Shown: in pieces, positions 1-64,000 of the stretch
Layout: every line of letters starts with the position of its first letter
Numbering within the stretch: the stretch's first letter is position 1
Assembly: GCF_900182905.1 (NCBI RefSeq)
Contig: NZ_FXUF01000003.1
Coordinates: forward strand, 62,001 to 126,000
Origin: Anoxynatronum buryatiense
Lineage (GTDB): Bacteria; Bacillota; Clostridia; Peptostreptococcales; Tindalliaceae
Reading direction: 5' to 3'
DNA length: 64,000 nt
Notes under the pieces: generated by a model
The model's input: the letters and a program-made list of their open reading frames with translations, nothing else
Database searches by the model: none
Told to the model about the DNA's origin: nothing
Program-made: the position numbers and the translations under genes

Positions 1-849
1 GTTTTTGCACCTGCCATGAATACAAAAATGTATGAAAATCCCATTTTTCAAAAAAACATGAAGACATTACAGCAAGTGGGCTATCAATTCATTGATCCCT
101 GCGAAGGCCTTCTGGCTTGTGGTGACACGGGAACAGGTAAAATGGCAGAACCAAGTCAGATTGAAGGGTATATTCTTGATCACTTCCGTCGCAACCAAAC
201 CCTTAAAGATGTGAATGTGCTTATCACAGCAGGACCAACCATGGAGCCGATTGATCCTGTTCGCTACATTTCAAATCACTCATCAGGGAAAATGGGCTTT
301 GCATTGGCAAAAGCAGCATTGCTCTGCGGAGCCAAAGTGACTCTGGTGGCTGGGCCTGTCCATTTGGAACCACCTGCAGGCTGCACTTATCATTCTGTGA
401 AAACAACCAAAGAGATGCATGAGATAGTTTTACAACTGTTCGATCAGCAACAGGTCGTCATCAAGGCAGCAGCAGTTGCAGATTATAGGCCTGCAGAGAT
501 GGCGATGCAGAAAATAAAAAAGAATCAGACTGATTTGACCATTCAAATGGTGAAGAATCCTGATATTTTGCTGGAACTTGGGAAAAAGAAAACACATCAG
601 ATTCTGGTAGGATTTGCGGCAGAAACAGAACAGGTGGCTGCATATGCTGCTGATAAAATGAAAAGAAAGCGATTGGATCTGATGGTTGCCAATGATGTCA
701 GTCGTGAAGGGGCTGGGTTTCAGCACGATACAAACGAGGTGATTTTAATGAAGCCGTCAGGTGAAATGAAAGAAATCCCGCTTGCGTCGAAAGAGATCAT
801 TGCCCAGGAAATTATCTCGGAAATTGTCACCATTTTGAATAGAAAGTAG
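1..849 (+). CDS. coaBC: CoaBC bifunctional protein (partial, 5' end outside window)
   Basis: Phosphopantothenoylcysteine decarboxylase / phosphopantothenate-cysteine ligase, which makes 4'-phosphopantetheine for coenzyme A. The reading frame is open from base 1 and begins inside the decarboxylase half: APAMNTKM at the very edge is the substrate-binding PAMN motif, and ACGDTGTGKMAEP is the flap carrying the catalytic Cys. The ligase half follows with ITAGPTMEPIDPVRYISN, the SSGKMG nucleotide loop, KNPDIL and GFAAET. The internal ATG at 16 is part of the PAMN motif and is not the start. In Firmicutes coaBC is followed by priA, as here (26-base gap). No sign of damage in the visible 282 residues. 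Confidence 0.95.
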   Translation, partial: VFAPAMNTKMYENPIFQKNMKTLQQVGYQFIDPCEGLLACGDTGTGKMAEPSQIEGYILDHFRRNQTLKDVNVLITAGPTMEPIDPVRYISNHSSGKMGFALAKAALLCGAKVTLVAGPVHLEPPAGCTYHSVKTTKEMHEIVLQLFDQQQVVIKAAAVADYRPAEMAMQKIKKNQTDLTIQMVKNPDILLELGKKKTHQILVGFAAETEQVAAYAADKMKRKRLDLMVANDVSREGAGFQHDTNEVILMKPSGEMKEIPLASKEIIAQEIISEIVTILNRK

Positions 850-875
850 GAACCGTCTGCTTAGGGGGCATTCAC

Positions 876-3131
876 TTGAAGAAAGAAATACTGATTGCCC
901 AGGTTATTCTGGACCATTATCATGCTAAACTTGATCATCTGTTTGATTATCTTATCCCAGAACATATGCAAACGCTGATTCAACCAGGCATGCAGGTAAC
1001 GGTGCCCTTCGGTAGAAACAATCGCCTCACAGAAGCTTTTGTCATGTCGATCAAATGCCGGCAGAAAATGGATCAACCATTAAAAGAACTGGCGCACATT
1101 TCGGAAGAAGCATACGTGATGACCGCCGCACAGATAGAAATGGTTCGGTGGATGAAAAAATCATATTTATGCCGTTACATTGAAGGGATTCGATGCTTTG
1201 TTCCGAATCATCGTACGGGAAAAAAGAAAGTCATTTGGGTACACTGTCAGCTTGAGAGCGAAGAACTGGCAGAGCAACAAATAAAGATGAAGCGGGCTCC
1301 GATGCAGCAAAAAGTTCTTGAAGCATTACAGGAAATCAGACATGCGCCATTAGCATCACTGCTAAAAATGACAGGGGCACCCAACAGTGCAGTGAAGGCA
1401 TTGGCTGCGAAGGGCTTTATAACGATTTCCGAAGAAATAACCCGGCGCAACCCTTTTAAGGATTCGGTGACAACCCCATATCCTGAACCCAGACTAACTC
1501 ATTTTCAGGAAAGGGCAATGATGCTGATCAGAGGACACTGGGAAAAAAAACCGGAAATACCAGTATTGCTGCATGGTATCACTGGCAGCGGAAAAACGGA
1601 AATATATCTACAACTTATTAAAAGAACATTGGCACAACAACAAGACAGTATTTTGCTTGTTCCTGAAATTGCATTAACACCCCAAATGGTTCAGCGATTT
1701 CGCGGCCGTTTTGGGGACCAGGTTGCGGTACTGCACAGTCATTTATCAGAAGGAGAAAAACTGGATGAATGGGGGCGGATTCGCAGGGGAGAGGCAAGAA
1801 TTGTGATAGGACCACGGTCGGCTATTTTTGCACCGTGCCAAAACCTGGGGATCATTATTATTGACGAAGAACACGAACATACCTATAAATCGGAGCAGGC
1901 ACCCCGCTATCATGCCACCGAAATTGCCAGACAACGATGTCGTCTTGAAAAGGCGCAGCTGCTTTTGGGATCAGCAACCCCCTCCTTGGAGTCTTACCAT
2001 GAAGCAGAGCATCAAAAGATATTGCTGGTTGAACTTAAAGAAAGAGCGGCAGGAGGGCGTTTACCTCAGGTGGAAGTGGTTGATTTAAGAAAGGAAGCCA
2101 GGGAAGGAAACAGAACGCTTTTTAGCCGTTCGCTGATAGCTGCGCTGGAACATTGTCTGGGCAAAAAACATCAGGCTATATTGCTTTTGAACCGGCGTGC
2201 GTTTGCCACACTTGTGATGTGTCCCCAGTGTGGGTATGTGGCCAAATGCTCTCAATGTGATATCTCTATGAAATGGCATCGAAAAGAACGTGTACTGAAA
2301 TGCCATTATTGCGGTCGACGGGAGCCGGTGCCAGAAAGTTGTCCGATGTGTGGTGAACTTGTCAGCTTTCAGGGGGCAGGTACCCAAAAGGTGGAAGAAG
2401 GCTTGCAGTTGCTTTTTCCCGATCATGTGGTTGCAAGAATGGATCAGGATGTCACTCGACAAAAAGGATCACACCAGGCAATCCTGGAAAGGTTTGAAGC
2501 AAAAGAAATTGATTTACTTGTGGGAACCCAAATGATCGCCAAAGGACTTGATTTTCCAAATGTAACAGTGGTGGGAATTTTACTTGCCGATACTTCGCTG
2601 AACTTGCCGGATTTTAGAGCGGCAGAAAAGACATTTCAGCTGATGACGCAGGTAGCGGGCCGTGCAGGGCGGGGAATGCAAGAAGGAAAAGTCATTCTCC
2701 AGACATTTCAACCTGATCATTATGCGGTTCATCTGTCTGCTATTCAGGATTACCATCGCTTTTATCAGGAAGAAATGCAAATTCGCCAACGCTTTCTTTA
2801 CCCACCGTTTTCCCGTTTGATTCAGGTAACATTTTGGAGCGAATCAGAAGAAGCGGTGGCTAAAGCAGCACATCATTCAGCTGCGGCAGTACGCTTTATT
2901 CTCGAAAAAAGCGGATATGGCGAGCATCTTGAGGAAGTCATGGAGCCGGGTCCAGCTCTAATTGCCAAAATCGAAAACCGCTACCGCTATACACTGTTGA
3001 TGAAATCTGTAAAAATACCCTTTCATCTTATGAGAAAAACGGTCAAATATCTGTTGATGGATGGCCGCGATCGATATATTTCTCCAATGGTAACTGTGAC
3101 CGTTGATCCTGACCCGCGAATTGTGGGGTAA
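876..3131 (+). CDS. priA: Primosomal protein N' (replication restart helicase PriA)
   Basis: Superfamily 2 DNA helicase that reloads the replisome at stalled forks. The 751 residues are a normal family length. Visible parts: an N-terminal DNA-binding region; Walker A GITGSGKTEIY near residue 234; a DEEH Walker B box near 328; a zinc-binding block near 448-497 with paired cysteines (CPQCG, CSQC, CHYCG, CPMCG) inserted in the helicase core; and the motif VAGRAGRG near 600. The start is TTG at 876, placed after AGGGGG at 863-868; no in-frame ATG nearby fits better. It lies between coaBC and def, the usual Firmicutes order, probably in one transcript. Confidence 0.96.
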   Translation: MKKEILIAQVILDHYHAKLDHLFDYLIPEHMQTLIQPGMQVTVPFGRNNRLTEAFVMSIKCRQKMDQPLKELAHISEEAYVMTAAQIEMVRWMKKSYLCRYIEGIRCFVPNHRTGKKKVIWVHCQLESEELAEQQIKMKRAPMQQKVLEALQEIRHAPLASLLKMTGAPNSAVKALAAKGFITISEEITRRNPFKDSVTTPYPEPRLTHFQERAMMLIRGHWEKKPEIPVLLHGITGSGKTEIYLQLIKRTLAQQQDSILLVPEIALTPQMVQRFRGRFGDQVAVLHSHLSEGEKLDEWGRIRRGEARIVIGPRSAIFAPCQNLGIIIIDEEHEHTYKSEQAPRYHATEIARQRCRLEKAQLLLGSATPSLESYHEAEHQKILLVELKERAAGGRLPQVEVVDLRKEAREGNRTLFSRSLIAALEHCLGKKHQAILLLNRRAFATLVMCPQCGYVAKCSQCDISMKWHRKERVLKCHYCGRREPVPESCPMCGELVSFQGAGTQKVEEGLQLLFPDHVVARMDQDVTRQKGSHQAILERFEAKEIDLLVGTQMIAKGLDFPNVTVVGILLADTSLNLPDFRAAEKTFQLMTQVAGRAGRGMQEGKVILQTFQPDHYAVHLSAIQDYHRFYQEEMQIRQRFLYPPFSRLIQVTFWSESEEAVAKAAHHSAAAVRFILEKSGYGEHLEEVMEPGPALIAKIENRYRYTLLMKSVKIPFHLMRKTVKYLLMDGRDRYISPMVTVTVDPDPRIVG

Positions 3132-3172
3132 GTTAACTTGTTGGTACAATCTATTTCGAAAGGAAGTTGACA

Positions 3173-3676
3173 ATGGCAATACGAATTATTCGAACAGACG
3201 ACGACCCGGTCTTGAGAAAAAAATCAAGGGAAGTTACTGATATTAATCAACGGGTTTTGACGTTGTTAGATGATATGAAAGAAACAATGGCCTTGGCAGA
3301 TGGAGTTGGGTTGGCAGCGCCTCAGGTGGGGATTTTGAAACGCATTATTGTGACGGATGTGGAGGAAGAAGTGATTGAGTATATTAACCCGACGATCATT
3401 CATGAAGAAGGAGAGCAATGCGCCATTGAAGGATGTTTGAGTCTTCCTGATCAAAGCGGCCGTGTGATTCGACCTGAAAAGGTGCGCGTACAGGCATTAA
3501 ATCGAAAAGGTGAGATTTTTGAACTTGATGCCGAAGGGCTGCTGGCGCGAGCTATATGTCATGAAGTGGATCACTTGAACGGTATTCTGTTCATCGACAG
3601 GGCTTTGCCGGAAGATGATGAGGATGATCAAGATGATGAAATAACTGACGCATCACCGGTCATCGAACGGCAGTAA
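3173..3676 (+). CDS. def: Peptide deformylase
   Basis: Removes the formyl group from the N-terminal methionine of new proteins, using a metal ion. The three family motifs are present: GVGLAAPQVG (near residue 43), EGCLSLP (near 85, metal-ligand Cys) and HEVDH (near 128, two metal-ligand His and the catalytic Glu). At 167 residues it is a usual length; the C-terminus is an acidic tail rich in Asp. An in-frame TTG lies at 3167, but AGGAAG at 3161-3166 abuts it, so ATG 3173, six bases downstream, is the better start. It precedes fmt, whose product adds the formyl group that Def removes. Confidence 0.96.
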   Translation: MAIRIIRTDDDPVLRKKSREVTDINQRVLTLLDDMKETMALADGVGLAAPQVGILKRIIVTDVEEEVIEYINPTIIHEEGEQCAIEGCLSLPDQSGRVIRPEKVRVQALNRKGEIFELDAEGLLARAICHEVDHLNGILFIDRALPEDDEDDQDDEITDASPVIERQ

Positions 3677-3719
3677 TCTGAGAGATAATCATAGGCATGG
3701 CATTGACAGGAGGAAAACA

Positions 3720-4655
3720 ATGAGAACAGTCTTTATGGGAACCCCGGCATTTGCAGTTCCCTGCCTGGAGGTTTTGTCCACCATACCTGAAATACAGCTT
3801 CAGGGTGTCTACACTCAGCCAGATAGGCCGAAAGGGCGTGGTTATCACACGTCGCCAACGCCGGTAAAGGTAAAAGCACTTGAATTAGGTCTGCCTGTGT
3901 TCCAACCTGAATCTTCAAAAGATGAAAAATTTCGGTCCACCCTGGCGTCATGGAGACCGGAAGTAATTGTTGTCGTTGCTTATGGGCTGTTGCTGCCGGC
4001 TGATGTGATCCGCTTACCGGCATATGGCTGCATTAATGTTCATGCCTCATTGCTGCCTTTTTATCGGGGAGCTGCACCGATTCAACAGTGTCTGATCGAC
4101 GGATGTCTTGAAACCGGCATTACGACAATGCTGATGGATGAGGGCATGGATACAGGACCAATGCTGTTGCAGAAGAGCATCAAGATTCGTAAAGATGAAA
4201 CCGCACAGACCCTGCATGATCGTTTGTCGGTCATTGGCGCTGAGACGCTCAGGGAAACGATGATCTCATGCATTACCCAATCATTGGATCCGAAGCCTCA
4301 AGATCATTCCAGAGCGACGTATGCACCCAGACTGACAAAACATGCTGGATTAATCAACTGGAATGCTTCTGCATCCAGTATTGACTGCCTGATTCGAGGC
4401 ACTCAACCCTGGCCAACTGCCTATACACAATGGAACGGTAAGACGCTGAAGATTTGGGAAGCATCAGTACTTTCTGGAACATCTGCGCTACCATCGGGAA
4501 CAGTGGAGCAGGTCTCTTCTGAAGGAATGGTCATTGCAACTGGTGAAGACAGATTATTGGTAAAGGATGTTCAATTGGAAGGAAAAAAAAGAATGGCAGT
4601 CTGCGATTTTTTACATGGTCACAGCATTAAACCCAACATGCGATTTGGAGTATGA
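3720..4655 (+). CDS. fmt: Methionyl-tRNA formyltransferase
   Basis: Transfers a formyl group from 10-formyl-tetrahydrofolate to Met-tRNAi for translation initiation. The N-terminal domain begins RTVFMGTPAFAVP; the formyl-binding catalytic region shows NVHASLLPFYRGAAPIQ (near residue 105-121) with the Asn/His pair expected, followed by MDEGMDTGP. A C-terminal tRNA-binding barrel completes a normal 311 residues. Start ATG follows AGGAGG at 3710-3715. It lies 43 bases after def and overlaps the next gene by four bases (ATGA), so translation of the three genes is probably coupled. Confidence 0.96.
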   Translation: MRTVFMGTPAFAVPCLEVLSTIPEIQLQGVYTQPDRPKGRGYHTSPTPVKVKALELGLPVFQPESSKDEKFRSTLASWRPEVIVVVAYGLLLPADVIRLPAYGCINVHASLLPFYRGAAPIQQCLIDGCLETGITTMLMDEGMDTGPMLLQKSIKIRKDETAQTLHDRLSVIGAETLRETMISCITQSLDPKPQDHSRATYAPRLTKHAGLINWNASASSIDCLIRGTQPWPTAYTQWNGKTLKIWEASVLSGTSALPSGTVEQVSSEGMVIATGEDRLLVKDVQLEGKKRMAVCDFLHGHSIKPNMRFGV

Positions 4656-5431
4656 TCATCATGAACAGGATGACCAACCAAGAGCAAAAGAGCCTCAAAA
4701 AAACAATGATACTATTGCTGCTGCTATTGGTCGCTCTTGCGACAGCGATAGGAGTCTTTGTGTGGATTTTGGCTGAGGAAACGCTCTTGGGATATCGTCT
4801 CATCGGAGTTGTGTTACTGGCCGTCTTAGTGGCGCTCTCTATTATTGCATTATCGGGAATGGTGGCCTTTCGACGTTTGTGGTATAATAAACCCATTCCC
4901 ATTTGGATGTTTTCAATGTCACACTTTTTCCTAAGATGGCTTTACCCAACGCTGACTCACATGAGTCTCTGGTTCAACATTGACAAAGATGATATACGTC
5001 GGGCTTATACAAGGCTGAACAACCAGGCTCTTTTAAATCATAAAAAGCGTTATAATGCTGATGAAGTGCTGATACTCACCCCCCACTGTCTGCAACAAGC
5101 TGCCTGCGGGATTAAAATTACCAATGATATTACCCAGTGCACCGAATGCGGCGCCTGCAACATATCCGGGCTTCTGGACTTACAGCGACGATATCAGGTG
5201 GAAGTAGTGGTGGTAACAGGAGGGACGTTGGCCAGAAAAAGAATCCAAGATATGAAACCTGCCCTGGTCATTGCCATTGCCTGCGAACGTGATCTCATGA
5301 GCGGGCTGATGGATGTGAGACAACTGCCAGTTTATGCCCTGACCAATGAAAGACCAGAGGGGCCTTGCCATAATACCAGGGTGAATTTGTTAGAAGTAGA
5401 ACAAGTATTGAAACGATTTATAAAGAGGTGA
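4652..5431 (+). CDS. DUF116 family membrane protein, unknown function
   Basis: A 259-residue protein of the DUF116 family; no reaction is known to me. Two hydrophobic segments near residues 17-38 and 50-72 should anchor it in the membrane. The rest is a soluble domain with a cysteine pattern, HCLQQAACGIKI and CTECGACNI near residues 145-170, that looks able to bind a metal or an Fe-S cluster. The ATG at 4652 overlaps the fmt stop; GGAG at 4647 would suit ATG 4661 better by spacing, so the true start may be three codons later. It is found between fmt and the zinc protease gene in many Clostridia, so a role tied to these neighbours is possible but unproven. Confidence 0.8.
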   Translation: MIIMNRMTNQEQKSLKKTMILLLLLLVALATAIGVFVWILAEETLLGYRLIGVVLLAVLVALSIIALSGMVAFRRLWYNKPIPIWMFSMSHFFLRWLYPTLTHMSLWFNIDKDDIRRAYTRLNNQALLNHKKRYNADEVLILTPHCLQQAACGIKITNDITQCTECGACNISGLLDLQRRYQVEVVVVTGGTLARKRIQDMKPALVIAIACERDLMSGLMDVRQLPVYALTNERPEGPCHNTRVNLLEVEQVLKRFIKR

Positions 5432-5436
5432 TAAAA

Positions 5437-6120
5437 GTGTGGTTACCCTATGATTCGAGTTTTGTCATACTGATTCCGGCAATGATATTCGCACTTTATG
5501 CTCAGAGCAAAGTCAAAAACACTTTCGCTAAATTTCTTCGAGTCGCTGCACGCAAAGGCTACACGGGAAGAGAAGTGGCCAGGTCGATTCTGGATCAACA
5601 TCATTTATTTGATGTGCCGGTGGAATTAACAGAAGGCTACTTGTCGGACCACTACGACCCCCGTTCGCGTGTGTTGCGGCTTTCTCGTGAAGTTTACCAG
5701 GGAACGTCGGTTGCAGCGGTCAGTGTGGCTGCCCATGAGGTGGGGCATGCGCTTCAGCATGCCAATGGATACGCCCCGTTATCATGGAGAAATGCTATTT
5801 TCCCCATTGCACGTTTCGGATCATCCATGGCCTGGGTTTTTGTCATTGCTGGCTTTATCTTTGATTCACTGGGAATGATCGACTTGGGTATTCTGTTGTT
5901 TACGGCGGCGGTTCTATTTCAGGTGGTCACACTTCCTGTGGAGTTCAATGCCAGTAGCAGGGCGTTGCAGTTGCTGTCAACAAATGGATTTTTGGTGGAC
6001 GATGAAGTGCCAGCCTCGAAAAAAGTACTTAATGCCGCAGCTCTCACTTATGTAGCGGCGATGGCTACGGCAGTAGCACAACTGCTAAGATTGATCTTAC
6101 TTCGAAACCGAAGATCCTGA
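5437..6120 (+). CDS. Membrane zinc metallopeptidase, YugP type
   Basis: Predicted integral-membrane neutral zinc protease of the YugP (Zn_peptidase_2) family. The zinc site is HEVGHALQH (near residue 102), preceded by SVAA. Hydrophobic segments lie at the N-terminus (VILIPAMIFALYA), in two central spans after the active site, and at the C-terminus; VEFNASSRAL after the central spans is a likely third-ligand region. GTG 5428 opens the frame, but AGAGGTG at 5424-5430 lies right on it, so GTG 5437 is the likely start, giving 227 residues. Substrate unknown. It is translationally linked to the DUF116 gene and followed by a weak terminator hairpin. Confidence 0.86.
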   Translation: MWLPYDSSFVILIPAMIFALYAQSKVKNTFAKFLRVAARKGYTGREVARSILDQHHLFDVPVELTEGYLSDHYDPRSRVLRLSREVYQGTSVAAVSVAAHEVGHALQHANGYAPLSWRNAIFPIARFGSSMAWVFVIAGFIFDSLGMIDLGILLFTAAVLFQVVTLPVEFNASSRALQLLSTNGFLVDDEVPASKKVLNAAALTYVAAMATAVAQLLRLILLRNRRS

Positions 6121-6123
6121 TGA

Positions 6124-6144
6124 AAAGGCGTGATAAGCGCCTTT
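6124..6144 (+). terminator. Weak hairpin terminator after the zinc protease gene
   Basis: Stem AAAGGCG (6124-6130) pairs with CGCCTTT (6138-6144) around a 7-base loop, followed by CTTTAT. The T run is short, so termination is probably partial. It lies between the stop of the protease gene and rsmB. A TTGACA at 6153-6158 just downstream could be a -35 element for rsmB, but no good -10 was found at 16-18 bases. Confidence 0.5.
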
Positions 6145-6211
6145 CTTTATGTTTGACATTGTTTATTACTGTTCATTTCATTCGAGAACAGCAAAGAAGG
6201 GATGAAACTCC

Positions 6212-7588
6212 TTGAAAATAAGTCCGAGAGAAGCGGCTGCCCATGCATTGGAGAACATATTAACGTTTGAACGTTTTTCCAATCGGGAAACAGGTCGCTG
6301 GTTGGAAAAGGGTTGGTGGTCAGATGAAGACCAGCGGTTATTCCTGTTGCTTGTCTATGGATCACTGGAGCAGTTGCTTCAGCTGGATCAACTGATAGCG
6401 ACCCATGCCCGGCGCCCTGTTGATAAACTGGACCCTTTTCTGAGAGGGATTCTACGCATATCAGCCTATCAACTTTGCTTTACAGATAGAATTCCGGCTT
6501 ATGCTGTTATCAATGAGGCGGTCGAGCTGGCAAAGAAGAAAAAGCCGAAAGCAGCCGGTCTGGTAAATGCTGTGTTAAGAGCAATTACCCGCAGTGGAGT
6601 TAAGAATAGAGTGAGTATGCCAATCATAGTGAATGATAATATTCAGGCATTGTCGCTGCGTTATTCTCATCCACTATGGTTGGTGGAACTTTTGCATCAG
6701 GATTACAGCTGGTCAGATTTGAAAACGATGCTCGCTGCTCATCAGCAGCCTCCGAGCCTGACAGTGAGGCTCAATCTGCAGAAGGGAAAAATGGAAGATT
6801 TGCTGCTTGCCATTGGGCAGGAGGGAATTGAGCTGGAGCCGCTGGGCTATATCCCTGAGGCTTTCAAAGTGACTACACAACAGGGCCTGATTACCCATAG
6901 CGATGTGTATCGACGTGGCCTGTTTCATATCCAAAGTCTTGCCTCAATGATGGCGGTGCATTGGCTTGATCCTCAACCGGGAGAAAGAATCATTGATATG
7001 GCTGCGGCTCCTGGAGGTAAAGCGACTTTTATTGCGCAGCGTATGAAAGGCCGGGGCATGGTGATGGCAAGAGATATATCTGTCGGTCGAATTCAGCAGA
7101 TCCAGGATAATGCCCGGCGCCTGGGTTGCAACGAACTCATTACGTGTCAGGAACAAGACGGCCGCAAACCGGATCCTGAAATGATACAGAAAGCCGACAG
7201 GGTTTTGCTGGATGCTCCATGTTCGAGTCTTGGGATGATTCGAAAAAAACCGGAACTTAAGTATATTAAAAACTGGCAGCGACTGCGAGAGCTTCCCCAG
7301 CTACAGTACCAGATGCTGGAAAATGCAGGCAAGATGGTTCGAAATGAAGGCGTGCTTGTCTATTCCACCTGCACATACCTGCGCAGGGAGAATGACGCTG
7401 TTTTAGAACGGTTCCTTGATAATCATCCAAACTTTAAACTGGAACCATTGATCGAGAAAGGGATACATGATTCCATCAATGATCTCTTCACTGAAACAAT
7501 AGTGTCAAAAGGATTTATTCAACTGGGTCCACATGTTCATATGGACTTTGACGGTTTTTTTGTGGCGCGTATGAAAAGAACAGATTAA
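6212..7588 (+). CDS. rsmB: 16S rRNA m5C967 methyltransferase
   Basis: AdoMet-dependent methylase of 16S rRNA cytosine 967 (Fmu/Sun family). The N-terminal 140 residues resemble NusB, as usual in RsmB. The C-terminal Rossmann domain has the AdoMet loop DMAAAPGGKATF (near residue 262), the DAPCSSLG box (near 332) and STCTYL (near 385), which hold the two cysteines of the m5C mechanism. At 458 residues it is full length. The start is TTG 6212 after AAGGGATG; the ATG at 6202 is in another frame. It sits just before rlmN, another rRNA methylase. Confidence 0.95.
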   Translation: MKISPREAAAHALENILTFERFSNRETGRWLEKGWWSDEDQRLFLLLVYGSLEQLLQLDQLIATHARRPVDKLDPFLRGILRISAYQLCFTDRIPAYAVINEAVELAKKKKPKAAGLVNAVLRAITRSGVKNRVSMPIIVNDNIQALSLRYSHPLWLVELLHQDYSWSDLKTMLAAHQQPPSLTVRLNLQKGKMEDLLLAIGQEGIELEPLGYIPEAFKVTTQQGLITHSDVYRRGLFHIQSLASMMAVHWLDPQPGERIIDMAAAPGGKATFIAQRMKGRGMVMARDISVGRIQQIQDNARRLGCNELITCQEQDGRKPDPEMIQKADRVLLDAPCSSLGMIRKKPELKYIKNWQRLRELPQLQYQMLENAGKMVRNEGVLVYSTCTYLRRENDAVLERFLDNHPNFKLEPLIEKGIHDSINDLFTETIVSKGFIQLGPHVHMDFDGFFVARMKRTD

Positions 7589-7617
7589 GAAGAAAGAATT
7601 TCATGGAGTGAACAGGT

Positions 7618-8661
7618 ATGAAAAAAGACTTACTGAATTATTCGTTTGAAGAAATGCGAAAGGAAATCCAAGAACTTGGCTGGCCGGCTTTTCGTGGCGA
7701 TCAAGTTTTTGCGTGGCTTCAGAAGGGAATCACTTCCTTCGATGAAATGACCAATTTGCCAATCGATCAGCGGCAGACATTGAAAAATAGCTATTACATC
7801 AATGCACTGAAAATGGTACGCAAACAAGTCTCATCGGTGGATGGTACCACCAAATATCTGTTCCAACTGGAAGACGGGCAACTCATTGAAAGCGTTCTGA
7901 TGATATACCGACACGGAGTCAGCGTATGCCTCTCCACTCAGGTTGGTTGTGCCATGGGATGCTCTTTTTGTGCATCTGGACAAGAGGGGCTGATTCGCAA
8001 CTTGACAACGGCCGAACTGCTTGGTCAGGTTCTCTTCATTGCTGGTGATCAGCCCAGGCGGGTAAGTCATCTGGTCCTTATGGGTAGCGGTGAGCCTTTA
8101 CAGAACCTGGCTAACGTAGTAAAATTAATGAAAATTGTTAATCATCCTAAGGGACTTCATATCAGCATGAGGCATATTACCCTCTCTACATGTGGGCTAA
8201 TTCCTGAAATAAGGCAGCTGGCATTGCTTCAACTGCCTTTTAATCTGGCAATTTCCTTGCACGCCCCCAATGATGCCATCAGAATGAGACTGATGCCTGT
8301 AGCAAGCCGGTACTCAGTTCATGATCTTGTTGAGGCCTGTGAAGCGTATGCCAGACAGACGGGAAGGCGAATCACCTATGAGTATGCCCTGATCAAGGGT
8401 GTGAATGACTCAGTAGAGCATATGGGTATGCTGGGAGACCTTCTTGTCGGAAAACTATGCCATGTCAACCTGATTCCGGTTAATCCAATAAGAGGTTCAA
8501 CATTTCGATCAACAGATGGGCAGCATGCCCAACGATTAAAGTTGGTGTTAGAGAAAAAAGGAATTCCAGTAACAATCAGAAGAGAAATGGGCAGTGATAT
8601 TGATGCTGCCTGTGGTCAGCTCAAAAGGCGCACATTAACCGAACCTGAGCTGGGAGAGTAA
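7618..8661 (+). CDS. rlmN: 23S rRNA m2A2503 / tRNA m2A37 methyltransferase (radical SAM)
   Basis: Radical-SAM enzyme that methylates C2 of A2503 in 23S rRNA and A37 in some tRNAs. The 4Fe-4S site CAMGCSFC is near residue 110, followed by GSGEPL, the AdoMet-binding region. The C-terminal part contains RREMGSDIDAACGQL with the Cys that takes part in methyl transfer. At 347 residues it is a normal length. Start ATG at 7618, 29 bases after rsmB. The rsmB-rlmN-stp-prkC order matches other Firmicutes. Confidence 0.96.
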   Translation: MKKDLLNYSFEEMRKEIQELGWPAFRGDQVFAWLQKGITSFDEMTNLPIDQRQTLKNSYYINALKMVRKQVSSVDGTTKYLFQLEDGQLIESVLMIYRHGVSVCLSTQVGCAMGCSFCASGQEGLIRNLTTAELLGQVLFIAGDQPRRVSHLVLMGSGEPLQNLANVVKLMKIVNHPKGLHISMRHITLSTCGLIPEIRQLALLQLPFNLAISLHAPNDAIRMRLMPVASRYSVHDLVEACEAYARQTGRRITYEYALIKGVNDSVEHMGMLGDLLVGKLCHVNLIPVNPIRGSTFRSTDGQHAQRLKLVLEKKGIPVTIRREMGSDIDAACGQLKRRTLTEPELGE

Positions 8662-8705
8662 CACTGGAAAAGAGGGTCATAAGACGAGTTGCGGGAGGAG
8701 CCATC

Positions 8706-9455
8706 ATGAGAACAGGTGTCTGCACAGACGCCGGTAAAATCCGGGAAATCAATCAAGACGATTATGGCATTCTGGAAAATGGATATGGCCTCTACGTTGT
8801 TGCTGACGGAATGGGAGGACATCAGTGTGGTGAAGTAGCCAGCAGAATGGCGGTCGAAGCGGTCTTGGAGCATGTTCGAAAGTATGCTTCTCCTGATCTG
8901 GACAATGTTGCAGCTGAAGGGCTTTTATTTGAAGCATTTCAACGTGCCAATCGCCGTATTCTGGATCATGCCCGCATGGAACCTTCATGCAGCGGGATGG
9001 GGACGACGCTGACGTTGCTTTTTCACTCAGCTGAAGGATCGATTGTGGGTCATGTTGGTGACAGCCGGGCCTATTTGCTGAGAAGTAAAAAAATAACGCA
9101 GTTAACGAGAGATCATTCTCTGGTGGCGGAACTATACCTGCGAGGTGAAATCACAGAAGCAGAAGCCATGAATCACCCACAAAAACACGTGATAACAAGG
9201 GCGTTGGGAATTAGTGACACCATTAAAACAGACTTTTTATCCATTGAACTACAACCCCATGATCGGGTTTTATTGTGTACAGATGGATTGACTAATATGG
9301 TGAGTGACGCAGAAATAACACTGACAGTTCTGCAGGCAACACACGAACAGGAAGCTGCAAGAAACTTGGTAGAGCTTGCAATTCAACGAGGTGGGCATGA
9401 TAATATTACTGTGTTGCTGGTGAACGTTCAGCCAGATCAGAAAGAAAGCAGGTGA
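8706..9455 (+). CDS. stp: PP2C-type Ser/Thr protein phosphatase
   Basis: Metal-dependent phosphatase that reverses phosphorylation by the neighbouring kinase PrkC. PP2C motifs are in order: NQDDYG near residue 16, VADGMGGH near 31, GDSRAYLL near 117, and CTDGLTNMV and GGHDNITVLLV toward the end; the Asp residues coordinate Mn/Mg. The 249 residues match PrpC/Stp. Start ATG follows GGGAGGAG at 8693-8700. The end overlaps the start region of prkC, so kinase and phosphatase are made together. Confidence 0.96.
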   Translation: MRTGVCTDAGKIREINQDDYGILENGYGLYVVADGMGGHQCGEVASRMAVEAVLEHVRKYASPDLDNVAAEGLLFEAFQRANRRILDHARMEPSCSGMGTTLTLLFHSAEGSIVGHVGDSRAYLLRSKKITQLTRDHSLVAELYLRGEITEAEAMNHPQKHVITRALGISDTIKTDFLSIELQPHDRVLLCTDGLTNMVSDAEITLTVLQATHEQEAARNLVELAIQRGGHDNITVLLVNVQPDQKESR

Positions 9456-9460
9456 GCCCC

Positions 9461-11449
9461 TTGATTGGCAGAATGTTGGGTAATCGTTACGAAATTATAG
9501 AAAAAATTGGCGGAGGAGGCATGGCAGTAGTCTATAAAGCTAAATGCCATCTTCTGAACAGATATGTAGCCATCAAAATTCTGCGTCATGAGTACATTCA
9601 CGACAAAGATTTAGTCAGCAAATTCAAAAGGGAATCTCAGGCAGTTGCAAGTCTATCACACCCCAACATTGTCAATGTGTATGATGTCGGTGAAATTGAT
9701 GATCTCTATTATATTGTGATGGAACTGGTGAGTGGCAAAACCCTTAAGAAGCTGATCCAGGAAAAAAAGAACTTACATCAGGAAGAAATAATATACTTCA
9801 CAAAGCAAATAGCAAGGGCATTGCAACATGCCCATGAGAACTTCGTGGTCCATCGCGATATTAAGCCACAGAACATTCTAATAACAGAAGACCATCGGGC
9901 AAAAGTCACGGATTTTGGGATTGCTTTGTCAGCCTCGGCGTCCACCTTGACGAATACAGGAAGTCTGGTGGGTTCTGTTCACTATTTTTCACCTGAACAG
10001 GCACGGGGGGGATATACTGATGCCAAAACAGACTTATATTCTTTGGGAATTGTGATGTATGAAATGGCCACAGGGAAAGTGCCCTTTGAAGGTGAGAGCC
10101 CTATTACGGTTGCCCTTAAACATCTTCAACAAGATATGGAATTGCCCTCTGATGTCAATCCTTCTATTTCTGAGGGTCTTGAAGGCATTATTCTCAAACT
10201 GACCCAAAAGGAACAAATGGCTCGTTTTCAGTCAGCAGCTGCTTTAATAGATGCACTCAATCAGCTGGAAACTGATCCGACCTATATTTTGGAAGATGCA
10301 GATGAAGAGTATGATGAAAGTCCGACACAAATCACTCCGCAGACAAAAGGAGACGGGATTCGAAAAATGGCTGCTCAAAAAAGTAACAGAAGAAAAAAAA
10401 CAGGGAAAACCAGATTTATTCTTGTGACAGGCGTTCTTACTGCCTTGGTGGCAGCATTACTATTCACATTTGGCTTATTTTATCTGAGCAGTCTTTTTGG
10501 CACATCCGACGACAGTATAAAGGTGCCGCAACTTGAGGGACTCTCACTGGAAGAAGCACGCATTGAGCTGGAAGCACTTGATTTGCAGCATCGTATTGAA
10601 TATCGGTTTGATAGTGAAGTGGCAGCAAATACTATATTGGCACAGAATCCTTCGGCAGGGATGAGTGTGCGCCCCAACTACCCGGTGGAACTAATTGTCA
10701 GTACGGTTGAAGATGCTGTCGAAGTGCCGGACGTTACATACAAAACCCTAGATGATGCCCGGTTTGCATTGGAAGATGAAGGGTTTGTGATGGCGGAACC
10801 AGAATATGTTTTTAGTGATTTACCAAAAGGCACTGTCGTGCGGCAGGATCCCAGGGCAGGCAGTGCTCATGAAGAAGGCGGCACGGTACATCTGATTATC
10901 AGTGAAGGGCCTGAGGTGGCTCTGATTCCCATGCCCAACGTTGAGGGAAACACCCTTGAAAATGCAAGGGGAATTCTTGAAAGTTTTAATCTGCGCATTG
11001 GAGAAGTCCGGGAAGAATTCAGTAATGAGTATGTGGAAAACATGGTTATCGGGCAGAGTATTCCAGCTGGCCGGGAAGTAGCGGAAAATACTGCTATAAC
11101 AATCACGGTGAGTAAGGGTGTAGAAGAAATTCAAATTGAAGAGCCTGTGTTGGATCCCGAAGATCCTGAAGAGGTCAATGGAACAACACCGGAAGCACCG
11201 ACAGATCCAGCAACCGGTGAGTCAGTGCGCTCGCGTCCCATGACTATTGGACCAGTTGGACAGAGCGGCATTGTGGAAGTAAGGCTCTATCGACTGGATG
11301 ATGGACAGCGAACATTGATTTTCAGTAAAACACATAATATTGACAACGAAGGTGACCATTTACAAGTGAACGTTACCGGAACAGGAGTCCAGACCTACGA
11401 AATAGAAATTGATGGTCGCGTGGTGCATACGACTGACGTTACTTTTTAG
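9461..11449 (+). CDS. prkC: Membrane Ser/Thr kinase with three PASTA domains
   Basis: Eukaryotic-type kinase that senses cell-wall muropeptides and phosphorylates translation and wall proteins. Kinase domain: GGGGMAVVY loop, VAIK with Lys39, HRDIKPQN with Asp133, DFG at 151-153, then an activation loop rich in Ser/Thr. A transmembrane helix lies near 317-340. Outside are three PASTA repeats (about 352-415, 418-480, 486-550), a Pro/Glu linker and a C-terminal beta-rich domain. GTG 9452 is possible, but AGGTGAG at 9450-9456 is well placed for TTG 9461, and MIGRMLGNRYEI matches the family N-terminus. Length then is 662 residues. rsgA, encoded next, is a known PrkC substrate in other Firmicutes. 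Confidence 0.95.
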   Translation: MIGRMLGNRYEIIEKIGGGGMAVVYKAKCHLLNRYVAIKILRHEYIHDKDLVSKFKRESQAVASLSHPNIVNVYDVGEIDDLYYIVMELVSGKTLKKLIQEKKNLHQEEIIYFTKQIARALQHAHENFVVHRDIKPQNILITEDHRAKVTDFGIALSASASTLTNTGSLVGSVHYFSPEQARGGYTDAKTDLYSLGIVMYEMATGKVPFEGESPITVALKHLQQDMELPSDVNPSISEGLEGIILKLTQKEQMARFQSAAALIDALNQLETDPTYILEDADEEYDESPTQITPQTKGDGIRKMAAQKSNRRKKTGKTRFILVTGVLTALVAALLFTFGLFYLSSLFGTSDDSIKVPQLEGLSLEEARIELEALDLQHRIEYRFDSEVAANTILAQNPSAGMSVRPNYPVELIVSTVEDAVEVPDVTYKTLDDARFALEDEGFVMAEPEYVFSDLPKGTVVRQDPRAGSAHEEGGTVHLIISEGPEVALIPMPNVEGNTLENARGILESFNLRIGEVREEFSNEYVENMVIGQSIPAGREVAENTAITITVSKGVEEIQIEEPVLDPEDPEEVNGTTPEAPTDPATGESVRSRPMTIGPVGQSGIVEVRLYRLDDGQRTLIFSKTHNIDNEGDHLQVNVTGTGVQTYEIEIDGRVVHTTDVTF

Positions 11450-11458
11450 GGAGGGATC

Positions 11459-12337
11459 ATGATCAAGGGCAGAATTGTCAAAGCAATTAGTGGATTCTTC
11501 TACGTACAGACAAATGAAGGTGTGATTACATGTAAAGGAAGGGGAATTCTTAAAAAAAAAGAGGTGACGCCTCTTGTTGGTGACGAAGTTGAAGTGACCG
11601 TCACGCAACATGAAGTGAGTGAAGGTATGCTGGAACTAATTTATCGGCGCCATAATGAACTGATTCGACCACCTGTAGCCAATGTTGATCAGGTTCTTGT
11701 GGTTTTTGCCCATCAAAAGCCAGCTCCCAATTTTGTGTTGCTGGACAGAATTTTGGTAATGGCAGAGAGTCAGCAGTTGCCTGTGATCATATGTTTTAAT
11801 AAAATGGATATGAATAGTTCTCAAGAAGATGAAAAACTGATGAAGGCATACAAACAGGCGGGGTATCAGGTGTTGCATGTCAGTGCTGCAACAGGCGAAG
11901 GGTTATCAACTCTCAAATCATCCCTGCAAGCCCATACAACAGCACTTGCGGGCACTTCTGGAGTGGGAAAATCGACGCTGATTAACAGCTTGTTTCCGGG
12001 TTTTTCGCTTGAAACTGGCAAGTTGAGCGTAAGGATTAACCGGGGTAAACACACCACTCGTCACTCGGAACTATTTCAAGTGAATGATGAAACATGGCTA
12101 ATGGATACGCCTGGATTTAGCACACTGACGGTAGACTATTTGGAAAAGGAAGAGGTACGCCATTATTTCAGAGAGATAGAAGCTGTTCAGGAAAAATGTC
12201 GATTTAGTTCCTGCTTGCATTTGGAAGAGCCGGGTTGTTTTGTGAAAGAAGCTGTTAACATAGGCGATATTCACTCGAACCGCTATCAGAACTACAAACA
12301 GATTATTGAGGAGATTCGTCAGAATCGGAGGTATTAA
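11459..12337 (+). CDS. rsgA: Ribosome small-subunit assembly GTPase RsgA
   Basis: Circularly permuted GTPase that checks late 30S assembly. An N-terminal OB-fold precedes the GTPase motifs in permuted order: NKMD (G4, near 116), then GTSGVGKSTLIN (G1, near 162) and DTPGF (G3, near 216). A C-terminal zinc site follows with CRFSSCLHLEEPGC. At 292 residues it is normal. Start ATG 11459 after AGGGAGG. It is nine bases after prkC and one base before rpe. Confidence 0.96.
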   Translation: MIKGRIVKAISGFFYVQTNEGVITCKGRGILKKKEVTPLVGDEVEVTVTQHEVSEGMLELIYRRHNELIRPPVANVDQVLVVFAHQKPAPNFVLLDRILVMAESQQLPVIICFNKMDMNSSQEDEKLMKAYKQAGYQVLHVSAATGEGLSTLKSSLQAHTTALAGTSGVGKSTLINSLFPGFSLETGKLSVRINRGKHTTRHSELFQVNDETWLMDTPGFSTLTVDYLEKEEVRHYFREIEAVQEKCRFSSCLHLEEPGCFVKEAVNIGDIHSNRYQNYKQIIEEIRQNRRY

Positions 12338-12338
12338 T

Positions 12339-13001
12339 ATGATAAAAATTGCTCCCTCCATCCTTGCGGCAGATTTTTCGTGTCTGGGGCAGGAAATCAC
12401 TCGTATGGAAAAAGCGGGTGCCGACTATATTCATGTGGATGTTATGGATGGACGCTTTGTACCGAATATTACAATTGGACCACCAGTAGTGGCTGCTTTG
12501 CGTTCTAAAAGTCAGCTGCTCTTTGACGTGCATTTAATGATTGTTGAACCTGAAAAATATATACCGGACTTTGTGAAAGCTGGCGCCGATATCATATCTG
12601 TGCAGGCTGAGACTTGTCCACACCTTCACCGAACCATTTACCAGATTAAGGAGCTTGGGGCGATGGCATGTGTGGCACTTAATCCTTCAACACCACTTCA
12701 TACACTGGAATATGTACTTTCAGATCTGGATATGGTGCTGGTAATGACAGTCAATCCTGGTTTTGGAGGGCAGACATTCATTTCTGCAATGCTTCCCAAA
12801 ATTGCAAAACTGAAAGACATGATCACAACCGCCTCAAGTCAGGCTGTCATCCAGGTGGACGGAGGTATTCATTCCGGCAATATCGGAGAAATAGCTGCCG
12901 CCGGCGCGACTGTTTTCGTTGCAGGATCCGCCATTTTCAACAGCAAAAATCCTGAACAGGCAGTTGCTGGTTTAAGAAGAGCTGCAACTGAACAAGTGTA
13001 G
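12339..13001 (+). CDS. rpe: Ribulose-phosphate 3-epimerase
   Basis: Interconverts ribulose 5-phosphate and xylulose 5-phosphate in the pentose phosphate pathway. A TIM barrel starting KIAPSILAADFSCLG, with HVDVMDGRFVPN (metal-ligand His and Asp), LMIVEPEKY, NPGFGGQTF (the loop over the active site) and QVDGGIH. The frame is open from 12306 inside rsgA, but CGGAGG at 12326-12331 and the family N-terminus place the start at ATG 12339 (220 residues). It belongs to the prkC-rsgA-rpe-thiN run. Confidence 0.96.
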   Translation: MIKIAPSILAADFSCLGQEITRMEKAGADYIHVDVMDGRFVPNITIGPPVVAALRSKSQLLFDVHLMIVEPEKYIPDFVKAGADIISVQAETCPHLHRTIYQIKELGAMACVALNPSTPLHTLEYVLSDLDMVLVMTVNPGFGGQTFISAMLPKIAKLKDMITTASSQAVIQVDGGIHSGNIGEIAAAGATVFVAGSAIFNSKNPEQAVAGLRRAATEQV

Positions 13002-13012
13002 GAGTGACATAG

Positions 13013-13666
13013 ATGAGAATTCTTGTGGTGACCAATGGTGATGTTGACGATCTGGCTTATTTGGAGGAACAGGCAAATGTACATGATATGATTATTTGTG
13101 TTGATGGAGCCGTCAGACATTTACGTCCCATTGGTATAACACCATCGATACTGGCAGGAGATCTGGATTCGATATCTGCTGAAGATCTTCAATGGGTTGA
13201 AGAACATCATATTCCCCTCCTGCGCTACGAAACCCGTAAAGATTATACTGATACTGAACTGGCGCTGCTCCACGCCATTGAAAAAGGCGCCAGGCACGTG
13301 ACGATGACAGGTGCAATTGGCAGTCGGATCGATCATACCCTTGGAAATATCTTTTTATTGAAATTGCTTTGGAATCGTCAAGTGGAAGGAACTATTGAAA
13401 GTGAAACGGTTGAAATGCGTATTATCGGAAAAGAAGTTAATCCTTCATGGAGAAGTGGAGAAACGGTTTCCTTTATCCCCATATCAAATATGGTGACGGG
13501 GCTGACGCTTCTTGGATTCGAATATCCGCTGAATCGGGCAACAATACATCTGGGGAGCAGTCGTTGCATCAGCAATGTTATCGCTTCGGATTGTCCGGTG
13601 ATTCGGGTGGAAAAAGGGCTATTGCTGGCTATTCGCAATAAGAGGAAAGAACAAAGTCTCGGGTGA
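13013..13666 (+). CDS. thiN: Thiamine pyrophosphokinase
   Basis: Makes thiamine diphosphate from thiamine and ATP. Motifs: CVDGAVRHL, GDLDSI (metal site near residue 46), RKDYTDTELAL near 80, and GSRIDHTLGN near 102, the ATP/thiamine-binding region. At 217 residues it is the usual length. Start ATG 13013 after AGGAGTG. It is the last gene of the operon and is followed by a strong bidirectional terminator. The tiny sporulation gene spoVM, which follows thiN in Bacillus, is not found here. Confidence 0.93.
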   Translation: MRILVVTNGDVDDLAYLEEQANVHDMIICVDGAVRHLRPIGITPSILAGDLDSISAEDLQWVEEHHIPLLRYETRKDYTDTELALLHAIEKGARHVTMTGAIGSRIDHTLGNIFLLKLLWNRQVEGTIESETVEMRIIGKEVNPSWRSGETVSFIPISNMVTGLTLLGFEYPLNRATIHLGSSRCISNVIASDCPVIRVEKGLLLAIRNKRKEQSLG

Positions 13667-13679
13667 TCGGGAAAATAAA

Positions 13680-13714
13680 AAAAGCCTCTCCGTTACCGCA
13701 ACAAAGAGGCTTTT
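13680..13714. terminator. Bidirectional terminator between thiN and rpmB
   Basis: Arms AAAAGCCTCT (13680-13689) and AGAGGCTTTT (13705-13714) form a 10-bp stem with a 15-base loop. There is an A-rich flank on the left and a T run on the right, so it can stop transcription from thiN (+) and from rpmB (-), whose ends converge here. Confidence 0.9.
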
Positions 13715-13729
13715 AATATCCGAAAAAGC

Positions 13730-13921
13730 TTATAAAGCACGCTCCACTTTCCCTGAACGGAGGCATCGGGTACATACGTTGATTCTTCTTGGTGAGCCAT
13801 CAATCACAGCTTTGACTCTTCTGAGATTTGGCAGCCAGACTCTTTTACTGTGGCGGTTGGAGTGACTGACCTGATTGCCAAACACTTTTCCTTTGTCGCA
13901 TACGTAGCATGTTCTTGCCAT
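13730..13921 (-). CDS. rpmB: Ribosomal protein bL28
   Basis: Protein of the large ribosomal subunit, 63 residues. The zinc-binding type: CYVC near the N-terminus and CTRC near residue 50, with SHSNRHSKRVWLPNL between, typical of L28. On the minus strand, ATG at 13921 follows an AAAGGAGGTG ribosome site. It is the only ribosomal gene transcribed against the main direction in this window, as in Bacillus, where rpmB also lies opposite thiN and yloU. Confidence 0.96.
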   Translation of the reverse strand: MARTCYVCDKGKVFGNQVSHSNRHSKRVWLPNLRRVKAVIDGSPRRINVCTRCLRSGKVERAL

Positions 13922-13966
13922 GTTGAAACACCTCCTTTAATCAAGGTCAACCTTTAAAACATTAAC

Positions 13967-13995
13967 ATGTTATCACATAAATGACGGTTTTGCAA
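13967..13995 (-). promoter_or_regulatory. Putative sigma-A promoter of rpmB
   Basis: On the minus strand, TTGCAA (plus 13990-13995) is the -35 and TAACAT (plus 13967-13972) the -10, separated by 17 bases, with a TG one base before the -10. Start of transcription would be near 13960, leaving about 40 bases of leader before rpmB. Confidence 0.55.
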
Positions 13996-14047
13996 CAGCC
14001 TATTAATAACTTGATGATGAAACGGCAAATGGTGGTTGCTATTGGGT

Positions 14048-14078
14048 TGATAGAATTGGTCGTCAACAAATTCTATCA
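14048..14078. repeat. Perfect 10-bp inverted repeat at the asp23 promoter
   Basis: TGATAGAATT (14048-14057) and AATTCTATCA (14069-14078) are perfectly complementary around an 11-base centre. The right arm lies in the spacer of the asp23 promoter and the centre covers its -35. No T run follows on either strand, so this is not a terminator. It looks like an operator for an unknown regulator. Confidence 0.7.
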
Positions 14079-14091
14079 GCTGTGATATAAT
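14063..14091 (+). promoter_or_regulatory. Putative sigma-A promoter of asp23-fakA
   Basis: -35 TCAACA (14063-14068), a 17-base spacer and -10 TATAAT (14086-14091) with an extended TGA before it. Transcription would begin near 14098, leaving a leader of about 94 bases. In the leader a short frame 14134-14175 (13 codons, ATGATGAAG start) could encode a leader peptide, but its ribosome site is weak. Confidence 0.75.
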
Positions 14092-14191
14092 GATTAGGGT
14101 ATCCCAACGTTCTATGAGTTTTTGAAAAGAGCGATGATGAAGGAGACCGCATTGATGAAGGCTGATAACGAATAGATAGGGAGGAACATCT

Positions 14192-14548
14192 ATGCCTGGC
14201 AAATTGACAAACCAGTACGGGACAACCATTATTGATGATCATGTACTGGCATCCATTGCAGGACTTTCGGCCATGGAGTGCTATGGTGTTGTGGGAATGG
14301 TCACCCGATCGTCTGCAGGTGGGCTGGTTGAACTTTTGCTTCGTGAGCAATCCAGCAAGGGCGTTAAGGTTCACACCAACGATGACGAAATTGTCATTGA
14401 CCTTTACGTGATCATTCAGTTTGGAACCCGAATTTCTGTGGTTGCAAATAACATCATTGAAAAAGTTAAATACAGCATTGAAAACCTGACGGGGATGACA
14501 GTGAGCAAAGTGAATGTCAACATTCAGGGTGTGCGTGTACAAAAGTAA
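14192..14548 (+). CDS. Asp23/Gls24 (YloU) family protein
   Basis: Small 118-residue Asp23/Gls24 family protein, soluble, with the family core GTTIIDDHVLASIAGLSAMECYGVVGM at residues 10-36 and a beta-alpha C-terminal part. Members are linked to envelope homeostasis in Firmicutes, but the precise role of the YloU group is not known. Start ATG 14192 follows AGGGAGG at 14179-14185. It precedes the fatty acid kinase gene by 18 bases, the same pair as yloU-yloV in Bacillus, so both are likely co-transcribed from 14063-14091. Confidence 0.88.
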   Translation: MPGKLTNQYGTTIIDDHVLASIAGLSAMECYGVVGMVTRSSAGGLVELLLREQSSKGVKVHTNDDEIVIDLYVIIQFGTRISVVANNIIEKVKYSIENLTGMTVSKVNVNIQGVRVQK

Positions 14549-14566
14549 CTGAAGGAGGTAGCCCCT

Positions 14567-16195
14567 TTGAATAAAGAGACCATCGATGGCGTCATGCTGA
14601 GAAAAATGCTTACGGCTGCCAGACAGAACCTGCAGGCACAGCAGGAGGTCATCAATGCATTGAATGTTTTTCCCGTGCCAGATGGCGATACAGGCACCAA
14701 TATGTCACTCACGATGGAAGCTGCCATTAGAGAACTGGGAAAAGCACAAAGTGATGAATTGGATGAACTAATGGAACATGCTGCGAATGGATCATTGATG
14801 GGTGCCCGGGGAAATTCGGGAGTGATTCTCTCTCAGTTGTTTCGTGGTTTTTCCAAGAGTGTTGCAGGAAAACAACGGTTAACCATACAAGATATGGCAC
14901 TTGCATTGAAATGTGCTTCAGATACTGCCTATAAAGCAGTGATGAAGCCAACAGAAGGAACCATTTTGACAGTGGCTCGCGAAAGTGCTGAAGCTGCCAT
15001 TAAGTTGGCAGAGCAGTCTGTTGAGTTGGAGTATTTTTGCGAACAGGTGATTCGGGCAGCCAATGAATCTCTGGAGGGGACTCCAGAATTGCTAAAAGTG
15101 CTTAAAGATGCCGGTGTAGTCGATTCAGGTGGAAAAGGATTGGTATCAATTCTGGAAGGCGCATACAATGGACTTACAGGCAAAAGCATCGTACTGATTG
15201 AGGAAGCATTGCCTCAAATGAATGTCACTTCATCACATGAACATGATGAATCGCTTGAGTACGGCTATTGCACCGAGTTTATTATTCATTCAGATGCCAG
15301 CCATGTGGATCCATTGAGAGAGGCCTTTGAAACATCGGGTGATTCACAGCTGGTGGTGGGTAACGGGAATATCATAAAAGTTCATATTCATACCAATCAC
15401 CCCGGTGAAGTGATGGAATCAGCTTTGAAACTGGGATATCTGAGTGATATTAAAATTGATAATATGCGTTTGCAACACCGTCATGAGATTTTTGAAAAAG
15501 CAGTAACAGAGACAACGGCTGCAACTGAAGATCCGTCAAAACCTTATGGCATGATCACTGTTGCCATGGGGGAAGGGATTGCGCAAATTTTCAGGGATTT
15601 TACGGTTGATGAGGTCATTGAAGGTGGCCAGACCATGAATCCCAGTACAGAGGATTTTTTGAAAGCCATTGAAAAAATGAATGTGGAACATGTTTTTATT
15701 CTGCCCAACAACAGTAATATTATAATGGCTGCAAATCAGGCAAAGGCATTGAGTCCAAAACCTGTGACAGTGATACCGAGCAAGACTGTTCCGCAGGGAA
15801 TTGCTGCCGTGCTGGCGTTTCATCCTGAAATGAGCGCAGAAGAGAATCAGGATTTGATGCAGGAAGCAATCACCGATGTCAGAACCGGACAGGTAACCTA
15901 TGCGGTACGAGATACAGAAATGAATGGGCTGACCATTAACAAAGGCGCTATGATCGGTTTGGCAGGGAAAGAAATTCTGGCTGCCGGAAAAGACGTTCAA
16001 CAGGTGTCTCTACAATTGATAGAGAAAATGATTACCGAAAAAGATGAAATTTTGACAGTCTATTATGGGGAAGATATCAAAGAATCAATGGCATCAGAGT
16101 TGGAGGAACACTTAAAAAAACAGTACCCTGAGCTTGAAATTGAGGTGTACTTTGGTGGTCAGCCACTCTATTACTATCTTTTTTCGCTGGAATAA
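14567..16195 (+). CDS. fakA: Fatty acid kinase ATP-binding subunit (FakA/YloV)
   Basis: Phosphorylates fatty acids held by a FakB (DegV) partner so that they can enter phospholipid synthesis through PlsX/PlsY. The N-terminal DhaL-type kinase domain carries PDGDTGTNM (near residue 38, Mg/ATP Asp residues) and GARGNSGVILSQ (near 78). A middle domain holds HIHTNHPGEV, and a C-terminal DegV-like domain ends the protein; 542 residues is typical. Start TTG 14567 after GAAGGAGGT at 14551-14559. No fakB is in the window. Its substrate pathway meets plsX at 22055. Confidence 0.92.
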   Translation: MNKETIDGVMLRKMLTAARQNLQAQQEVINALNVFPVPDGDTGTNMSLTMEAAIRELGKAQSDELDELMEHAANGSLMGARGNSGVILSQLFRGFSKSVAGKQRLTIQDMALALKCASDTAYKAVMKPTEGTILTVARESAEAAIKLAEQSVELEYFCEQVIRAANESLEGTPELLKVLKDAGVVDSGGKGLVSILEGAYNGLTGKSIVLIEEALPQMNVTSSHEHDESLEYGYCTEFIIHSDASHVDPLREAFETSGDSQLVVGNGNIIKVHIHTNHPGEVMESALKLGYLSDIKIDNMRLQHRHEIFEKAVTETTAATEDPSKPYGMITVAMGEGIAQIFRDFTVDEVIEGGQTMNPSTEDFLKAIEKMNVEHVFILPNNSNIIMAANQAKALSPKPVTVIPSKTVPQGIAAVLAFHPEMSAEENQDLMQEAITDVRTGQVTYAVRDTEMNGLTINKGAMIGLAGKEILAAGKDVQQVSLQLIEKMITEKDEILTVYYGEDIKESMASELEEHLKKQYPELEIEVYFGGQPLYYYLFSLE

Positions 16196-16217
16196 CTCAC
16201 AAAGGGAATGGGACCAT

Positions 16218-16781
16218 ATGCGCGTAATTGGCGGGAGTGCGAAAGGACACCGATTGCTGTCACCTAAAGGAACGGCAGTTCGCCCCACCTCTGACAGGGT
16301 TCGGGAAGCGATCTTTAACTCTATACAGTCGCGGGTGGGAAATGCGGTTGTATTGGATCTTTTTGCGGGTGCAGGCACCTTGGGCATTGAAGCGTTATCA
16401 CGCAACGCTCAAAGAGCTGTTTTTGTCGATTGTGCACCCAGGCAGATAGAACTGATAAAGGAAAACTTGACCAAAACACGCTTGTTGGAAAGGGCTGAAC
16501 TGCTTCAACAAGAAACAGATATTGCAATAAAGCAGCTTAAATCTAGGCAAATTATGTTTGATTTGGTTTTTGCAGATCCGCCCTATTGCCAGGGTCACAT
16601 TGAAAAAACCCTGCGGTGCTTGAGCCAGGCAGGAGTGGTCAAAATGGAGGGGCTTGTGGTGGTTGAGTTCAGCTTTGAAGAAAAGATTCCAGAAAAAATG
16701 GGTGATTTTCATCAAACATCAGTGCGAAAATACGGAACCACCGGCGTTGCTTACTACAACCGGAAGGAGGAACGCGAATGA
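16218..16781 (+). CDS. rsmD: 16S rRNA m2G966 methyltransferase
   Basis: Methylates G966 of 16S rRNA. The protein starts [13 protein letters not shown], the family N-terminus; [12 protein letters not shown], the AdoMet motif [14 protein letters not shown] (near 50) and the catalytic FADPPY (near 118) follow. The frame is open from 16134 within fakA, but ATG 16218 gives the right N-terminus and 187 residues. It overlaps coaD by four bases, the standard rsmD-coaD pair. Confidence 0.94.
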
Positions 16782-17281
16782 TCAGGGCTTTATACCCGGG
16801 AAGTTTTGACCCTATCACCAACGGGCATCTGGATATCATTGAGCGCGCTTCAAGGCTTTGTGACGAAGTCTTTGTGACAGTACTTCCCAATACCTCGAAG
16901 TCACCGCTGTTCACTCTAGAGGAAAGAGTTGCCATGATAGAGGAAGTTGTTGCTCCCTTTCACAATGTGTCGGTTAAAATGCATGCAGGTCTTTTGGTTG
17001 ATTTTGCGGATGAACAGAATGCACAGGTTATTATTAAAGGGCTGCGAGCAGTTTCTGATTTCGAATATGAGTTTCAAATGGCTTTAATGAATCGAAAGTT
17101 AAACCAAAAGGTTGAGACGATGTTTCTGATGACACAGAGTCAGAATTCATTTTTAAGTTCCAGTCTTGTAAAAGAAGTTGCAAAACTGAATGGCTGCATT
17201 AAAGGGTTAGTGCCGGAAACGGTCGAAAAAGTGATTCGACATAAATTTCGTTCTGGGTTAACAGATGACAGGGAGGGATAG
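16778..17281 (+). CDS. coaD: Phosphopantetheine adenylyltransferase
   Basis: Fourth step of coenzyme A synthesis: joins ATP and phosphopantetheine to dephospho-CoA. Motifs: [16 protein letters not shown] with the TxGH nucleotide site (residues 15-18), [14 protein letters not shown] with the substrate Arg, and [11 protein letters not shown] for ATP binding. At 167 residues it is a normal length. Start ATG 16778 follows AAGGAGG. Together with coaBC at the left edge, two CoA genes lie in this window. Confidence 0.97.
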
Positions 17282-17283
17282 TC

Positions 17284-17742
17284 GTGGATGTACTGCAACT
17301 GCTTGAAGAACTGGAAGACTTGATTGAAAGCGGATCAACGATCCCTTTTGTAAGCAAAGTCATGGTTGATCAGGGAGAGTTACTGGAAATCATTAAAGAA
17401 ATCAGAATTCATCTACCTGATGAGATGAAACAGGCTCTTTGGATTAAGGAAGAACGCCAGCGAATTTTAACAGAAGCACAACAGGAAGGTGAACAAACCA
17501 TCCAGGAAGCACGCAAGCATGCTGAATCGCTGGTTGAGCAGGATGAAATTGTTCGCATGGCGCGACAAAAGGCAGAAGAAATTATTCTGCAGGCACAGCA
17601 GGGAGCCAAAGAAATGAAGATGAGCGCCCGGGAATATACAGATGACCTGCTGGCTGAGACCAGTGAGACGCTTCGCGAAATGTTGCATACCATTGAAGAA
17701 AACAGAAAAGAGTTGAAGCAAATGAGTCGCCAGAACAACTAA
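17284..17742 (+). CDS. Coiled-coil protein, unknown function
   Basis: A 152-residue soluble protein, strongly charged and rich in Gln, Glu and Ala. Residues 1-55 are an amphipathic start (DVLQLLEELEDLIESG); from about 56 on a long coiled coil runs, resembling the peripheral stalk of ATP synthase subunit b in composition only. No membrane segment or catalytic motif. GTG 17284 follows AGGGAGG two bases after coaD. Proteins like this commonly lie between coaD and tmcAL in Clostridia. The function is unknown; a scaffold or DivIVA-like role is only a guess. Confidence 0.75.
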   Translation: MDVLQLLEELEDLIESGSTIPFVSKVMVDQGELLEIIKEIRIHLPDEMKQALWIKEERQRILTEAQQEGEQTIQEARKHAESLVEQDEIVRMARQKAEEIILQAQQGAKEMKMSAREYTDDLLAETSETLREMLHTIEENRKELKQMSRQNN

Positions 17743-17751
17743 CGATTCAGG

Positions 17752-19005
17752 TTATTTAACATAAACGGGGCTCATGAGAAGGTCTGGATCTCCATGCAAA
17801 AAAGACTTATGGAGCAGTTTTGCACCATAAATTCGACTGGCCTTGAAGTCTATGTCCAGTAACTGATTGATTTCAGGAGAAGCTGTTTGGAAATTGGCCA
17901 TTTTGTTGATAAGCGGTATTTTTGCGGTGGCTTGACAAGTTCGGATTAACTCCCTTCCCCTGTCATTGAAAGCAAGAATGCGGCCATATGTTGAAGATGT
18001 GTCATGCTGGTATGTTGCCAGTTGGTTTCGGTTGAGATTTAATAGCAAATGGATGAGCATTCTTTGCAAACGAGTGTATGGCACTCGTTTGTTTTTGACG
18101 CAAAACATGAATTCTTCAATGGAGCCTGCTTTTTTAACGCATTTCATGATTCGATGTTCAAGTCCTTCAGAAATATCTGGAAGGTTTGCAAACTCGCAAA
18201 TACTGGAACGCTTTAAAAGTGTCAGAAGCTCCTGATGATAATCATCATGAAACACCGGCCCGCGACCTTCGCTAATACCACAAAGCAACCTTTCATAAGC
18301 TTGGGAAGGCAGAAAGGGTTTGATGGAAGATACATCTCCAGTATTATGGTAAAGGCGTCGGATGCCTGTCGCACTGCTAATGGAATGCACTGTTGTTGGA
18401 TCATGATATTCGGCTCCGATGCGCTGAATGGTGTGCAATGCCATAGAAGAGCCTGTTTTGATGATGTGCTTGGCATAAGCCATACCCAGCACATTATTTG
18501 GTCGATTAAAGACCTGTTTGGCCAATGGCAGTTTTTCTGGGAAATCGCGTTCAATGATATATATCAGGGCTTTTTCCTGAGCGGCAGCAAAAGGAATGCC
18601 TGACGATAGAGCTTTTTTTAAATAATAGGAATAGTCAGGATGTGGATCGGCCAGTAAGAACCCAATAAGTTTAAAGATGGCCGGATCGCCTATTTCACTT
18701 CCGAAGCATACATCGGTCACGCACCCCAACTGATCAAGCAACAGAATGCTGCCACGTGCAAACTGTTCAGCTGTTGAACAAGCAAAAATAGTAGGCAGTT
18801 CAAGCACAAGATCGACACCACAAGCCACAGCCATTGAAGCTCGGGTCCATTTGTCGGTGAGGGCAGGCTCTCCCCGCTGCATAAAATGTCCGCTCATCAC
18901 AGCCACGGTATGAGTTGCGCCAGTGATTTTTTTTGATTCGTTCAAATGATGAAGATGACCATGATGAAAAGGGTTGTATTCCGTTATAAGTCCCAGAATA
19001 GGCAT
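17752..19005 (-). CDS. tmcAL: tRNA(Met) cytidine acetate ligase TmcAL (YlbM)
   Basis: Makes N4-acetylcytidine at the wobble base of elongator tRNA(Met) using acetate and ATP. A nucleotidyltransferase fold opens with ITEYNPFHHGHLHHL (HxGH adenylate site, residues 7-20), then VMSGHFMQRGEPA and CGVDLVLELP. 417 residues, near the Bacillus length. On the minus strand, ATG at 19005 follows AAAGGCGG. Its acetate substrate links it to ackA next door. The end faces the coiled-coil gene with a nine-base gap and no visible terminator. Confidence 0.92.
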   Translation of the reverse strand: MPILGLITEYNPFHHGHLHHLNESKKITGATHTVAVMSGHFMQRGEPALTDKWTRASMAVACGVDLVLELPTIFACSTAEQFARGSILLLDQLGCVTDVCFGSEIGDPAIFKLIGFLLADPHPDYSYYLKKALSSGIPFAAAQEKALIYIIERDFPEKLPLAKQVFNRPNNVLGMAYAKHIIKTGSSMALHTIQRIGAEYHDPTTVHSISSATGIRRLYHNTGDVSSIKPFLPSQAYERLLCGISEGRGPVFHDDYHQELLTLLKRSSICEFANLPDISEGLEHRIMKCVKKAGSIEEFMFCVKNKRVPYTRLQRMLIHLLLNLNRNQLATYQHDTSSTYGRILAFNDRGRELIRTCQATAKIPLINKMANFQTASPEINQLLDIDFKASRIYGAKLLHKSFLHGDPDLLMSPVYVK

Positions 19006-19171
19006 GGTTGAAACCGCCTTTCTTAAGTTATGTTCAATATGATATCCATCTTATCATGAGATGCAAGTAACACACCAGATGGTAAGAGATGTCAATTTCG
19101 ATGGATATAAAAAATATACCTGTATAACCTTGTTTTCGTAATATGGATAAGTGGTATGGATAAAAGGATTA

Positions 19172-19180
19172 TGCTATAAT
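19172..19180 (+). promoter_or_regulatory. Putative extended -10 promoter of ackA
   Basis: TGCTATAAT, a perfect extended -10 with no recognisable -35 at the usual distance. Transcription would begin near 19187, giving an unusually long leader of about 155 bases before ackA. Confidence 0.55.
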
Positions 19181-19219
19181 GAAATTCAGTGTGTCAATAG
19201 AGACCAAAGCGAATAAAGA

Positions 19220-19258
19220 AACATCTGGCAAGTAATGTGATAATTTGGACCAGGTGTT
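19220..19258 (+). other. Stem-loop in the ackA leader
   Basis: AACATCTGG (19220-19228) pairs with CCAGGTGTT (19250-19258), nine pairs including one G-U, around a 21-base loop. No T run follows. It lies in the predicted ackA leader and could affect mRNA life or act as a binding site. Confidence 0.4.
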
Positions 19259-19341
19259 GAAAAATTGTTAAAAGTTTATTATTATTGACAGGAAGCATTG
19301 GGAAATGGATGTAATCACATTTAATCATGGGAGGGTCAAAC

Positions 19342-20538
19342 ATGAAAGTATTGGTATTAAATTGCGGCAGCTCATCACTTAAGTATCAGATCATCAACAT
19401 GGAAAACGAAACGCTGCTTGCAAAAGGCGTAGCAGAGCGGATCGGAATCGAGGGTTCTTTTGTCAAGCATGAACCTGTCGATAAAGACAAGACGGTGATA
19501 GAAGTCGCACTTCACAATCACAAAGAAGCTATTAAAGTTGTACTGGATGCATTGCAGGACAAAGATCATGGTGTGGTGAGCACGTTGGATGAGATCAATG
19601 CAGTTGGTCATCGGGTTGTGCATGCGGGCGAAAAATTTTCCGGCTCAGTAATGATCACCCAAGAGGTCATTGATGCTCTTGAAGAGTGTTCTGATCTGGC
19701 ACCTTTGCATAATCCTCCCAACTTGATGGGAATCTACGCTTGTCAGGAAATTTTGGCCGAAGTGCCCATGGTTGGTGTTTTTGACACTGCTTTTCATCAA
19801 ACCATGCCGAAATCATCCTATTTATACGCACTTCCATACGAACTTTACGAAAAATACAAAATTCGTCGCTATGGTTTTCACGGAACATCTCACAAGTATG
19901 TGGCTATTAAAACAGCTGAATTACTTGAAAAACCATTGGAAACATTAAAATTAGTCACCTGTCATTTGGGTAACGGGGCAAGTATGGCCGCTGTGATGAA
20001 TGGCAAATCAATTGATACAACCATGGGCTTTACACCTTTGGAAGGTCTGGCGATGGGAACAAGATGCGGTGATTTGGATCCTGCGATTATTTCCTACATC
20101 ATGGAAAAAGAAGGTTTAGATATCAACGCTGTGAATAATATCATGAACAAGAAATCGGGTGTGCTTGGAATTTCCGGCGTCAGTAGTGATTTTAGAGATA
20201 TCGAAAATGCTGCTGCTCAGGATAATGAACGAGCGCAGGTTGCCCTGGAAATATTTTACAAGCGAGTTACCAAGTACATAGGCGCATACGCTGCAGAAAT
20301 GGGCGGTTTGGACGCCGTTGTATTCACTGCAGGCTTGGGAGAAAACTCTGACACAGCCCGCAAAGAAATATGCAAAACACTGGCTTTCATGGGTGCTAAC
20401 ATCGACGATTCTAAAAATGATAATCTTCGAGGTAAAGAAGCAATTATCAGCACTGACGATTCCACTGTGAAAATTGTTCTGATGCCCACTAATGAAGAAC
20501 TGATGATAGCAAGAGAAACAAAAGCTTTAATTTCATAA
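19342..20538 (+). CDS. ackA: Acetate kinase
   Basis: Interconverts acetyl phosphate and acetate, making ATP in fermentation. Motifs: [11 protein letters not shown] at the N-terminus, [37 protein letters not shown] and TAGLGENS, together forming the sugar-kinase-like (ASKHA) active site. An upstream in-frame ATG (19327) lies on the GGGAGGG ribosome site, so ATG 19342 is the start and the protein has 398 residues. The usual partner pta is not adjacent. It is placed between tmcAL and yceD. Confidence 0.97.
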
Positions 20539-20553
20539 GGTTTGAAATTTGCC

Positions 20554-20582
20554 TTGACAAATGGTTTCCGGAGCCATATAAT
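20554..20582 (+). promoter_or_regulatory. Consensus sigma-A promoter of yceD-rpmF
   Basis: TTGACA (20554-20559), exactly 17 bases, TATAAT (20577-20582): both hexamers match the consensus fully. Transcription would start near 20589, about 22 bases before yceD. A promoter this strong suits a ribosomal protein transcript. Confidence 0.92.
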
Positions 20583-20610
20583 TTTTCCTATTGGAAACAG
20601 AGGTGGTACG

Positions 20611-21144
20611 ATGAAACTGGATATATCTCCGTTGCTGAAAAAGGAAGCAGATTTTCTCTCCTATGAGTTTACGTATGAGCAACCGGATGTGGACTATTAT
20701 GGAGATGTGATTGTGTGCAATGGTCCTGTTCAGGTGAACGGTAATGTTCGGAAAATTGGCGATCAGCTTTTTCTGGAAACTCAAATTCAGGTCAATATCA
20801 CCACCCACTGTGCACGTTGCCTGGAAGCGGTCGAACAGGCAATCGAGGCCCAATCTTTTGAAGAACTGCTGCCCGCTGGAAACGAAAAAGAAATAGAGCC
20901 TGAGGGTGATGTATGCTTTTATGAAGGCTTTCATCTGGATTTACTCCAGCATGCACAAGAACAGATGATGATTCAGTTGCCCGTGAAAACACTATGCCGC
21001 GAGAACTGCGAAGGAATTTGCAGCCTGTGTGGTCAAAGTCGAGAACAGGGTGAATGTGACTGTCTGGATCGAGAAAAAAATGAAAAAGAGCCAGACCCCA
21101 GACTTGCCCAATTGCGAGACTGGCTTGAGAAAGCGAATGAGTAA
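20611..21144 (+). CDS. DUF177 (YceD) protein
   Basis: A DUF177/YceD-family protein, linked to 23S rRNA and ribosome biogenesis by its constant pairing with rpmF; mechanism unknown. It has two cysteine groups: CARCLEAVEQA in the middle and CRENCEGICSLCG near the end, likely a zinc site. The frame opens upstream at 20542, but the promoter lies there; ATG 20611 follows GAGGTGG and gives 177 residues. It precedes rpmF by 12 bases. Confidence 0.88.
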   Translation: MKLDISPLLKKEADFLSYEFTYEQPDVDYYGDVIVCNGPVQVNGNVRKIGDQLFLETQIQVNITTHCARCLEAVEQAIEAQSFEELLPAGNEKEIEPEGDVCFYEGFHLDLLQHAQEQMMIQLPVKTLCRENCEGICSLCGQSREQGECDCLDREKNEKEPDPRLAQLRDWLEKANE

Positions 21145-21156
21145 GGAGGTGTTGTC

Positions 21157-21336
21157 ATGCCAGTACCAAAGCGCAAAACAAGTAAATCTGACCGAGATAT
21201 GAGAAGAGCTTCTAACTCCAAGTATGTTGCTCCAACCACCTCAGAGTGTCCTCAATGCCATGAACCAAAACTTTCCCACAGAGTATGCACCAATTGCGGA
21301 ACATACAAGGGCAAAGAAGTCATTGATGTCAAGTAG
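21157..21336 (+). CDS. rpmF: Ribosomal protein bL32
   Basis: Large-subunit protein of 59 residues. The start [18 protein letters not shown] is typical, and the zinc ribbon is intact: CPQC and CTNC, with KLSHRVC between. Start ATG 21157 follows AAGGAGG at 21143-21149. It shares the 20554 promoter with yceD and ends before a strong terminator. It keeps the zinc-binding form, like L28 in this window. Confidence 0.96.
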
Positions 21337-21344
21337 TAATTTAG

Positions 21345-21376
21345 AAAACAGCATTGCCGAATGGCTTTGCTGTTTT
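21345..21376 (+). terminator. Terminator after rpmF
   Basis: AAAACAGCA (21345-21353) pairs with TGCTGTTTT (21368-21376); an inner GCC/GGC pairing closes the loop, and the T run continues to 21379. It separates the yceD-rpmF transcript from the FapR-controlled operon. Confidence 0.85.
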
Positions 21377-21395
21377 TTTCTGTTTAGGGACTTCC

Positions 21396-21424
21396 TTGTC
21401 AGTTATAAAAAACTCAGGTATACT
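21396..21424 (+). promoter_or_regulatory. Putative sigma-A promoter of fapR-plsX-rnc-smc
   Basis: -35 TTGTCA (21396-21401), 17-base spacer, -10 TATACT (21419-21424). The start point, near 21431, falls inside the FapR operator. Confidence 0.85.
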
Positions 21425-21427
21425 GAG

Positions 21428-21446
21428 ATTAGCATCAGGTACTAAT
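21428..21446. promoter_or_regulatory. FapR operator
   Basis: ATTAGCATCAGGTACTAAT; the minus strand reads ATTAGTACCTGATGCTAAT. This differs at one base from the FapR operator I recall from Bacillus (TTAGTACCTGATACTAA core). It covers the start point of the fapR promoter, where bound FapR would block transcription until malonyl-CoA releases it. The gene for FapR itself follows, so this is autoregulation. Confidence 0.88.
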
Positions 21447-21464
21447 GAACCCGAGGTGAATCAG

Positions 21465-22058
21465 ATGAAGATAAACGGTTCGACACCACGCAGAAACAAG
21501 CGTGAAAGGCAGGTGCAATTACAACAATTGATTTCGGAAGATCCGTTTCTGACTGATGAAGACCTGGCAATACGATTTCAGGTCAGTATACAAACCATCC
21601 GTCTGGACCGGCTGGAGTTAGGTATTCCAGAATTGCGGGAACGCATGCGTCATGCAGCGTCGGAGAATTACGAAAAAGTGAGGAGTATGGCTGGAACAGA
21701 GATTGTGGGGGAATTGATTGATTTAAAATTAGGTGAAAGCGGCATTTCAATACTGGAAACAAACAGGGAAATGGCTTTCAAAAAAACCAGCATGGTAATG
21801 GGGCATCATATTTACTCGCAGGCGGAGTCTCTGGCGATGGCTGTTATTGATGCCAATGCGGCATTAACAGGCGTATCGAATATTAAATACTTGCAGCCAG
21901 TTGAGTCTGGTGACAAGCTTGTCGCCAAGGCTGAAGTTGTCAGAGTCAGAGGCAATAAACACTTTGTTCATGTGCTGATTCAAAACAGACAGGTGCAGGT
22001 ATTTAGAGGAAAGTTTATACTGGTAACAATGGACACCATAAAGGAGGAACGGGTATGA
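21465..22058 (+). CDS. fapR: Fatty acid and phospholipid synthesis repressor FapR
   Basis: Repressor of lipid genes that releases DNA on binding malonyl-CoA. The N-terminal DeoR-like helix-turn-helix covers about residues 18-60 ([20 protein letters not shown]); the C-terminal hot-dog fold (about 75-197) includes [18 protein letters not shown], which binds malonyl-CoA. The frame opens at 21354, but promoter and operator lie there; ATG 21465 after GAGGTGA gives 197 residues, near the Bacillus 188. It overlaps plsX by four bases. Confidence 0.95.
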
Positions 22059-23074
22059 AAGTGGTAATGGATGCCATGGGAGGCGATTTTGGACCGCGGG
22101 CTACTGTTGAGGCAGCGCTTCAGGCCATTGAAGAATTGGGTGTGCACATGATCCTGACCGGACGGGAAGAAGTTCTCCGAAATGAACTTAAGCAATATCC
22201 ATCGGTTGGAGATGCATTGACAATTGTTCATTGTTCTGAAATTATTGAAAATCAGGATAAACCGTCAGTAGCATTGCGTCAAAAAAAGAATTCATCCATG
22301 TCTGTTGCCTTTCAGATGGTTAGAAATGGTGAAGCAGATGCAATCATATCCGCGGGAAATACCGGAGCATTACTGGCTGGGGGACTCTTCATTCTTGGAC
22401 GAATTAAAGGCATCAGCCGTCCTGCCCTGGCAGTTCCAATACCAACCCCAAGAGGCATTTCTCTTCTGATTGATGCAGGAGCCAATGCCGATTGCAAGCC
22501 TCAGCATCTATTGGATTTCGCCCGAATGGGGCGCAGTTACATGCAGACAATGGCAGGGATCGATGAACCGGAAATCAGATTGGTGAATGTTGGCATTGAG
22601 GCGGAGAAGGGTAATGAACTCTCAAAAGAAACCTACCCTTTGCTGGAACAGGCCCATATTGGCTTTAAGGGAAATATTGAAGCCAGAGATATTCCAGCCG
22701 GTGTTGCGGATGTCATCGTTTGCGACGGGTTTACCGGTAATATTATACTGAAGTTGTATGAAGGAGTGGCAGGCATCTTTGGGGATACACTGAAACAGGA
22801 ACTGACTCGCAACTTTGTCAGAAAAGCAGGTGCTCTGCTGATAAAGCCGGGGCTCCGTGACTTTAAAAAACGGTTTGATTACACTGAACACGGGGGTGTT
22901 CCTTTTCTGGGGGTTAACGGTTTATTAATCAAGGCCCATGGGAGCTCAAATGCAAAGGCACTTAAGAATGCTGTTCGACAGGCTAAAATTTCTTTTGAAA
23001 ATCAGCTGGTTCCCCATATTGTCAGTCAATTACCTAATGCCTCAATTGAGTTGGAGGAGGCGACGCATCAATGA
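22055..23074 (+). CDS. plsX: Phosphate acyltransferase PlsX
   Basis: Makes acyl-phosphate from acyl-ACP, the first step of phospholipid synthesis in Firmicutes. It begins [14 protein letters not shown], with [28 protein letters not shown] and [12 protein letters not shown], all family motifs. 339 residues is a normal length. It overlaps fapR on one side and rnc on the other by four bases each. fabD, fabG and acpP, which lie between plsX and rnc in Bacillus, are absent here. Confidence 0.97.
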
Positions 23075-23799
23075 AAGATTTAGATCATTGGTATCAAATA
23101 TGTCCGGAACTGCAACAACGCATAGGTTATTCATTTAAAAAGGAAAGTATCCTAATGGAAGCAATGACGCACAGTTCATTTGCAAATGAATGGAAACATC
23201 GACGGATGCGTGATAATGAAAGGCTTGAATTTTTGGGCGACTCGGTATTGGGACTGATCATCAGTCATTATATATTTGAAACCTATCACCACTTGCCTGA
23301 AGGTGAATTAACAAAAGTTCGTGCCAATGTTGTTTGTGAAGCCTCGTTGGCACTGAAAGCACGACGAATCAATATAGGAAGCTATCTGTTGCTGGGTAGG
23401 GGCGAAGAAGCCAGTGGCGGCCGCGACAGAGAGTCAATTCTTGCAGATGGATTGGAATCATTGATTGCAGCTATCTATCTGGATGGTGGATTTGAAATAG
23501 CAAGAGCTTTTGTCTTGAACAACTTTCACGACCTGATTGACTTGGCAGCCAATGGCGACTTGATGACTGACTACAAGACAAAGCTGCAGGAAATATGGCA
23601 AGGCGGTCAGCAGGGGTCAACACAAGAAAGAATTGAATACTGTGTTGTTGATGAACAGGGACCGGATCATAATAAAACCTTTTTTATCGAGGTTCGTGTC
23701 GGAAACCAGACATTGGGTGCCGGACAGGGAAAAAACAAGAAAGAAGCAGAGCAGCGGGCTGCAAAGTCAGCGATCAATTTTTTGGAAATGAAATCGTAA
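23071..23799 (+). CDS. rnc: Ribonuclease III
   Basis: Cleaves double-stranded RNA, including rRNA precursors and the signal recognition RNA. The catalytic signature NERLEFLGDSVLGL (near residue 49) is intact with the acidic residues; DGLESLIAAIYLDGG (near 128) follows. A double-stranded RNA-binding domain covers about 165-242 (TDYKTKLQE to the end). Start ATG 23071 overlaps the plsX stop. It is followed, after 62 bases, by smc as in other Firmicutes. Confidence 0.97.
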   Translation: MKDLDHWYQICPELQQRIGYSFKKESILMEAMTHSSFANEWKHRRMRDNERLEFLGDSVLGLIISHYIFETYHHLPEGELTKVRANVVCEASLALKARRINIGSYLLLGRGEEASGGRDRESILADGLESLIAAIYLDGGFEIARAFVLNNFHDLIDLAANGDLMTDYKTKLQEIWQGGQQGSTQERIEYCVVDEQGPDHNKTFFIEVRVGNQTLGAGQGKNKKEAEQRAAKSAINFLEMKS

Positions 23800-23861
23800 A
23801 ATGCATGGATTAGGAGCTCTGTGTAAGATAGCATCACAAGTGTGTTTTGGGAGGGTTCCAT

Positions 23862-26800
23862 TTGCGGTTAAAAAAACTTGAAATGAAGGGATTTAAATCC
23901 TTTGCACAGCGCGTTGAACTGGGATTTGAAACAGGCGTTACTGCTGTGGTAGGTCCCAATGGCTGTGGCAAAAGCAACATAGCCGATGCGATTCGGTGGG
24001 TGTTGGGAGAACAAAGTGCCAGAAGTCTTCGGGGACAAAAAATGGAAGATGTTATCTTTTCTGGCACTGACCGCAAAAAGCCACAGGGATTAGCGGAGGT
24101 AACCATCGTTTTTGATAACAATGCAGGAATGATGAGTGTCCCTTATCAAGAAGTGGCGATTACCCGCAGAGTCTACAGATCTGGTGAAAGTGAGTACTTT
24201 CTCAATCGCGATCGATGCCGTCTAAAAGATGTTAAAGAGCTTCTGATGGATACGGGCATTGGAAAAGAAGGTTATTCCATCATTGGACAGGGACGTATTG
24301 ATGAATTACTGAGTCAAAGAGGTGAAGAGCGTCGGCTGCTGTTTGAAGAAGCGGCAGGAATAGTCAAGTACCGAACCCGGAAAGAAGAAGCGGAAAAAAA
24401 GATTAAACAAACCAACGAAAATCTTTCCCGGTTAAAAGACATTTTGCTGGAGTTGGAGGAACAGCTTGAACCACTTCGCTTACAGGCGGAAAAAGCGGAA
24501 AAATACTTGAATCTGCGGGAAAAAATACGAAGGCTTGAAGTGGATCATTTCCTTAAAGACATCACAAAATCTGACGATGGAATTAATCAGATCAGGATTG
24601 AACAGCAACGTTGGCAGCAAATGCTGAATGAGATTCAGACTGAGTTGGTGTTGTTGGAAAGGGAACTTCAAAAATCTGAAAATGAAGTACAACAATGCGA
24701 AGCGGAAAAAGAGTTGATCGGTCGACGCATAAAAGAAATTGAAACAGAATTGGAAGAAAACCATACTCAGCATCGCCTTCACAAACAGCACATGGAACAT
24801 TTGGAGGACCAAAAAAACAGATTAAATGCAACTTCAGGTCAATTGCAGTTAGAAATTTGCCAGGAAAAAGAGAATCTCCTGCAGTTAGAAGAAAAGCTGT
24901 TACATCAACAGCAAGGATACATTGAACAGGAAGAGAAAATGGCCGAACTCAATGAAAGAATCCAACTGGAAAGCAGCCAGTTGTTACAAAGGCAAAATCA
25001 GTTGGAGAACAACAAGGCGGGCATCATAGAATCTCTGAATCAGATCGCAGGTCTGAAGGCGCGTATCGAAAGAGTACAAGCTTTGGAAGATGCAGCCATT
25101 CAACGGCAGCAACAACTGCAGGAAGATCACACGATGATTGAATTAGAAGCCGATGAAGCGCAGCAAAAGCATCAAATGGTGGAGGCTGAATTAAGGGCAT
25201 TAAAAAAAGCACTGGTGATGATCGCTGGTGAAATGGAGACTTCAGAAGCGTCGCTGGAAGAAGTTGAACGCCAGCTGATGCAGATGGAAAAGCAGCTGTA
25301 TCAGTTGAATCAAGAGCACGACCAACGCATGCACAGGAAAAACACACTGGTGAACATGGAAAAAACCTTTGAAGGATTCCAGCGGGGCGTGAGGAATGTG
25401 TTGAGAGCGGTACAGCAAAATCCTGAGCTGGCAGGTGGTTTCCACGGTGTGATTGCTGATTTGCTGAGAGTGCCAAAGGGTTACGAGACTGCCATTGAAA
25501 CATCTTTGGGACCAGCACTGCAATACTTAGTGACTGATGAAGAGTCTCAGGGAAAAAAGTTGATTGATTTTCTGAAAAACAAGCATCAGGGGAGGGTGAC
25601 GGTTTTACCCATTAACGTGATCAAAGGTCGCGCTTTGAACCATTATGAACAGCAAATTATTGAAAAATATGAAGAAGCAGCGGCTTGTGCCATTGATCTC
25701 ATCAGTTTTCCAAGTCCGTATCAGTCTGTTTTTCAGAATTTGCTAGGGCGAGTAGTGGTGACCAGTGATTTGGATACAGCCATTCGTCTTGCCCGGGAAT
25801 TAAAACATCAGGTGAAATTGACTACAATAGAAGGGGATTTAATACAGCCCGGCGGTTCCATGACAGGGGGGAGTGTTTCAGCCCAACAGGACGGGCTTTT
25901 GGTTCGGAAGCGAGAAATTGAAGAGCTTGGCAATGAAATACATCAACTCGCTGAGAAACGCAATTTGGCAGAATCTCACATCGAAAAACTTAAAATCAAG
26001 CGGAGTTCAATCAAAGCTCACTTAATGGAGCAGAGACAGGAAAAAACACAACGAGAGCATCAACTGGTGAAATGTGAAGGGGAAATGGACCATTTACAGC
26101 AACAGATTTCTTTATTGACTCAGAGAATTCAACGTTTTAATCAGGAACAGGAGCAGCTGTCAGATCATTTAAAAAATCTTGGCAATGAGTTGAAACAATT
26201 ACGGGAAGAGCTGGATGATAAAGAGAAAGAACTTGCTGGTGTGCGGGCAGAAGTGGAACGTGAAGTGGCACTGCAGCAACAATTGCTATCTCAGTTAAAC
26301 GAACTAAAAAATATTGCAGGCGAACATCAGGTGGCGTTGGCTGCTCATCGTGAAAAAAATAAAGCACTGGAAGCAGAAAAGAAGAACGTGGAAACGCGGC
26401 ACCAATCACAGAAAATGAGAGAATTACAATTACTTAAAGATATTGAAGAAACAAGCAGTAAACAAACCGATACACACAACGCTATGCAGGAGTTGAAAGG
26501 GAAAGAAACCGTTCAAAATAACAAACTGAAAGAAGAACAACTAAATTTGCAACAACTACAGGATAATCAGAACCGCATTCAGAAGGAACTTCGATTGAAG
26601 CAGAAAGATCGGCTGCTGCATAATGAGAATCAACAACGCCTTATTGAGAAAAATCACCAGGCAGAGCTACGCTTATCTAAACAGGAATGGCAACGCCAAC
26701 AGGTAATAGACCGTTTATTGGAGTATCACGAAATGAACCCTACGCAGGCAAAGATCTGGCTGAACAGTCAGTCGGAAAACGCTTTAAAACCATCTGATCT

Positions 26801-27449
26801 TCCAGGACTGAAGCAAGAAATGCAGTTACTGGGAGAGGTGCATGTGGGGGCTCTGGATGAATATCGACGTGTGAAAGAGCGCTATGAATTTCTAACCAGT
26901 CAAGAGGAAGACATGCTACAGGCAAGACAGTCTCTGGAGACGATTATTTCTGAACTGGAAAAGCACATGATTCAACAGTTTCAGGAACAGTTTGATAAGA
27001 TTCAGGTGCAGTTCAAATCTGTTTTTCAGCGCTTATTCAGAGGAGGCAATACTGAGCTCGTACTACAAAATCCGGAAGATCTTTTAACAACGGGAATTGA
27101 TATTATAGCACAGCCGCCAGGCAAAAAATTTCAACATTTGTCGCTTCTATCCGGTGGAGAAAAAGCATTAACGGCGATTTCTCTTCTTTTCGGTATTTTG
27201 CTGGTGAAGCCTTCACCTTTTTGTGTTTTAGACGAAATTGAAGCAGCTTTAGACGATGCCAATGTCAGTCGTTTTGCTGATTTTCTAATTGATCTCTCGG
27301 AAGAAATTCAATTCATAGTAGTGACCCATAAAAAACAGACGATGGAACGCGCACATACACTTTATGGCGTCACGATGCAGGAGAAAGGGGTTTCCAGCTT
27401 ACTGCCGCTAAAACTGGAAGAAGTCAAGCGTGAGATGATGACTGGCTGA
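23862..27449 (+). CDS. smc: Chromosome segregation ATPase SMC
   Basis: Condensin ATPase that organises and separates the chromosome with ScpA/ScpB. Walker A GPNGCGKSN near residue 31; long coiled coils about 170-500 and 680-1010; hinge between (GVIADLLRVPKGYETAIE to GSMTGGS); ABC signature LLSGGEKAL near 1095; Walker B CVLDEIEAALDD near 1121. The frame opens at TTG 23847, but GGAGGG there is the ribosome site, so TTG 23862 is the start (MRLKKLEMKGFKSFA) and length is 1195 residues. Confidence 0.97.
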   Translation: MRLKKLEMKGFKSFAQRVELGFETGVTAVVGPNGCGKSNIADAIRWVLGEQSARSLRGQKMEDVIFSGTDRKKPQGLAEVTIVFDNNAGMMSVPYQEVAITRRVYRSGESEYFLNRDRCRLKDVKELLMDTGIGKEGYSIIGQGRIDELLSQRGEERRLLFEEAAGIVKYRTRKEEAEKKIKQTNENLSRLKDILLELEEQLEPLRLQAEKAEKYLNLREKIRRLEVDHFLKDITKSDDGINQIRIEQQRWQQMLNEIQTELVLLERELQKSENEVQQCEAEKELIGRRIKEIETELEENHTQHRLHKQHMEHLEDQKNRLNATSGQLQLEICQEKENLLQLEEKLLHQQQGYIEQEEKMAELNERIQLESSQLLQRQNQLENNKAGIIESLNQIAGLKARIERVQALEDAAIQRQQQLQEDHTMIELEADEAQQKHQMVEAELRALKKALVMIAGEMETSEASLEEVERQLMQMEKQLYQLNQEHDQRMHRKNTLVNMEKTFEGFQRGVRNVLRAVQQNPELAGGFHGVIADLLRVPKGYETAIETSLGPALQYLVTDEESQGKKLIDFLKNKHQGRVTVLPINVIKGRALNHYEQQIIEKYEEAAACAIDLISFPSPYQSVFQNLLGRVVVTSDLDTAIRLARELKHQVKLTTIEGDLIQPGGSMTGGSVSAQQDGLLVRKREIEELGNEIHQLAEKRNLAESHIEKLKIKRSSIKAHLMEQRQEKTQREHQLVKCEGEMDHLQQQISLLTQRIQRFNQEQEQLSDHLKNLGNELKQLREELDDKEKELAGVRAEVEREVALQQQLLSQLNELKNIAGEHQVALAAHREKNKALEAEKKNVETRHQSQKMRELQLLKDIEETSSKQTDTHNAMQELKGKETVQNNKLKEEQLNLQQLQDNQNRIQKELRLKQKDRLLHNENQQRLIEKNHQAELRLSKQEWQRQQVIDRLLEYHEMNPTQAKIWLNSQSENALKPSDLPGLKQEMQLLGEVHVGALDEYRRVKERYEFLTSQEEDMLQARQSLETIISELEKHMIQQFQEQFDKIQVQFKSVFQRLFRGGNTELVLQNPEDLLTTGIDIIAQPPGKKFQHLSLLSGGEKALTAISLLFGILLVKPSPFCVLDEIEAALDDANVSRFADFLIDLSEEIQFIVVTHKKQTMERAHTLYGVTMQEKGVSSLLPLKLEEVKREMMTG

Positions 27450-27498
27450 TATCAGCAGTGAGAAATGCTGCAAATGAGTAATCAGGGAGGAACTATTA

Positions 27499-28464
27499 GT
27501 GAGTGAACAAACTAAAACAGGTTTTTTTCAGCGATTAAAGCAAGGACTAAGTAAAACAACAAAAGAGTTTACCGATAAAATTGACACCTTAATCAGTGGG
27601 TATGGCAAAATTGACGAAGCATTTTACGACGAGCTGGAAGAGATTCTCATTACAGCAGACCTTGGGTTTGATATCACAATGGAGTTAATAGAATCATTAC
27701 GAGAAAAAGTAAAAGAAGTAAAAACAGACGATCCGCATCAAGTTAAAGTACTTCTGAAAGAACTGATCATCAATATTTTAAGCACGGGAAATCGAGAGCT
27801 TCAGGTGGAACCACCGCCGGCTGTTGTGTTGGTAGTAGGTGTTAATGGAGTTGGTAAAACGACGACAATTGGAAAACTGGCACATTATTTCAAGCAACAG
27901 CATAAAGAGGTGATGCTGGCAGCGGGAGATACGTTTCGGGCCGGTGCCATTGATCAGTTGGAAGTATGGGGGCAGCGCAACCAGGTGCCTGTAATACGTC
28001 ACCAAGAGGGTTCTGATCCTGCAGCAGTCATCTTTGATGCCATTCATTCGGCGAAGGCGCGCAACTGTGAAATCTTAATCTGCGATACTGCAGGCAGGCT
28101 TCACAACAAGAAGAATCTGATGAACGAATTGGGTAAAATTTTTCGTGTTGTTGACCGGGAATATCCAGAAGCTCGCAAAGAAGTGTTACTGGTGCTCGAT
28201 GCCACCACCGGACAAAATGCCCTCCAGCAGGCGAAAGTATTTGGTGAAGTTGCCCAGCTAACAGGAATTGTACTGACAAAACTTGATGGAACAGCAAAAG
28301 GAGGTATCGTGCTGGCGATCACCAAGTCTATGGGTACGCCAGTCAAAATGATTGGTGTAGGAGAACAGTTGGAGGATCTTCAACCCTTTGATCCCAGTTC
28401 ATTTGCAGAGGCACTTTTGGGAGACACCAACGAAACGAGAATTGCTGATGATATCAAAATATGA
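27499..28464 (+). CDS. ftsY: Signal recognition particle receptor FtsY
   Basis: SRP receptor GTPase at the membrane that receives ribosomes bearing Ffh. The N-domain helix bundle covers about 1-105; the G-domain has GVNGVGKTTTIGKLA (near 113), DTFRAGAIDQL, DTAGRLHNKKNL and LTKLDGTAKGG. There is almost no acidic A-domain, as in many Firmicutes; 321 residues. GTG 27499 follows GGGAGG at 27485-27490. The ftsY-ylxM-ffh order places both SRP GTPases together. Confidence 0.97.
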   Translation: MSEQTKTGFFQRLKQGLSKTTKEFTDKIDTLISGYGKIDEAFYDELEEILITADLGFDITMELIESLREKVKEVKTDDPHQVKVLLKELIINILSTGNRELQVEPPPAVVLVVGVNGVGKTTTIGKLAHYFKQQHKEVMLAAGDTFRAGAIDQLEVWGQRNQVPVIRHQEGSDPAAVIFDAIHSAKARNCEILICDTAGRLHNKKNLMNELGKIFRVVDREYPEARKEVLLVLDATTGQNALQQAKVFGEVAQLTGIVLTKLDGTAKGGIVLAITKSMGTPVKMIGVGEQLEDLQPFDPSSFAEALLGDTNETRIADDIKI

Positions 28465-28466
28465 GG

Positions 28467-28495
28467 TTGACAAGCATATGAGAATCAAGTAAAAT
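28467..28495 (+). promoter_or_regulatory. Putative sigma-A promoter of ylxM-ffh
   Basis: TTGACA (28467-28472), 17 bases, TAAAAT (28490-28495), just after the ftsY stop. Transcription would start near 28502, about 42 bases before ylxM, letting the SRP genes be expressed apart from fapR-smc-ftsY. Confidence 0.75.
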
Positions 28496-28543
28496 ATCCT
28501 TGTGTTCGTAAAGCAAATAACCTTTACAGTGGTGAAAAGAATA

Positions 28544-28918
28544 ATGGATAAAAATACAGGCATCTTATTGCTTTATGATTGCTACCAGGCGCTTTTAACT
28601 GAAAAGCAGCGTCAAATGATGGATCTTTACTACAACCAGGATTTCACACTGGCTGAAATTGCTGAAGAAATGACCATCTCCAGACAGGGAGTCTATGATC
28701 ATTTGAAGCGAACAGAGAAACTTCTGGAACAATACGAAGACCGGATGAGTTTGCTGAGAACATTTCAGCGCCAAAGCCGTATCATTCTGCAAATGAAGGA
28801 ATGCCTGGCAAAAATGGAAATGGAAATGAGTGGCGTTGAAGCTGCTCAGGGATCAATGACACATATTAAGCGAATTAAATCGTCGCTGGAGCAGCTTTAT
28901 CAGATCAGCACCTCTTAA
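28544..28918 (+). CDS. ylxM: SRP-associated helix-turn-helix protein YlxM
   Basis: UPF0122/YlxM-family protein, encoded before ffh in most Firmicutes; it helps SRP assembly in streptococci, but its role elsewhere is less clear. Sigma-70 region 4-like helix-turn-helix: KQRQMMDLYYNQ, then LAEIAEEMTISRQGVYDHLK (near residues 33-54). An in-frame ORF opens at 28502, but ATG 28544 follows GGTGAAAAGA and gives the usual 124 residues. It ends 12 bases before ffh. Confidence 0.9.
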   Translation: MDKNTGILLLYDCYQALLTEKQRQMMDLYYNQDFTLAEIAEEMTISRQGVYDHLKRTEKLLEQYEDRMSLLRTFQRQSRIILQMKECLAKMEMEMSGVEAAQGSMTHIKRIKSSLEQLYQISTS

Positions 28919-28930
28919 GGAGCATGCCCT

Positions 28931-30277
28931 ATGATATTTGAAGGACTTTCTGAAAAACTTCAAAATACACTCAGTAAACTGAAAAGCAAGGGGAAACTTA
29001 CTGAAAAAGATGTGAAGGAAGCTATGCGTGAAGTGAAGCTGGCTTTGCTGGAAGCAGATGTTAACTTCAAAGTGGTGAAAGATTTTATCAAACGTGTATC
29101 GGATCGGGCAGTGGGAGACGAAGTAATGGAAAGCCTGACCCCGGGACAACACGTGATTAAAATTGTCAATGAAGAGTTAACCGCCTTGATGGGAAGCAGC
29201 CAGAGCAAACTTACTTTTTCATCCAAACCACCAACAATCTATATGATGGTGGGTCTTCAGGGCTCGGGGAAGACAACCACGTGTGGAAAACTGGCTAAAC
29301 ATCTAAAGAAACAGCAAAAGAGCCCTTTGTTAGTTGCTTGTGATATTTATCGCCCGGCAGCTATTCAGCAATTGAAAACTGTGGGCGGACAGGTGGATGT
29401 GCCGGTCTTCTCAATGGGAGACGGAACGAGTCCGGTGCATATATCCAAGGCTGCTGTTGAGCACGCCAATCGACAGGGACTTGATACTGTCATTATTGAT
29501 ACTGCCGGCCGGCTGCACATTGATGAACTGTTAATGGAAGAACTGCAGCAGATTAAAGCAGCTGTTAAACCACAGGAAATCTTATTGGTGGTAGATTCCA
29601 TGACAGGCCAGGATGCCGTGAATGTGGCAGAACAGTTTCACGAGCAAATTGGCATTGACGGTGTTATTCTAACAAAACTTGATGGTGATACACGTGGTGG
29701 TGCAGCACTTTCTGTTCGAGCAGTCACGCAAAAGCCGATTAAGTTCGCAGGAATAGGCGAAAAAATTGATGAATTTGAACCATTTCACCCTGACAGAATG
29801 GCTTCTCGAATACTGGGTATGGGGGATATGCTTAGTCTGATTGAAAAAGCACAATCCAATATTGATCTGAAAAAAGCTCAGGAACTTGAGAAAAAAATGC
29901 GAACACAGCAGTTCACTTTCGATGATTTTCTCGATCAGTTGCAACAAATGAAAAATATGGGACCTCTTAGCCAGGTGTTGCAGATGATTCCGGGAATGGG
30001 AGGCAAACAACTGAAGAATCTGGAAGTTGATGACCGGGAACTGGTACACATTGAAGCCATTATTCAGTCAATGACCCGGGAAGAGCGCTCCAACCCCGGC
30101 TTGATTAACGGATCAAGACGCAAGCGAATAGCCATCGGAAGTGGCACTAGTATTCAGCAAGTCAATAAACTGCTGAAACAGTTTGAACAGACACGAAAAA
30201 TGATGAAACAGTTTATGGATATGGAAAAGGGCATGAAAAAGGGTGGACGGTTTAAAATGCCATTTCCCGGCATGTAA
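28931..30277 (+). CDS. ffh: Signal recognition particle protein Ffh
   Basis: SRP54 GTPase that binds signal sequences and the small SRP RNA. The N-domain covers about 1-95, then the G-domain with GLQGSGKTTTCGKLA (near 107), DIYRPAAIQQL, DTAGRLHID, and TKLDGDTRGGAA. The C-terminal M-domain (about 300-448) is Met-rich with the SRP RNA-binding region SRRKRIAIGSGTSIQQVN and ends in a typical PFPGM tail. 448 residues; no defects. Transcribed with ylxM; rpsP follows after 83 bases. Confidence 0.97.
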   Translation: MIFEGLSEKLQNTLSKLKSKGKLTEKDVKEAMREVKLALLEADVNFKVVKDFIKRVSDRAVGDEVMESLTPGQHVIKIVNEELTALMGSSQSKLTFSSKPPTIYMMVGLQGSGKTTTCGKLAKHLKKQQKSPLLVACDIYRPAAIQQLKTVGGQVDVPVFSMGDGTSPVHISKAAVEHANRQGLDTVIIDTAGRLHIDELLMEELQQIKAAVKPQEILLVVDSMTGQDAVNVAEQFHEQIGIDGVILTKLDGDTRGGAALSVRAVTQKPIKFAGIGEKIDEFEPFHPDRMASRILGMGDMLSLIEKAQSNIDLKKAQELEKKMRTQQFTFDDFLDQLQQMKNMGPLSQVLQMIPGMGGKQLKNLEVDDRELVHIEAIIQSMTREERSNPGLINGSRRKRIAIGSGTSIQQVNKLLKQFEQTRKMMKQFMDMEKGMKKGGRFKMPFPGM

Positions 30278-30360
30278 ACCTTTACTGATAAATGGATTTC
30301 CTTGGAATAATCATATTGCCGAAGGAAGGTCCCAGAAACATGAAAGGGAGGTGAAAAAGC

Positions 30361-30609
30361 ATGGCAGTAAAAATCAGACTGAAGCGCATGGGTGCTAAAA
30401 AACGTCCATTCTACCGTATTGTTGTGGCTGACAGCCGAGCACCTCGGGACGGACGATTCATTGAAGAAATTGGCTACTATAACCCTGTATCAGAACCCAA
30501 AGAAATTAAAATTGATCAGGAAAAGGCACAAAAATGGATTTCAAATGGTGCGAAACCAACCGAAACAGTTCGAGTGTTGCTGAAAAACAATGGCGTCCTG
30601 CAGCAATAA
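30361..30609 (+). CDS. rpsP: Ribosomal protein bS16
   Basis: Small-subunit protein, 82 residues. It begins [20 protein letters not shown], then [20 protein letters not shown], the S16 signature. Start ATG 30361 follows GGGAGGTG at 30346-30353. It heads the conserved rpsP-khpA-rimM-trmD-rplS group. No clear promoter was found in the 83-base gap before it. Confidence 0.97.
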
Positions 30610-30636
30610 ACCTGGTGAGCGAGGGAGGATCAAGAC

Positions 30637-30864
30637 ATGGGCTATCTGGTGGAACTTATTGCGAAAGCCCTGGTGGACCATCCGGATCAGGTGCAGGTAA
30701 ACGAAGTGGAAAATAGCTCTTCTATCATCATTGAGCTTCGTGTTGCGCCTGAAGACATGGGAAAAGTGATCGGAAAACAAGGCCGAATTGCCAAAGCAAT
30801 CCGCACTGTGATTAAAGCAGCAGCGACAAAAGAAAGCAAAAAGGTCATTGTGGAAATCCTGTAA
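30637..30864 (+). CDS. khpA: KH-domain RNA-binding protein KhpA (YlqC)
   Basis: A single KH domain of 75 residues, with the GXXG loop as GKQG (near 48) inside [15 protein letters not shown]. KhpA binds RNA with its partner KhpB and affects cell elongation and division genes in other Firmicutes. Start ATG 30637 after GGGAGG. It lies between rpsP and rimM as usual. Confidence 0.93.
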
Positions 30865-30930
30865 CGCCAGACAGATTCCAACAGCGCCAGTAACAGACAT
30901 TTGAAAAATCTGGCGATGGAGGTTTCAAAC

Positions 30931-31434
30931 ATGAAATATCTTAAAGTTGGTTTTATTGCTACGACACATGGAATCAAGGGAGGACTTCGTGTCCGCCCCA
31001 TGACGGATGATGCTGCCCGATTTCTGGAATTGGAATGGTTATACATTGAAGGTAGCGATCAGAAGTGGGTTATCAGTGAGGTTAAAATCAGACCCAAAGA
31101 TGTGATACTCTACTTTAAAGGCTTGAATCACATCGACCAGGCAGAGCTGCTTCGTGGTAAGCACCTCTACACTGATGAAACCCAGCGACCGGCTCTGGAA
31201 GCTGACCGGCACTATGTTTCTGACTTAGTTGGCTTACAGGCAGTTTATCCGGATGGACGAGAGATGGGCACCCTGACGCAAGTTATCAGTACAGCTGCTC
31301 ACGATGTGTATGTCATCACCTCTCCTGATGGGAAGGATGAATGGATGGTGCCTGCGGTAAAAGTGTTTGTGCTGGAAATACTTCCTGAAGACGGAAAAAT
31401 TGTCATTGATCCCATTGAAGGGATGCTTTCATGA
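30931..31434 (+). CDS. rimM: 16S rRNA processing protein RimM
   Basis: Assembly factor for the 30S head that binds S19. The N-terminal barrel starts LKVGFIATTHGIKGGLRV; the C-terminal PRC-barrel region contains WMVPAVKVFVLEI. The frame opens at TTG 30901, but TGGAGG at 30916-30921 marks ATG 30931 as the start, giving 167 residues. It overlaps trmD by four bases. Confidence 0.95.
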   Translation: MKYLKVGFIATTHGIKGGLRVRPMTDDAARFLELEWLYIEGSDQKWVISEVKIRPKDVILYFKGLNHIDQAELLRGKHLYTDETQRPALEADRHYVSDLVGLQAVYPDGREMGTLTQVISTAAHDVYVITSPDGKDEWMVPAVKVFVLEILPEDGKIVIDPIEGMLS

Positions 31435-32171
31435 AAATTCATATCCTGACATTGTTTCCCGAACTGTTGGAGCAGATCTTCAGTTACAGCATTATCAAGC
31501 GTGCACGAGATAAAGAGTTGTTTTCCATTAACTGTCATCAGATTCGTGATTATGCCAACGACCGACACCGTAGTGTGGATGATTATCCCTATGGAGGTGG
31601 TGGAGGCATGGTGATGACACCGCCGCCTATTTTTGATGCCCATTCCAATGTGACAAGGCAACTTCCTGGCGATCGAAAAATCCGCACGATCTACTGCACA
31701 CCCAAAGGAAACACTTTCACACAGAAAATGGCTGTAGAGCTTGCCTGCGAAGAAGCCTTGATTTTTTTGTGTGGTCATTATGAAGGTGTTGATCAACGCG
31801 TCATTGATTCGCTGGTGACAGATGAGATTTCCATAGGCGATTATGTTCTGACCGGCGGCGAATTACCGGCGGCAGTGATGATTGATGCGATTGTCAGGTT
31901 GATACCCGGTGTCTTAAAAGATGAACAAAGCTACATGGATGAATCGCATTACAATGATTTACTGGAATACCCTCATTACACCCGCCCGCCCGAATATCGT
32001 GGGATGAAAGTGCCTCACACATTACTTTCGGGAAATCACGAACATATTCGACAGTGGCGCAGGTGGGAGTCTATTCGTGAAACCTGGCAAAAAAGACCAG
32101 ATCTGATGGCAAAAGCTGAGTTATCACCCAAAGAACTTCAGTGGCTTGAAAAACTGAAACAAGAATCATAA
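31431..32171 (+). CDS. trmD: tRNA m1G37 methyltransferase
   Basis: Methylates G37 in tRNAs that read CNN and some other codons, preventing frameshifts. SPOUT knot protein: YGGGGGMVM near residue 56, CGHYEGVDQRV, and IGDYVLTGGELPAAVMID near 131-150 forming the AdoMet-binding knot. 246 residues is normal. Start ATG 31431 overlaps the rimM stop. It is followed by a separate promoter for rplS. Confidence 0.97.
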   Translation: MKIHILTLFPELLEQIFSYSIIKRARDKELFSINCHQIRDYANDRHRSVDDYPYGGGGGMVMTPPPIFDAHSNVTRQLPGDRKIRTIYCTPKGNTFTQKMAVELACEEALIFLCGHYEGVDQRVIDSLVTDEISIGDYVLTGGELPAAVMIDAIVRLIPGVLKDEQSYMDESHYNDLLEYPHYTRPPEYRGMKVPHTLLSGNHEHIRQWRRWESIRETWQKRPDLMAKAELSPKELQWLEKLKQES

Positions 32172-32176
32172 ATGGA

Positions 32177-32205
32177 TTGTACCAGATGTACCTGCATGTT
32201 ATAAT
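32177..32205 (+). promoter_or_regulatory. Putative extended -10 promoter of rplS
   Basis: -10 TATAAT (32200-32205) with TGT before it, an extended -10; a weak -35 TTGTAC (32177-32182) lies 17 bases upstream. Transcription would begin near 32212. Confidence 0.65.
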
Positions 32206-32211
32206 GGCAGG

Positions 32212-32274
32212 ATGACGAACGTTCCTCTATGAAATGGTAAACATACGAACGTTCTTGAGGAAGGAGGGACAAAC
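32212..32274 (+). promoter_or_regulatory. Candidate rplS (L19) leader with repeated palindrome
   Basis: The exact 10-mer ACGAACGTTC occurs at 32215-32224 and 32245-32254. Each copy contains the palindrome GAACGTTC, so the two can pair as an 8-bp stem with a 22-base loop at the very 5' end of the transcript. Leaders of rplS that respond to L19 are known in low-GC Gram-positives; whether this belongs to that family I cannot confirm. Confidence 0.55.
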
Positions 32275-32619
32275 ATGGACTTAATCCGCACATTGGAACA
32301 AGAGCATTTAAAGCAGGATCAAGTGACGTTTAACACTGGTGATACTGTTAAAGTGCATGTCAAGGTTAAAGAGGGCAATCGCGAGAGAATCCAGGTGTTT
32401 GAAGGAATCGTCATCAAACGTCAGGGCGGTGGATTGCGTGAGACCTTTACAGTTCGAAGAATTGCTTCAGGTGTTGGTGTAGAAAGAACCTTCCCTGTTC
32501 ATTCACCCAAGATTGAAAAGATTCAGGTGATGAAAAGAGGTAAGGTTCGCAGAGCAAAACTCCACTATATCCGTGACCGTATCGGCAAAGCTGCTTTTAA
32601 AATCAAAGAAAAACGGTAG
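32275..32619 (+). CDS. rplS: Ribosomal protein bL19
   Basis: Large-subunit protein at the subunit interface, 114 residues. It has [51 protein letters not shown] and a basic end, [14 protein letters not shown], all typical. Start ATG 32275 after GAAGGAGG. It has its own promoter and leader, and a hairpin follows immediately. Confidence 0.97.
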
Positions 32620-32622
32620 TGA

Positions 32623-32646
32623 AAAGGGACTCTTTGAAGTCCCTTT
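32623..32646 (+). terminator. Hairpin terminator after rplS
   Basis: AAAGGGACT (32623-32631) and AGTCCCTTT (32638-32646) form a perfect 9-bp stem with a 6-base loop. The tail CATTATA has few T residues, so readthrough into rbgA is likely. Confidence 0.65.
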
Positions 32647-32664
32647 CATTATAGGGGTGAATAA

Positions 32665-33522
32665 ATGAGCATTAACTGGTACCCGGGACACATGAAAAAA
32701 ACAGAAAGCCTGCTGAAAGAACAGTTGCAGTTGGTAGATTTGGTGTTGGAGCTTCTTGACGCTCGCATACCATACAGCAGCAGTAATCCGAAGCTGGCGA
32801 ATCTGTTGCAACATAAGAAAAGGATCGTTGTGTTGAACAAAGTTGACCTTGCCGATGAATACATGAACAAACAATGGCAGGCATATTTTCAGCAACAGGG
32901 CCTTGAAGTGATTCAGGTGAATGCAACCAGGAGTGGCATTAACCGTTTGGTCCAAGAATCTGTTGACAAGGTATTTAAGGAAAAGGCGGCACAACTGAAA
33001 GCCAGGGGAAGAAATTCACGGCCTGCCAGGGTAATGGTTGTGGGAATTCCCAATGTGGGCAAATCGACGCTCATTAATCAGCTGGCAGGAAAAGGCAGCG
33101 CCAAAACCGGTGATAAGCCTGGTGTTACAAGAGGGAAGCAATGGATTCGCGTTCATGACAGAATAGAATTGTTAGACACGCCAGGCATTCTTTGGCCCAA
33201 ATTTGAGGATGCCGCGACAGGGATCCGGCTGGCTCAGACCGGTGCGATTCGTGATGAAATCGTCGACCAACAGGAACTAGCCTGGAATCTATTGCAAACA
33301 TTACAAATACATTACCCATTATTGCTGGAAGCTCGATATGGAGGAGATGTCACTCAGCCGCTGACAGATTACATTGATTCCATTGGACAAGCAAGAGGAT
33401 GTCTTTTAAAGGCAGGCGAAATTGATTATCAGCGAATTGCCCGCATTTTGCTGGAAGAGTTTCGAAGTGGTAAGTTGGGGCGTATTACATTGGAAAAGCC
33501 ATCGGATGAGGTGACCGCATGA
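32665..33522 (+). CDS. rbgA: 50S assembly GTPase RbgA (YlqF)
   Basis: GTPase required for late 50S subunit assembly, next to L16. Permuted GTPase order: DARIPYSSSNPKL and NKVDL (G4, near residue 54) before GIPNVGKSTLIN (G1, near 128) and DTPGILWPKF (G3, near 172). Length 285 residues. Start ATG 32665 after AGGGGTG. It starts MSINWYPGHMKKTESLL, the family N-terminus. Overlaps rnhB by four bases. Confidence 0.95.
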   Translation: MSINWYPGHMKKTESLLKEQLQLVDLVLELLDARIPYSSSNPKLANLLQHKKRIVVLNKVDLADEYMNKQWQAYFQQQGLEVIQVNATRSGINRLVQESVDKVFKEKAAQLKARGRNSRPARVMVVGIPNVGKSTLINQLAGKGSAKTGDKPGVTRGKQWIRVHDRIELLDTPGILWPKFEDAATGIRLAQTGAIRDEIVDQQELAWNLLQTLQIHYPLLLEARYGGDVTQPLTDYIDSIGQARGCLLKAGEIDYQRIARILLEEFRSGKLGRITLEKPSDEVTA

Positions 33523-34142
33523 AGCCATTTCACCATGAAGAACTTCTCTGGAACAAAGGTACTCACCACATCGCCTGCTGTGATGAAGTTGGACGCGGAT
33601 GTCTTTTTGGTCCAGTCGTTGCTGCTGCGGTGATTCTAAAACCCTATGAGTATCTGGACGGTGTGAAAGATTCAAAGAAGCTGTCTCCATCAAAACGCAC
33701 GTTCCTATACTCGATTATTAAAGAAAAAGCATTGGCCGTTGGCATTGGTGTGGTAACTGCTGAAGAAATTGATCGCATCAACATCAAACAGGCCTCGCGA
33801 AAAGCGATGAAGTTAGCGGTTGAAAATCTCCGGGACAAAGAGGGGAAACCGACAATTCCGGAGGCGTTGTTGATTGATGCTGAAATTCTGGATCTTCCAT
33901 ATCCCCAACAATCATTGATACATGGCGAAGATCGGGTTCATGGAATTGCAGCTGCATCCATCGTCGCAAAAGTGACGCGTGACCAGATGTGCGAATCGTG
34001 GCATGAGCAGTACCCGGTATATGGCCTTAATCAACACAAAGGCTATGCAACAAAAAATCATCGGGAAGCCTTACTGAAGTTTGGACCAAGTCCTTTGCAT
34101 CGGTTGACATTTATTCGAAAACTGATGAATGGAAAGGGTTAA
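33519..34142 (+). CDS. rnhB: Ribonuclease HII
   Basis: Removes RNA from RNA-DNA hybrids and single ribonucleotides in DNA. The active site CDEVGRGCLFGPVVAAAV (near residue 20) shows the Asp-Glu pair and the GRG motif; KDSKKLS and LLIDAEILDLP follow, the third Asp is in that last motif. 207 residues, normal. Overlaps rbgA by four bases. Confidence 0.96.
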   Translation: MKPFHHEELLWNKGTHHIACCDEVGRGCLFGPVVAAAVILKPYEYLDGVKDSKKLSPSKRTFLYSIIKEKALAVGIGVVTAEEIDRINIKQASRKAMKLAVENLRDKEGKPTIPEALLIDAEILDLPYPQQSLIHGEDRVHGIAAASIVAKVTRDQMCESWHEQYPVYGLNQHKGYATKNHREALLKFGPSPLHRLTFIRKLMNGKG

Positions 34143-34146
34143 GATA

Positions 34147-34506
34147 ATGAATCAAGTGACTGGAAAAGCAGGTGAGCAGGCAGCGCTGAAACATCTTATT
34201 GAAAATGGATATCAACTCGTTCATCGAAATTATCGTTGTCGTTTGGGTGAAGTGGACCTCATCATGCGGCGTGAAAAAATGCTTATTTTTGTGGAGGTTA
34301 AAACAAGAAAGTCAACCCAATATGGCTTGCCCAGAGAATCGGTAACGTATGCCAAACAGAAGAAAATATATCAAATTGCGCAGCAGTATATTCAACGATA
34401 TAGAATCAACCACCTATTATTTCGGTTCGATGTGATCGAAATTCTCTGTAAAAACGGAGAGGAACAGATTAATCACATTGAAAATGCCTTTTTTTTCAAT
34501 GGATAA
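34147..34506 (+). CDS. YraN (UPF0102) endonuclease-like protein
   Basis: A 119-residue protein of the UPF0102/YraN family with a restriction-endonuclease-like fold. The metal site is visible: GEVDLIMRREKMLIFVEVKT has the E-x-D and ExK residues (near residues 33-52). The substrate is not established; Holliday-junction resolvase likeness is an inference from the fold. The frame opens at ATG 34129, but AAAGGG at 34132-34137 suits ATG 34147. The rnhB-yraN-comM-dprA order is common. Confidence 0.9.
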   Translation: MNQVTGKAGEQAALKHLIENGYQLVHRNYRCRLGEVDLIMRREKMLIFVEVKTRKSTQYGLPRESVTYAKQKKIYQIAQQYIQRYRINHLLFRFDVIEILCKNGEEQINHIENAFFFNG

Positions 34507-34602
34507 TTGCATTTTACAACAAATATCGAAGTTGAATAAGTGATACCATCTGCTACGGGTACACATTGTTGTGAAGGAAATCATAGGGAAGGGCGAACGG
34601 TG

Positions 34603-36138
34603 ATGCTTTCAAAAACGACAACAGCCAGTCTGACCGGATTACATGTGTTGAAAATTGATGTTGAAGTGGATACGGCCAATGGGTTGCCCACGGTTAACAT
34701 TGTCGGATTACCTGATGCGGCGGTGAAAGAATCGCGCGATAGAGTGCGTGCAGCAATTGATAACAGCGGGTTCCAGTTTCCAATGCAGCGGGTAACAGTT
34801 AATTTGGCACCTGCAGATTCTCGCAAGGAAGGCAGCCATTTTGATCTGCCCATTGCTTTAGCCATATTATTATCCACCGGCCAGTTGCCCGCGGAACCAT
34901 TGAAAGAGGCAATAATGCTGGGAGAACTGTCATTAGATGGCTCAATTCTTCGAATTAATGGCGCGTTGCCTATGATGATGGAGCTTCAACGCCAGGGTTA
35001 CAACCGGGTTATTCTTCCATGGGAAAACCGATACGAAGCAGGGTTGTTAAAGGGATTACAATGCTGCTTTCCTAAAGATTTGCGGGAACTGAACTCGATG
35101 ATTCAAAAGGGTTTAACATTTGCTGATTCAGAAACATTTTCACAAACCAATCCTGATCATAAGCAAGAGTGGCCTGTTTTGGCTGATTTGCGCGGGCAGG
35201 AAAATGTGAAGCGGGCACTTGAAATTGCAGCTGCTGGTGCACATAACTTACTGTTAATTGGCCCGCCTGGTTCTGGGAAAACCATGGCTGCAAGAAGACT
35301 GCCGGCAATTTTGCCGGAAATGTCTTTCAGTGAATCGATGGAAGTGGCAGTGATTCAAAGCGCGGCAGGTTTACTGACACCTGAAAATGCATCTTTCAGG
35401 CAACGGCCCTTTCGAGCACCACATCATACGACTTCTGCGGTGGCCCTTGCAGGCGGCGGTCGAATCCCGAGACCGGGAGAGATTTCCCTTAGCCATCGAG
35501 GTGTTCTTTTTTTGGATGAATTGCCTGAGTTTGACAAACGCTCAATGGAAATTCTCAGACAACCACTGGAAGACGGTTGTGTCGTCGTTTCAAGATCAGC
35601 AGGTTCATTTTCTTTTCCCAGCGAATTTATGTTGGTTGCGGCAATGAACCCTTGTCCTTGCGGGTATGCAGGATTTGAAGAAAAGGGGCAAATCTGCCAA
35701 TGCGCACCCCATCAAGTACAAAGATATACCAATAAAATATCTGGACCAATGCTCGATAGGATAGACTTGTTCGTTGAATCCAGACGTATTGAATACGAAG
35801 ATCTGACAAAGGAGACGTCTTCAGAAAACACTGCAACGGTGCGGGAAAAAGTCAGAAAAGCAAGAGAAATACAACGACAACGTTATAGAAAAGCATCATG
35901 CTATACAAATTCGGGTTTAAAACCTGCCCAAATTAATCAATACTGTCCACTTGAGCCAGATGCAGAGAAAATGATGAAGCAGGCATTTGATCGTATGAAG
36001 CTAAGTGCAAGAGGTTATCACCGCATTCTAAAAGTCGCTCGCTCAATAGCCGATTTGGATGCCTCAGAAATCATCTTACAGCAACACTTGGCTGAAGCAC
36101 TTCAGTTTCGGAACATGCATCATTTTAAAAGGAGTTGA
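34603..36138 (+). CDS. comM: ComM / YifB Mg-chelatase-like AAA+ ATPase
   Basis: Ring helicase of the ComM/YifB family; in other bacteria it drives branch migration during natural transformation. An N-terminal Lon-like domain (about 1-170) precedes the AAA+ module with GPPGSGKTMAARRLP (near 222), FRAPHHTTSAVALAGGG, LFLDELPEF (Walker B) and a zinc-like MNPCPCGY. The frame opens at 34540, but GTG 34600 / ATG 34603 after AAGGG fits the family start MLSKTTTASL; 511 residues. It precedes dprA, which also acts in DNA uptake. Confidence 0.93.
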   Translation: MLSKTTTASLTGLHVLKIDVEVDTANGLPTVNIVGLPDAAVKESRDRVRAAIDNSGFQFPMQRVTVNLAPADSRKEGSHFDLPIALAILLSTGQLPAEPLKEAIMLGELSLDGSILRINGALPMMMELQRQGYNRVILPWENRYEAGLLKGLQCCFPKDLRELNSMIQKGLTFADSETFSQTNPDHKQEWPVLADLRGQENVKRALEIAAAGAHNLLLIGPPGSGKTMAARRLPAILPEMSFSESMEVAVIQSAAGLLTPENASFRQRPFRAPHHTTSAVALAGGGRIPRPGEISLSHRGVLFLDELPEFDKRSMEILRQPLEDGCVVVSRSAGSFSFPSEFMLVAAMNPCPCGYAGFEEKGQICQCAPHQVQRYTNKISGPMLDRIDLFVESRRIEYEDLTKETSSENTATVREKVRKAREIQRQRYRKASCYTNSGLKPAQINQYCPLEPDAEKMMKQAFDRMKLSARGYHRILKVARSIADLDASEIILQQHLAEALQFRNMHHFKRS

Positions 36139-36142
36139 TGCC

Positions 36143-37231
36143 ATGAAAGAACGAGATGCTCTCATTGCTTTGAGCTTGGCAGGCTGTCATTACTCTCAGT
36201 CTCTGACAGTTCTTAGAGAATATTGCAATTCATTTTCTGAAGTTCTGAGTCTTACGGAAAATCAAATTGAATCCATATCTGGAATAGGGCCGCAGATGAA
36301 AGGATTGCTTTCAAGCTGCATCAAGAACAGGGAAGAACTGTTGGAAACCACATTTTGCGTACAGGATAAATTTACCATCAAGACACTTTTGGATGAAGAA
36401 TACCCGGAAGACTTAAAACATATTTTTGACCCCCCTTGGGTGATTTACATAAAAGGACACTTCACGAATCATATGCCGTTTCTTGGCATTGTTGGAGCGC
36501 GCCGGGCGACAAGCTATGGAGTTTGGGCGGCCGATCATTTTAGTCGGGAGCTTTCAAACAAAGGTATTGGGATAGTCAGTGGATTAGCTTATGGTATTGA
36601 CGCTGCTGCACACCGAGGCACGTTGGATGTTGCCGGTTATACCATTGGTGTGTTGGGTGGCGGCATTGATGGAATATATCCTGCAGCTCACCGATCTCTT
36701 TACCAACAAATAGAGGAATCAGGGGCGCTGGTAAGCGAATACGGGCCTGGTGTGCAGCCTCAAAAACACTACTTTCCGGCTAGAAATCGCATTATTAGTG
36801 GATTGAGTCGAGGCGTGTTTGTCGTGGAAGCTGGTGAGAAGAGCGGCGCTTTAATAACTGCTGACTTTGCAATGGAGCAGGGACGGGAAGTTTTTGCATT
36901 GCCTGGCAATGTCAATCAGAAAGCAAGTGCTGGAACCAATCGTCTTATTCGTGACGGTGCAAGAATGGTGCTGGAGACTGATGACCTTCTTGATGCTTAT
37001 CCAGAGGTTAAGCATTCAACGAAAACTGTGAGAGATTCTGGTGAATGGAGAAATCAGCTCAGTCTGGCAGAACTTGAAGTGATGGACTTGATTGCGGAGG
37101 GACCGGTACAAATGGAGATGTTAATTTATCGACTTGAAAAAACAGTATCTGAAGTCAGTTCGCTTCTGACGGTACTCGAGCTGAAGGGCCTGATTCAACA
37201 ACTGCCTGGTAAAACATTTACAGTATATTGA
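36143..37231 (+). CDS. dprA: DNA-processing protein DprA
   Basis: Loads RecA on incoming single-stranded DNA in transformation. The Rossmann-like domain has GIVGARRATSYG (near 112), SGLAYGIDAAAHRGTL, GGGIDGIYPAAH, RNRIISGLSRGVFVVEA and SGALITADFA; a winged C-terminal domain follows. Residues 1-85 look like a helix-hairpin-helix region (ISGIGPQMK). The frame opens at 36059 within comM, but AAAAGGAG and the family N-terminus give ATG 36143; 362 residues. Confidence 0.95.
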   Translation: MKERDALIALSLAGCHYSQSLTVLREYCNSFSEVLSLTENQIESISGIGPQMKGLLSSCIKNREELLETTFCVQDKFTIKTLLDEEYPEDLKHIFDPPWVIYIKGHFTNHMPFLGIVGARRATSYGVWAADHFSRELSNKGIGIVSGLAYGIDAAAHRGTLDVAGYTIGVLGGGIDGIYPAAHRSLYQQIEESGALVSEYGPGVQPQKHYFPARNRIISGLSRGVFVVEAGEKSGALITADFAMEQGREVFALPGNVNQKASAGTNRLIRDGARMVLETDDLLDAYPEVKHSTKTVRDSGEWRNQLSLAELEVMDLIAEGPVQMEMLIYRLEKTVSEVSSLLTVLELKGLIQQLPGKTFTVY

Positions 37232-37245
37232 AAACCTGATATAAT
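37217..37245 (+). promoter_or_regulatory. Putative sigma-A promoter of topA
   Basis: TTTACA (37217-37222) and TATAAT (37240-37245), 17 bases apart, with an extended TGA before the -10. The -35 lies within the dprA coding end. Transcription would start near 37252, 31 bases before topA. Confidence 0.8.
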
Positions 37246-37282
37246 CGACCGTGAGTTTTTAAAATGCAAATGAGGTGTTTTC

Positions 37283-39385
37283 ATGTCCAAATCACTGGTC
37301 ATTGTCGAGTCGCCGGCAAAAGCCAAAACCATAAAGAAATTTCTTGGTAGTCACTATACGGTTAAAGCGACTGTGGGTCATATCATCGATCTTCCTAAAA
37401 GTAAAATGGGAGTGGATATTGACCATGATTTCGAGCCGCAGTATATCACCATTCGAGGCAAAGGGCCGATACTGAATGAGATAAAAAAAGAAGCAAAAAA
37501 AGCGAAGAAAGTATTGCTGGCAACTGACCTTGACCGGGAAGGCGAAGCCATCTCATGGCATCTGGCAAAAGCACTGAACCTCTCCGATGAAGAACCATGT
37601 CGAATTGTTTTTAATGAAATCACAAAAAATGCCATTAAAACGGCGGTGAAAAACCCCCGTGTGATTGATAAGCAATTGGTTGATGCCCAACAGGCCAGGC
37701 GCGTGTTGGATCGCCTGGTTGGGTATAAATTAAGTCCATTATTGTGGAAAAAACTGAGAAAAGGTCTTAGTGCGGGGCGAGTGCAGTCAGTTGCTACTAA
37801 AATGATCAAAGATCGTGAAGAAGAGATCAAACGCTTTATTCCCGAAGAATATTGGAATTTAGAGTTGGACATTATAAATTCAAAGAAGGACCGGTTAAAA
37901 GTTGCTTTTCATCAGGATGAAAATGGTAATAAAAAATTACCAAACCAGGATGCGGTTGATCGCGTATTACAGCATATTAATCAATCTCCATTAACTGTTT
38001 CTCAAATAAAAGATGGAGAAAAGAAACGCAATCCGGCAGAGCCGTTCACAACCAGCACCTTGCAGCAAGAAGCTTCAAATCGCATTGGTTTTGCCACACG
38101 GAAGACGATGATGGTGGCACAACAGCTTTATGAAGGCATCGATCTTGGCAAGGAAGGAAGCATCGGTCTTATTACCTATTTGAGAACAGATTCTACCCGG
38201 GTATCGGATGAAGCTGAGGCCGGTGTGCAGGCCTATATTCTTGATGAATATGGAAAAGAGTATCTGAACAAAAGCAAAAGCAGCTCTGCAAAAAAGAAAA
38301 AACAAGGCAGTGCTGTTCAGGATGCACATGAAGCCATTCGGCCAACGGATGTCTTGAAGACTCCGGATGAACTGAAATCATTTCTGTCAAATGACCAGTA
38401 TAAGTTATACCGACTGATCTGGGAACGATTCGTTTCCAGCCGCATGCAACCGGCTAGATATCAATCAATCGCTGCCATTTTCGAGGTGAAAGACTGCCAG
38501 TTTAAAGCCAATGGTTCCCGCTTAATTTTTGATGGTTTTCTGAAAGCATATAGTTTTGCCACAGTAGCGAAAGATCAATTACTTCCAAATCTTGAAGTGG
38601 GAGATATTTTTGATATAGACGCCACAACACCGTCCCAACACTTTACTCAGCCACCAGCCAGATATACAGAAGCAAGTCTGGTCAAAGCGATGGAAGAACT
38701 TGGTATTGGTCGCCCCAGCACCTACGCACCGACCATCAGTACAATCCTTTCAAGAGGATATGTGATCAGAGAAAGCAAAAATCTGAAGCCAACTGAGTTG
38801 GGGGTTTTAGTCACCCGACTTCTTGAAGATTATTTTGGTCAGATTATAGAAGTCAATTTCACAGCAGAGATGGAAAAGCAGTTGGATGAAGTGGAAGCAG
38901 GCAATGAGGAATGGAAGCGAATTATACGTTCGTTTTTCGAGCCGTTTGAAGTTATGCTGAAGCATGCTGATGAACATGTTGAAGAAGTTGACTTTGTTGA
39001 AGAAAGTGATGAGTTGTGTGACAAATGTGGTTCACCAATGCTTATCAAGTATGGGCGGTATGGAAAATTTCTTGCCTGCTCAAACTATCCAGAATGTAGC
39101 AATACGAAACCATTTGTTAAAAAGCTGGGAATCCCATGCCCCATATGTGATAATGGAGAAGTGGTGGAACGCAAATCCAAAAAAGGACGCATCTTTTATG
39201 GATGCAACCAGTTTCCAGATTGTCGCTTTGTATCGTGGAATCAGCCTGTGAACGAAAAATGTCCTAAATGCCAGTCGTTACTGACCATTAAAAAAACCAA
39301 AAAAGAAACGAAACTGGTTTGTCCCGACAAAACGTGCGGATTTGAAAAAGCATATTTAGATGAAACGACGGAAAAAACAAATTGA
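37283..39385 (+). CDS. topA: DNA topoisomerase I
   Basis: Type IA topoisomerase that relaxes negative supercoils. The Toprim domain begins SLVIVESPAKAKTIKKFLG with DLDREGEAISWH near residue 80; the catalytic Tyr299 sits in TYLRTDSTRVS. Three C-terminal zinc ribbons follow: CDKCGSPM...CSNYPEC, CPICDNG...CNQFPDC and CPKCQSL...CPDKTC. 700 residues, full length. It has its own promoter. codY follows after 94 bases; trmFO, xerC and hslVU, which lie between them in Bacillus, are missing. Confidence 0.97.
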   Translation: MSKSLVIVESPAKAKTIKKFLGSHYTVKATVGHIIDLPKSKMGVDIDHDFEPQYITIRGKGPILNEIKKEAKKAKKVLLATDLDREGEAISWHLAKALNLSDEEPCRIVFNEITKNAIKTAVKNPRVIDKQLVDAQQARRVLDRLVGYKLSPLLWKKLRKGLSAGRVQSVATKMIKDREEEIKRFIPEEYWNLELDIINSKKDRLKVAFHQDENGNKKLPNQDAVDRVLQHINQSPLTVSQIKDGEKKRNPAEPFTTSTLQQEASNRIGFATRKTMMVAQQLYEGIDLGKEGSIGLITYLRTDSTRVSDEAEAGVQAYILDEYGKEYLNKSKSSSAKKKKQGSAVQDAHEAIRPTDVLKTPDELKSFLSNDQYKLYRLIWERFVSSRMQPARYQSIAAIFEVKDCQFKANGSRLIFDGFLKAYSFATVAKDQLLPNLEVGDIFDIDATTPSQHFTQPPARYTEASLVKAMEELGIGRPSTYAPTISTILSRGYVIRESKNLKPTELGVLVTRLLEDYFGQIIEVNFTAEMEKQLDEVEAGNEEWKRIIRSFFEPFEVMLKHADEHVEEVDFVEESDELCDKCGSPMLIKYGRYGKFLACSNYPECSNTKPFVKKLGIPCPICDNGEVVERKSKKGRIFYGCNQFPDCRFVSWNQPVNEKCPKCQSLLTIKKTKKETKLVCPDKTCGFEKAYLDETTEKTN

Positions 39386-39399
39386 ATTTTTTGAATAAT
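39385..39399 (+). promoter_or_regulatory. Candidate CodY box upstream of codY
   Basis: AATTTTTTGAATAAT matches the CodY motif AATTTTCWGAAAATT at 12 of 15 positions by hand. It overlaps a possible -35 TTGAAT (39391-39396) of a weak promoter whose -10 would be GATTAT (39413-39418) at a 16-base spacer. This suggests self-control, but the motif is AT-rich and chance matches occur. Confidence 0.5.
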
Positions 39400-39429
39400 T
39401 GTGTTAGGATTTGATTATGCAGAAGAAAC

Positions 39430-39453
39430 GTTATATGAAAGATCACATATAAC
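39430..39453. repeat. Perfect 8-bp dyad in the codY leader
   Basis: GTTATATG (39430-39437) and CATATAAC (39446-39453) with an 8-base centre. It lies just after the predicted start of the codY transcript and 20 bases before the ribosome site. No T run follows, so it is more like an operator or 5' stem than a terminator. Confidence 0.55.
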
Positions 39454-39479
39454 AACGACAACTAAAAGGAGGTTCCGTA

Positions 39480-40259
39480 ATGTCCGCTTCATTATTGGAA
39501 AAAACCAGAAGAATTAATTCGATTCTTCAAAAATCATCAGAAAATGCCGTATCATTCAATGAATTGTGCAGAACCCTCAGCGATATTCTTGATGCAAATG
39601 TCTATGTTGCCAGTTCAAAAGGAAAAGTGCTTGGTGTCAGTTTGACAGATACTTCAGACTGCCCGATCATCCTGGATGAACAAACCGGCGAAAAGAGATT
39701 TCCTGAAGAATACAACGAACAGTTACTTCTTGTAACAGAAACACAGTCAAACATCACCAAAGACGCACTGCTTAAACTGTTCAAGTACGATGTGCAAAGT
39801 TATAATAAATTGGTGACGGTGGTTCCCATTAACGGAAGTGGTCAACGATTAGGAACAATGGTGCTGGCCAGACACGACAATGAGTTCGCTGATGATGATT
39901 TGGTGATGGCAGAATACAGCGCGACTGTTGTTGGTCTGGAAATTCTGAGAGCCAAATCTGATGAAATTGAAGAAGAGGCCCGCAAGAAAGCAGTCGTTAA
40001 AATGGCGATTGATACACTTTCATATTCAGAACTTGAGGCGGTTGAACATATCTTCAATGAACTGAACGGGACGGAAGGGTTGCTTGTCGCCAGTAAGATT
40101 GCTGACCGTGTGGGAATTACACGATCGGTCATTGTTAATGCCCTTCGCAAGTTTGAAAGCGCCGGAGTGATCGAATCCCGCTCGCTGGGCATGAAAGGAA
40201 CTCACATCCGTATTCTGAATACGCGTTTATTGGAAGAGCTGCGAAAGTTAAAACGGTAA
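39480..40259 (+). CDS. codY: Global nutrient regulator CodY
   Basis: GTP- and branched-chain-amino-acid-responsive repressor of starvation genes. The N-terminal GAF domain (about 1-155) begins [16 protein letters not shown]; the C-terminal winged helix includes [20 protein letters not shown] (near 201-220), the conserved DNA-recognition helix, and [11 protein letters not shown]. 259 residues equals the Bacillus length. Start ATG 39480 follows AAAAGGAGG. As in Bacillus it sits directly before the fla/che cluster, which CodY represses there. Confidence 0.97.
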
Positions 40260-40282
40260 CAATAGTGACAAATTGATACAAG

Positions 40283-40313
40283 AAAGAAGTCGTTATTCAA
40301 TGGCTTCTTTTTT
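40283..40313 (+). terminator. Terminator after codY
   Basis: AAAGAAGTC (40283-40291) pairs with GGCTTCTTT (40302-40310), nine pairs with one G-U, and the T run continues to 40313. It separates codY from the flagellar operon, so flgB needs its own promoter. Confidence 0.85.
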
Positions 40314-40413
40314 CCATATATTTAAAGATCAATATGTAGAGCTGCAATAACTGATACTATGGTCTTAATATATGTTAAAAAATGCAAAAAAAAGACCCCA
40401 AAATCCTTCGCTG

Positions 40414-40422
40414 TGCTATAAT
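40414..40422 (+). promoter_or_regulatory. Putative promoter of the fla/che cluster
   Basis: TGCTATAAT (extended -10) with no -35 match; transcription would start near 40429. Three A-tracts upstream (40377-40382, 40386-40393, 40400-40403) are spaced about one helical turn apart and may bend the DNA. No sigma-D motif was seen in the 248 bases between codY and flgB. Confidence 0.65.
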
Positions 40423-40423
40423 A

Positions 40424-40438
40424 GATTTTGTGAAATAT
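40424..40438 (+). promoter_or_regulatory. Candidate CodY box at the flgB promoter
   Basis: GATTTTGTGAAATAT matches AATTTTCWGAAAATT at 11 of 15 positions, with a nearly complete TTTTnTGAAA core. It covers the predicted start point of the fla/che transcript, a position where a repressor would block initiation. Confidence 0.45.
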
Positions 40439-40507
40439 TGTCCTATCAAGTGATTTGCATGGCATATTCATTCTTCCAGCATCAACTAATAAGGAGGAAG
40501 CTTGAGA

Positions 40508-40915
40508 ATGATAAATCTCTATCAAAATGTTGATATGATGTCGAAAGCTTTAGACGCATCGTGGAAGCGAAACGAAATTATCAGTAATAACATCGCCAAC
40601 GTGAACACGCCGGGTTATAAAAAAAGCAGTGTTGAATTTGAATCCATTCTCCAGAACGTATTGAATGGTTCAACTCTTGCAGGTTGGCAAACACATCAAC
40701 GGCATTTGCCAATTGGGGCAGCCACTATTGACGATGTTCAATATGAGGTAAGGCAACATCAGTCTTACAGTACTCGAAGAGATGGCAACAATGTTGACAT
40801 TGATGTTGAATCAGCCGAGCGTGTGAAGAATGAATTATTATATCAAACACTTAGTGCACGTGTGAACAGTAGTTTTCAGAAACTGCGCACAGCCATTACA
40901 GAAGGAGGTAAATAG
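40508..40915 (+). CDS. flgB: Flagellar proximal rod protein FlgB
   Basis: Rod subunit next to the MS ring. NNIANVNTPGYKKSSVEF near residue 30 is the shared rod/hook N-terminal motif; a C-terminal heptad helix ends the protein. ATG 40508 gives 135 residues; TTG 40502 is four bases after GGAGG (40493-40497) and is also possible. First gene of the cluster and two bases before flgC. Confidence 0.94.
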   Translation: MINLYQNVDMMSKALDASWKRNEIISNNIANVNTPGYKKSSVEFESILQNVLNGSTLAGWQTHQRHLPIGAATIDDVQYEVRQHQSYSTRRDGNNVDIDVESAERVKNELLYQTLSARVNSSFQKLRTAITEGGK

Positions 40916-40917
40916 CC

Positions 40918-41361
40918 GTGAGCCTCTTCAATTCGATGAACATTAGCGCGACGGGATTGACTGCTGAAAGACTTCGCATGGATGTTATCTCTAAGAACAT
41001 TGCAAATGCGAATACTACAAGAACTGCCAGCGGTACACCCTATCGACGACAGGTTGTTACATTTCGAGAAAAATCAACTCCTCTTCCCTTCTCACATTTC
41101 CTCAATCAGGCAAGCAAAAATCAATATGGTATCGGTGGTGTTGAGGTAACAGGCATTCATCATGATCCAGCACCATATAAAATGGTGTATGATCCAGGAC
41201 ATCCTGACGCAAATGTTGAAGGATATGTGGAAATGCCCAATGTTGATATCATGACCGAAATGGCCAATTTGATCACTGCATCCAGAGCATATGAGGCGAA
41301 TGTTAATGCCATGAACACATCTAAAAATATGGCGCAGCGTGCATTGGAAATTGGAAGATAG
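40918..41361 (+). CDS. flgC: Flagellar rod protein FlgC
   Basis: Second rod subunit. It starts SLFNSMNISATGLTAERLRMD, has ISKNIANANTTRT and ends MNTSKNMAQRALEIGR, the typical rod ends; VMNPNVDIMTEM-like core reads MPNVDIMTEMANLI here. 147 residues. GTG 40918 follows GAAGGAGG. It belongs with flgB and fliE. Confidence 0.95.
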   Translation: MSLFNSMNISATGLTAERLRMDVISKNIANANTTRTASGTPYRRQVVTFREKSTPLPFSHFLNQASKNQYGIGGVEVTGIHHDPAPYKMVYDPGHPDANVEGYVEMPNVDIMTEMANLITASRAYEANVNAMNTSKNMAQRALEIGR

Positions 41362-41386
41362 GTTTAAGATTCGGGAGGAATGAACA

Positions 41387-41686
41387 ATGGAAATGATGTC
41401 GATCAATCGCATAATGACGGAAAGCAGCCTTGGTTTATTTGATCAAAAACAGACAAATCAGGAGCAAAGTTCATTTATGGCAGTGATGGAGAACGCCCTC
41501 AGGGAAACCAATGAACTTCAATTGATATCCGATCAATACGCAGAAAAACTGGCCACTGGTCAAGTGGATAACTTGCATGATGTGATCATCGCTGGTCAAA
41601 AAGCTGATATTGCTTTTCAAATGGTTGCGGCGGTACGTGGAAAAGTAATGGAAGCATATCGCGAAATTATGCGGATGCAAATTTAA
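41387..41686 (+). CDS. fliE: Flagellar MS-ring/rod junction protein FliE
   Basis: Joins the rod to the MS ring and is the first substrate of the export gate. 99 residues, with the family C-terminal block NLHDVIIAGQKADIAFQMVAAVRGK. Start ATG 41387 after GGGAGG. Order flgB-flgC-fliE-fliF is conserved. Confidence 0.94.
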   Translation: MEMMSINRIMTESSLGLFDQKQTNQEQSSFMAVMENALRETNELQLISDQYAEKLATGQVDNLHDVIIAGQKADIAFQMVAAVRGKVMEAYREIMRMQI

Positions 41687-41716
41687 TTAACCAATAAATT
41701 GAGGTGAACAGGATCG

Positions 41717-43240
41717 ATGGCAGAGGCTCTTGAAAAAATACGCGCACAGCTTAATGAGTTTTTTCTACAATACAACAAAAGACAAAAAATAACCATGGCT
41801 GTCGCACTTGCGTTGGTCCTGTTGATTGCGACAGGCGTTATTTTTTACGTGACAAGAACTGAATATGTTGTTCTTTATGACAATTTAGACCCTCAACAAT
41901 CAGGCGAGGTTATGAATGTCCTTCAGGCAAATAATATTCGTGCACAGCTGGGTGCAACCAGTCGAATTATTGAGGTGCCTAAAAGCGACGAAAAAAGAGC
42001 CCAGGTGGTCGTCGCGACCGAAGGCCTGCCTACCGCCAGATTTTCATTTGACGAGGCCTTTTCGGGCAGTTCATTTATGATGACAAGTGAAGAACGTTCA
42101 AGGAGGATTCAGCTGGCCCAACAAAACTTTCTGGCAGCCACCATTGAAGAAATTCCAGGAGTCCGAAAAGCAGTTGTTAACATCTCGATTCCTGAACGTT
42201 CAGGGTTTCTCCTTGGTGACGAGCAGTCCTTTTCAAAGGCATCAGTTTTTTTAGATTTGCAAAACCAGCTTGATGATGCCAGTGTCAATGGCATTGCAGT
42301 ACTGGTATCGAATGCGGTTGATGGATTGGTTCCTGAAAATGTGACGGTTCACGGGCCTGATGGACGTGTTTTGAGTCAACGCCAGGAATCATCAGAGGCC
42401 ATGGAAGTAAGCAACCAGCTCACCATGCAGCGAACGGTTAAGAGTGACCTTGAAAAAAGCATCACTGACTTTTTGTCAACCGTTTATGGGTATGGAAATG
42501 TGGTTGTAATGGCGAATGTCAGACTCGATTTCAACAGTGAAGTTACTGAAATTCAGCAGTTTTCCCCTCCAATTGAAGATGAAACCGAAGGAATTGCCAG
42601 AAGTCTGCAAGAGTTGCACCGGTCATCTGTTTCTGAGGGTGGAGGGGCAGTCCCCGGAACGGACCCAAATGTGGAAGATGTCGTCCAATATGTGGAAATG
42701 GATGGCACAACCACTACATACGAAGAAGCCAGCAGAACGATCAACTATGAGATTAATGAACTCCGACAGAAAATCATAAAAGCACAGGGACAGGTTCAAG
42801 ATATTACTGTTGCGGTTTTTATCAATAGTGATGCACTGCCAGATGGCAACTTAACTGACGATGAACGCACAGAACTGATGAATATCATATCTGCAGCTGC
42901 TGGCTTGGATACAAGAGTTGTTCAGGTAGGAGTTCAACGTTTCGATGTACCGGCTGTGCCAGACTTTACTACTGCCGCTGCTCCGGTTATTCCAGTGTGG
43001 TTGCTAGTGGTATTGGCGGTGGTTGCGTTGGTGGGCAGTTTTCTTCTATATAGACGATTTACCAGAAAAGAACCAGAGGATGAACTTGAGTTGGATATGG
43101 CATTTCAAGACCAGGTACCTGAGGATGATCTCGAATTAGAAATGTCAGGTTCTCAGGTAAAACAACAAATTGAAAAATTGGTTGATAAAAATCCTGAAGC
43201 GATTTCACATCTGTTGAGAAACTGGCTCAGCGAGGATTAG
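41717..43240 (+). CDS. fliF: Flagellar MS-ring protein FliF
   Basis: Membrane ring that holds the switch and export gate. Two membrane helices, one near residues 22-43 (ALALVLLIATGVIFYV) and one near 420-440 (WLLVVLAVVALVGSFLLY), flank a periplasmic/outer ring-building part with VYDNLDPQQSGEV-like motifs (here VLYDNLDPQQSGEVM) and SERSRRIQLAQQNFLA. The C-terminal tail is acidic and binds FliG. 507 residues. ATG 41717 after GAGGTG. Confidence 0.95.
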   Translation: MAEALEKIRAQLNEFFLQYNKRQKITMAVALALVLLIATGVIFYVTRTEYVVLYDNLDPQQSGEVMNVLQANNIRAQLGATSRIIEVPKSDEKRAQVVVATEGLPTARFSFDEAFSGSSFMMTSEERSRRIQLAQQNFLAATIEEIPGVRKAVVNISIPERSGFLLGDEQSFSKASVFLDLQNQLDDASVNGIAVLVSNAVDGLVPENVTVHGPDGRVLSQRQESSEAMEVSNQLTMQRTVKSDLEKSITDFLSTVYGYGNVVVMANVRLDFNSEVTEIQQFSPPIEDETEGIARSLQELHRSSVSEGGGAVPGTDPNVEDVVQYVEMDGTTTTYEEASRTINYEINELRQKIIKAQGQVQDITVAVFINSDALPDGNLTDDERTELMNIISAAAGLDTRVVQVGVQRFDVPAVPDFTTAAAPVIPVWLLVVLAVVALVGSFLLYRRFTRKEPEDELELDMAFQDQVPEDDLELEMSGSQVKQQIEKLVDKNPEAISHLLRNWLSED

Positions 43241-43252
43241 GGGTGGACAATT

Positions 43253-44272
43253 ATGAGTAAGCGGGGTTCTAAAGGTCAACTGAGCGGCAAGGAGAAGGCT
43301 GCCATCTTGTTGATCAGCCTGGGGCCGGAGTATTCATCGCAGATTTTCAAAAACCTTCATGATGAAGAGATTGAAGAATTAACACTGGAAATTGCCAATA
43401 TGAAAAAAGTGGCTCCTGAAGAAAAGGAACGTATTCTTGAAGAATTTTATCAAATATGTGTGGCGCAAGAGTACATTTCTGAAGGCGGTATTAATTACGC
43501 AAAAGATGTGCTGGAAAAAGCACTGGGATCTGAAAGAGCCATGGATATCATCAACAAACTGACCGCCTCTCTTCAGGTTAAACCATTCGACTTTGCTCGC
43601 AAGGCAGACCCAAGTCACTTACTTAATTTTATTCAGAATGAACACCCTCAGACTATTGCACTCATATTGGCTTACTTATCTCCAGAGCAATCATCACAGG
43701 TCCTGTCAGCATTACCGCAGGAGAAGCAATCCGAGGTTGCACAACGGATTGCGACCATGGATCGCACTTCTCCTGAGATCATCAAAGAAGTGGAGATGGT
43801 CCTTGAAAAAAATCTGTCATCCCTGGTAAGTCAGGATTATACCAGCGCTGGAGGTATTCAAACGATTGTTGACATCCTCAATGCGGTAGATCGTGGGACA
43901 GAGAAAAACATCATGGATACACTTGAAATTCAAGACGCTGAACTGGCAGAGCAAATTCGCAAGAAAATGTTTGTCTTTGAGGATATCATTAATTTGGACA
44001 GCACTTCTATTCAGCGGTTCATCCGTGAAATTGACAATAGCGACATGGCGATTGCCCTCAAGGGAGCCACGGAAGAACTGGCGAATGTATTCTACAGCAA
44101 CATGTCAAAGCGTATGGCTGAAATGATACGTGAAGATATGGAGTTTATGGGCCCCATACGTCTACGAGATGTGGAAGAAGCGCAGCAGAAGATTGTCAAT
44201 GTCATCAGAAAATTGGAAGACTCCGGAGATATTATTATTGCTCGCGGTGGAGGGGATGACATTATTGTATAA
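43253..44272 (+). CDS. fliG: Flagellar motor switch protein FliG
   Basis: Rotor protein that meets the MotA stator. N-terminal GKEKAAILLISLGPE, middle domain with EHPQTIALILAYL (the EHPQ motif, near residue 128), and a C-terminal domain with the charged ridge residues facing MotA. 339 residues, normal. ATG 43253 after GGGGTG. It overlaps fliH by 17 bases. Confidence 0.96.
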   Translation: MSKRGSKGQLSGKEKAAILLISLGPEYSSQIFKNLHDEEIEELTLEIANMKKVAPEEKERILEEFYQICVAQEYISEGGINYAKDVLEKALGSERAMDIINKLTASLQVKPFDFARKADPSHLLNFIQNEHPQTIALILAYLSPEQSSQVLSALPQEKQSEVAQRIATMDRTSPEIIKEVEMVLEKNLSSLVSQDYTSAGGIQTIVDILNAVDRGTEKNIMDTLEIQDAELAEQIRKKMFVFEDIINLDSTSIQRFIREIDNSDMAIALKGATEELANVFYSNMSKRMAEMIREDMEFMGPIRLRDVEEAQQKIVNVIRKLEDSGDIIIARGGGDDIIV

Positions 44273-45050
44273 AATTTACAAATCCAGTCAATTGCAGATC
44301 GGGGATAAAATTGAAATTAAAGCCCGTGCTTTTCAGAGCCAGGAAAAAGAAAAAGCGCTGCACGAAAACGCTGACATGCCCAATGATAGTTATCCAGAAT
44401 ATGAGGCTTGGCAACAGGAAAGACAGTCCATCATTTCCAAAGCTGAAGAAGAGTCAACGGTTATTATTGAGCAGGCTGAAAAAGAAGCTGCTGAAATTCT
44501 TGAGAAAAGTTATCAGGATAGTCTAAAAGCGCTGGAACAAGCTAAAGAAGAAGGCTATCATGCTGGCTTTGAGACTGGCTCTGCGGAGGGTAAAGAATCT
44601 GGTTATCAGGAAACGATGGCGATTTTGCTGGAAGCGAAGCAACTGAAACAACAGGCGATAGATGAGAGAAATCGATTGGCCAAGGAACTGGAATCTCAGA
44701 TTGTCCAATTAGTCATTCAAACTTCCCGACGCGTGATTCAGTCAGAAATGCAAGACAATCAGGAAAGCATCTTTACGCTGATTGAAGAAGGCCTCAAAAA
44801 GTGCAATTATACAGAAAATCTGGTCATTCACGTGAGTGAAATGGATTATGATTTGGTATATGCTTACCAAAATCGCATTTATTTAATGACAGAAGGTATC
44901 TATGATATAGAGGTTAAAAGCGACCCCTCCATGAGTCCGGGGAGTGTCGTGATAGAAACTGCCTCGGGGCAGGTTGATGCCGGAATTGAAACGCAGCTTC
45001 GTCAAATTGAAGCAGCATTTACGGAATTATTGAAAAGTGGGGATGACTAA
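44256..45050 (+). CDS. fliH: Flagellar export stator protein FliH
   Basis: Peripheral stalk that holds the FliI ATPase to the export gate. Long Glu/Lys/Ala coiled coil (about 30-140) with GYHAGFETGSAEGKESGY glycine-rich helix near 98-116, then a globular C-terminal domain resembling ATP synthase delta. Start uncertain: ATG 44256 lies inside the end of fliG just after GGAGGGG; TTG 44265 is an alternative. 264 residues. Confidence 0.9.
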   Translation: MTLLYKIYKSSQLQIGDKIEIKARAFQSQEKEKALHENADMPNDSYPEYEAWQQERQSIISKAEEESTVIIEQAEKEAAEILEKSYQDSLKALEQAKEEGYHAGFETGSAEGKESGYQETMAILLEAKQLKQQAIDERNRLAKELESQIVQLVIQTSRRVIQSEMQDNQESIFTLIEEGLKKCNYTENLVIHVSEMDYDLVYAYQNRIYLMTEGIYDIEVKSDPSMSPGSVVIETASGQVDAGIETQLRQIEAAFTELLKSGDD

Positions 45051-46366
45051 TGCCTGGCATCGAACTCAATAAATATCATGAAGCGCTCCAGCAGGCAGAA
45101 CTCATCAAGTATTTTGGGAGAGTGTCCCAAGTGATCGGACTTACAATTGAGTCAGTTGGTCCTTCTGTGAGGATTGGTGAAATTTGCAAAATCTACACGT
45201 TTAAAGATTCAAAACCTCTTATGGCAGAAGTGGTTGGTTTCAAAGAAAAAAAAGTATTGCTAATGCCATTGGGTGATATGGAAGGAATTGGTCCGGGAAG
45301 CAAGGTTGAAGCTACGGGCACGAGCTTAAAGGTCAAGGTTGGCAACCAATTATTGGGAAGGGTTCTGGATGGCTTGGGAAACCCCCTTGATGGAAAAGCA
45401 TCTATTCAAGGTTCTACCAGCTATCAGGTGATGGGACAGCCGCTAAACCCTCTTGAAAGAAGTCGTATTCTGGATGCATTGCCCCTGGGTGTTAGAGACA
45501 TTGATGGTCTGCTGACATGCGGCAATGGCCAGCGGATTGGTATTTTCGCAGGTAGTGGTGTGGGTAAAAGTACGCTGCTGGGAATGATCGCCAGAAACAC
45601 TCAGGCAGATGTCAATGTGATTGCCCTCATTGGCGAGCGTGGTCGTGAGGTAAGAGAATTTATTGACAACGATCTTCAACAAGAAGGTTTGAAACGCTCA
45701 GTGGTCATTGTTGCCACTTCAGACCAGCCGCCTCTGATTCGCATGAAAGGTGCCCTCCTGGCCAGTGCAGTGGCTGAGTATTTCCGGGATGAAGGATTGA
45801 ATGTGATGCTGATGATGGACTCCATCACCAGGTTTTCAATGGCTCAACGAGAAATAGGCCTTGCAATTGGAGAGCCACCGGTAACAAAGGGATACACACC
45901 ATCAGTTTTCGCGGTATTGCCTAAGTTACTTGAGCGATCTGGCACTTCTGAAAATGGCGCCATCACTGGTCTATATACGGTTCTTGTGGATGGTGATGAC
46001 CTCAACGAACCGATTGCCGATGCAGTACGGGGAATACTTGACGGGCATATCGTGCTCTCCAGAAAGCTTGCCAACAGAACTCATTATCCAGCCATCGATG
46101 TATTGGCAAGCTTAAGTCGTGTGATGCCAAATATCGTTGCGAAAGAACATACACGAATGGCGAATGAAGTGAAGGAAATCCTTTCAACGTATCAGGAAGC
46201 TGAAGATTTGATTAGCATTGGGGCCTATGCAAGAGGCTCCAATAGAAAAATCGACTATGCCATTGAAAAAATAGAAGCCATCAATCAGTTTCTTCAGCAA
46301 GATGTGCACGAGCCGACAACATATGATCGCACGCTTGAGTTAATGGCAGAGTTGCTTCAAGAATAA
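45050..46366 (+). CDS. fliI: Flagellum-specific ATPase FliI
   Basis: ATPase of flagellar type III export, related to F1 beta. Walker A FAGSGVGKSTLLGMIA (near residue 167), ALIGERGREVREFI, Walker B LMMDSITRFSMAQRE, all intact. 438 residues. Start ATG 45050 overlaps the fliH stop by one base (TAATG), so both are made together. Confidence 0.97.
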   Translation: MPGIELNKYHEALQQAELIKYFGRVSQVIGLTIESVGPSVRIGEICKIYTFKDSKPLMAEVVGFKEKKVLLMPLGDMEGIGPGSKVEATGTSLKVKVGNQLLGRVLDGLGNPLDGKASIQGSTSYQVMGQPLNPLERSRILDALPLGVRDIDGLLTCGNGQRIGIFAGSGVGKSTLLGMIARNTQADVNVIALIGERGREVREFIDNDLQQEGLKRSVVIVATSDQPPLIRMKGALLASAVAEYFRDEGLNVMLMMDSITRFSMAQREIGLAIGEPPVTKGYTPSVFAVLPKLLERSGTSENGAITGLYTVLVDGDDLNEPIADAVRGILDGHIVLSRKLANRTHYPAIDVLASLSRVMPNIVAKEHTRMANEVKEILSTYQEAEDLISIGAYARGSNRKIDYAIEKIEAINQFLQQDVHEPTTYDRTLELMAELLQE

Positions 46367-46381
46367 AGGGAGTTGCTGGTA

Positions 46382-46825
46382 ATGCCAAAAGGGTTTGAAT
46401 TTCGTTTCGAAAATTTGCTTGCTTTTAAGGTAAAAAAAGAAGATGAAGCCAAAATGAAGCTTGGAGAAGCTGTTGGAAAGCTGGAGGAAGAGAAAAAAAA
46501 ATTAGCTCATTTAACTGAACAACATGAGAAAGCAATGTCACTATGGCACGAGGCAATCCACCAACAGGTACGTGTATCAGAGATGCAACTGAAGTCAAAT
46601 CAGATACAATGGTTTCAGGATTTGATCCGTCTGCAGCAGACGATGATTGATGATGCTGAAGAAGAAGTGGAAAAATGCCGAAATATATTGGTAGAAGCAA
46701 AAAAAGAGACCCGAAAATTCGAAAAAATTAAAGAAAAAGATTTTGAATCCTTTCGTGAAACAGAGCAAAAAATTGAGCGGGCCGGTATCGACCAGTTCGT
46801 ATCCTTTAAAAATGCATTGAAATAG
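46382..46825 (+). CDS. fliJ: Flagellar export chaperone FliJ
   Basis: Small coiled-coil protein that turns within the FliI ring and hands over chaperones. 147 residues, nearly all helix with heptads and the start FEFRFENLLAFKVKKEDEAK typical of FliJ. TTG 46373 opens the frame, but AAAGGGAG at 46365-46372 fits ATG 46382. Confidence 0.9.
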   Translation: MPKGFEFRFENLLAFKVKKEDEAKMKLGEAVGKLEEEKKKLAHLTEQHEKAMSLWHEAIHQQVRVSEMQLKSNQIQWFQDLIRLQQTMIDDAEEEVEKCRNILVEAKKETRKFEKIKEKDFESFRETEQKIERAGIDQFVSFKNALK

Positions 46826-46846
46826 TTGTGCAACAAGGAGGTCGCG

Positions 46847-48088
46847 ATGTCGGAAGCCATTCAGGAAAGAGATGAAAAAGCCGGTTCCTTTAAAACAATC
46901 CTTATTGTCGTTTTGGTAGTATTACTAATTCCCATTGTGACAATAGGTGTCCTTTATGTCAGCAATGAGTCTTTTAAACAATCCACAAATAATATATTGT
47001 CTTTGATTCCAGGTCCGGCGGGAAACTATTTCAGGTCGTTGCCGACACCAGAAGATCAAGATATTTTGAAGCGGGAAATCGCCCGTCATTATATCACCAT
47101 GGATCAGGATCGCATTGTTGACAAACTTTTGGTCATTCGAGCTGAAGACGAGCAGCTTTATCAGGATTTACTGTTAATGATGAATCGGGAAAACCCCCGA
47201 AAAATGGCAGATGTGACTGAAAAATTGCAGCGAGCATTTGTCAATGATGATACACTCCTGCGCATCCTTGAAGAGGTTGAACAGGACCTTCTTGTCCGTT
47301 CATCGTCCCTGTCAAGTTACTTGACCTCGCTGTCACGTCCTGATGCTGTCAATGAAATTCAAAGAATGCATCGCTCTGGTGAAATCAGATCTGATGAGCT
47401 GGGACAATTATTTCATCAGTTTGCGCCGGCACAAGCGGCCTACTATATGCGTTACCTTGATGACAGTCTGGTACAGCAGGTGCGCAATCAGTTGCCGGGA
47501 TCCCTCTTGTCAGAGATTGATAAGCAAGTGGCCTCTCAGCTAAGTCATGAGCAGGGACTCATACAGCAGTCAAACTTATACAGCAGTAAACGTGTTAAAG
47601 AACTCATTCCATTATTGACAACTGAAAATGAGCACCCGCTGACAGACCTTGCATTTTTATACCATCAACTGAGCGTCAGCAAAGGTGGTAGAATTCTGGC
47701 CAGGTCTGAAGATCCGGAAATAACCCAACAACTTCTAAAAGAAATGATGCAGCTGGAAAAACTGGTTGAATCAAGAGAAGGAAAAACCAAACAATTAACA
47801 GAAGCAGTTAGTGTCTATCAGGATTACAACCGAAAAATACAGGAACTGGTAGCGGTTTATCAGCGAATGGATTTAGCAGAACTGGCTCCTTTGGTAGAAC
47901 GTATGCTGGTAAGCAACACCATTGTACAACAACATATTTTTTCGCCGGAAGATCAGATTGTGATTACTGAAGAACAGTTAGTCTTAGATGTCCTGAATGA
48001 AATGAGGCCAGCATTAATTTCGGAATTACTGGGCCAACTCAGCACTCCAAGAGCGGTTTTGCTCTCCCAAAGGCTTTACGGGGAGTAG
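46847..48088 (+). CDS. MotE-like membrane protein with MgtE-N-like repeats
   Basis: A single N-terminal membrane helix near residues 17-38 (ILIVVLVVLLIPIVTIGVLY) is followed by about 370 outside residues. Several stretches resemble the helical MgtE N-terminal module of MotE/YlxF proteins, with a repeated pattern such as LFHQFAPAQAAYYMRYL (about 191-207), and the last 50 residues, VLDVLNEMRPALISELLGQL. 413 residues, about twice the Bacillus YlxF. It occupies the ylxF place between fliJ and fliK, so a role in the export or motor assembly is likely. Start ATG 46847 after AAGGAGG, not the upstream TTG 46826. Confidence 0.7.
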   Translation: MSEAIQERDEKAGSFKTILIVVLVVLLIPIVTIGVLYVSNESFKQSTNNILSLIPGPAGNYFRSLPTPEDQDILKREIARHYITMDQDRIVDKLLVIRAEDEQLYQDLLLMMNRENPRKMADVTEKLQRAFVNDDTLLRILEEVEQDLLVRSSSLSSYLTSLSRPDAVNEIQRMHRSGEIRSDELGQLFHQFAPAQAAYYMRYLDDSLVQQVRNQLPGSLLSEIDKQVASQLSHEQGLIQQSNLYSSKRVKELIPLLTTENEHPLTDLAFLYHQLSVSKGGRILARSEDPEITQQLLKEMMQLEKLVESREGKTKQLTEAVSVYQDYNRKIQELVAVYQRMDLAELAPLVERMLVSNTIVQQHIFSPEDQIVITEEQLVLDVLNEMRPALISELLGQLSTPRAVLLSQRLYGE

Positions 48089-48126
48089 GATAGATTTGAC
48101 AATCATATTTGAAAGGAGGTGAAAGA

Positions 48127-49536
48127 ATGCAAAAAATCGATCAAAATATGATGATGCCTGCGTTGCAACAAAGAGCAGACAGATCTCTTCAAAAACGATC
48201 AGCTTCATCAGGATCCTTCGATCGTTTTCTGAAAAACTCTCTTGAAAAAAGCAATAACAGAATCAATCAGCGGGGAAAAGATGAAGGCCGTCAACCAATG
48301 AACAGAAACATTGCTGCACAATCAGAAACACCACAAACACCACAAACACTTCAGAATCAAGCTTCACAAACAAAAGATCAGACTGAAGCAATTCAAAATT
48401 TGCCAGCAGTGAAAGATGAAAAAGTGCTTGAAACAGAAGAAACGAAAGTCGACCAAGAGATGGTTATTCCGGAAAACTGGCAGGAACTGCCTGCGGATGA
48501 ACTGCTCTCAGCACTTCTTCAGGCACTGAAATTCAACGACCTGAGTATAGTGGCAGACACAGATCAAGATCACGTATTATCAAAAGCTGCTAATGAAAGT
48601 GAGTTGTTGGCAAAATCATTACTCGACATGGTTAAAGAATTTCAGGATTTGATGAAATCTGACGAAAGCAGTCATGATGAGATTGAAAAAGGGCTGAAAG
48701 AGCTCCTTCATAAACTGCAACAGGAACTAATGCCTGAAGAAGGTTTGCAAAAACTGTCACAAACTGCAAAAGAAGAACAACCGACAGTTTTGGCAGAGAG
48801 TCAACAGGCGGTAGTACCTGACACAAAGCAAGAAATCGTCACACCTGAAAAATCACCAGCGGGTATGGCAGACCAGAAGGCAGAAACTGTGATTGACCTG
48901 ACTCAGGCTTCGAATAGCTCGAATCAACAACAGCCAGACCAGCAGGGAAAAGAACAACGACAATCACCCGAACCGGCCAGTGTGACCATCAATCATCAAG
49001 GTGAAACACTTGTTCAAATGACACCCAATCAGGTGGAACTCTGGCTTAGTCAAAACAGTTTCGTCCAGGAGCTCGATCATCAAAAAGAACACTTGCAGCA
49101 GGATGTGACTCAACAGTTAATGCAAAAAATCCAGGTTATTCACAGCAAAAATGAAAGTCAGGTTACCATGCAGCTGATTCCGGAGAATCTGGGAAAATTG
49201 ACAATCCAGCTAGTTGCCAATCAACAGAATGGTCTGACTGCCAGAATTTATGCCGAAACACAGCAGGCACGTGATTTAATCGAATCAAATTTTGGGCAAC
49301 TGAGAGACGCGCTTTCTGGCAAGGGAGTGAACTTGTCTGGGTTGGAAGTTTTCGTTGGACAAGACCCTGAGTCATCAGACAAACAGCGGGCTTTTCAGTT
49401 TCAGCAAGCTCGTCAACGGCGAAGACTCAACAAAGCCGAAATGTCAGAGGGTGTCAGTGGGTTAACAACAGCCGCGGTTCAAATGGAATCTCACAATCCA
49501 TATTTAACTACAGGCGGATTTGACCAGGTGGGATAA
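48127..49536 (+). CDS. fliK: Flagellar hook-length control protein FliK
   Basis: Measures hook length and switches export from hook to filament. Residues 1-330 are low-complexity, Gln/Glu/Lys-rich, with no fold visible, as expected for the ruler. The C-terminal Flg_hook domain contains VTMQLIPENLGKLTIQLV (near 347) and ARIYAETQQARDLI. 469 residues. The frame opens at TTG 48109, but AAAGGAGGTG (48112-48121) marks ATG 48127. Confidence 0.92.
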   Translation: MQKIDQNMMMPALQQRADRSLQKRSASSGSFDRFLKNSLEKSNNRINQRGKDEGRQPMNRNIAAQSETPQTPQTLQNQASQTKDQTEAIQNLPAVKDEKVLETEETKVDQEMVIPENWQELPADELLSALLQALKFNDLSIVADTDQDHVLSKAANESELLAKSLLDMVKEFQDLMKSDESSHDEIEKGLKELLHKLQQELMPEEGLQKLSQTAKEEQPTVLAESQQAVVPDTKQEIVTPEKSPAGMADQKAETVIDLTQASNSSNQQQPDQQGKEQRQSPEPASVTINHQGETLVQMTPNQVELWLSQNSFVQELDHQKEHLQQDVTQQLMQKIQVIHSKNESQVTMQLIPENLGKLTIQLVANQQNGLTARIYAETQQARDLIESNFGQLRDALSGKGVNLSGLEVFVGQDPESSDKQRAFQFQQARQRRRLNKAEMSEGVSGLTTAAVQMESHNPYLTTGGFDQVG

Positions 49537-49572
49537 GTAAGCCAGTAAAATTTGCAGGAAAGGAGGTTTATC

Positions 49573-50001
49573 ATGCCGAATACAGTAGATCAAATTGATT
49601 GGAAAACACGGGAATATGATCCGCAACAGAGCAGCCAAAACAATAGTGTGCTGGACAAAGATGCCTTCCTGAGACTTTTGGTGACGCAATTGAGTAATCA
49701 GGACCCTTTAAGCCCCATGGAAGATCGGGAATTCATTGCACAAATGGCACAGTTCAGTTCATTGGAACAAATGCAGAATCTCAATGACTCTTATAAAGCC
49801 AATCATGAAGAAATCATGGATCACATGATTCACATGAACAACAATATTGTGAACAGCCAGACAACCATTGCCACCCAATTGACAAAACTGAATTTAATGC
49901 TTGAAGCGTATCTGGGCACCAGTACACCGGCGCCAGAGAATCCCGACCCCGAAGATTCAGAAGAGGGCAATGATGAAGATAAAGAAGTATCAGAACCATA
50001 A
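49573..50001 (+). CDS. flgD: Hook cap/assembly protein FlgD
   Basis: Scaffold on which the hook subunits assemble. 142 residues: the export-and-cap part [20 protein letters not shown] and [19 protein letters not shown] are intact, then an acidic Pro/Glu tail. The Ig-like C-terminal domains of enteric FlgD are missing, as in many Firmicutes. Start ATG 49573 after AAAGGAGG; TTG 49552 is upstream of the ribosome site. Confidence 0.93.
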
Positions 50002-50028
50002 AGTGTATATTCGCAGGGAGGCGACAGC

Positions 50029-50418
50029 ATGAAGGCATATGAACTTAAAATTAACTCAGCCATCAGTCCTGTTCAGCCGGCTGCAGGAAACCCCAAAATC
50101 ACGTCGGCAACCGATGATGGCAACTCTTTCAAGCACGTTTTAAACGAACATGTGCAAAGACAGCACCATGTGGTTTTTTCTAAACATGCCACCGAAAGAT
50201 TGATGCAGCGAAATATTATACTGACACCTCAGGAAATACTGCGTATCGATGCTGGCATCAGTCAGGCAGCGAAAAAAGGAATTAAAGAGACACTGATTAT
50301 GATGGATAATCGTGCATTCATTGCCAGTGTGAAGAACAAAACAGTGATTACTGCTACAGTTGAGGATCAATTAAAAGATCAGGTTTTTACCAACATCGAT
50401 GGAGCAGTGATTGTCTAA
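50029..50418 (+). CDS. Flagellar operon protein (TIGR02530 type)
   Basis: A 129-residue protein of the small flagellar-operon family found between flgD and flgE in Firmicutes. Its core is FSKHATERLMQRNIILTPQE (near 48-67), with conserved His and Arg residues, then SQAAKKGIKETLIMM and a beta-rich end. Function unknown; position suggests a role in hook building. Start ATG 50029 after GGGAGGCG. Confidence 0.85.
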   Translation: MKAYELKINSAISPVQPAAGNPKITSATDDGNSFKHVLNEHVQRQHHVVFSKHATERLMQRNIILTPQEILRIDAGISQAAKKGIKETLIMMDNRAFIASVKNKTVITATVEDQLKDQVFTNIDGAVIV

Positions 50419-50426
50419 AGCGAACA

Positions 50427-50455
50427 ACAAGCCGGACCACATGGTGGGGGCTTGT
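50427..50455 (+). other. Stem-loop upstream of flgE (1)
   Basis: ACAAGCC (50427-50433) pairs with GGCTTGT (50449-50455), and an inner CCAC/GTGG (50437-50440 / 50444-50447) extends the hairpin. No T run follows. It lies nine bases after the preceding stop codon. Confidence 0.7.
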
Positions 50456-50479
50456 CACTTCCGACTGACAGAGGAAGTG
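50456..50479 (+). other. Stem-loop upstream of flgE (2)
   Basis: CACTTCC (50456-50462) and GGAAGTG (50473-50479), a 7-bp stem with a 10-base loop, directly abutting the first stem-loop and ending 11 bases before the AGGAGG site of flgE. It may stack on its neighbour as a 5' end stabiliser. Confidence 0.65.
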
Positions 50480-50505
50480 AACCAACTCATAGGAGGTCAT
50501 GTAAG

Positions 50506-51900
50506 ATGATGCGATCAATGTTCTCTGCTGTGTCGGGCCTGCGGGCTCATCAGCTTCGTATGGATGCCATCGGCAATAACATAGCGAACGTCAACACAGT
50601 GGGATATAAAGCAAACCGGGTGACTTTTCAGGAAGTCTTTAACCAAACCCTGAGAGGCGCTGGGTCACCCCAGGCGGGCCTTGGAGGTACCAATCCGCAG
50701 CAGGTGGGTCTGGGGATTAACGTGGCATCCATGGATACCTTTCATATTCGTGGAGCTGTGGAACGAACCGATTACAATACAGATATGATGATTAATGGCG
50801 ATGGTTTTTTCATCGTTTCCAACGACGCCAACTTCCTCAACCGAAGCTATACCCGCGCCGGCAGTTTTGCCCTTGACCGAGACGGCAATATGGTTACCCC
50901 GGACGGATATCGGGTACTGGGGTATATGGCAGACAATGAAGGTGTTCTGGGAAGCAATCTGGAAGGATTAGTTATCTCAAAAGCTCAATCATTTCCGGCA
51001 GAAGCAACAGACCGCGTGGGATATGAAGGCAATTTGAACAGTGAAGCACCTATTTGGGCGGGCGATATTGTAGACCCAGCAGGGATATATTCGATTGTTG
51101 ACGATCGTCTGGTTGTTAATGCAGGTATGGAACAGTACATTGCCCGTGAAACAACCTTTGAGGTATATGATGGACTGGGCGGTATTCACCGTATTAAGCA
51201 AGTTTTTGTTAAAACTGGAGTGGATAATACAGACCCAGATAATCCCATCAGTGAATATTCGATGGAAACCTTCTACCTAAACAAAGATGGTACTGTCATT
51301 CAGGCAGGAGGAGCAACAGGAGGAGCTGTCACTGACCCGCCAACTGCACCGACAACAAGTCCAACAATTGAGTTTGATAAAGATGGCAGGCTTACTGGCA
51401 CAACAACAACCTTAAATCTTTCGATTGGTGCAGGACTAACCAACGGAGCAGGTGTTTTACCATTTACGATAAGTTTTGCAGGTTTGACCATGTTTGCCAA
51501 CGAATCCACGGCTTCAGCTCCGAATATCAACGGTTTCAAACAGGGGACACTGGAAGACTTTTCAGTAGCCTCAACAGGAGAAATTACTGGATTCTTTGAT
51601 AATGGCCAAAGCCGGATCATCGGTCGTGTTGCTCTGGCAAACTTCAAAAATGCGGCAGGTCTTGAGAAAACCGGCAGCAACCTGTACCGTGTCACCAACA
51701 ACTCAGGTCAGGCCATCATTGGTGCACCTGGGGCGGGTGGATTTGGCGGACTAAATCCCGGAGCTCTTGAAATGTCAAATACAGACTTATCAAGAGAGTT
51801 CACCAACATGATCACTACCCAGCGTGGTTTCCAGGCGAATTCTCGTATTATCTCCACCAGTGATGAGATGCTGCAGGAAGTTGTTAACATGAAACGATAG
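50506..51900 (+). CDS. flgE: Flagellar hook protein FlgE
   Basis: Main subunit of the hook. N-terminal MMRSMFSAVSGLRAHQLRMD and NNIANVNTVGYKANRVTFQE, central DMMINGDGFF and YTRAGSFALDRDG, and C-terminal TDLSREFTNMITTQRGFQAN, all standard. About 464 residues, with an insert rich in Thr/Pro/Gly near 270-300. The frame opens at TTG 50452 within a hairpin, but AGGAGG at 50491-50496 marks ATG 50506. It is bracketed by stem-loops on both sides. Confidence 0.96.
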   Translation: MMRSMFSAVSGLRAHQLRMDAIGNNIANVNTVGYKANRVTFQEVFNQTLRGAGSPQAGLGGTNPQQVGLGINVASMDTFHIRGAVERTDYNTDMMINGDGFFIVSNDANFLNRSYTRAGSFALDRDGNMVTPDGYRVLGYMADNEGVLGSNLEGLVISKAQSFPAEATDRVGYEGNLNSEAPIWAGDIVDPAGIYSIVDDRLVVNAGMEQYIARETTFEVYDGLGGIHRIKQVFVKTGVDNTDPDNPISEYSMETFYLNKDGTVIQAGGATGGAVTDPPTAPTTSPTIEFDKDGRLTGTTTTLNLSIGAGLTNGAGVLPFTISFAGLTMFANESTASAPNINGFKQGTLEDFSVASTGEITGFFDNGQSRIIGRVALANFKNAAGLEKTGSNLYRVTNNSGQAIIGAPGAGGFGGLNPGALEMSNTDLSREFTNMITTQRGFQANSRIISTSDEMLQEVVNMKR

Positions 51901-51917
51901 GTTCAACAGGAAATGAG

Positions 51918-51943
51918 TCCGGGAGCCGTTAACGGCTCCCGGA
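51918..51943. repeat. 26-bp perfect palindrome between flgE and flbD
   Basis: TCCGGGAGCCGTT joined to AACGGCTCCCGGA: 13 bases each side, perfectly self-complementary, the most GC-rich hairpin seen in the window. As RNA it gives an 11-bp stem with a TTAA loop. No T run follows, so it is not an intrinsic terminator. It probably protects or divides the mRNA after flgE. Confidence 0.9.
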
Positions 51944-51965
51944 GTACCTGAAAGGAAGAATGCCC

Positions 51966-52148
51966 ATGATCAGGCTCAAACGCCTCAATCAAAGCGAAAT
52001 AGTCATTAATGCCGAACTCATTCAAGCGATTGAAGAAACACCGGATACTGTGATCACACTAACCAATGGTCAGAAAATCGTTGTGGCTGATTCTATTGAC
52101 GAGATTCTGGAAAAGGTTATTCAATATAAACGAAACATACATATTTAG
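51966..52148 (+). CDS. flbD: Flagellar protein FlbD (SwrD type)
   Basis: Small 60-residue FlbD/SwrD protein; in Bacillus SwrD raises motor power for swarming. Motif EETPDTVITLTNGQKIVV is typical. ATG 51960 is too close to AGGAAG (51953-51958), so ATG 51966 (MIRLKRLN) is the likely start. It precedes motA, which fits a role with the stator. Confidence 0.9.
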   Translation: MIRLKRLNQSEIVINAELIQAIEETPDTVITLTNGQKIVVADSIDEILEKVIQYKRNIHI

Positions 52149-52188
52149 CTGAGCATTTGATATCGGCAAAGGGAAAAGGGGTGCTGTT

Positions 52189-52977
52189 TTGGATTTAGCA
52201 ACCATTGTGGGAATCCTGGTAGGTCTGGCATTTATCATTATGGGAATTATGCAGGATGGCGACATTGTTACATTCTTTAATTTGCCATCTATCCTAATTG
52301 TTGTTGGCGGTACGGTTGCAGCTACTTTTGTGGCTTACCCACTATACACAGTGCTGGATTCTCTCAAAGTCGTACGAAAAGCATTCTCGGCACAAAAGAA
52401 TGAAGCTGGTATAATCATTACTAAAGTAATTGATTTAGCCAATACAGCTCGAAAAGAAGGGTTGTTAGCCCTTGAAGAGGCTTCTGAGCAAATTGATGAC
52501 CCGTTCTTGCAAAAGGGTGTCATGTTGGTGGTTGATGGGACCGACCCTGAGTTGGTGCGTAATCTTCTGGAAACTGAACTTTCTTTTGTAGAAGAAAGAC
52601 ACAAAGAAGGTCAGGGTATTTTTGAAGTAATGGGCACCTATGCACCAGCTTTCGGAATGATCGGAACGCTTATTGGCCTTATTAATATGCTGCGAAGGTT
52701 GGATGACCCTTCCACCATTGGTCCGAGTATGGCTGTTGCTCTTATCACCACCTTTTATGGGTCTCTAATGGCAAACCTGATCTTTCTTCCCATTGCCAAC
52801 AAGCTGAAATTTAGAAGTCGAGAAGAAATCTTGCTGAAAGAAATTATGCTTGAAGGGCTGCTTTCAATACAGGCGGGGGAAAACCCTAGAATTATCGAAG
52901 AAAAATTAAAAGCCTTCTTACCGCCTAAAGTCCGGGCTGAAATATCGGAACAGAAGCAGAAAGGTGAGGAAGAGTAA
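52189..52977 (+). CDS. motA: Flagellar stator protein MotA
   Basis: Ion channel part of the stator, four membrane helices. It begins DLATIVGILVGLAFIIMG and has GTLIGLINMLRRLDDPSTIG with the conserved Pro, and VALITTFYGSLMANLIFLP. 262 residues. TTG 52189 follows AAGGGGTG. Overlaps motB by one base (TAATG). Unlike Bacillus, motA-motB lie inside the fla/che cluster, between flbD and fliL. Confidence 0.96.
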   Translation: MDLATIVGILVGLAFIIMGIMQDGDIVTFFNLPSILIVVGGTVAATFVAYPLYTVLDSLKVVRKAFSAQKNEAGIIITKVIDLANTARKEGLLALEEASEQIDDPFLQKGVMLVVDGTDPELVRNLLETELSFVEERHKEGQGIFEVMGTYAPAFGMIGTLIGLINMLRRLDDPSTIGPSMAVALITTFYGSLMANLIFLPIANKLKFRSREEILLKEIMLEGLLSIQAGENPRIIEEKLKAFLPPKVRAEISEQKQKGEEE

Positions 52978-53723
52978 TGCCCAGAAAAAAACCGGCAGAA
53001 GAGGCTAAAAAAGGTGCTCCGGAGTGGATGACAACCTACGGAGATATGGTGACACTCCTGCTGTGTTTCTTCGTTCTTCTTTTTGCCTTTTCAGAAATCG
53101 ATGTGCGCAAACTGGATGCTTTCATTCAATCATTTCAGGGAGCGGTAGGTGTACTTGAGGCAGGACGAACCATAGAACCCAGTGAAATACTATCAGAAGC
53201 AGAGCTGGATGACCTTACCCTGCAGGAGCTCCAGGAACTGGAAGATTTTCGCAGACTCCAGGAGCGCTTGGCAGAATTTCTTGAAGAAAGAGACATGCAG
53301 GCGGATGTTCTGGTGACACTTGAAACGCGAGGATTGGTGCTGCGCTTTCAGGATAATGTATTGTTTGATTCAGGCAGGTCAGAAATTAAAACCGATTCAC
53401 TGGAAATACTTGACTTTGTTGGAATGGTCATTCGGGAGCCGGAGTTTTATGATAAATTTGTCCGAATAGAAGGACATACAGATACTGATCCCCTGCGTCC
53501 GGGGGCGCGGTACGAAACCAACTGGGAGCTATCGGTTGCCCGTGCCGCGAATGTGGTTCGATATATGATTGAAGAGCTGAACGTGGAGCCGGTGCGGTTT
53601 TCCGCATCAGGTTATGGAGAATATCATCCCGTGGCACCAAACGATACAGCAGAAAACAAGTCAAAGAATCGACGGGTGGATATTGTGATACTTCGCTCTG
53701 AATTCACTGCCACCAGCCGCTAA
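52977..53723 (+). CDS. motB: Flagellar stator protein MotB
   Basis: Stator protein that anchors MotA to peptidoglycan. One N-terminal membrane helix with the ion-carrying Asp in YGDMVTLLLCFFVLLFAF (near residue 22), a linker, then an OmpA-like domain with RIEGHTDTDPLR, ARAANVVRYMIEE and NKSKNRRVDIVI. 248 residues. Which ion (proton or sodium) it uses cannot be told safely from sequence alone. Confidence 0.95.
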   Translation: MPRKKPAEEAKKGAPEWMTTYGDMVTLLLCFFVLLFAFSEIDVRKLDAFIQSFQGAVGVLEAGRTIEPSEILSEAELDDLTLQELQELEDFRRLQERLAEFLEERDMQADVLVTLETRGLVLRFQDNVLFDSGRSEIKTDSLEILDFVGMVIREPEFYDKFVRIEGHTDTDPLRPGARYETNWELSVARAANVVRYMIEELNVEPVRFSASGYGEYHPVAPNDTAENKSKNRRVDIVILRSEFTATSR

Positions 53724-53745
53724 TATGATGACAGGAGGGATGTAA

Positions 53746-54162
53746 ATGGATATGAAAAAAATCATCATTATCTCGCTGGTTGCATTTTTGGTCACAGCGA
53801 TTTTGGTGGGAAGCCTTCTCTATATTTTTGTTTTTCGGACGCCCTCTGAAAAAGTGGTGGTGATACCCACCTTTGAGTATCAACTGGGGGAATTTTCAAC
53901 AAATTTGGGTTCTCAGCGAAGTTTCTTCAGAGGTTCAATAGTGGTGGAAACAACCGACAAAAAGTTGTTGGATACATTGGAAAATAACCACATTGTTTTG
54001 CGGGACAGCGTCATAAAAACACTAATTGGGAAGCGGGCTGAGGATGTGCTTGACCCTGAAGGTCAGCAACTACTTCGCCAGGAGCTGATACAGGTTATCT
54101 CCGAAGTGTCGCAATCAGATCAGATTTCCAATGTGTATTTTGTGGAATATATCGTGCAGTAG
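53746..54162 (+). CDS. fliL: Flagellar basal-body protein FliL
   Basis: Single-helix membrane protein (helix about residues 5-29, IIIISLVAFLVTAILVGSLLY) that sits around the stator and raises torque. An outside domain with EYQLGEFSTNLG follows; 138 residues. Start ATG 53746, or ATG 53752, after CAGGAGGG. Next to motB and fliM, consistent with its place at stator and switch. Confidence 0.93.
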   Translation: MDMKKIIIISLVAFLVTAILVGSLLYIFVFRTPSEKVVVIPTFEYQLGEFSTNLGSQRSFFRGSIVVETTDKKLLDTLENNHIVLRDSVIKTLIGKRAEDVLDPEGQQLLRQELIQVISEVSQSDQISNVYFVEYIVQ

Positions 54163-54174
54163 GAGGTGACAGCC

Positions 54175-55170
54175 TTGGCAGATGTTTTGTCACAAAGCGA
54201 GATAGATGCGCTTTTGGCGCAGTTGAGCAGCGGTGAAGTTGATGCTGACGAAATGAAAGATGTTCAGCAGGACAAAAAAATTAAACTGTACGATTTTAAA
54301 AGTCCTAAAAAGCTGGCAAAGGATCAGTTGAGGACCCTGCAGATTATTCACGAAAATTTTGCCCGGTCATTAAATACGTTTCTTTCCGGATACTTGCGCA
54401 CCTATATTCATGCCGAGGTCAAGAACGTTGAAGAGCTGTCCTATTATGAGTTCAGCAACTCCGTGGTTAATCCTGCGGTATTGTCAATTGTTAATTTTCA
54501 ACCTTTATCAGGTCAAATCATTGTTGATCTGTCACCCTCAATTGCATTTAATATTATAGACCGCATCCTGGGAGGCAGTGGAAAACCGTTCAATGAATCG
54601 CGAACTTTTACTGAAATCGAGTTAACCCTGATCAAAAAGCTGAAAAGACAAATCATCGCACTGATGGAGCAGCCCTGGGAAAATGTGGTTGAACTTAATC
54701 CCAAGTTGGACAAAATTGAAACGAACTCCCAGTTTGCACAAATCGTTTCTCATAATGAAACGATTGCACTGGTGACGCTGAGTCTGCGAATAGGTGAAGT
54801 GGAAGGTCTGCTCAATATTTGCCTGCCCCACTTGGTGATTGAACCTATTATCGACAAACTGAGCACCCGGTTTTGGTTTGCAAGTATTTCAAAATCAGTG
54901 ACTGAAGATGATAAGTTGAAGCTTCAAAAGCGTGTTGAAAAAACACGGGTTGAAATAGGAGCCGAGTTGGCACATACGCACATTACTGTTCGTCATTTTC
55001 TGGAAATGCAGGTTGGCGATGTGATTGGTCTCGACACTCCGACTGATGGCGAATTGATTCTTTATGTGGGAGATAAAATGAAATACAGAGGTGTGCCGGG
55101 TACCAGTAATAACCATTTAGCTGTGAGAATCACGAGTAAAGAAGAGAGAGGGGATGAACTTGATGAGTGA
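54175..55170 (+). CDS. fliM: Flagellar motor switch protein FliM
   Basis: Switch protein that binds CheY-P through its N-terminus, LSQSEIDALLAQLSSG (residues 5-20). A CheC-like middle domain (about 40-230) contains GGSGKPFNESRTFTEIE, and a SpoA domain ends it. 331 residues. GTG 54166 lies in the AGGAGGTGA ribosome site, so TTG 54175 is the start. Confidence 0.95.
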   Translation: MADVLSQSEIDALLAQLSSGEVDADEMKDVQQDKKIKLYDFKSPKKLAKDQLRTLQIIHENFARSLNTFLSGYLRTYIHAEVKNVEELSYYEFSNSVVNPAVLSIVNFQPLSGQIIVDLSPSIAFNIIDRILGGSGKPFNESRTFTEIELTLIKKLKRQIIALMEQPWENVVELNPKLDKIETNSQFAQIVSHNETIALVTLSLRIGEVEGLLNICLPHLVIEPIIDKLSTRFWFASISKSVTEDDKLKLQKRVEKTRVEIGAELAHTHITVRHFLEMQVGDVIGLDTPTDGELILYVGDKMKYRGVPGTSNNHLAVRITSKEERGDELDE

Positions 55171-56341
55171 TATGTTATCCCAGGAAGAAATTGATGCTCT
55201 GTTGAGCGGTGGAGATTCATCTGATGATGAACCATCATCAGAAGCGGCAACGACTGAAGAAGAAATTTATTTTTCAGAGCAGGCCAAAGATACGATCGGT
55301 GAAATCGGCAATATTAGTATGGGAACAGCGGCAACCACGTTATCAACATTGTTGAATAATAAAGTGGTGATTACAACACCCAGAGTTGCATTAATGAGTC
55401 TCAAAAACCTTTCAAAGGAATATCCACTTCCTTTCGTTGGTGTTGAAGTGCGCTATAAAGAAGGGATTAAAGGCACTAATTTAATGGTGCTGAAAGAATC
55501 TGATGTGAAAATTATCACTAATCTTATGATGGGTCAGTCACCCGAGGCGACAGACGATCCGATTTCTGACTTGCATTTGAGTGCCATTGCTGAAGCGATG
55601 AATCAAATGGTGGGATCATCGTCAACTTCCCTGTCGGAAATGTTTATGAAGAAAATCGACATCAGCCCCCCAAAAGCATTTCAACTTGATTTACAGACAC
55701 CAAATCTGAATCAGCATGTATCAGACTTGGATGAGACTTTTGTACGCATTGCTTTCAAAATGGAAGTTGGAGACTTGATTGACAGTGAAATCATGCAGTT
55801 GATTCCAATTGATTTTGCCAATGAGATGGTTCAAACGTTGATGCCTGAAAGTGGTGGATCAGAGGCTCCAACTACGACGGCACCACAGCCAATGCCAGCG
55901 GCAAATGATGACTTCATGATGGACTTTGATGAAGCGACAATGCCGACAGCACCGGCGATGCAACCGCCTGCCACACCTCAGCGGCAGTCAACACCGCCGC
56001 CAGTTGCTCAGCCACAGCCAAATGTGAATGTTCAACCTGCTCAGTTTCAGTCTTTTGACGATACTGCATCAGGGACCGCCATTCCTGAAAATATTGCCTT
56101 AATCCAGGATGTCCCGTTAAAAGTGACTGTTGAACTGGGACGAACTGTAAAACGTGTGAGTGAAGTGTTGGAGTTTGGACCGGGTACAATTGTTGAACTC
56201 GATCGTATTGTGGGAGAGCCGCTGGATATACTGGTTAATGGTCAATATGTTGCTAAGGGTGAAGTAGTGGTCATTGATGAAAACTATGGCATCCGAGTGA
56301 CAGACATTGTTAATCCCAATAAGCGTTTCTCGAAGATATGA
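55163..56341 (+). CDS. fliY: Switch phosphatase FliY (FliN domain)
   Basis: Switch protein that also removes phosphate from CheY-P. N-terminal MSDMLSQEEIDALLSGG repeats the FliM CheY-binding motif. Both CheC half-sites are intact: DTIGEIGN with Pro 23 residues on, and SAIAEAMN with Pro 23 residues on. A Pro/Ala/Gln-rich linker (about 235-300) leads to a C-terminal SpoA/FliN domain with VPLKVTVELGRT. 392 residues. ATG 55154 touches the GAGAGGGG site; 55163 fits better. Confidence 0.94.
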   Translation: MSDMLSQEEIDALLSGGDSSDDEPSSEAATTEEEIYFSEQAKDTIGEIGNISMGTAATTLSTLLNNKVVITTPRVALMSLKNLSKEYPLPFVGVEVRYKEGIKGTNLMVLKESDVKIITNLMMGQSPEATDDPISDLHLSAIAEAMNQMVGSSSTSLSEMFMKKIDISPPKAFQLDLQTPNLNQHVSDLDETFVRIAFKMEVGDLIDSEIMQLIPIDFANEMVQTLMPESGGSEAPTTTAPQPMPAANDDFMMDFDEATMPTAPAMQPPATPQRQSTPPPVAQPQPNVNVQPAQFQSFDDTASGTAIPENIALIQDVPLKVTVELGRTVKRVSEVLEFGPGTIVELDRIVGEPLDILVNGQYVAKGEVVVIDENYGIRVTDIVNPNKRFSKI

Positions 56342-56344
56342 TGC

Positions 56345-56373
56345 TTTATGTTTAGTGCTGAATTGTGTATAAT
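56345..56373 (+). promoter_or_regulatory. Possible internal promoter before cheY
   Basis: TATAAT (56368-56373) with a weak -35 TTTATG (56345-56350) 17 bases upstream, in the 136-base gap between fliY and cheY, which is large for this cluster. Transcription near 56380 would leave about 98 bases of leader. No sigma-D elements seen. Confidence 0.4.
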
Positions 56374-56477
56374 GAAATGCGAAGTACTGTGTTGAAATAC
56401 ACACTTGATTGAAAACAAATGATGAAGAGATTAGCTGATGCAAGACTCAGCCGATCAAAATTTGAGGAGGATAACCA

Positions 56478-56840
56478 ATGGCTAATGGAATTCTAATCGT
56501 TGATGATGCAGCCTTTATGCGAATGATGATCAAAGATGTTTTAACAAAAAACGGCCTTGAAGTAATTGGAGAGGCAGAAAACGGAGCAGTGGCTGTCGAA
56601 AAATTCAAAGAACTGTCACCAACCCTTACCATCATGGATATTACAATGCCTGAACTGGATGGGATTGAAGCAGTTAAGGCAATTAAGAAAGTTGATCCAA
56701 ATGCAAAGATTATCATGTGTTCAGCGATGGGACAGCAAAGTATGGTTATTGAAGCCATTCAGGCTGGTGCAAAAGACTTTATTGTCAAGCCATTTCAGGC
56801 TGAACGTGTCATTGAAGCAGTGAAAAAAGTGATTGGATAG
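56478..56840 (+). CDS. cheY: Chemotaxis response regulator CheY
   Basis: Carries the signal from CheA to the switch. Receiver domain of 120 residues: DDAAFMRMMI with the acidic pocket, phosphorylation site in IMDITMPELDG (Asp near 55), SAMGQQSM with the Ser/Thr, and KPFQAERVIEA with the Lys. No output domain. Start ATG 56478 after GAGGAGG. It stands beside fliM and fliY, its targets; cheA must lie outside the window. Confidence 0.95.
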   Translation: MANGILIVDDAAFMRMMIKDVLTKNGLEVIGEAENGAVAVEKFKELSPTLTIMDITMPELDGIEAVKAIKKVDPNAKIIMCSAMGQQSMVIEAIQAGAKDFIVKPFQAERVIEAVKKVIG

Positions 56841-56855
56841 TAAAGGATGTTTTAT

Positions 56856-57254
56856 ATGAATGACTCTGCCGCAGTGTCATTATTTCTTTTTTTCGCTGTT
56901 ACGACACTTATGATTATCGGTGCTTATTATACAACGCGCTGGATTGGCAATAAAACATCGCTGATTTCTAAAACGCGCCACATATCCCTGCTGGAAAAAA
57001 CCATTCTTCCCGGAGGGGTGAATATTCAGGCTATTAAGGTAGGATCAAAGGTGTACATTGTTGCTGGCCAAGGAAAAGAAATGGTGACCCTGGATAAGTA
57101 TTCCATTGAAGAATGGGAAGTCAGTAAACAAACCGGAGATATGACGATTGACAAATCGAACCCAGTCGGATTTCCACAGATCATTCATCGGCTCATAACA
57201 CGGACCAACCCTGATGTTCGACAGGAAGGCCCTCAAGAGGGTGATTATGATTAG
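56856..57254 (+). CDS. fliO: Flagellar export membrane protein FliO (FliZ type)
   Basis: Scaffold for the FliP/Q/R gate. 132 residues: one membrane helix near 6-26 (SLFLFFAVTTLMIIGAYYTT), then a small basic cytoplasmic domain. ATG 56847 touches AAAGG (56842-56846); ATG 56856 fits better. Overlaps fliP by eight bases. Confidence 0.85.
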   Translation: MNDSAAVSLFLFFAVTTLMIIGAYYTTRWIGNKTSLISKTRHISLLEKTILPGGVNIQAIKVGSKVYIVAGQGKEMVTLDKYSIEEWEVSKQTGDMTIDKSNPVGFPQIIHRLITRTNPDVRQEGPQEGDYD

Positions 57255-58050
57255 ATCAACAGGTATTCATCATAAAAATCGATCACGGCGCGTAAGCCTT
57301 CATTGTGTGATGATCTTGCTGATGGTTTTCGTGACGGTGATAGGAGTGCCTGACCATTCTGAAGCTGCAACTCTACCTTTTCCCAGTTTGGAAATCAACT
57401 TTAGCGAAGCCGAAAATCCCGAAGAAGTTGCTTCAAGTTTGCAGATATTGCTTTTACTGACGGTACTGTCATTGGCTCCTGCTATTCTGATTATGCTCAC
57501 AAGCTTTACGCGTATTGTGATTGTGTTGGGATTCTTGCGAAGAGCAATCGCAACGCAAACAACGCCTCCTAATCAGATAATTATTGGCTTAGCACTCTTC
57601 CTGACCCTCTTCACCATGAGAACTGTGCTGACAGATATCAACGATCAAGCGTTGCAGCCTTACCTTAATCAGGAGATTAATCAAGTTGAGGCATTTACGA
57701 ATGCAATGGATCCGATCCGTGAGTTTATGTTTCGACAAACCCGGGAAAAAGATCTCGCTATGTTTATGGAGATTGCCGATGAAGGGCCGGTTACAAGCCT
57801 GGAAGAAGTGTCCAACACTGTTCTGATTCCTGCATTTATTATCAGTGAAATGAAAACTGCATTTCAAATAGGGTTCGTCTTATTTATACCTTTCATCGTA
57901 CTCGACATGGTGATTGCCAGTACTTTACTCTCCATGGGAATGATGATGCTGCCGCCGGCCATGATTTCACTGCCGTTTAAATTACTGCTATTTATTATGG
58001 TTGATGGATGGAACCTGATTATTCGCTCACTGATCACAAGCTTCAGGTAA
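57247..58050 (+). CDS. fliP: Flagellar export gate protein FliP
   Basis: Core of the type III export gate. A cleavable-looking signal (about 1-40) is followed by four membrane spans with LTSFTRIVIVLGFLRRAI, and the C-terminal DMVIASTLLSMGMMMLPPAM, both family motifs. 267 residues. Start ATG 57247 just after AGAGGGTGA; the frame is open earlier, inside fliO. Confidence 0.95.
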   Translation: MIRSTGIHHKNRSRRVSLHCVMILLMVFVTVIGVPDHSEAATLPFPSLEINFSEAENPEEVASSLQILLLLTVLSLAPAILIMLTSFTRIVIVLGFLRRAIATQTTPPNQIIIGLALFLTLFTMRTVLTDINDQALQPYLNQEINQVEAFTNAMDPIREFMFRQTREKDLAMFMEIADEGPVTSLEEVSNTVLIPAFIISEMKTAFQIGFVLFIPFIVLDMVIASTLLSMGMMMLPPAMISLPFKLLLFIMVDGWNLIIRSLITSFR

Positions 58051-58071
58051 ACAACGGAAGGAGAAAGAACA

Positions 58072-58341
58072 ATGGACGAAGGTATGATCATTGAATTGGG
58101 CCAGCAAACTATGCTAACCATCCTCATCATGGCTGCCCCAATGCTTGGATTTGGACTGATTGTCGGTTTGAGTGTCAGCATATTTCAGACAATTACTTCC
58201 ATACAAGAACAGACATTAACCTTTGTTCCCAAAATTGTTGCTGTTTTTGCTTCAGTGATCATCTTCGCACCGTGGCTGCTCTCTATTCTAATCAACTTTA
58301 CAACCAGTTTGTTTAGTGACTTTTCGCAATTTATTCAGTAA
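58072..58341 (+). CDS. fliQ: Flagellar export gate protein FliQ
   Basis: Small gate protein of 89 residues, two membrane helices, with the family motif SVSIFQTITSIQEQTLTFVP (near 38-57). Start ATG 58072 after GAAGGAG. It lies between fliP and fliR as in all flagellar and injectisome clusters. Confidence 0.95.
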   Translation: MDEGMIIELGQQTMLTILIMAAPMLGFGLIVGLSVSIFQTITSIQEQTLTFVPKIVAVFASVIIFAPWLLSILINFTTSLFSDFSQFIQ

Positions 58342-58356
58342 AGAGTGGTGCAGTTC

Positions 58357-59145
58357 ATGGAACAAAATACCATTGATTTTTTGTTGCAGTCAGTCGATCT
58401 CTTCCTGTTGGTATTTATGCGCGTCAGTGGCATTTTCGTATCGGCACCAATCTTTTCCAACGAAAACACGCCCATGGTCGCTCGGATTGGAATGGCGGGT
58501 ATGATCAGTTTTATATTGATGCCGTTGGTTGAAGGAACTGCTGTTGTTCATAGCGGGAACTTGATTTTATTCGCAGGTCAATCCATCCAGGAGTTGCTTG
58601 TGGGAATTTTAATCGGTTTTGTTGGTGCCGTCTATTTTTCGCTTACTTCGCTGGCCGGCACTTTACTCGACAGACAAACCGGGTTTGCCATGGTAAATGC
58701 CATTGACCCCTTATCTGACACTGAAATGCCTATCTTTGGAAGTTTCTACAACATTTTATTTGTATTTATTTTTCTGAGCATCAACGGTCACCATATTTTT
58801 ATCAGAGCACTTAATGACAGCTATCACCAGATTCCCATTGGACATGTGATCATACTGTCAGATGATTTGGTTCGTGGAATGATCACCTTTTTTAGAGATA
58901 TGACAGTTATGGCATTTCTCTTAAGCCTGCCGGTTGTGGTGACTTCTTTTCTAGCAAATGTTGTTCTTGGAATTTTTGCCAAAACGATGCCCCAAATAAA
59001 TGTATTTGTCGTTGGTATGCCATTACGAATTGTTGTTGGTATGCTGACCATTTGGGTGACACTGCAGGCGCTGTTACCTTTTTCTGAAAGCTTTTTCGAC
59101 CGTATGTTTCAGGGAATCTATCAGATGATCCAGTTGCTTTCATAA
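58357..59145 (+). CDS. fliR: Flagellar export gate protein FliR
   Basis: Gate subunit with six or more membrane spans, 262 residues. It shows FMRVSGIFVSAPIF near the N-terminus, GQSIQELLVGILIGF and DRQTGFAMVNAIDP, typical of FliR. GTG 58345 opens the frame, but AGAGTGGTG suits ATG 58357. fliQ ends 15 bases before. Confidence 0.93.
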   Translation: MEQNTIDFLLQSVDLFLLVFMRVSGIFVSAPIFSNENTPMVARIGMAGMISFILMPLVEGTAVVHSGNLILFAGQSIQELLVGILIGFVGAVYFSLTSLAGTLLDRQTGFAMVNAIDPLSDTEMPIFGSFYNILFVFIFLSINGHHIFIRALNDSYHQIPIGHVIILSDDLVRGMITFFRDMTVMAFLLSLPVVVTSFLANVVLGIFAKTMPQINVFVVGMPLRIVVGMLTIWVTLQALLPFSESFFDRMFQGIYQMIQLLS

Positions 59146-59155
59146 GGATGATGTT

Positions 59156-60262
59156 ATGGAATGGTCAATTAATCTTCAACTGTTTGCCGAAGATGAAAAA
59201 ACTGAAAAAGCAACTCCCCGAAAACGGAAAAAAGCAAGAGAAGAAGGACAGGTGCTGCAGAGCCGGGAAATTAATACTTCACTGACCCTGCTTGCTGCGT
59301 TTGTCCTGCTTTTTTTGCTATCAAGTCATTATGGTTCAACGATGATGAATGTCAGTCATTATGTTTTTGATGAATTTATGCTGGGAGATCATCTTTTTAC
59401 CATAAAAAATATTCAGGCGTTGACACTTACACTTATTGCTGCAATTTTGATTATGACAATGCCTCTGGCGCTGGTAGTTTTAGTTATTGGTGTCACATGC
59501 AGTTTCTTGCAGGTCGGGTTCTTAATATCCTCAAAACCGCTTCAACCCAAGTTAAGCAAGCTTAATCCCATAAAGGGACTCAAAAAGCTCTTTTCTCTTG
59601 AAAAAGTGATGGAACTTTTCAAATCGTTGATTAAAATATTTTTAATAGGGTTTGTCATTTTTCGTTATATCACGTCCCAACTGGGAACGATATTCAGCTT
59701 AATGGAGCGTGAAATCGAACAATCGATCGCCATTGTGTCGCAAATAACACTCAACATTGGATTAAGAGCTGGAGCCGTTTTAGTTTTGTTGGCTGTTTTG
59801 GACTATTACTATCAAAAATATGAACACGAGAAGAAACTTAAAATGAGTAAGCAGGAAGTAAAAGACGAACACAAACAAGTTGAAGGAGATCCTAAAATTA
59901 AATCGAAAATTCGCCAAAAGCAAATGCAGATTTCAATGCGGCGTATGATGCAGGAAATTCCCAAAGCAGACGTAGTCATAACAAATCCAACCCATTATGC
60001 CATTGCAGTTAGATATGCTCCTGAACAATATGCAGCACCTGTCGTGGTGGCGAAAGGACAGAATCTCGTCGCTCAAAATATTAAGAAAATTGCTGAAGAA
60101 CATGGTATACCAATGGTCGAAAACCGAGCGCTTGCAAGAGTGCTATATGATACTGTTGAAATTGGTGATTTAATCCCTCCAGATCTCTATGAGGCTGTTG
60201 CCGGAGTTTTGGCATATGTTTACCAGTTGGATAGCAAACAAATGAAGGAGGCCCGACGATGA
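59156..60262 (+). CDS. flhB: Flagellar export switch protein FlhB
   Basis: Changes export substrate when the hook is complete. Four membrane helices (about 30-215), then a cytoplasmic domain with the self-cleaving NPTH in ITNPTHYAIAVRY (near residue 280). 368 residues. N-terminal EKTEKATPRKRKKAREEGQV is characteristic. ATG 59156 after AAGGATG; overlaps flhA by four bases. Confidence 0.96.
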   Translation: MEWSINLQLFAEDEKTEKATPRKRKKAREEGQVLQSREINTSLTLLAAFVLLFLLSSHYGSTMMNVSHYVFDEFMLGDHLFTIKNIQALTLTLIAAILIMTMPLALVVLVIGVTCSFLQVGFLISSKPLQPKLSKLNPIKGLKKLFSLEKVMELFKSLIKIFLIGFVIFRYITSQLGTIFSLMEREIEQSIAIVSQITLNIGLRAGAVLVLLAVLDYYYQKYEHEKKLKMSKQEVKDEHKQVEGDPKIKSKIRQKQMQISMRRMMQEIPKADVVITNPTHYAIAVRYAPEQYAAPVVVAKGQNLVAQNIKKIAEEHGIPMVENRALARVLYDTVEIGDLIPPDLYEAVAGVLAYVYQLDSKQMKEARR

Positions 60263-62289
60263 AACAGGGCGACATTTTAGTAGTATTAGCAATTATTGGG
60301 ATTGTTGTCATAATTGTTATACCAATTCCATTGGGCTTGCTTGATGTGCTGCTCAGTTTCAACATTTCATTGGCGCTTTTAATTCTGGTGCTTGCTATGT
60401 ATATTCGAGAAGCACTGGAATTTTCTGTATTCCCATCTATTCTTCTTGTAACAACGCTATTCAGGTTATCATTAAACATTACAACAACACGTTACATTCT
60501 TTCCCAGGGCGATGCAGGCAGTGTGATTGATACCTTCGGTAATTTTGTTATGCAGGGTAATGCGATAGTGGGATTTATCGTGTTTGTCATTATTGTATTA
60601 GTTCAGTTTTTGGTTATCACAAAAGGAGCTGAGCGGGTTGCTGAGGTTGCAGCTCGATTTACACTGGATGCGATGCCAGGAAAACAAATGGCCATTGATG
60701 CTGATTTAAACACTGGTCTCATCGATGATACGGAGGCCAGAGAAAGACGCAAAAAAATACAGCAGGAAGCTGACTTTTATGGTGCAATGGACGGTGCCAG
60801 TAAATTTGTTAAAAACGATGCGATTGCCGGCATCCTTATTACTTTAATTAACATTATGGCAGGCTTGGTTATCGGTGTGGCAATGGGAGGCCTTAGTTTT
60901 GGCGAAGCTATCCAGAAATATACATTACTAACGGTAGGAGATGGGTTGGTTTCTCAAATACCCGCGCTCCTCATTTCAACAGCAACAGGTATTATTGTTA
61001 CCAGAGCGGCTTCTGAGGGTAATTTGGGTAGTGATCTGCTCCGTCAATTATTTCGCCAGCCAACTGTGATGCTGATACTCTCTGGAGTGCTGTTTTTATT
61101 TGGAATGACACCGTTACCCACATTTCCATTCTTAGTCATTTCATTCGCCTTTTTGTTCATGGGACTGACTTTAAGAAGAGAACTCAAGCAGATTGAAACA
61201 ACTGAACCGACGGATATGATTCAGGAGGAAATTGAAGAAAAAAGAAAGCCGGAAAATGTGATGCCACTGCTGAATGTAGATCCAATAGAACTGGAATTTG
61301 GGTATGGTATTTTGCCTCTGGCAGATGCAAGCCAGGGAGGAGACCTCTTTGATCGCTTAGTCATGATTAGGCGTCAGTGTGCGCTGGAAATGGGAATTAT
61401 TGTTCCAATGATTCGACTGCGCGACAATATTCAGTTGGAGCCAAATCAATACATCATTAAAATCAGGGGGATAGAGATTGCCTCAGGTGATATTATGTTT
61501 GATCATTACATGGCCATGAATCCTGGCACCGCTGATGAATCCATTGAAGGCATCGAAACGATTGAACCAGCCTTTGGTCTGCCTGCCAAATGGATTAATG
61601 AGCAGGAACGCGAGAAAGCTGAAATGGCAGGTTATACGGTTGTTGATCCGCCCTCAATCATTGCGACCCACTTGACAGAAATCATCAAAAAACATGCGCA
61701 TGAACTCCTTGGCCGTCAGGATGTTAAGAAACTAATTGATAATGTCAAAGAAGAAAACGGTGCCCTGGTGGATGAACTGGTTCCCAATCAGTTATCATTG
61801 GGTGAAGTGCAAAAAGTGTTGGTTAACCTTTTAAAAGAGGGAATTTCCATTCGAGACTTGGTGACGATTCTGGAAACGCTGGCAGATTACGCTGTTATTA
61901 CACGTGATACCGATATGCTGACAGAATACGTCCGACAAGGCCTCAGTCGTGCAATTACCAGACAGTTCATTACAACGCAGCCATTCAGAGTGATTGTCCT
62001 GGACAAATCTCTTGAGCAAGCTATTATGTCGTCTTTAAAACAGACTGAAAGTGGCACCTATGTGAACTTGGAGCCTGATTTGATGCAACGGTTATTAAAT
62101 AGTCTTTCACGACAAGTGCAAAAGCTGATTTCCATGGGAGAACAGCCTGTGATTTTAACTGCGCCTGTTGTGCGTATCTATTTCAAACGTATTTCCGAGC
62201 AAATATCGACGGATCTCATCATTCTATCTTATAATGAAATTGATCCGTCTGTAGAAATTGAATCCATTGGGGTGGTGAGTGCCGCATGA
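60259..62289 (+). CDS. flhA: Flagellar export gate protein FlhA
   Basis: Largest part of the export gate, used as ion channel and docking ring. Eight membrane helices lie in about residues 1-310, with LVTTLFRLSLNITTTRYIL and RFTLDAMPGKQMAIDADLN, the family signature between helices 4 and 5. The cytoplasmic nonameric ring domain (about 330-676) follows. 676 residues; overlaps flhB and flhF by four bases each. Confidence 0.97.
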   Translation: MKQGDILVVLAIIGIVVIIVIPIPLGLLDVLLSFNISLALLILVLAMYIREALEFSVFPSILLVTTLFRLSLNITTTRYILSQGDAGSVIDTFGNFVMQGNAIVGFIVFVIIVLVQFLVITKGAERVAEVAARFTLDAMPGKQMAIDADLNTGLIDDTEARERRKKIQQEADFYGAMDGASKFVKNDAIAGILITLINIMAGLVIGVAMGGLSFGEAIQKYTLLTVGDGLVSQIPALLISTATGIIVTRAASEGNLGSDLLRQLFRQPTVMLILSGVLFLFGMTPLPTFPFLVISFAFLFMGLTLRRELKQIETTEPTDMIQEEIEEKRKPENVMPLLNVDPIELEFGYGILPLADASQGGDLFDRLVMIRRQCALEMGIIVPMIRLRDNIQLEPNQYIIKIRGIEIASGDIMFDHYMAMNPGTADESIEGIETIEPAFGLPAKWINEQEREKAEMAGYTVVDPPSIIATHLTEIIKKHAHELLGRQDVKKLIDNVKEENGALVDELVPNQLSLGEVQKVLVNLLKEGISIRDLVTILETLADYAVITRDTDMLTEYVRQGLSRAITRQFITTQPFRVIVLDKSLEQAIMSSLKQTESGTYVNLEPDLMQRLLNSLSRQVQKLISMGEQPVILTAPVVRIYFKRISEQISTDLIILSYNEIDPSVEIESIGVVSAA

Positions 62290-63422
62290 AGATTAAAAGA
62301 ATCCAGGCACGGGATAATCATGAAGCATTGATGAAAGTGAAAATGGAACTGGGGCCTGATGCAGTCATCATACATCAACGAAAAGTGAAACCCAAAGGAT
62401 TGTTAGGTTTTTTTAAAAAGCCTGTGATTGAGGTTGTTGCGGCCAAAGAAGACATGCCGTCTTCTGCTATGAATACTTCAGTGCAAGCTCAAAGGCCTCT
62501 ACCGACACCGGTTCAAAGAATGAAACCCATCACACCCGTTCAGTCACAAGTTGATCCGGTTGAAGAAGAACTGAAACAAATCAGGGAAATGATCAATCAG
62601 TTGATGCAACAGCAAACTGATATTGATAAGGGGAAAGTGGCTATTGAAGAATCTTTTATTGAGCTTATATTTCGAAAAAATGATTTGGATCAGTCGGTTG
62701 CTGACAAACTTGTCCAAAACTGCCAGAATTCCCTTCATTCAATGAAAGATTTTCAAAGCGATGAGCATGACATTCGAGAAATCATAAGAGAATGTGTGCA
62801 GCAACATGTAATCATTAAACCATATGATCCAAGACAACAGATGATTGTTTTTGTCGGCCCAACGGGTGTTGGAAAAACAACAACAATTGCCAAGTTAGCA
62901 GCCAGAGCTTCCCTAAATGAAGGAAAGAGTGTGGGTCTCATTAGTGCCGATACCTATCGTATTGCAGCGGTTGAACAACTGAGAACCTATGCAGATATTC
63001 TTAATATCCCTTTGCGGGTGATTTACCAGGCCTCCGAAGTGGGCGAAGCCATAAAGCAGTTGAGCCATCTTGATCTCATTATGATCGATACAGCAGGGAG
63101 AAGTCATCAGGATGACCAGCAAATGAATGAACTGATGGGCTTGCTGGAGCAAATTCCGCAGAAAGAAATTTATTTATTATTAAGCTGCACAACACGACAG
63201 CAGGACATTCGTGATATACTGGAAAAGTATCAGTTTTTAGATGACTATAAAATCATTATCACAAAAATTGATGAAGCCTCAGCCTTTGGAACGCTGGTAA
63301 ATGTACCGGTACTGACATCAAAACCCATCTCATTTATGACTACAGGTCAGAGTGTGCCGGATGATATTGAAGCAGTCACCGTTGAGAAAATCATTAATCT
63401 GCTCATTAAGGAGAAACCATAA
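62286..63422 (+). CDS. flhF: SRP-type GTPase FlhF
   Basis: Third SRP GTPase of this window (with FtsY and Ffh); places flagella. The N-terminal basic B-domain (MKIKRIQARDNHEALMKVK), a linker rich in Gln and Pro (about 60-120), then the NG domain with FVGPTGVGKTTTIAKLA (near 188), SADTYRIAAVEQL and DTAGRSHQD. 378 residues. Start ATG 62286 overlaps flhA; it overlaps flhG by one base. Confidence 0.95.
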   Translation: MKIKRIQARDNHEALMKVKMELGPDAVIIHQRKVKPKGLLGFFKKPVIEVVAAKEDMPSSAMNTSVQAQRPLPTPVQRMKPITPVQSQVDPVEEELKQIREMINQLMQQQTDIDKGKVAIEESFIELIFRKNDLDQSVADKLVQNCQNSLHSMKDFQSDEHDIREIIRECVQQHVIIKPYDPRQQMIVFVGPTGVGKTTTIAKLAARASLNEGKSVGLISADTYRIAAVEQLRTYADILNIPLRVIYQASEVGEAIKQLSHLDLIMIDTAGRSHQDDQQMNELMGLLEQIPQKEIYLLLSCTTRQQDIRDILEKYQFLDDYKIIITKIDEASAFGTLVNVPVLTSKPISFMTTGQSVPDDIEAVTVEKIINLLIKEKP

Positions 63423-64000
63423 TGGATCAGGCGGGCAAATTAAGAGAAATGATCCAGAATAGGATCGAAAAAAAAGCTGAGACCTTTGAAAGTGCTGAAA
63501 TTGCATCATCAGCACAAAGAACAAGGTTTATTTGTGTTACAAGTGGAAAAGGTGGAGTCGGTAAAACAAATTTTTCCATCAATTTGGGAATTGCACTTTG
63601 TCGCCTGGGAAAACGTACCGTTGTCATTGATGCCGACCTGGGTTTGGCCAATGTGGACGTTGTAGCAGGAACTGTGCCCCGATACACTTTAAATAATCTA
63701 CTATACTCAGATATGAAACTGGAAGACATTCTTGGGAATGGACCAGAAGGCCTTAAAATTATTTCTGGCGGCTCTGGGATGATGGATTTGCTGGATCTTC
63801 CACAGGAAAAAATTCAACGGCTTATTTTTCACTTTCAGGAACTATACCAGCTTTTTGATGTGGCCATCATCGACACGGGTGCAGGTTTGTCAAAAAGCAT
63901 CTTGGCTTTTTCTGGAGCAAGTGATGATATCATAGTGGTGACAACACCTGAGCCTACCTCACTAACAGATGCGTATGCAATGATCAAGGCCATATCCAAT
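63422..64000 (+). CDS. flhG: MinD-like ATPase FlhG (partial, 3' end outside window)
   Basis: ParA/MinD-family ATPase (YlxH/FleN) that works with FlhF to set flagellar number. The first 193 residues are visible, with no stop before the edge. Deviant Walker A SGKGGVGKTNFSINLG (near 40), VVIDADLGLANVDVVAG, and Walker B VAIIDTGAGLS. The N-terminal 30 residues are the usual FlhF-activating tail with an arginine-poor, Gln-rich start. ATG 63422 overlaps the flhF stop (TAATG). Confidence 0.94.
   Translation, partial: MDQAGKLREMIQNRIEKKAETFESAEIASSAQRTRFICVTSGKGGVGKTNFSINLGIALCRLGKRTVVIDADLGLANVDVVAGTVPRYTLNNLLYSDMKLEDILGNGPEGLKIISGGSGMMDLLDLPQEKIQRLIFHFQELYQLFDVAIIDTGAGLSKSILAFSGASDDIIVVTTPEPTSLTDAYAMIKAISN

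Follow-up and report, generated by a model that had tools for sequence, protein, structure and literature searches.

Production of the flagellar hook protein has to be correct in both quantity and timing, and to our knowledge it is not well explained how Gram-positive bacteria control hook output inside one long operon. A 64,000-nucleotide stretch of the Anoxynatronum buryatiense genome (hereafter, the window) raises this question at its flgE gene, which is flanked by hairpins in the order fliK, flgD, TIGR02530, a two-hairpin element, flgE, a further hairpin, flbD, a motA-like gene, and more flagellar genes (the names of motA and the later genes are taken from reading the ORFs). The initial annotation suggested that these hairpins bracket flgE and guard, or cut out, its part of a long mRNA. 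We consider it fairly probable that positions 50426-50508 belong to an undescribed cis-regulatory RNA family that governs FlgE post-transcriptionally, as well as FlgG in approximately half of the carriers, with TIGR02530 as its likeliest ligand.

Structured flanks of flgE in the window

The features of the locus are listed in Table 1. The protein encoded directly upstream of the hairpins scored 113.3 bits against the TIGR02530 equivalog model, compared with a curated cut-off of 83.2 bits. The flgE product, whose gene starts with the ATG at 50506 and ends with the stop codon at 51898-51900, was best described by the FlgE model NF004241 (E 9.3e-111), yet it lies under that model's own cut-off.

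Table 1 Features of the flgE locus, in window coordinates
Feature	Position	Strand	Support
TIGR02530 / PF12611 (Flagellar_put) gene, 129 aa	50029..50418	+	NCBIfam TIGR02530 E 6.5e-33, PF12611 E 1.5e-10
Hairpin H1	50427..50455	+	Covariation; model R1 match 50426-50508
Hairpin H2	50456..50479	+	Double changes at all 7 modelled stem pairs (25 sequences); loop G/A near invariant
flgE Shine-Dalgarno AGGAGG (50491-50496) and spacer; common AGGAGGTC context	50491..50505	+	Alignment A1
flgE, flagellar hook protein, 464 aa	50506..51900	+	PF07559, PF06429, PF00460
Perfect 26-bp palindrome / 11-bp hairpin 3' of flgE, without T run	51918..51943	+	
flbD (swrD-like), small flagellar gene 3' of palindrome	51966..52148	+	PF06289 FlbD E 6.5e-28

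Both adjoining stems that had been drawn before the flgE ribosome site indeed fold there. H1 (-13.4 kcal/mol, shuffle z -2.65) consists of a 7-bp outer stem (ACAAGCC/GGCTTGT) and a 4-bp inner stem (CCAC/GTGG), separated by a 3x1 internal loop in which GGA (50434-50436) lies opposite G (50448). H2 (-8.8 kcal/mol, shuffle z -2.86) consists of a 7-bp stem (CACTTCC/GGAAGTG) and the hexaloop CTGACA (50465-50470), which is flanked by GA..GA (50463-50464 and 50471-50472). Folding energy would not single out the upstream pair (z of -1.89 for the entire leader); it stands far above chance because the same two hairpins precede flgE in relatives, as revealed by the comparison of gaps that the initial annotation had called for.

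The palindrome, which begins 17 nt past the flgE stop as claimed, is perfect. It folds into a hairpin with a 4-nt loop (-23.3 kcal/mol, z -6.6, 0/200 shuffles) and is the longest perfect stem in the 64 kb with a loop of 3-12 nt. None of the three stems is followed by a T run. The palindrome thus lacks the mark of an intrinsic terminator, as GTACCTGAAAGG comes directly after its stem.

A two-hairpin RNA before flgE and flgG

Covariation was first evaluated in alignment A1, which comprises 25 loci before flgE: the window's own and 24 from relatives. Standard pairs accounted for 94.5%, both sides had changed in 12 of the 16 base pairs, and double-change cells numbered 84 vs 30 in shuffled alignments, with the sliding controls collapsing. 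Among 100 diverse members, in an alignment fitted to model R1 and thus biased towards structure, 93.9% were paired, double changes were found in 14 of the 16 pairs, double-change cells reached 519 vs 162 shuffled, and the score was 0.758 vs 0.221 (sliding controls <=0.125). The two hairpins before flgE are a conserved structured RNA, supported by covariation.

In this RNA, the stems are free to vary and the loops are fixed. The H1 consensus is GCYGGACC…GGRRGC with a GGA/R internal loop, in which GGA faces one purine; H1 keeps a G-C, C-G core, and its inner C-G pair is identical in 100/100 members. The H2 stem is closed by GA-MYGAYN-GA, a pattern consistent with tandem G-A pairs around the hexaloop, as judged from the sequence. 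The loop G/A positions of H2 are near invariant among 165 elements, a set gathered by an expression that itself demanded letters, so that the claim of strict conservation rests on the 25- and 100-sequence alignments. We also considered a switch in which GACC of H1 pairs with GGTC at the ribosome site. It was rejected as a family rule because GGAGGTC/GGAGGTT occurs in only about two thirds of the elements.

A single clear copy of the element was detected in the genome that holds the window (50426-50508; E 4.4e-19 with model R1 and 2.2e-19 with model R2). Across the order, model R1 found 100 carriers in 297 genomes, and across the phylum 143 in 398. This model was too narrow, since 38 TIGR02530-positive loci were read because it had missed the element there or placed it elsewhere, and all 38 carry it when examined without filters. 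The broader model R2 detected it in 281/398 phylum genomes at E<=0.01 and in 271/398 at E<=0.001. Carriers found by a DNA-pattern scan include Lachnospiraceae, Ruminococcus, Thermoanaerobacter, Moorella, Veillonellaceae, Litchfieldia, and Rossellomorea, as well as single MAGs assigned to other phyla.

At nearly all loci, the downstream gene is flgE. More than one copy was found in 130 of the 271 carrier genomes; the second copies seen initially precede flgG, the gene for the distal rod protein, and so do 18 of 18 further ones, usually after flgF. A single RNA element, carried by about 70% of the 398 sampled phylum genomes, is common to hook and rod genes. Six genomes (G331, G357, G446, G543, G587, and G625) have three copies each. 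The sole clearly different target seen was in an uncultured UBP15 bacterium, where a good copy (L200:1935-2026, minus strand) precedes neither flgE nor flgG but a gene whose unknown product contains proline-rich stretches (MSLDRIDNSNMYLAMLQ...).

Searches against Rfam 15 returned no matches in the window over the gathering threshold, and only two chance-level matches at E up to 10, neither of them at the element; in 10 diverse loci, the element likewise matched no family. Similarly, our literature search found no paper naming TIGR02530 and none on a flgE leader RNA in Bacillota. The main text of a study reporting thousands of microbiome RNA candidates leaves flagella unmentioned, though its supplements may contain an unnamed listing (PMC8040213). 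As captured by models R1 and R2, the element is a previously undescribed flgE/flgG leader RNA family, absent from Rfam 15, and adds a structured RNA family to those collected there.

The TIGR02530 protein as a candidate reader of the element

TIGR02530 was found in 280 of the same 398 phylum genomes, and the element is near one-to-one with it across this sample: 268 genomes have both, 115 have neither, 12 have the protein only, and three have the RNA only (Fisher p about 1e-81, uncorrected for relatedness). The 12 protein-only genomes are so classed by model score; one of them (G656), when read, has the element with one inserted base. The three RNA-only genomes are fragmented assemblies with the element at flgF/flgG loci and no clear flgE in any, and two of them (G567 and G629) are 84% and 79% complete. 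Within the order sample, every TIGR02530-positive genome with a readable flgE leader has the element, four genomes (G014, G036, G043, and G056) have flgE and neither TIGR02530 nor the element, and one (G051) has no clear flgE. In eight more flagellated phylum genomes without TIGR02530, no element was found near the FlgE/F/G genes (best E 0.014).

Much of this co-occurrence could reflect shared descent of an operon block, since TIGR02530 usually adjoins the element. Family f9 includes genomes with both and genomes with neither, and the both-or-neither pattern in families f9, f50, and f148 argues for repeated joint loss. Furthermore, in G007 (L340, G007:C1:1933200-1936000), TIGR02530 lies downstream of flgE and the element is still upstream of flgE, where it directly follows another ORF.

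We next examined the protein itself. TIGR02530 was found in 0 of 14 control genomes, E. coli and B. subtilis among them. AF2 predicted an 86-residue domain with a beta-alpha-alpha-beta-beta-beta arrangement (pLDDT 91.7). In a structural second look, the first 21 rows were all of RelE/ParE/HigB type, with Z from 6.0 down to 4.7; the best match covers 71 residues with an rmsd of 3.4, at a Z that unrelated models often exceed, reaching 7-8. Foldseek returned nothing at E<=0.001 (best E 0.29, an unrelated BLUF protein), and a sequence search against solved structures gave nothing useful. DUF4258 matched weakly, under its threshold, in 27 of the 54 members of alignment A2, which holds the TIGR02530 proteins of the window (50029-50415) and its relatives. 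T4 RegB was rejected as a specific relative because its signal is too weak (two members at E 0.0057, Z 3.6). Taken together, the C-terminal domain may be marginally RelE-like, below the level at which kinship would be asserted, and the DUF4258, RegB, and RelE-like matches hint that the flagellar operon has co-opted a protein of toxin fold. Four residues (H53, R57, R61, and K83) are invariant; that they contact RNA is speculation.

Based on these observations, we propose that the fixed loops (GGA/R in H1 and GA-MYGAYN-GA in H2) would form a docking site upstream of the served gene, and that the TIGR02530 protein, encoded next door and with a predicted RelE/ParE-like arrangement in its C-terminal domain, would read it. 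Binding would keep flgE/flgG translation, or what becomes of that mRNA segment, matched to the level or assembly stage required; we infer this regulation and the sign of its effect. More tentatively, and with somewhat less than even confidence, Bacillota may possess a hook/rod checkpoint in which a toxin-fold TIGR02530 protein binds or cuts the two-hairpin RNA and gates FlgE/FlgG synthesis by assembly state. The uncharacterised TIGR02530 family thereby gains a testable job.

The mode of control would be like that of CsrA-FliW at flagellin. In Bacillus subtilis, a protein acting on the leader of the hag (flagellin) mRNA matches subunit synthesis to assembly. Both cases concern Gram-positive flagella and a protein bound to the leader of a flagellar mRNA (proposed, in the present case); however, our element serves hook and rod genes, differs in RNA sequence and structure, and does not track CsrA, and the TIGR02530 protein matched no CsrA or FliW model in Pfam and NCBIfam scans. 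The checkpoint, if true, would be the hook counterpart of the flagellin-FliW-CsrA switch. ANTAR targets likewise have two adjacent hairpins read by one protein, with hexaloops in both and usually an overlapping terminator. The element resembles them in its two adjacent hairpins and its proposed single protein reader, but the apical loop of H1 varies widely in length (alignment A1) and there is no terminator, so it does not conform to the ANTAR pattern. The TIGR02530 domain may share its predicted strand and helix order with the RelE/ParE superfamily, the source of its top structural rows; the Z is marginal, and the proposed role is regulation rather than growth arrest.

In another phylum, the stage of assembly is reported to control Salmonella FlgE after transcription (Bonifield 2000, cited in PMC4032328). 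The target protein is the same there.

The hairpin downstream of flgE and alternative readings

Examining the gap after flgE revealed a strong hairpin in all 46 relatives in which it was measurable (mean -24.1 vs -10.3 shuffled). About 11% of these hairpins are followed by a T run, and their position is conserved but not their sequence. When the 90 nt that follow flgE are folded, 84% of loci reach -16 kcal/mol vs 13% of shuffles, and no hairpin excess over shuffled was found after flbD or before TIGR02530. Copies of the element at flgG have no consistent 3' hairpin, and one locus (L366) has a hairpin after flgE though its genome lacks the upstream element. Because the 3' hairpin has no conserved sequence and occurs without the element, and because the element occurs at flgG without the hairpin, we regard the two flanks as separate devices. 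The initial suggestion thus needs to be divided. Our findings agree with control that acts after transcription on flgE alone, as one part of a long mRNA, and the palindrome probably serves the flgE segment as a barrier at its 3' end or as a processing site; they do not agree with bracketing by a single device, as the upstream pair is a sequence-specific element.

Along the lines of the initial annotation, these flanks could also form an RNA processing and stability cassette, in which RNases cut at or near the upstream hairpins and stop at the palindrome, so that the flgE piece outlives its neighbours and more hook is made. Both sides of flgE are structured in the window, and the one at the 3' side is a strong hairpin that is specific to flgE and usually has no T run. 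Moreover, in Campylobacter jejuni, RNase III processes the flgE-FlmE RNA just 3' of flgE and an sRNA is released (PMC11187230). The likeness is a structured RNA immediately 3' of flgE; the difference is that C. jejuni releases an sRNA, whereas here the hairpin sequence varies and position alone is conserved. Given this processing and the reported control of Salmonella FlgE, both ideas have precedent elsewhere. Nevertheless, a plain stability stem would place no demand on its loop sequence, whereas GGACC and GA..GA..GA hardly vary; flgG has the 5' element without a 3' hairpin, and the 5' element tracks one protein family. We therefore regard the cassette as unlikely.

The position of the element relative to its neighbours bears on two further alternatives. 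The upstream stop codon is mostly 3-7 nt 5' of GCYGG in the loci measured, and the distance from GCYGG to the flgE start ranges from 70 to over 250 nt, exceeding 130 nt in 10/42 loci (starts were found by motif, so that the largest distances are rough). Distances this long fit poorly with a simple block of the ribosome site. In the 18 further copies at flgG, the element is always near the start codon. Long spacers, some of them repeat-rich, are inserted between the element and the flgE ribosome site in four loci (L282, L298, L330, and L331), and three loci from family f33 genomes (L288, L289, and L308) have an extra inverted repeat, CCGGAT...ATCCGG, in the same interval. In many lineages, a third helix joins the final TIGR02530 codons (..GGN GCN GTN AT..) to the linker that leads to the ribosome site, with a mean duplex of -8.24 vs -5.84 +/- 0.17 for swapped partners and many differing yet matching pairs at one place. 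It is absent from the window's own family, and was left out of the core element for this reason.

The short interval after the upstream stop and the third helix are what would be expected of a coupling or standby structure that needs no protein partner and that ribosomes ending the upstream gene would open, tying flgE translation to upstream translation. This is improbable, as the window's family lacks the third helix, the copies at flgG lie behind flgF or have no gene close upstream, the element of G007 follows another ORF, and the invariant loops are left unexplained. The tolerance of distance from the start codon would, in turn, suit a label that directs flgE/flgG mRNA to the flagellar export gate, so that the proteins are made beside the secretion channel. 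Both genes encode exported axial proteins, and in C. jejuni CsrA-FliW is reported to control the polar localization of flagellin mRNA (PMC4894983). However, no copy of the element was seen at other exported axial genes, and we consider such an address signal quite improbable.

Very little probability attaches to a CsrA-binding leader, in which the H1 GGA and the AGGAGG ribosome site would form a CsrA double site. The GGA is nearly invariant and CsrA is present in the window's genome, but CsrA also occurs in the four flagellated, element-less genomes of the order sample, and G002 (97% complete) has the element with CsrA not found. In addition, the H1 GGA is in an asymmetric internal loop rather than a hairpin loop, and the conserved H2 loop would go unexplained. 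CsrA was accordingly rejected as the ligand, as the distributions do not match. Least credible is a small-molecule riboswitch: the element is compact, conserved, and near the ribosome site, but at nearly all loci the downstream gene is one of just two kinds, the element tracks one protein near-perfectly, and no alternative terminator or anti-SD helix is conserved among the 165 elements.

Two other stems were noted in the window. A 10-bp stem at 18067-18091 is followed by TTTTT and resembles an ordinary intrinsic terminator. Another 10-bp stem (TCTGATGATGAACCATCATCAGA, 55220-55242) lies inside the start of a fliY/fliN-like ORF (55154-56341), in an Asp/Ser/Glu-rich stretch where codon repetition alone may account for it.
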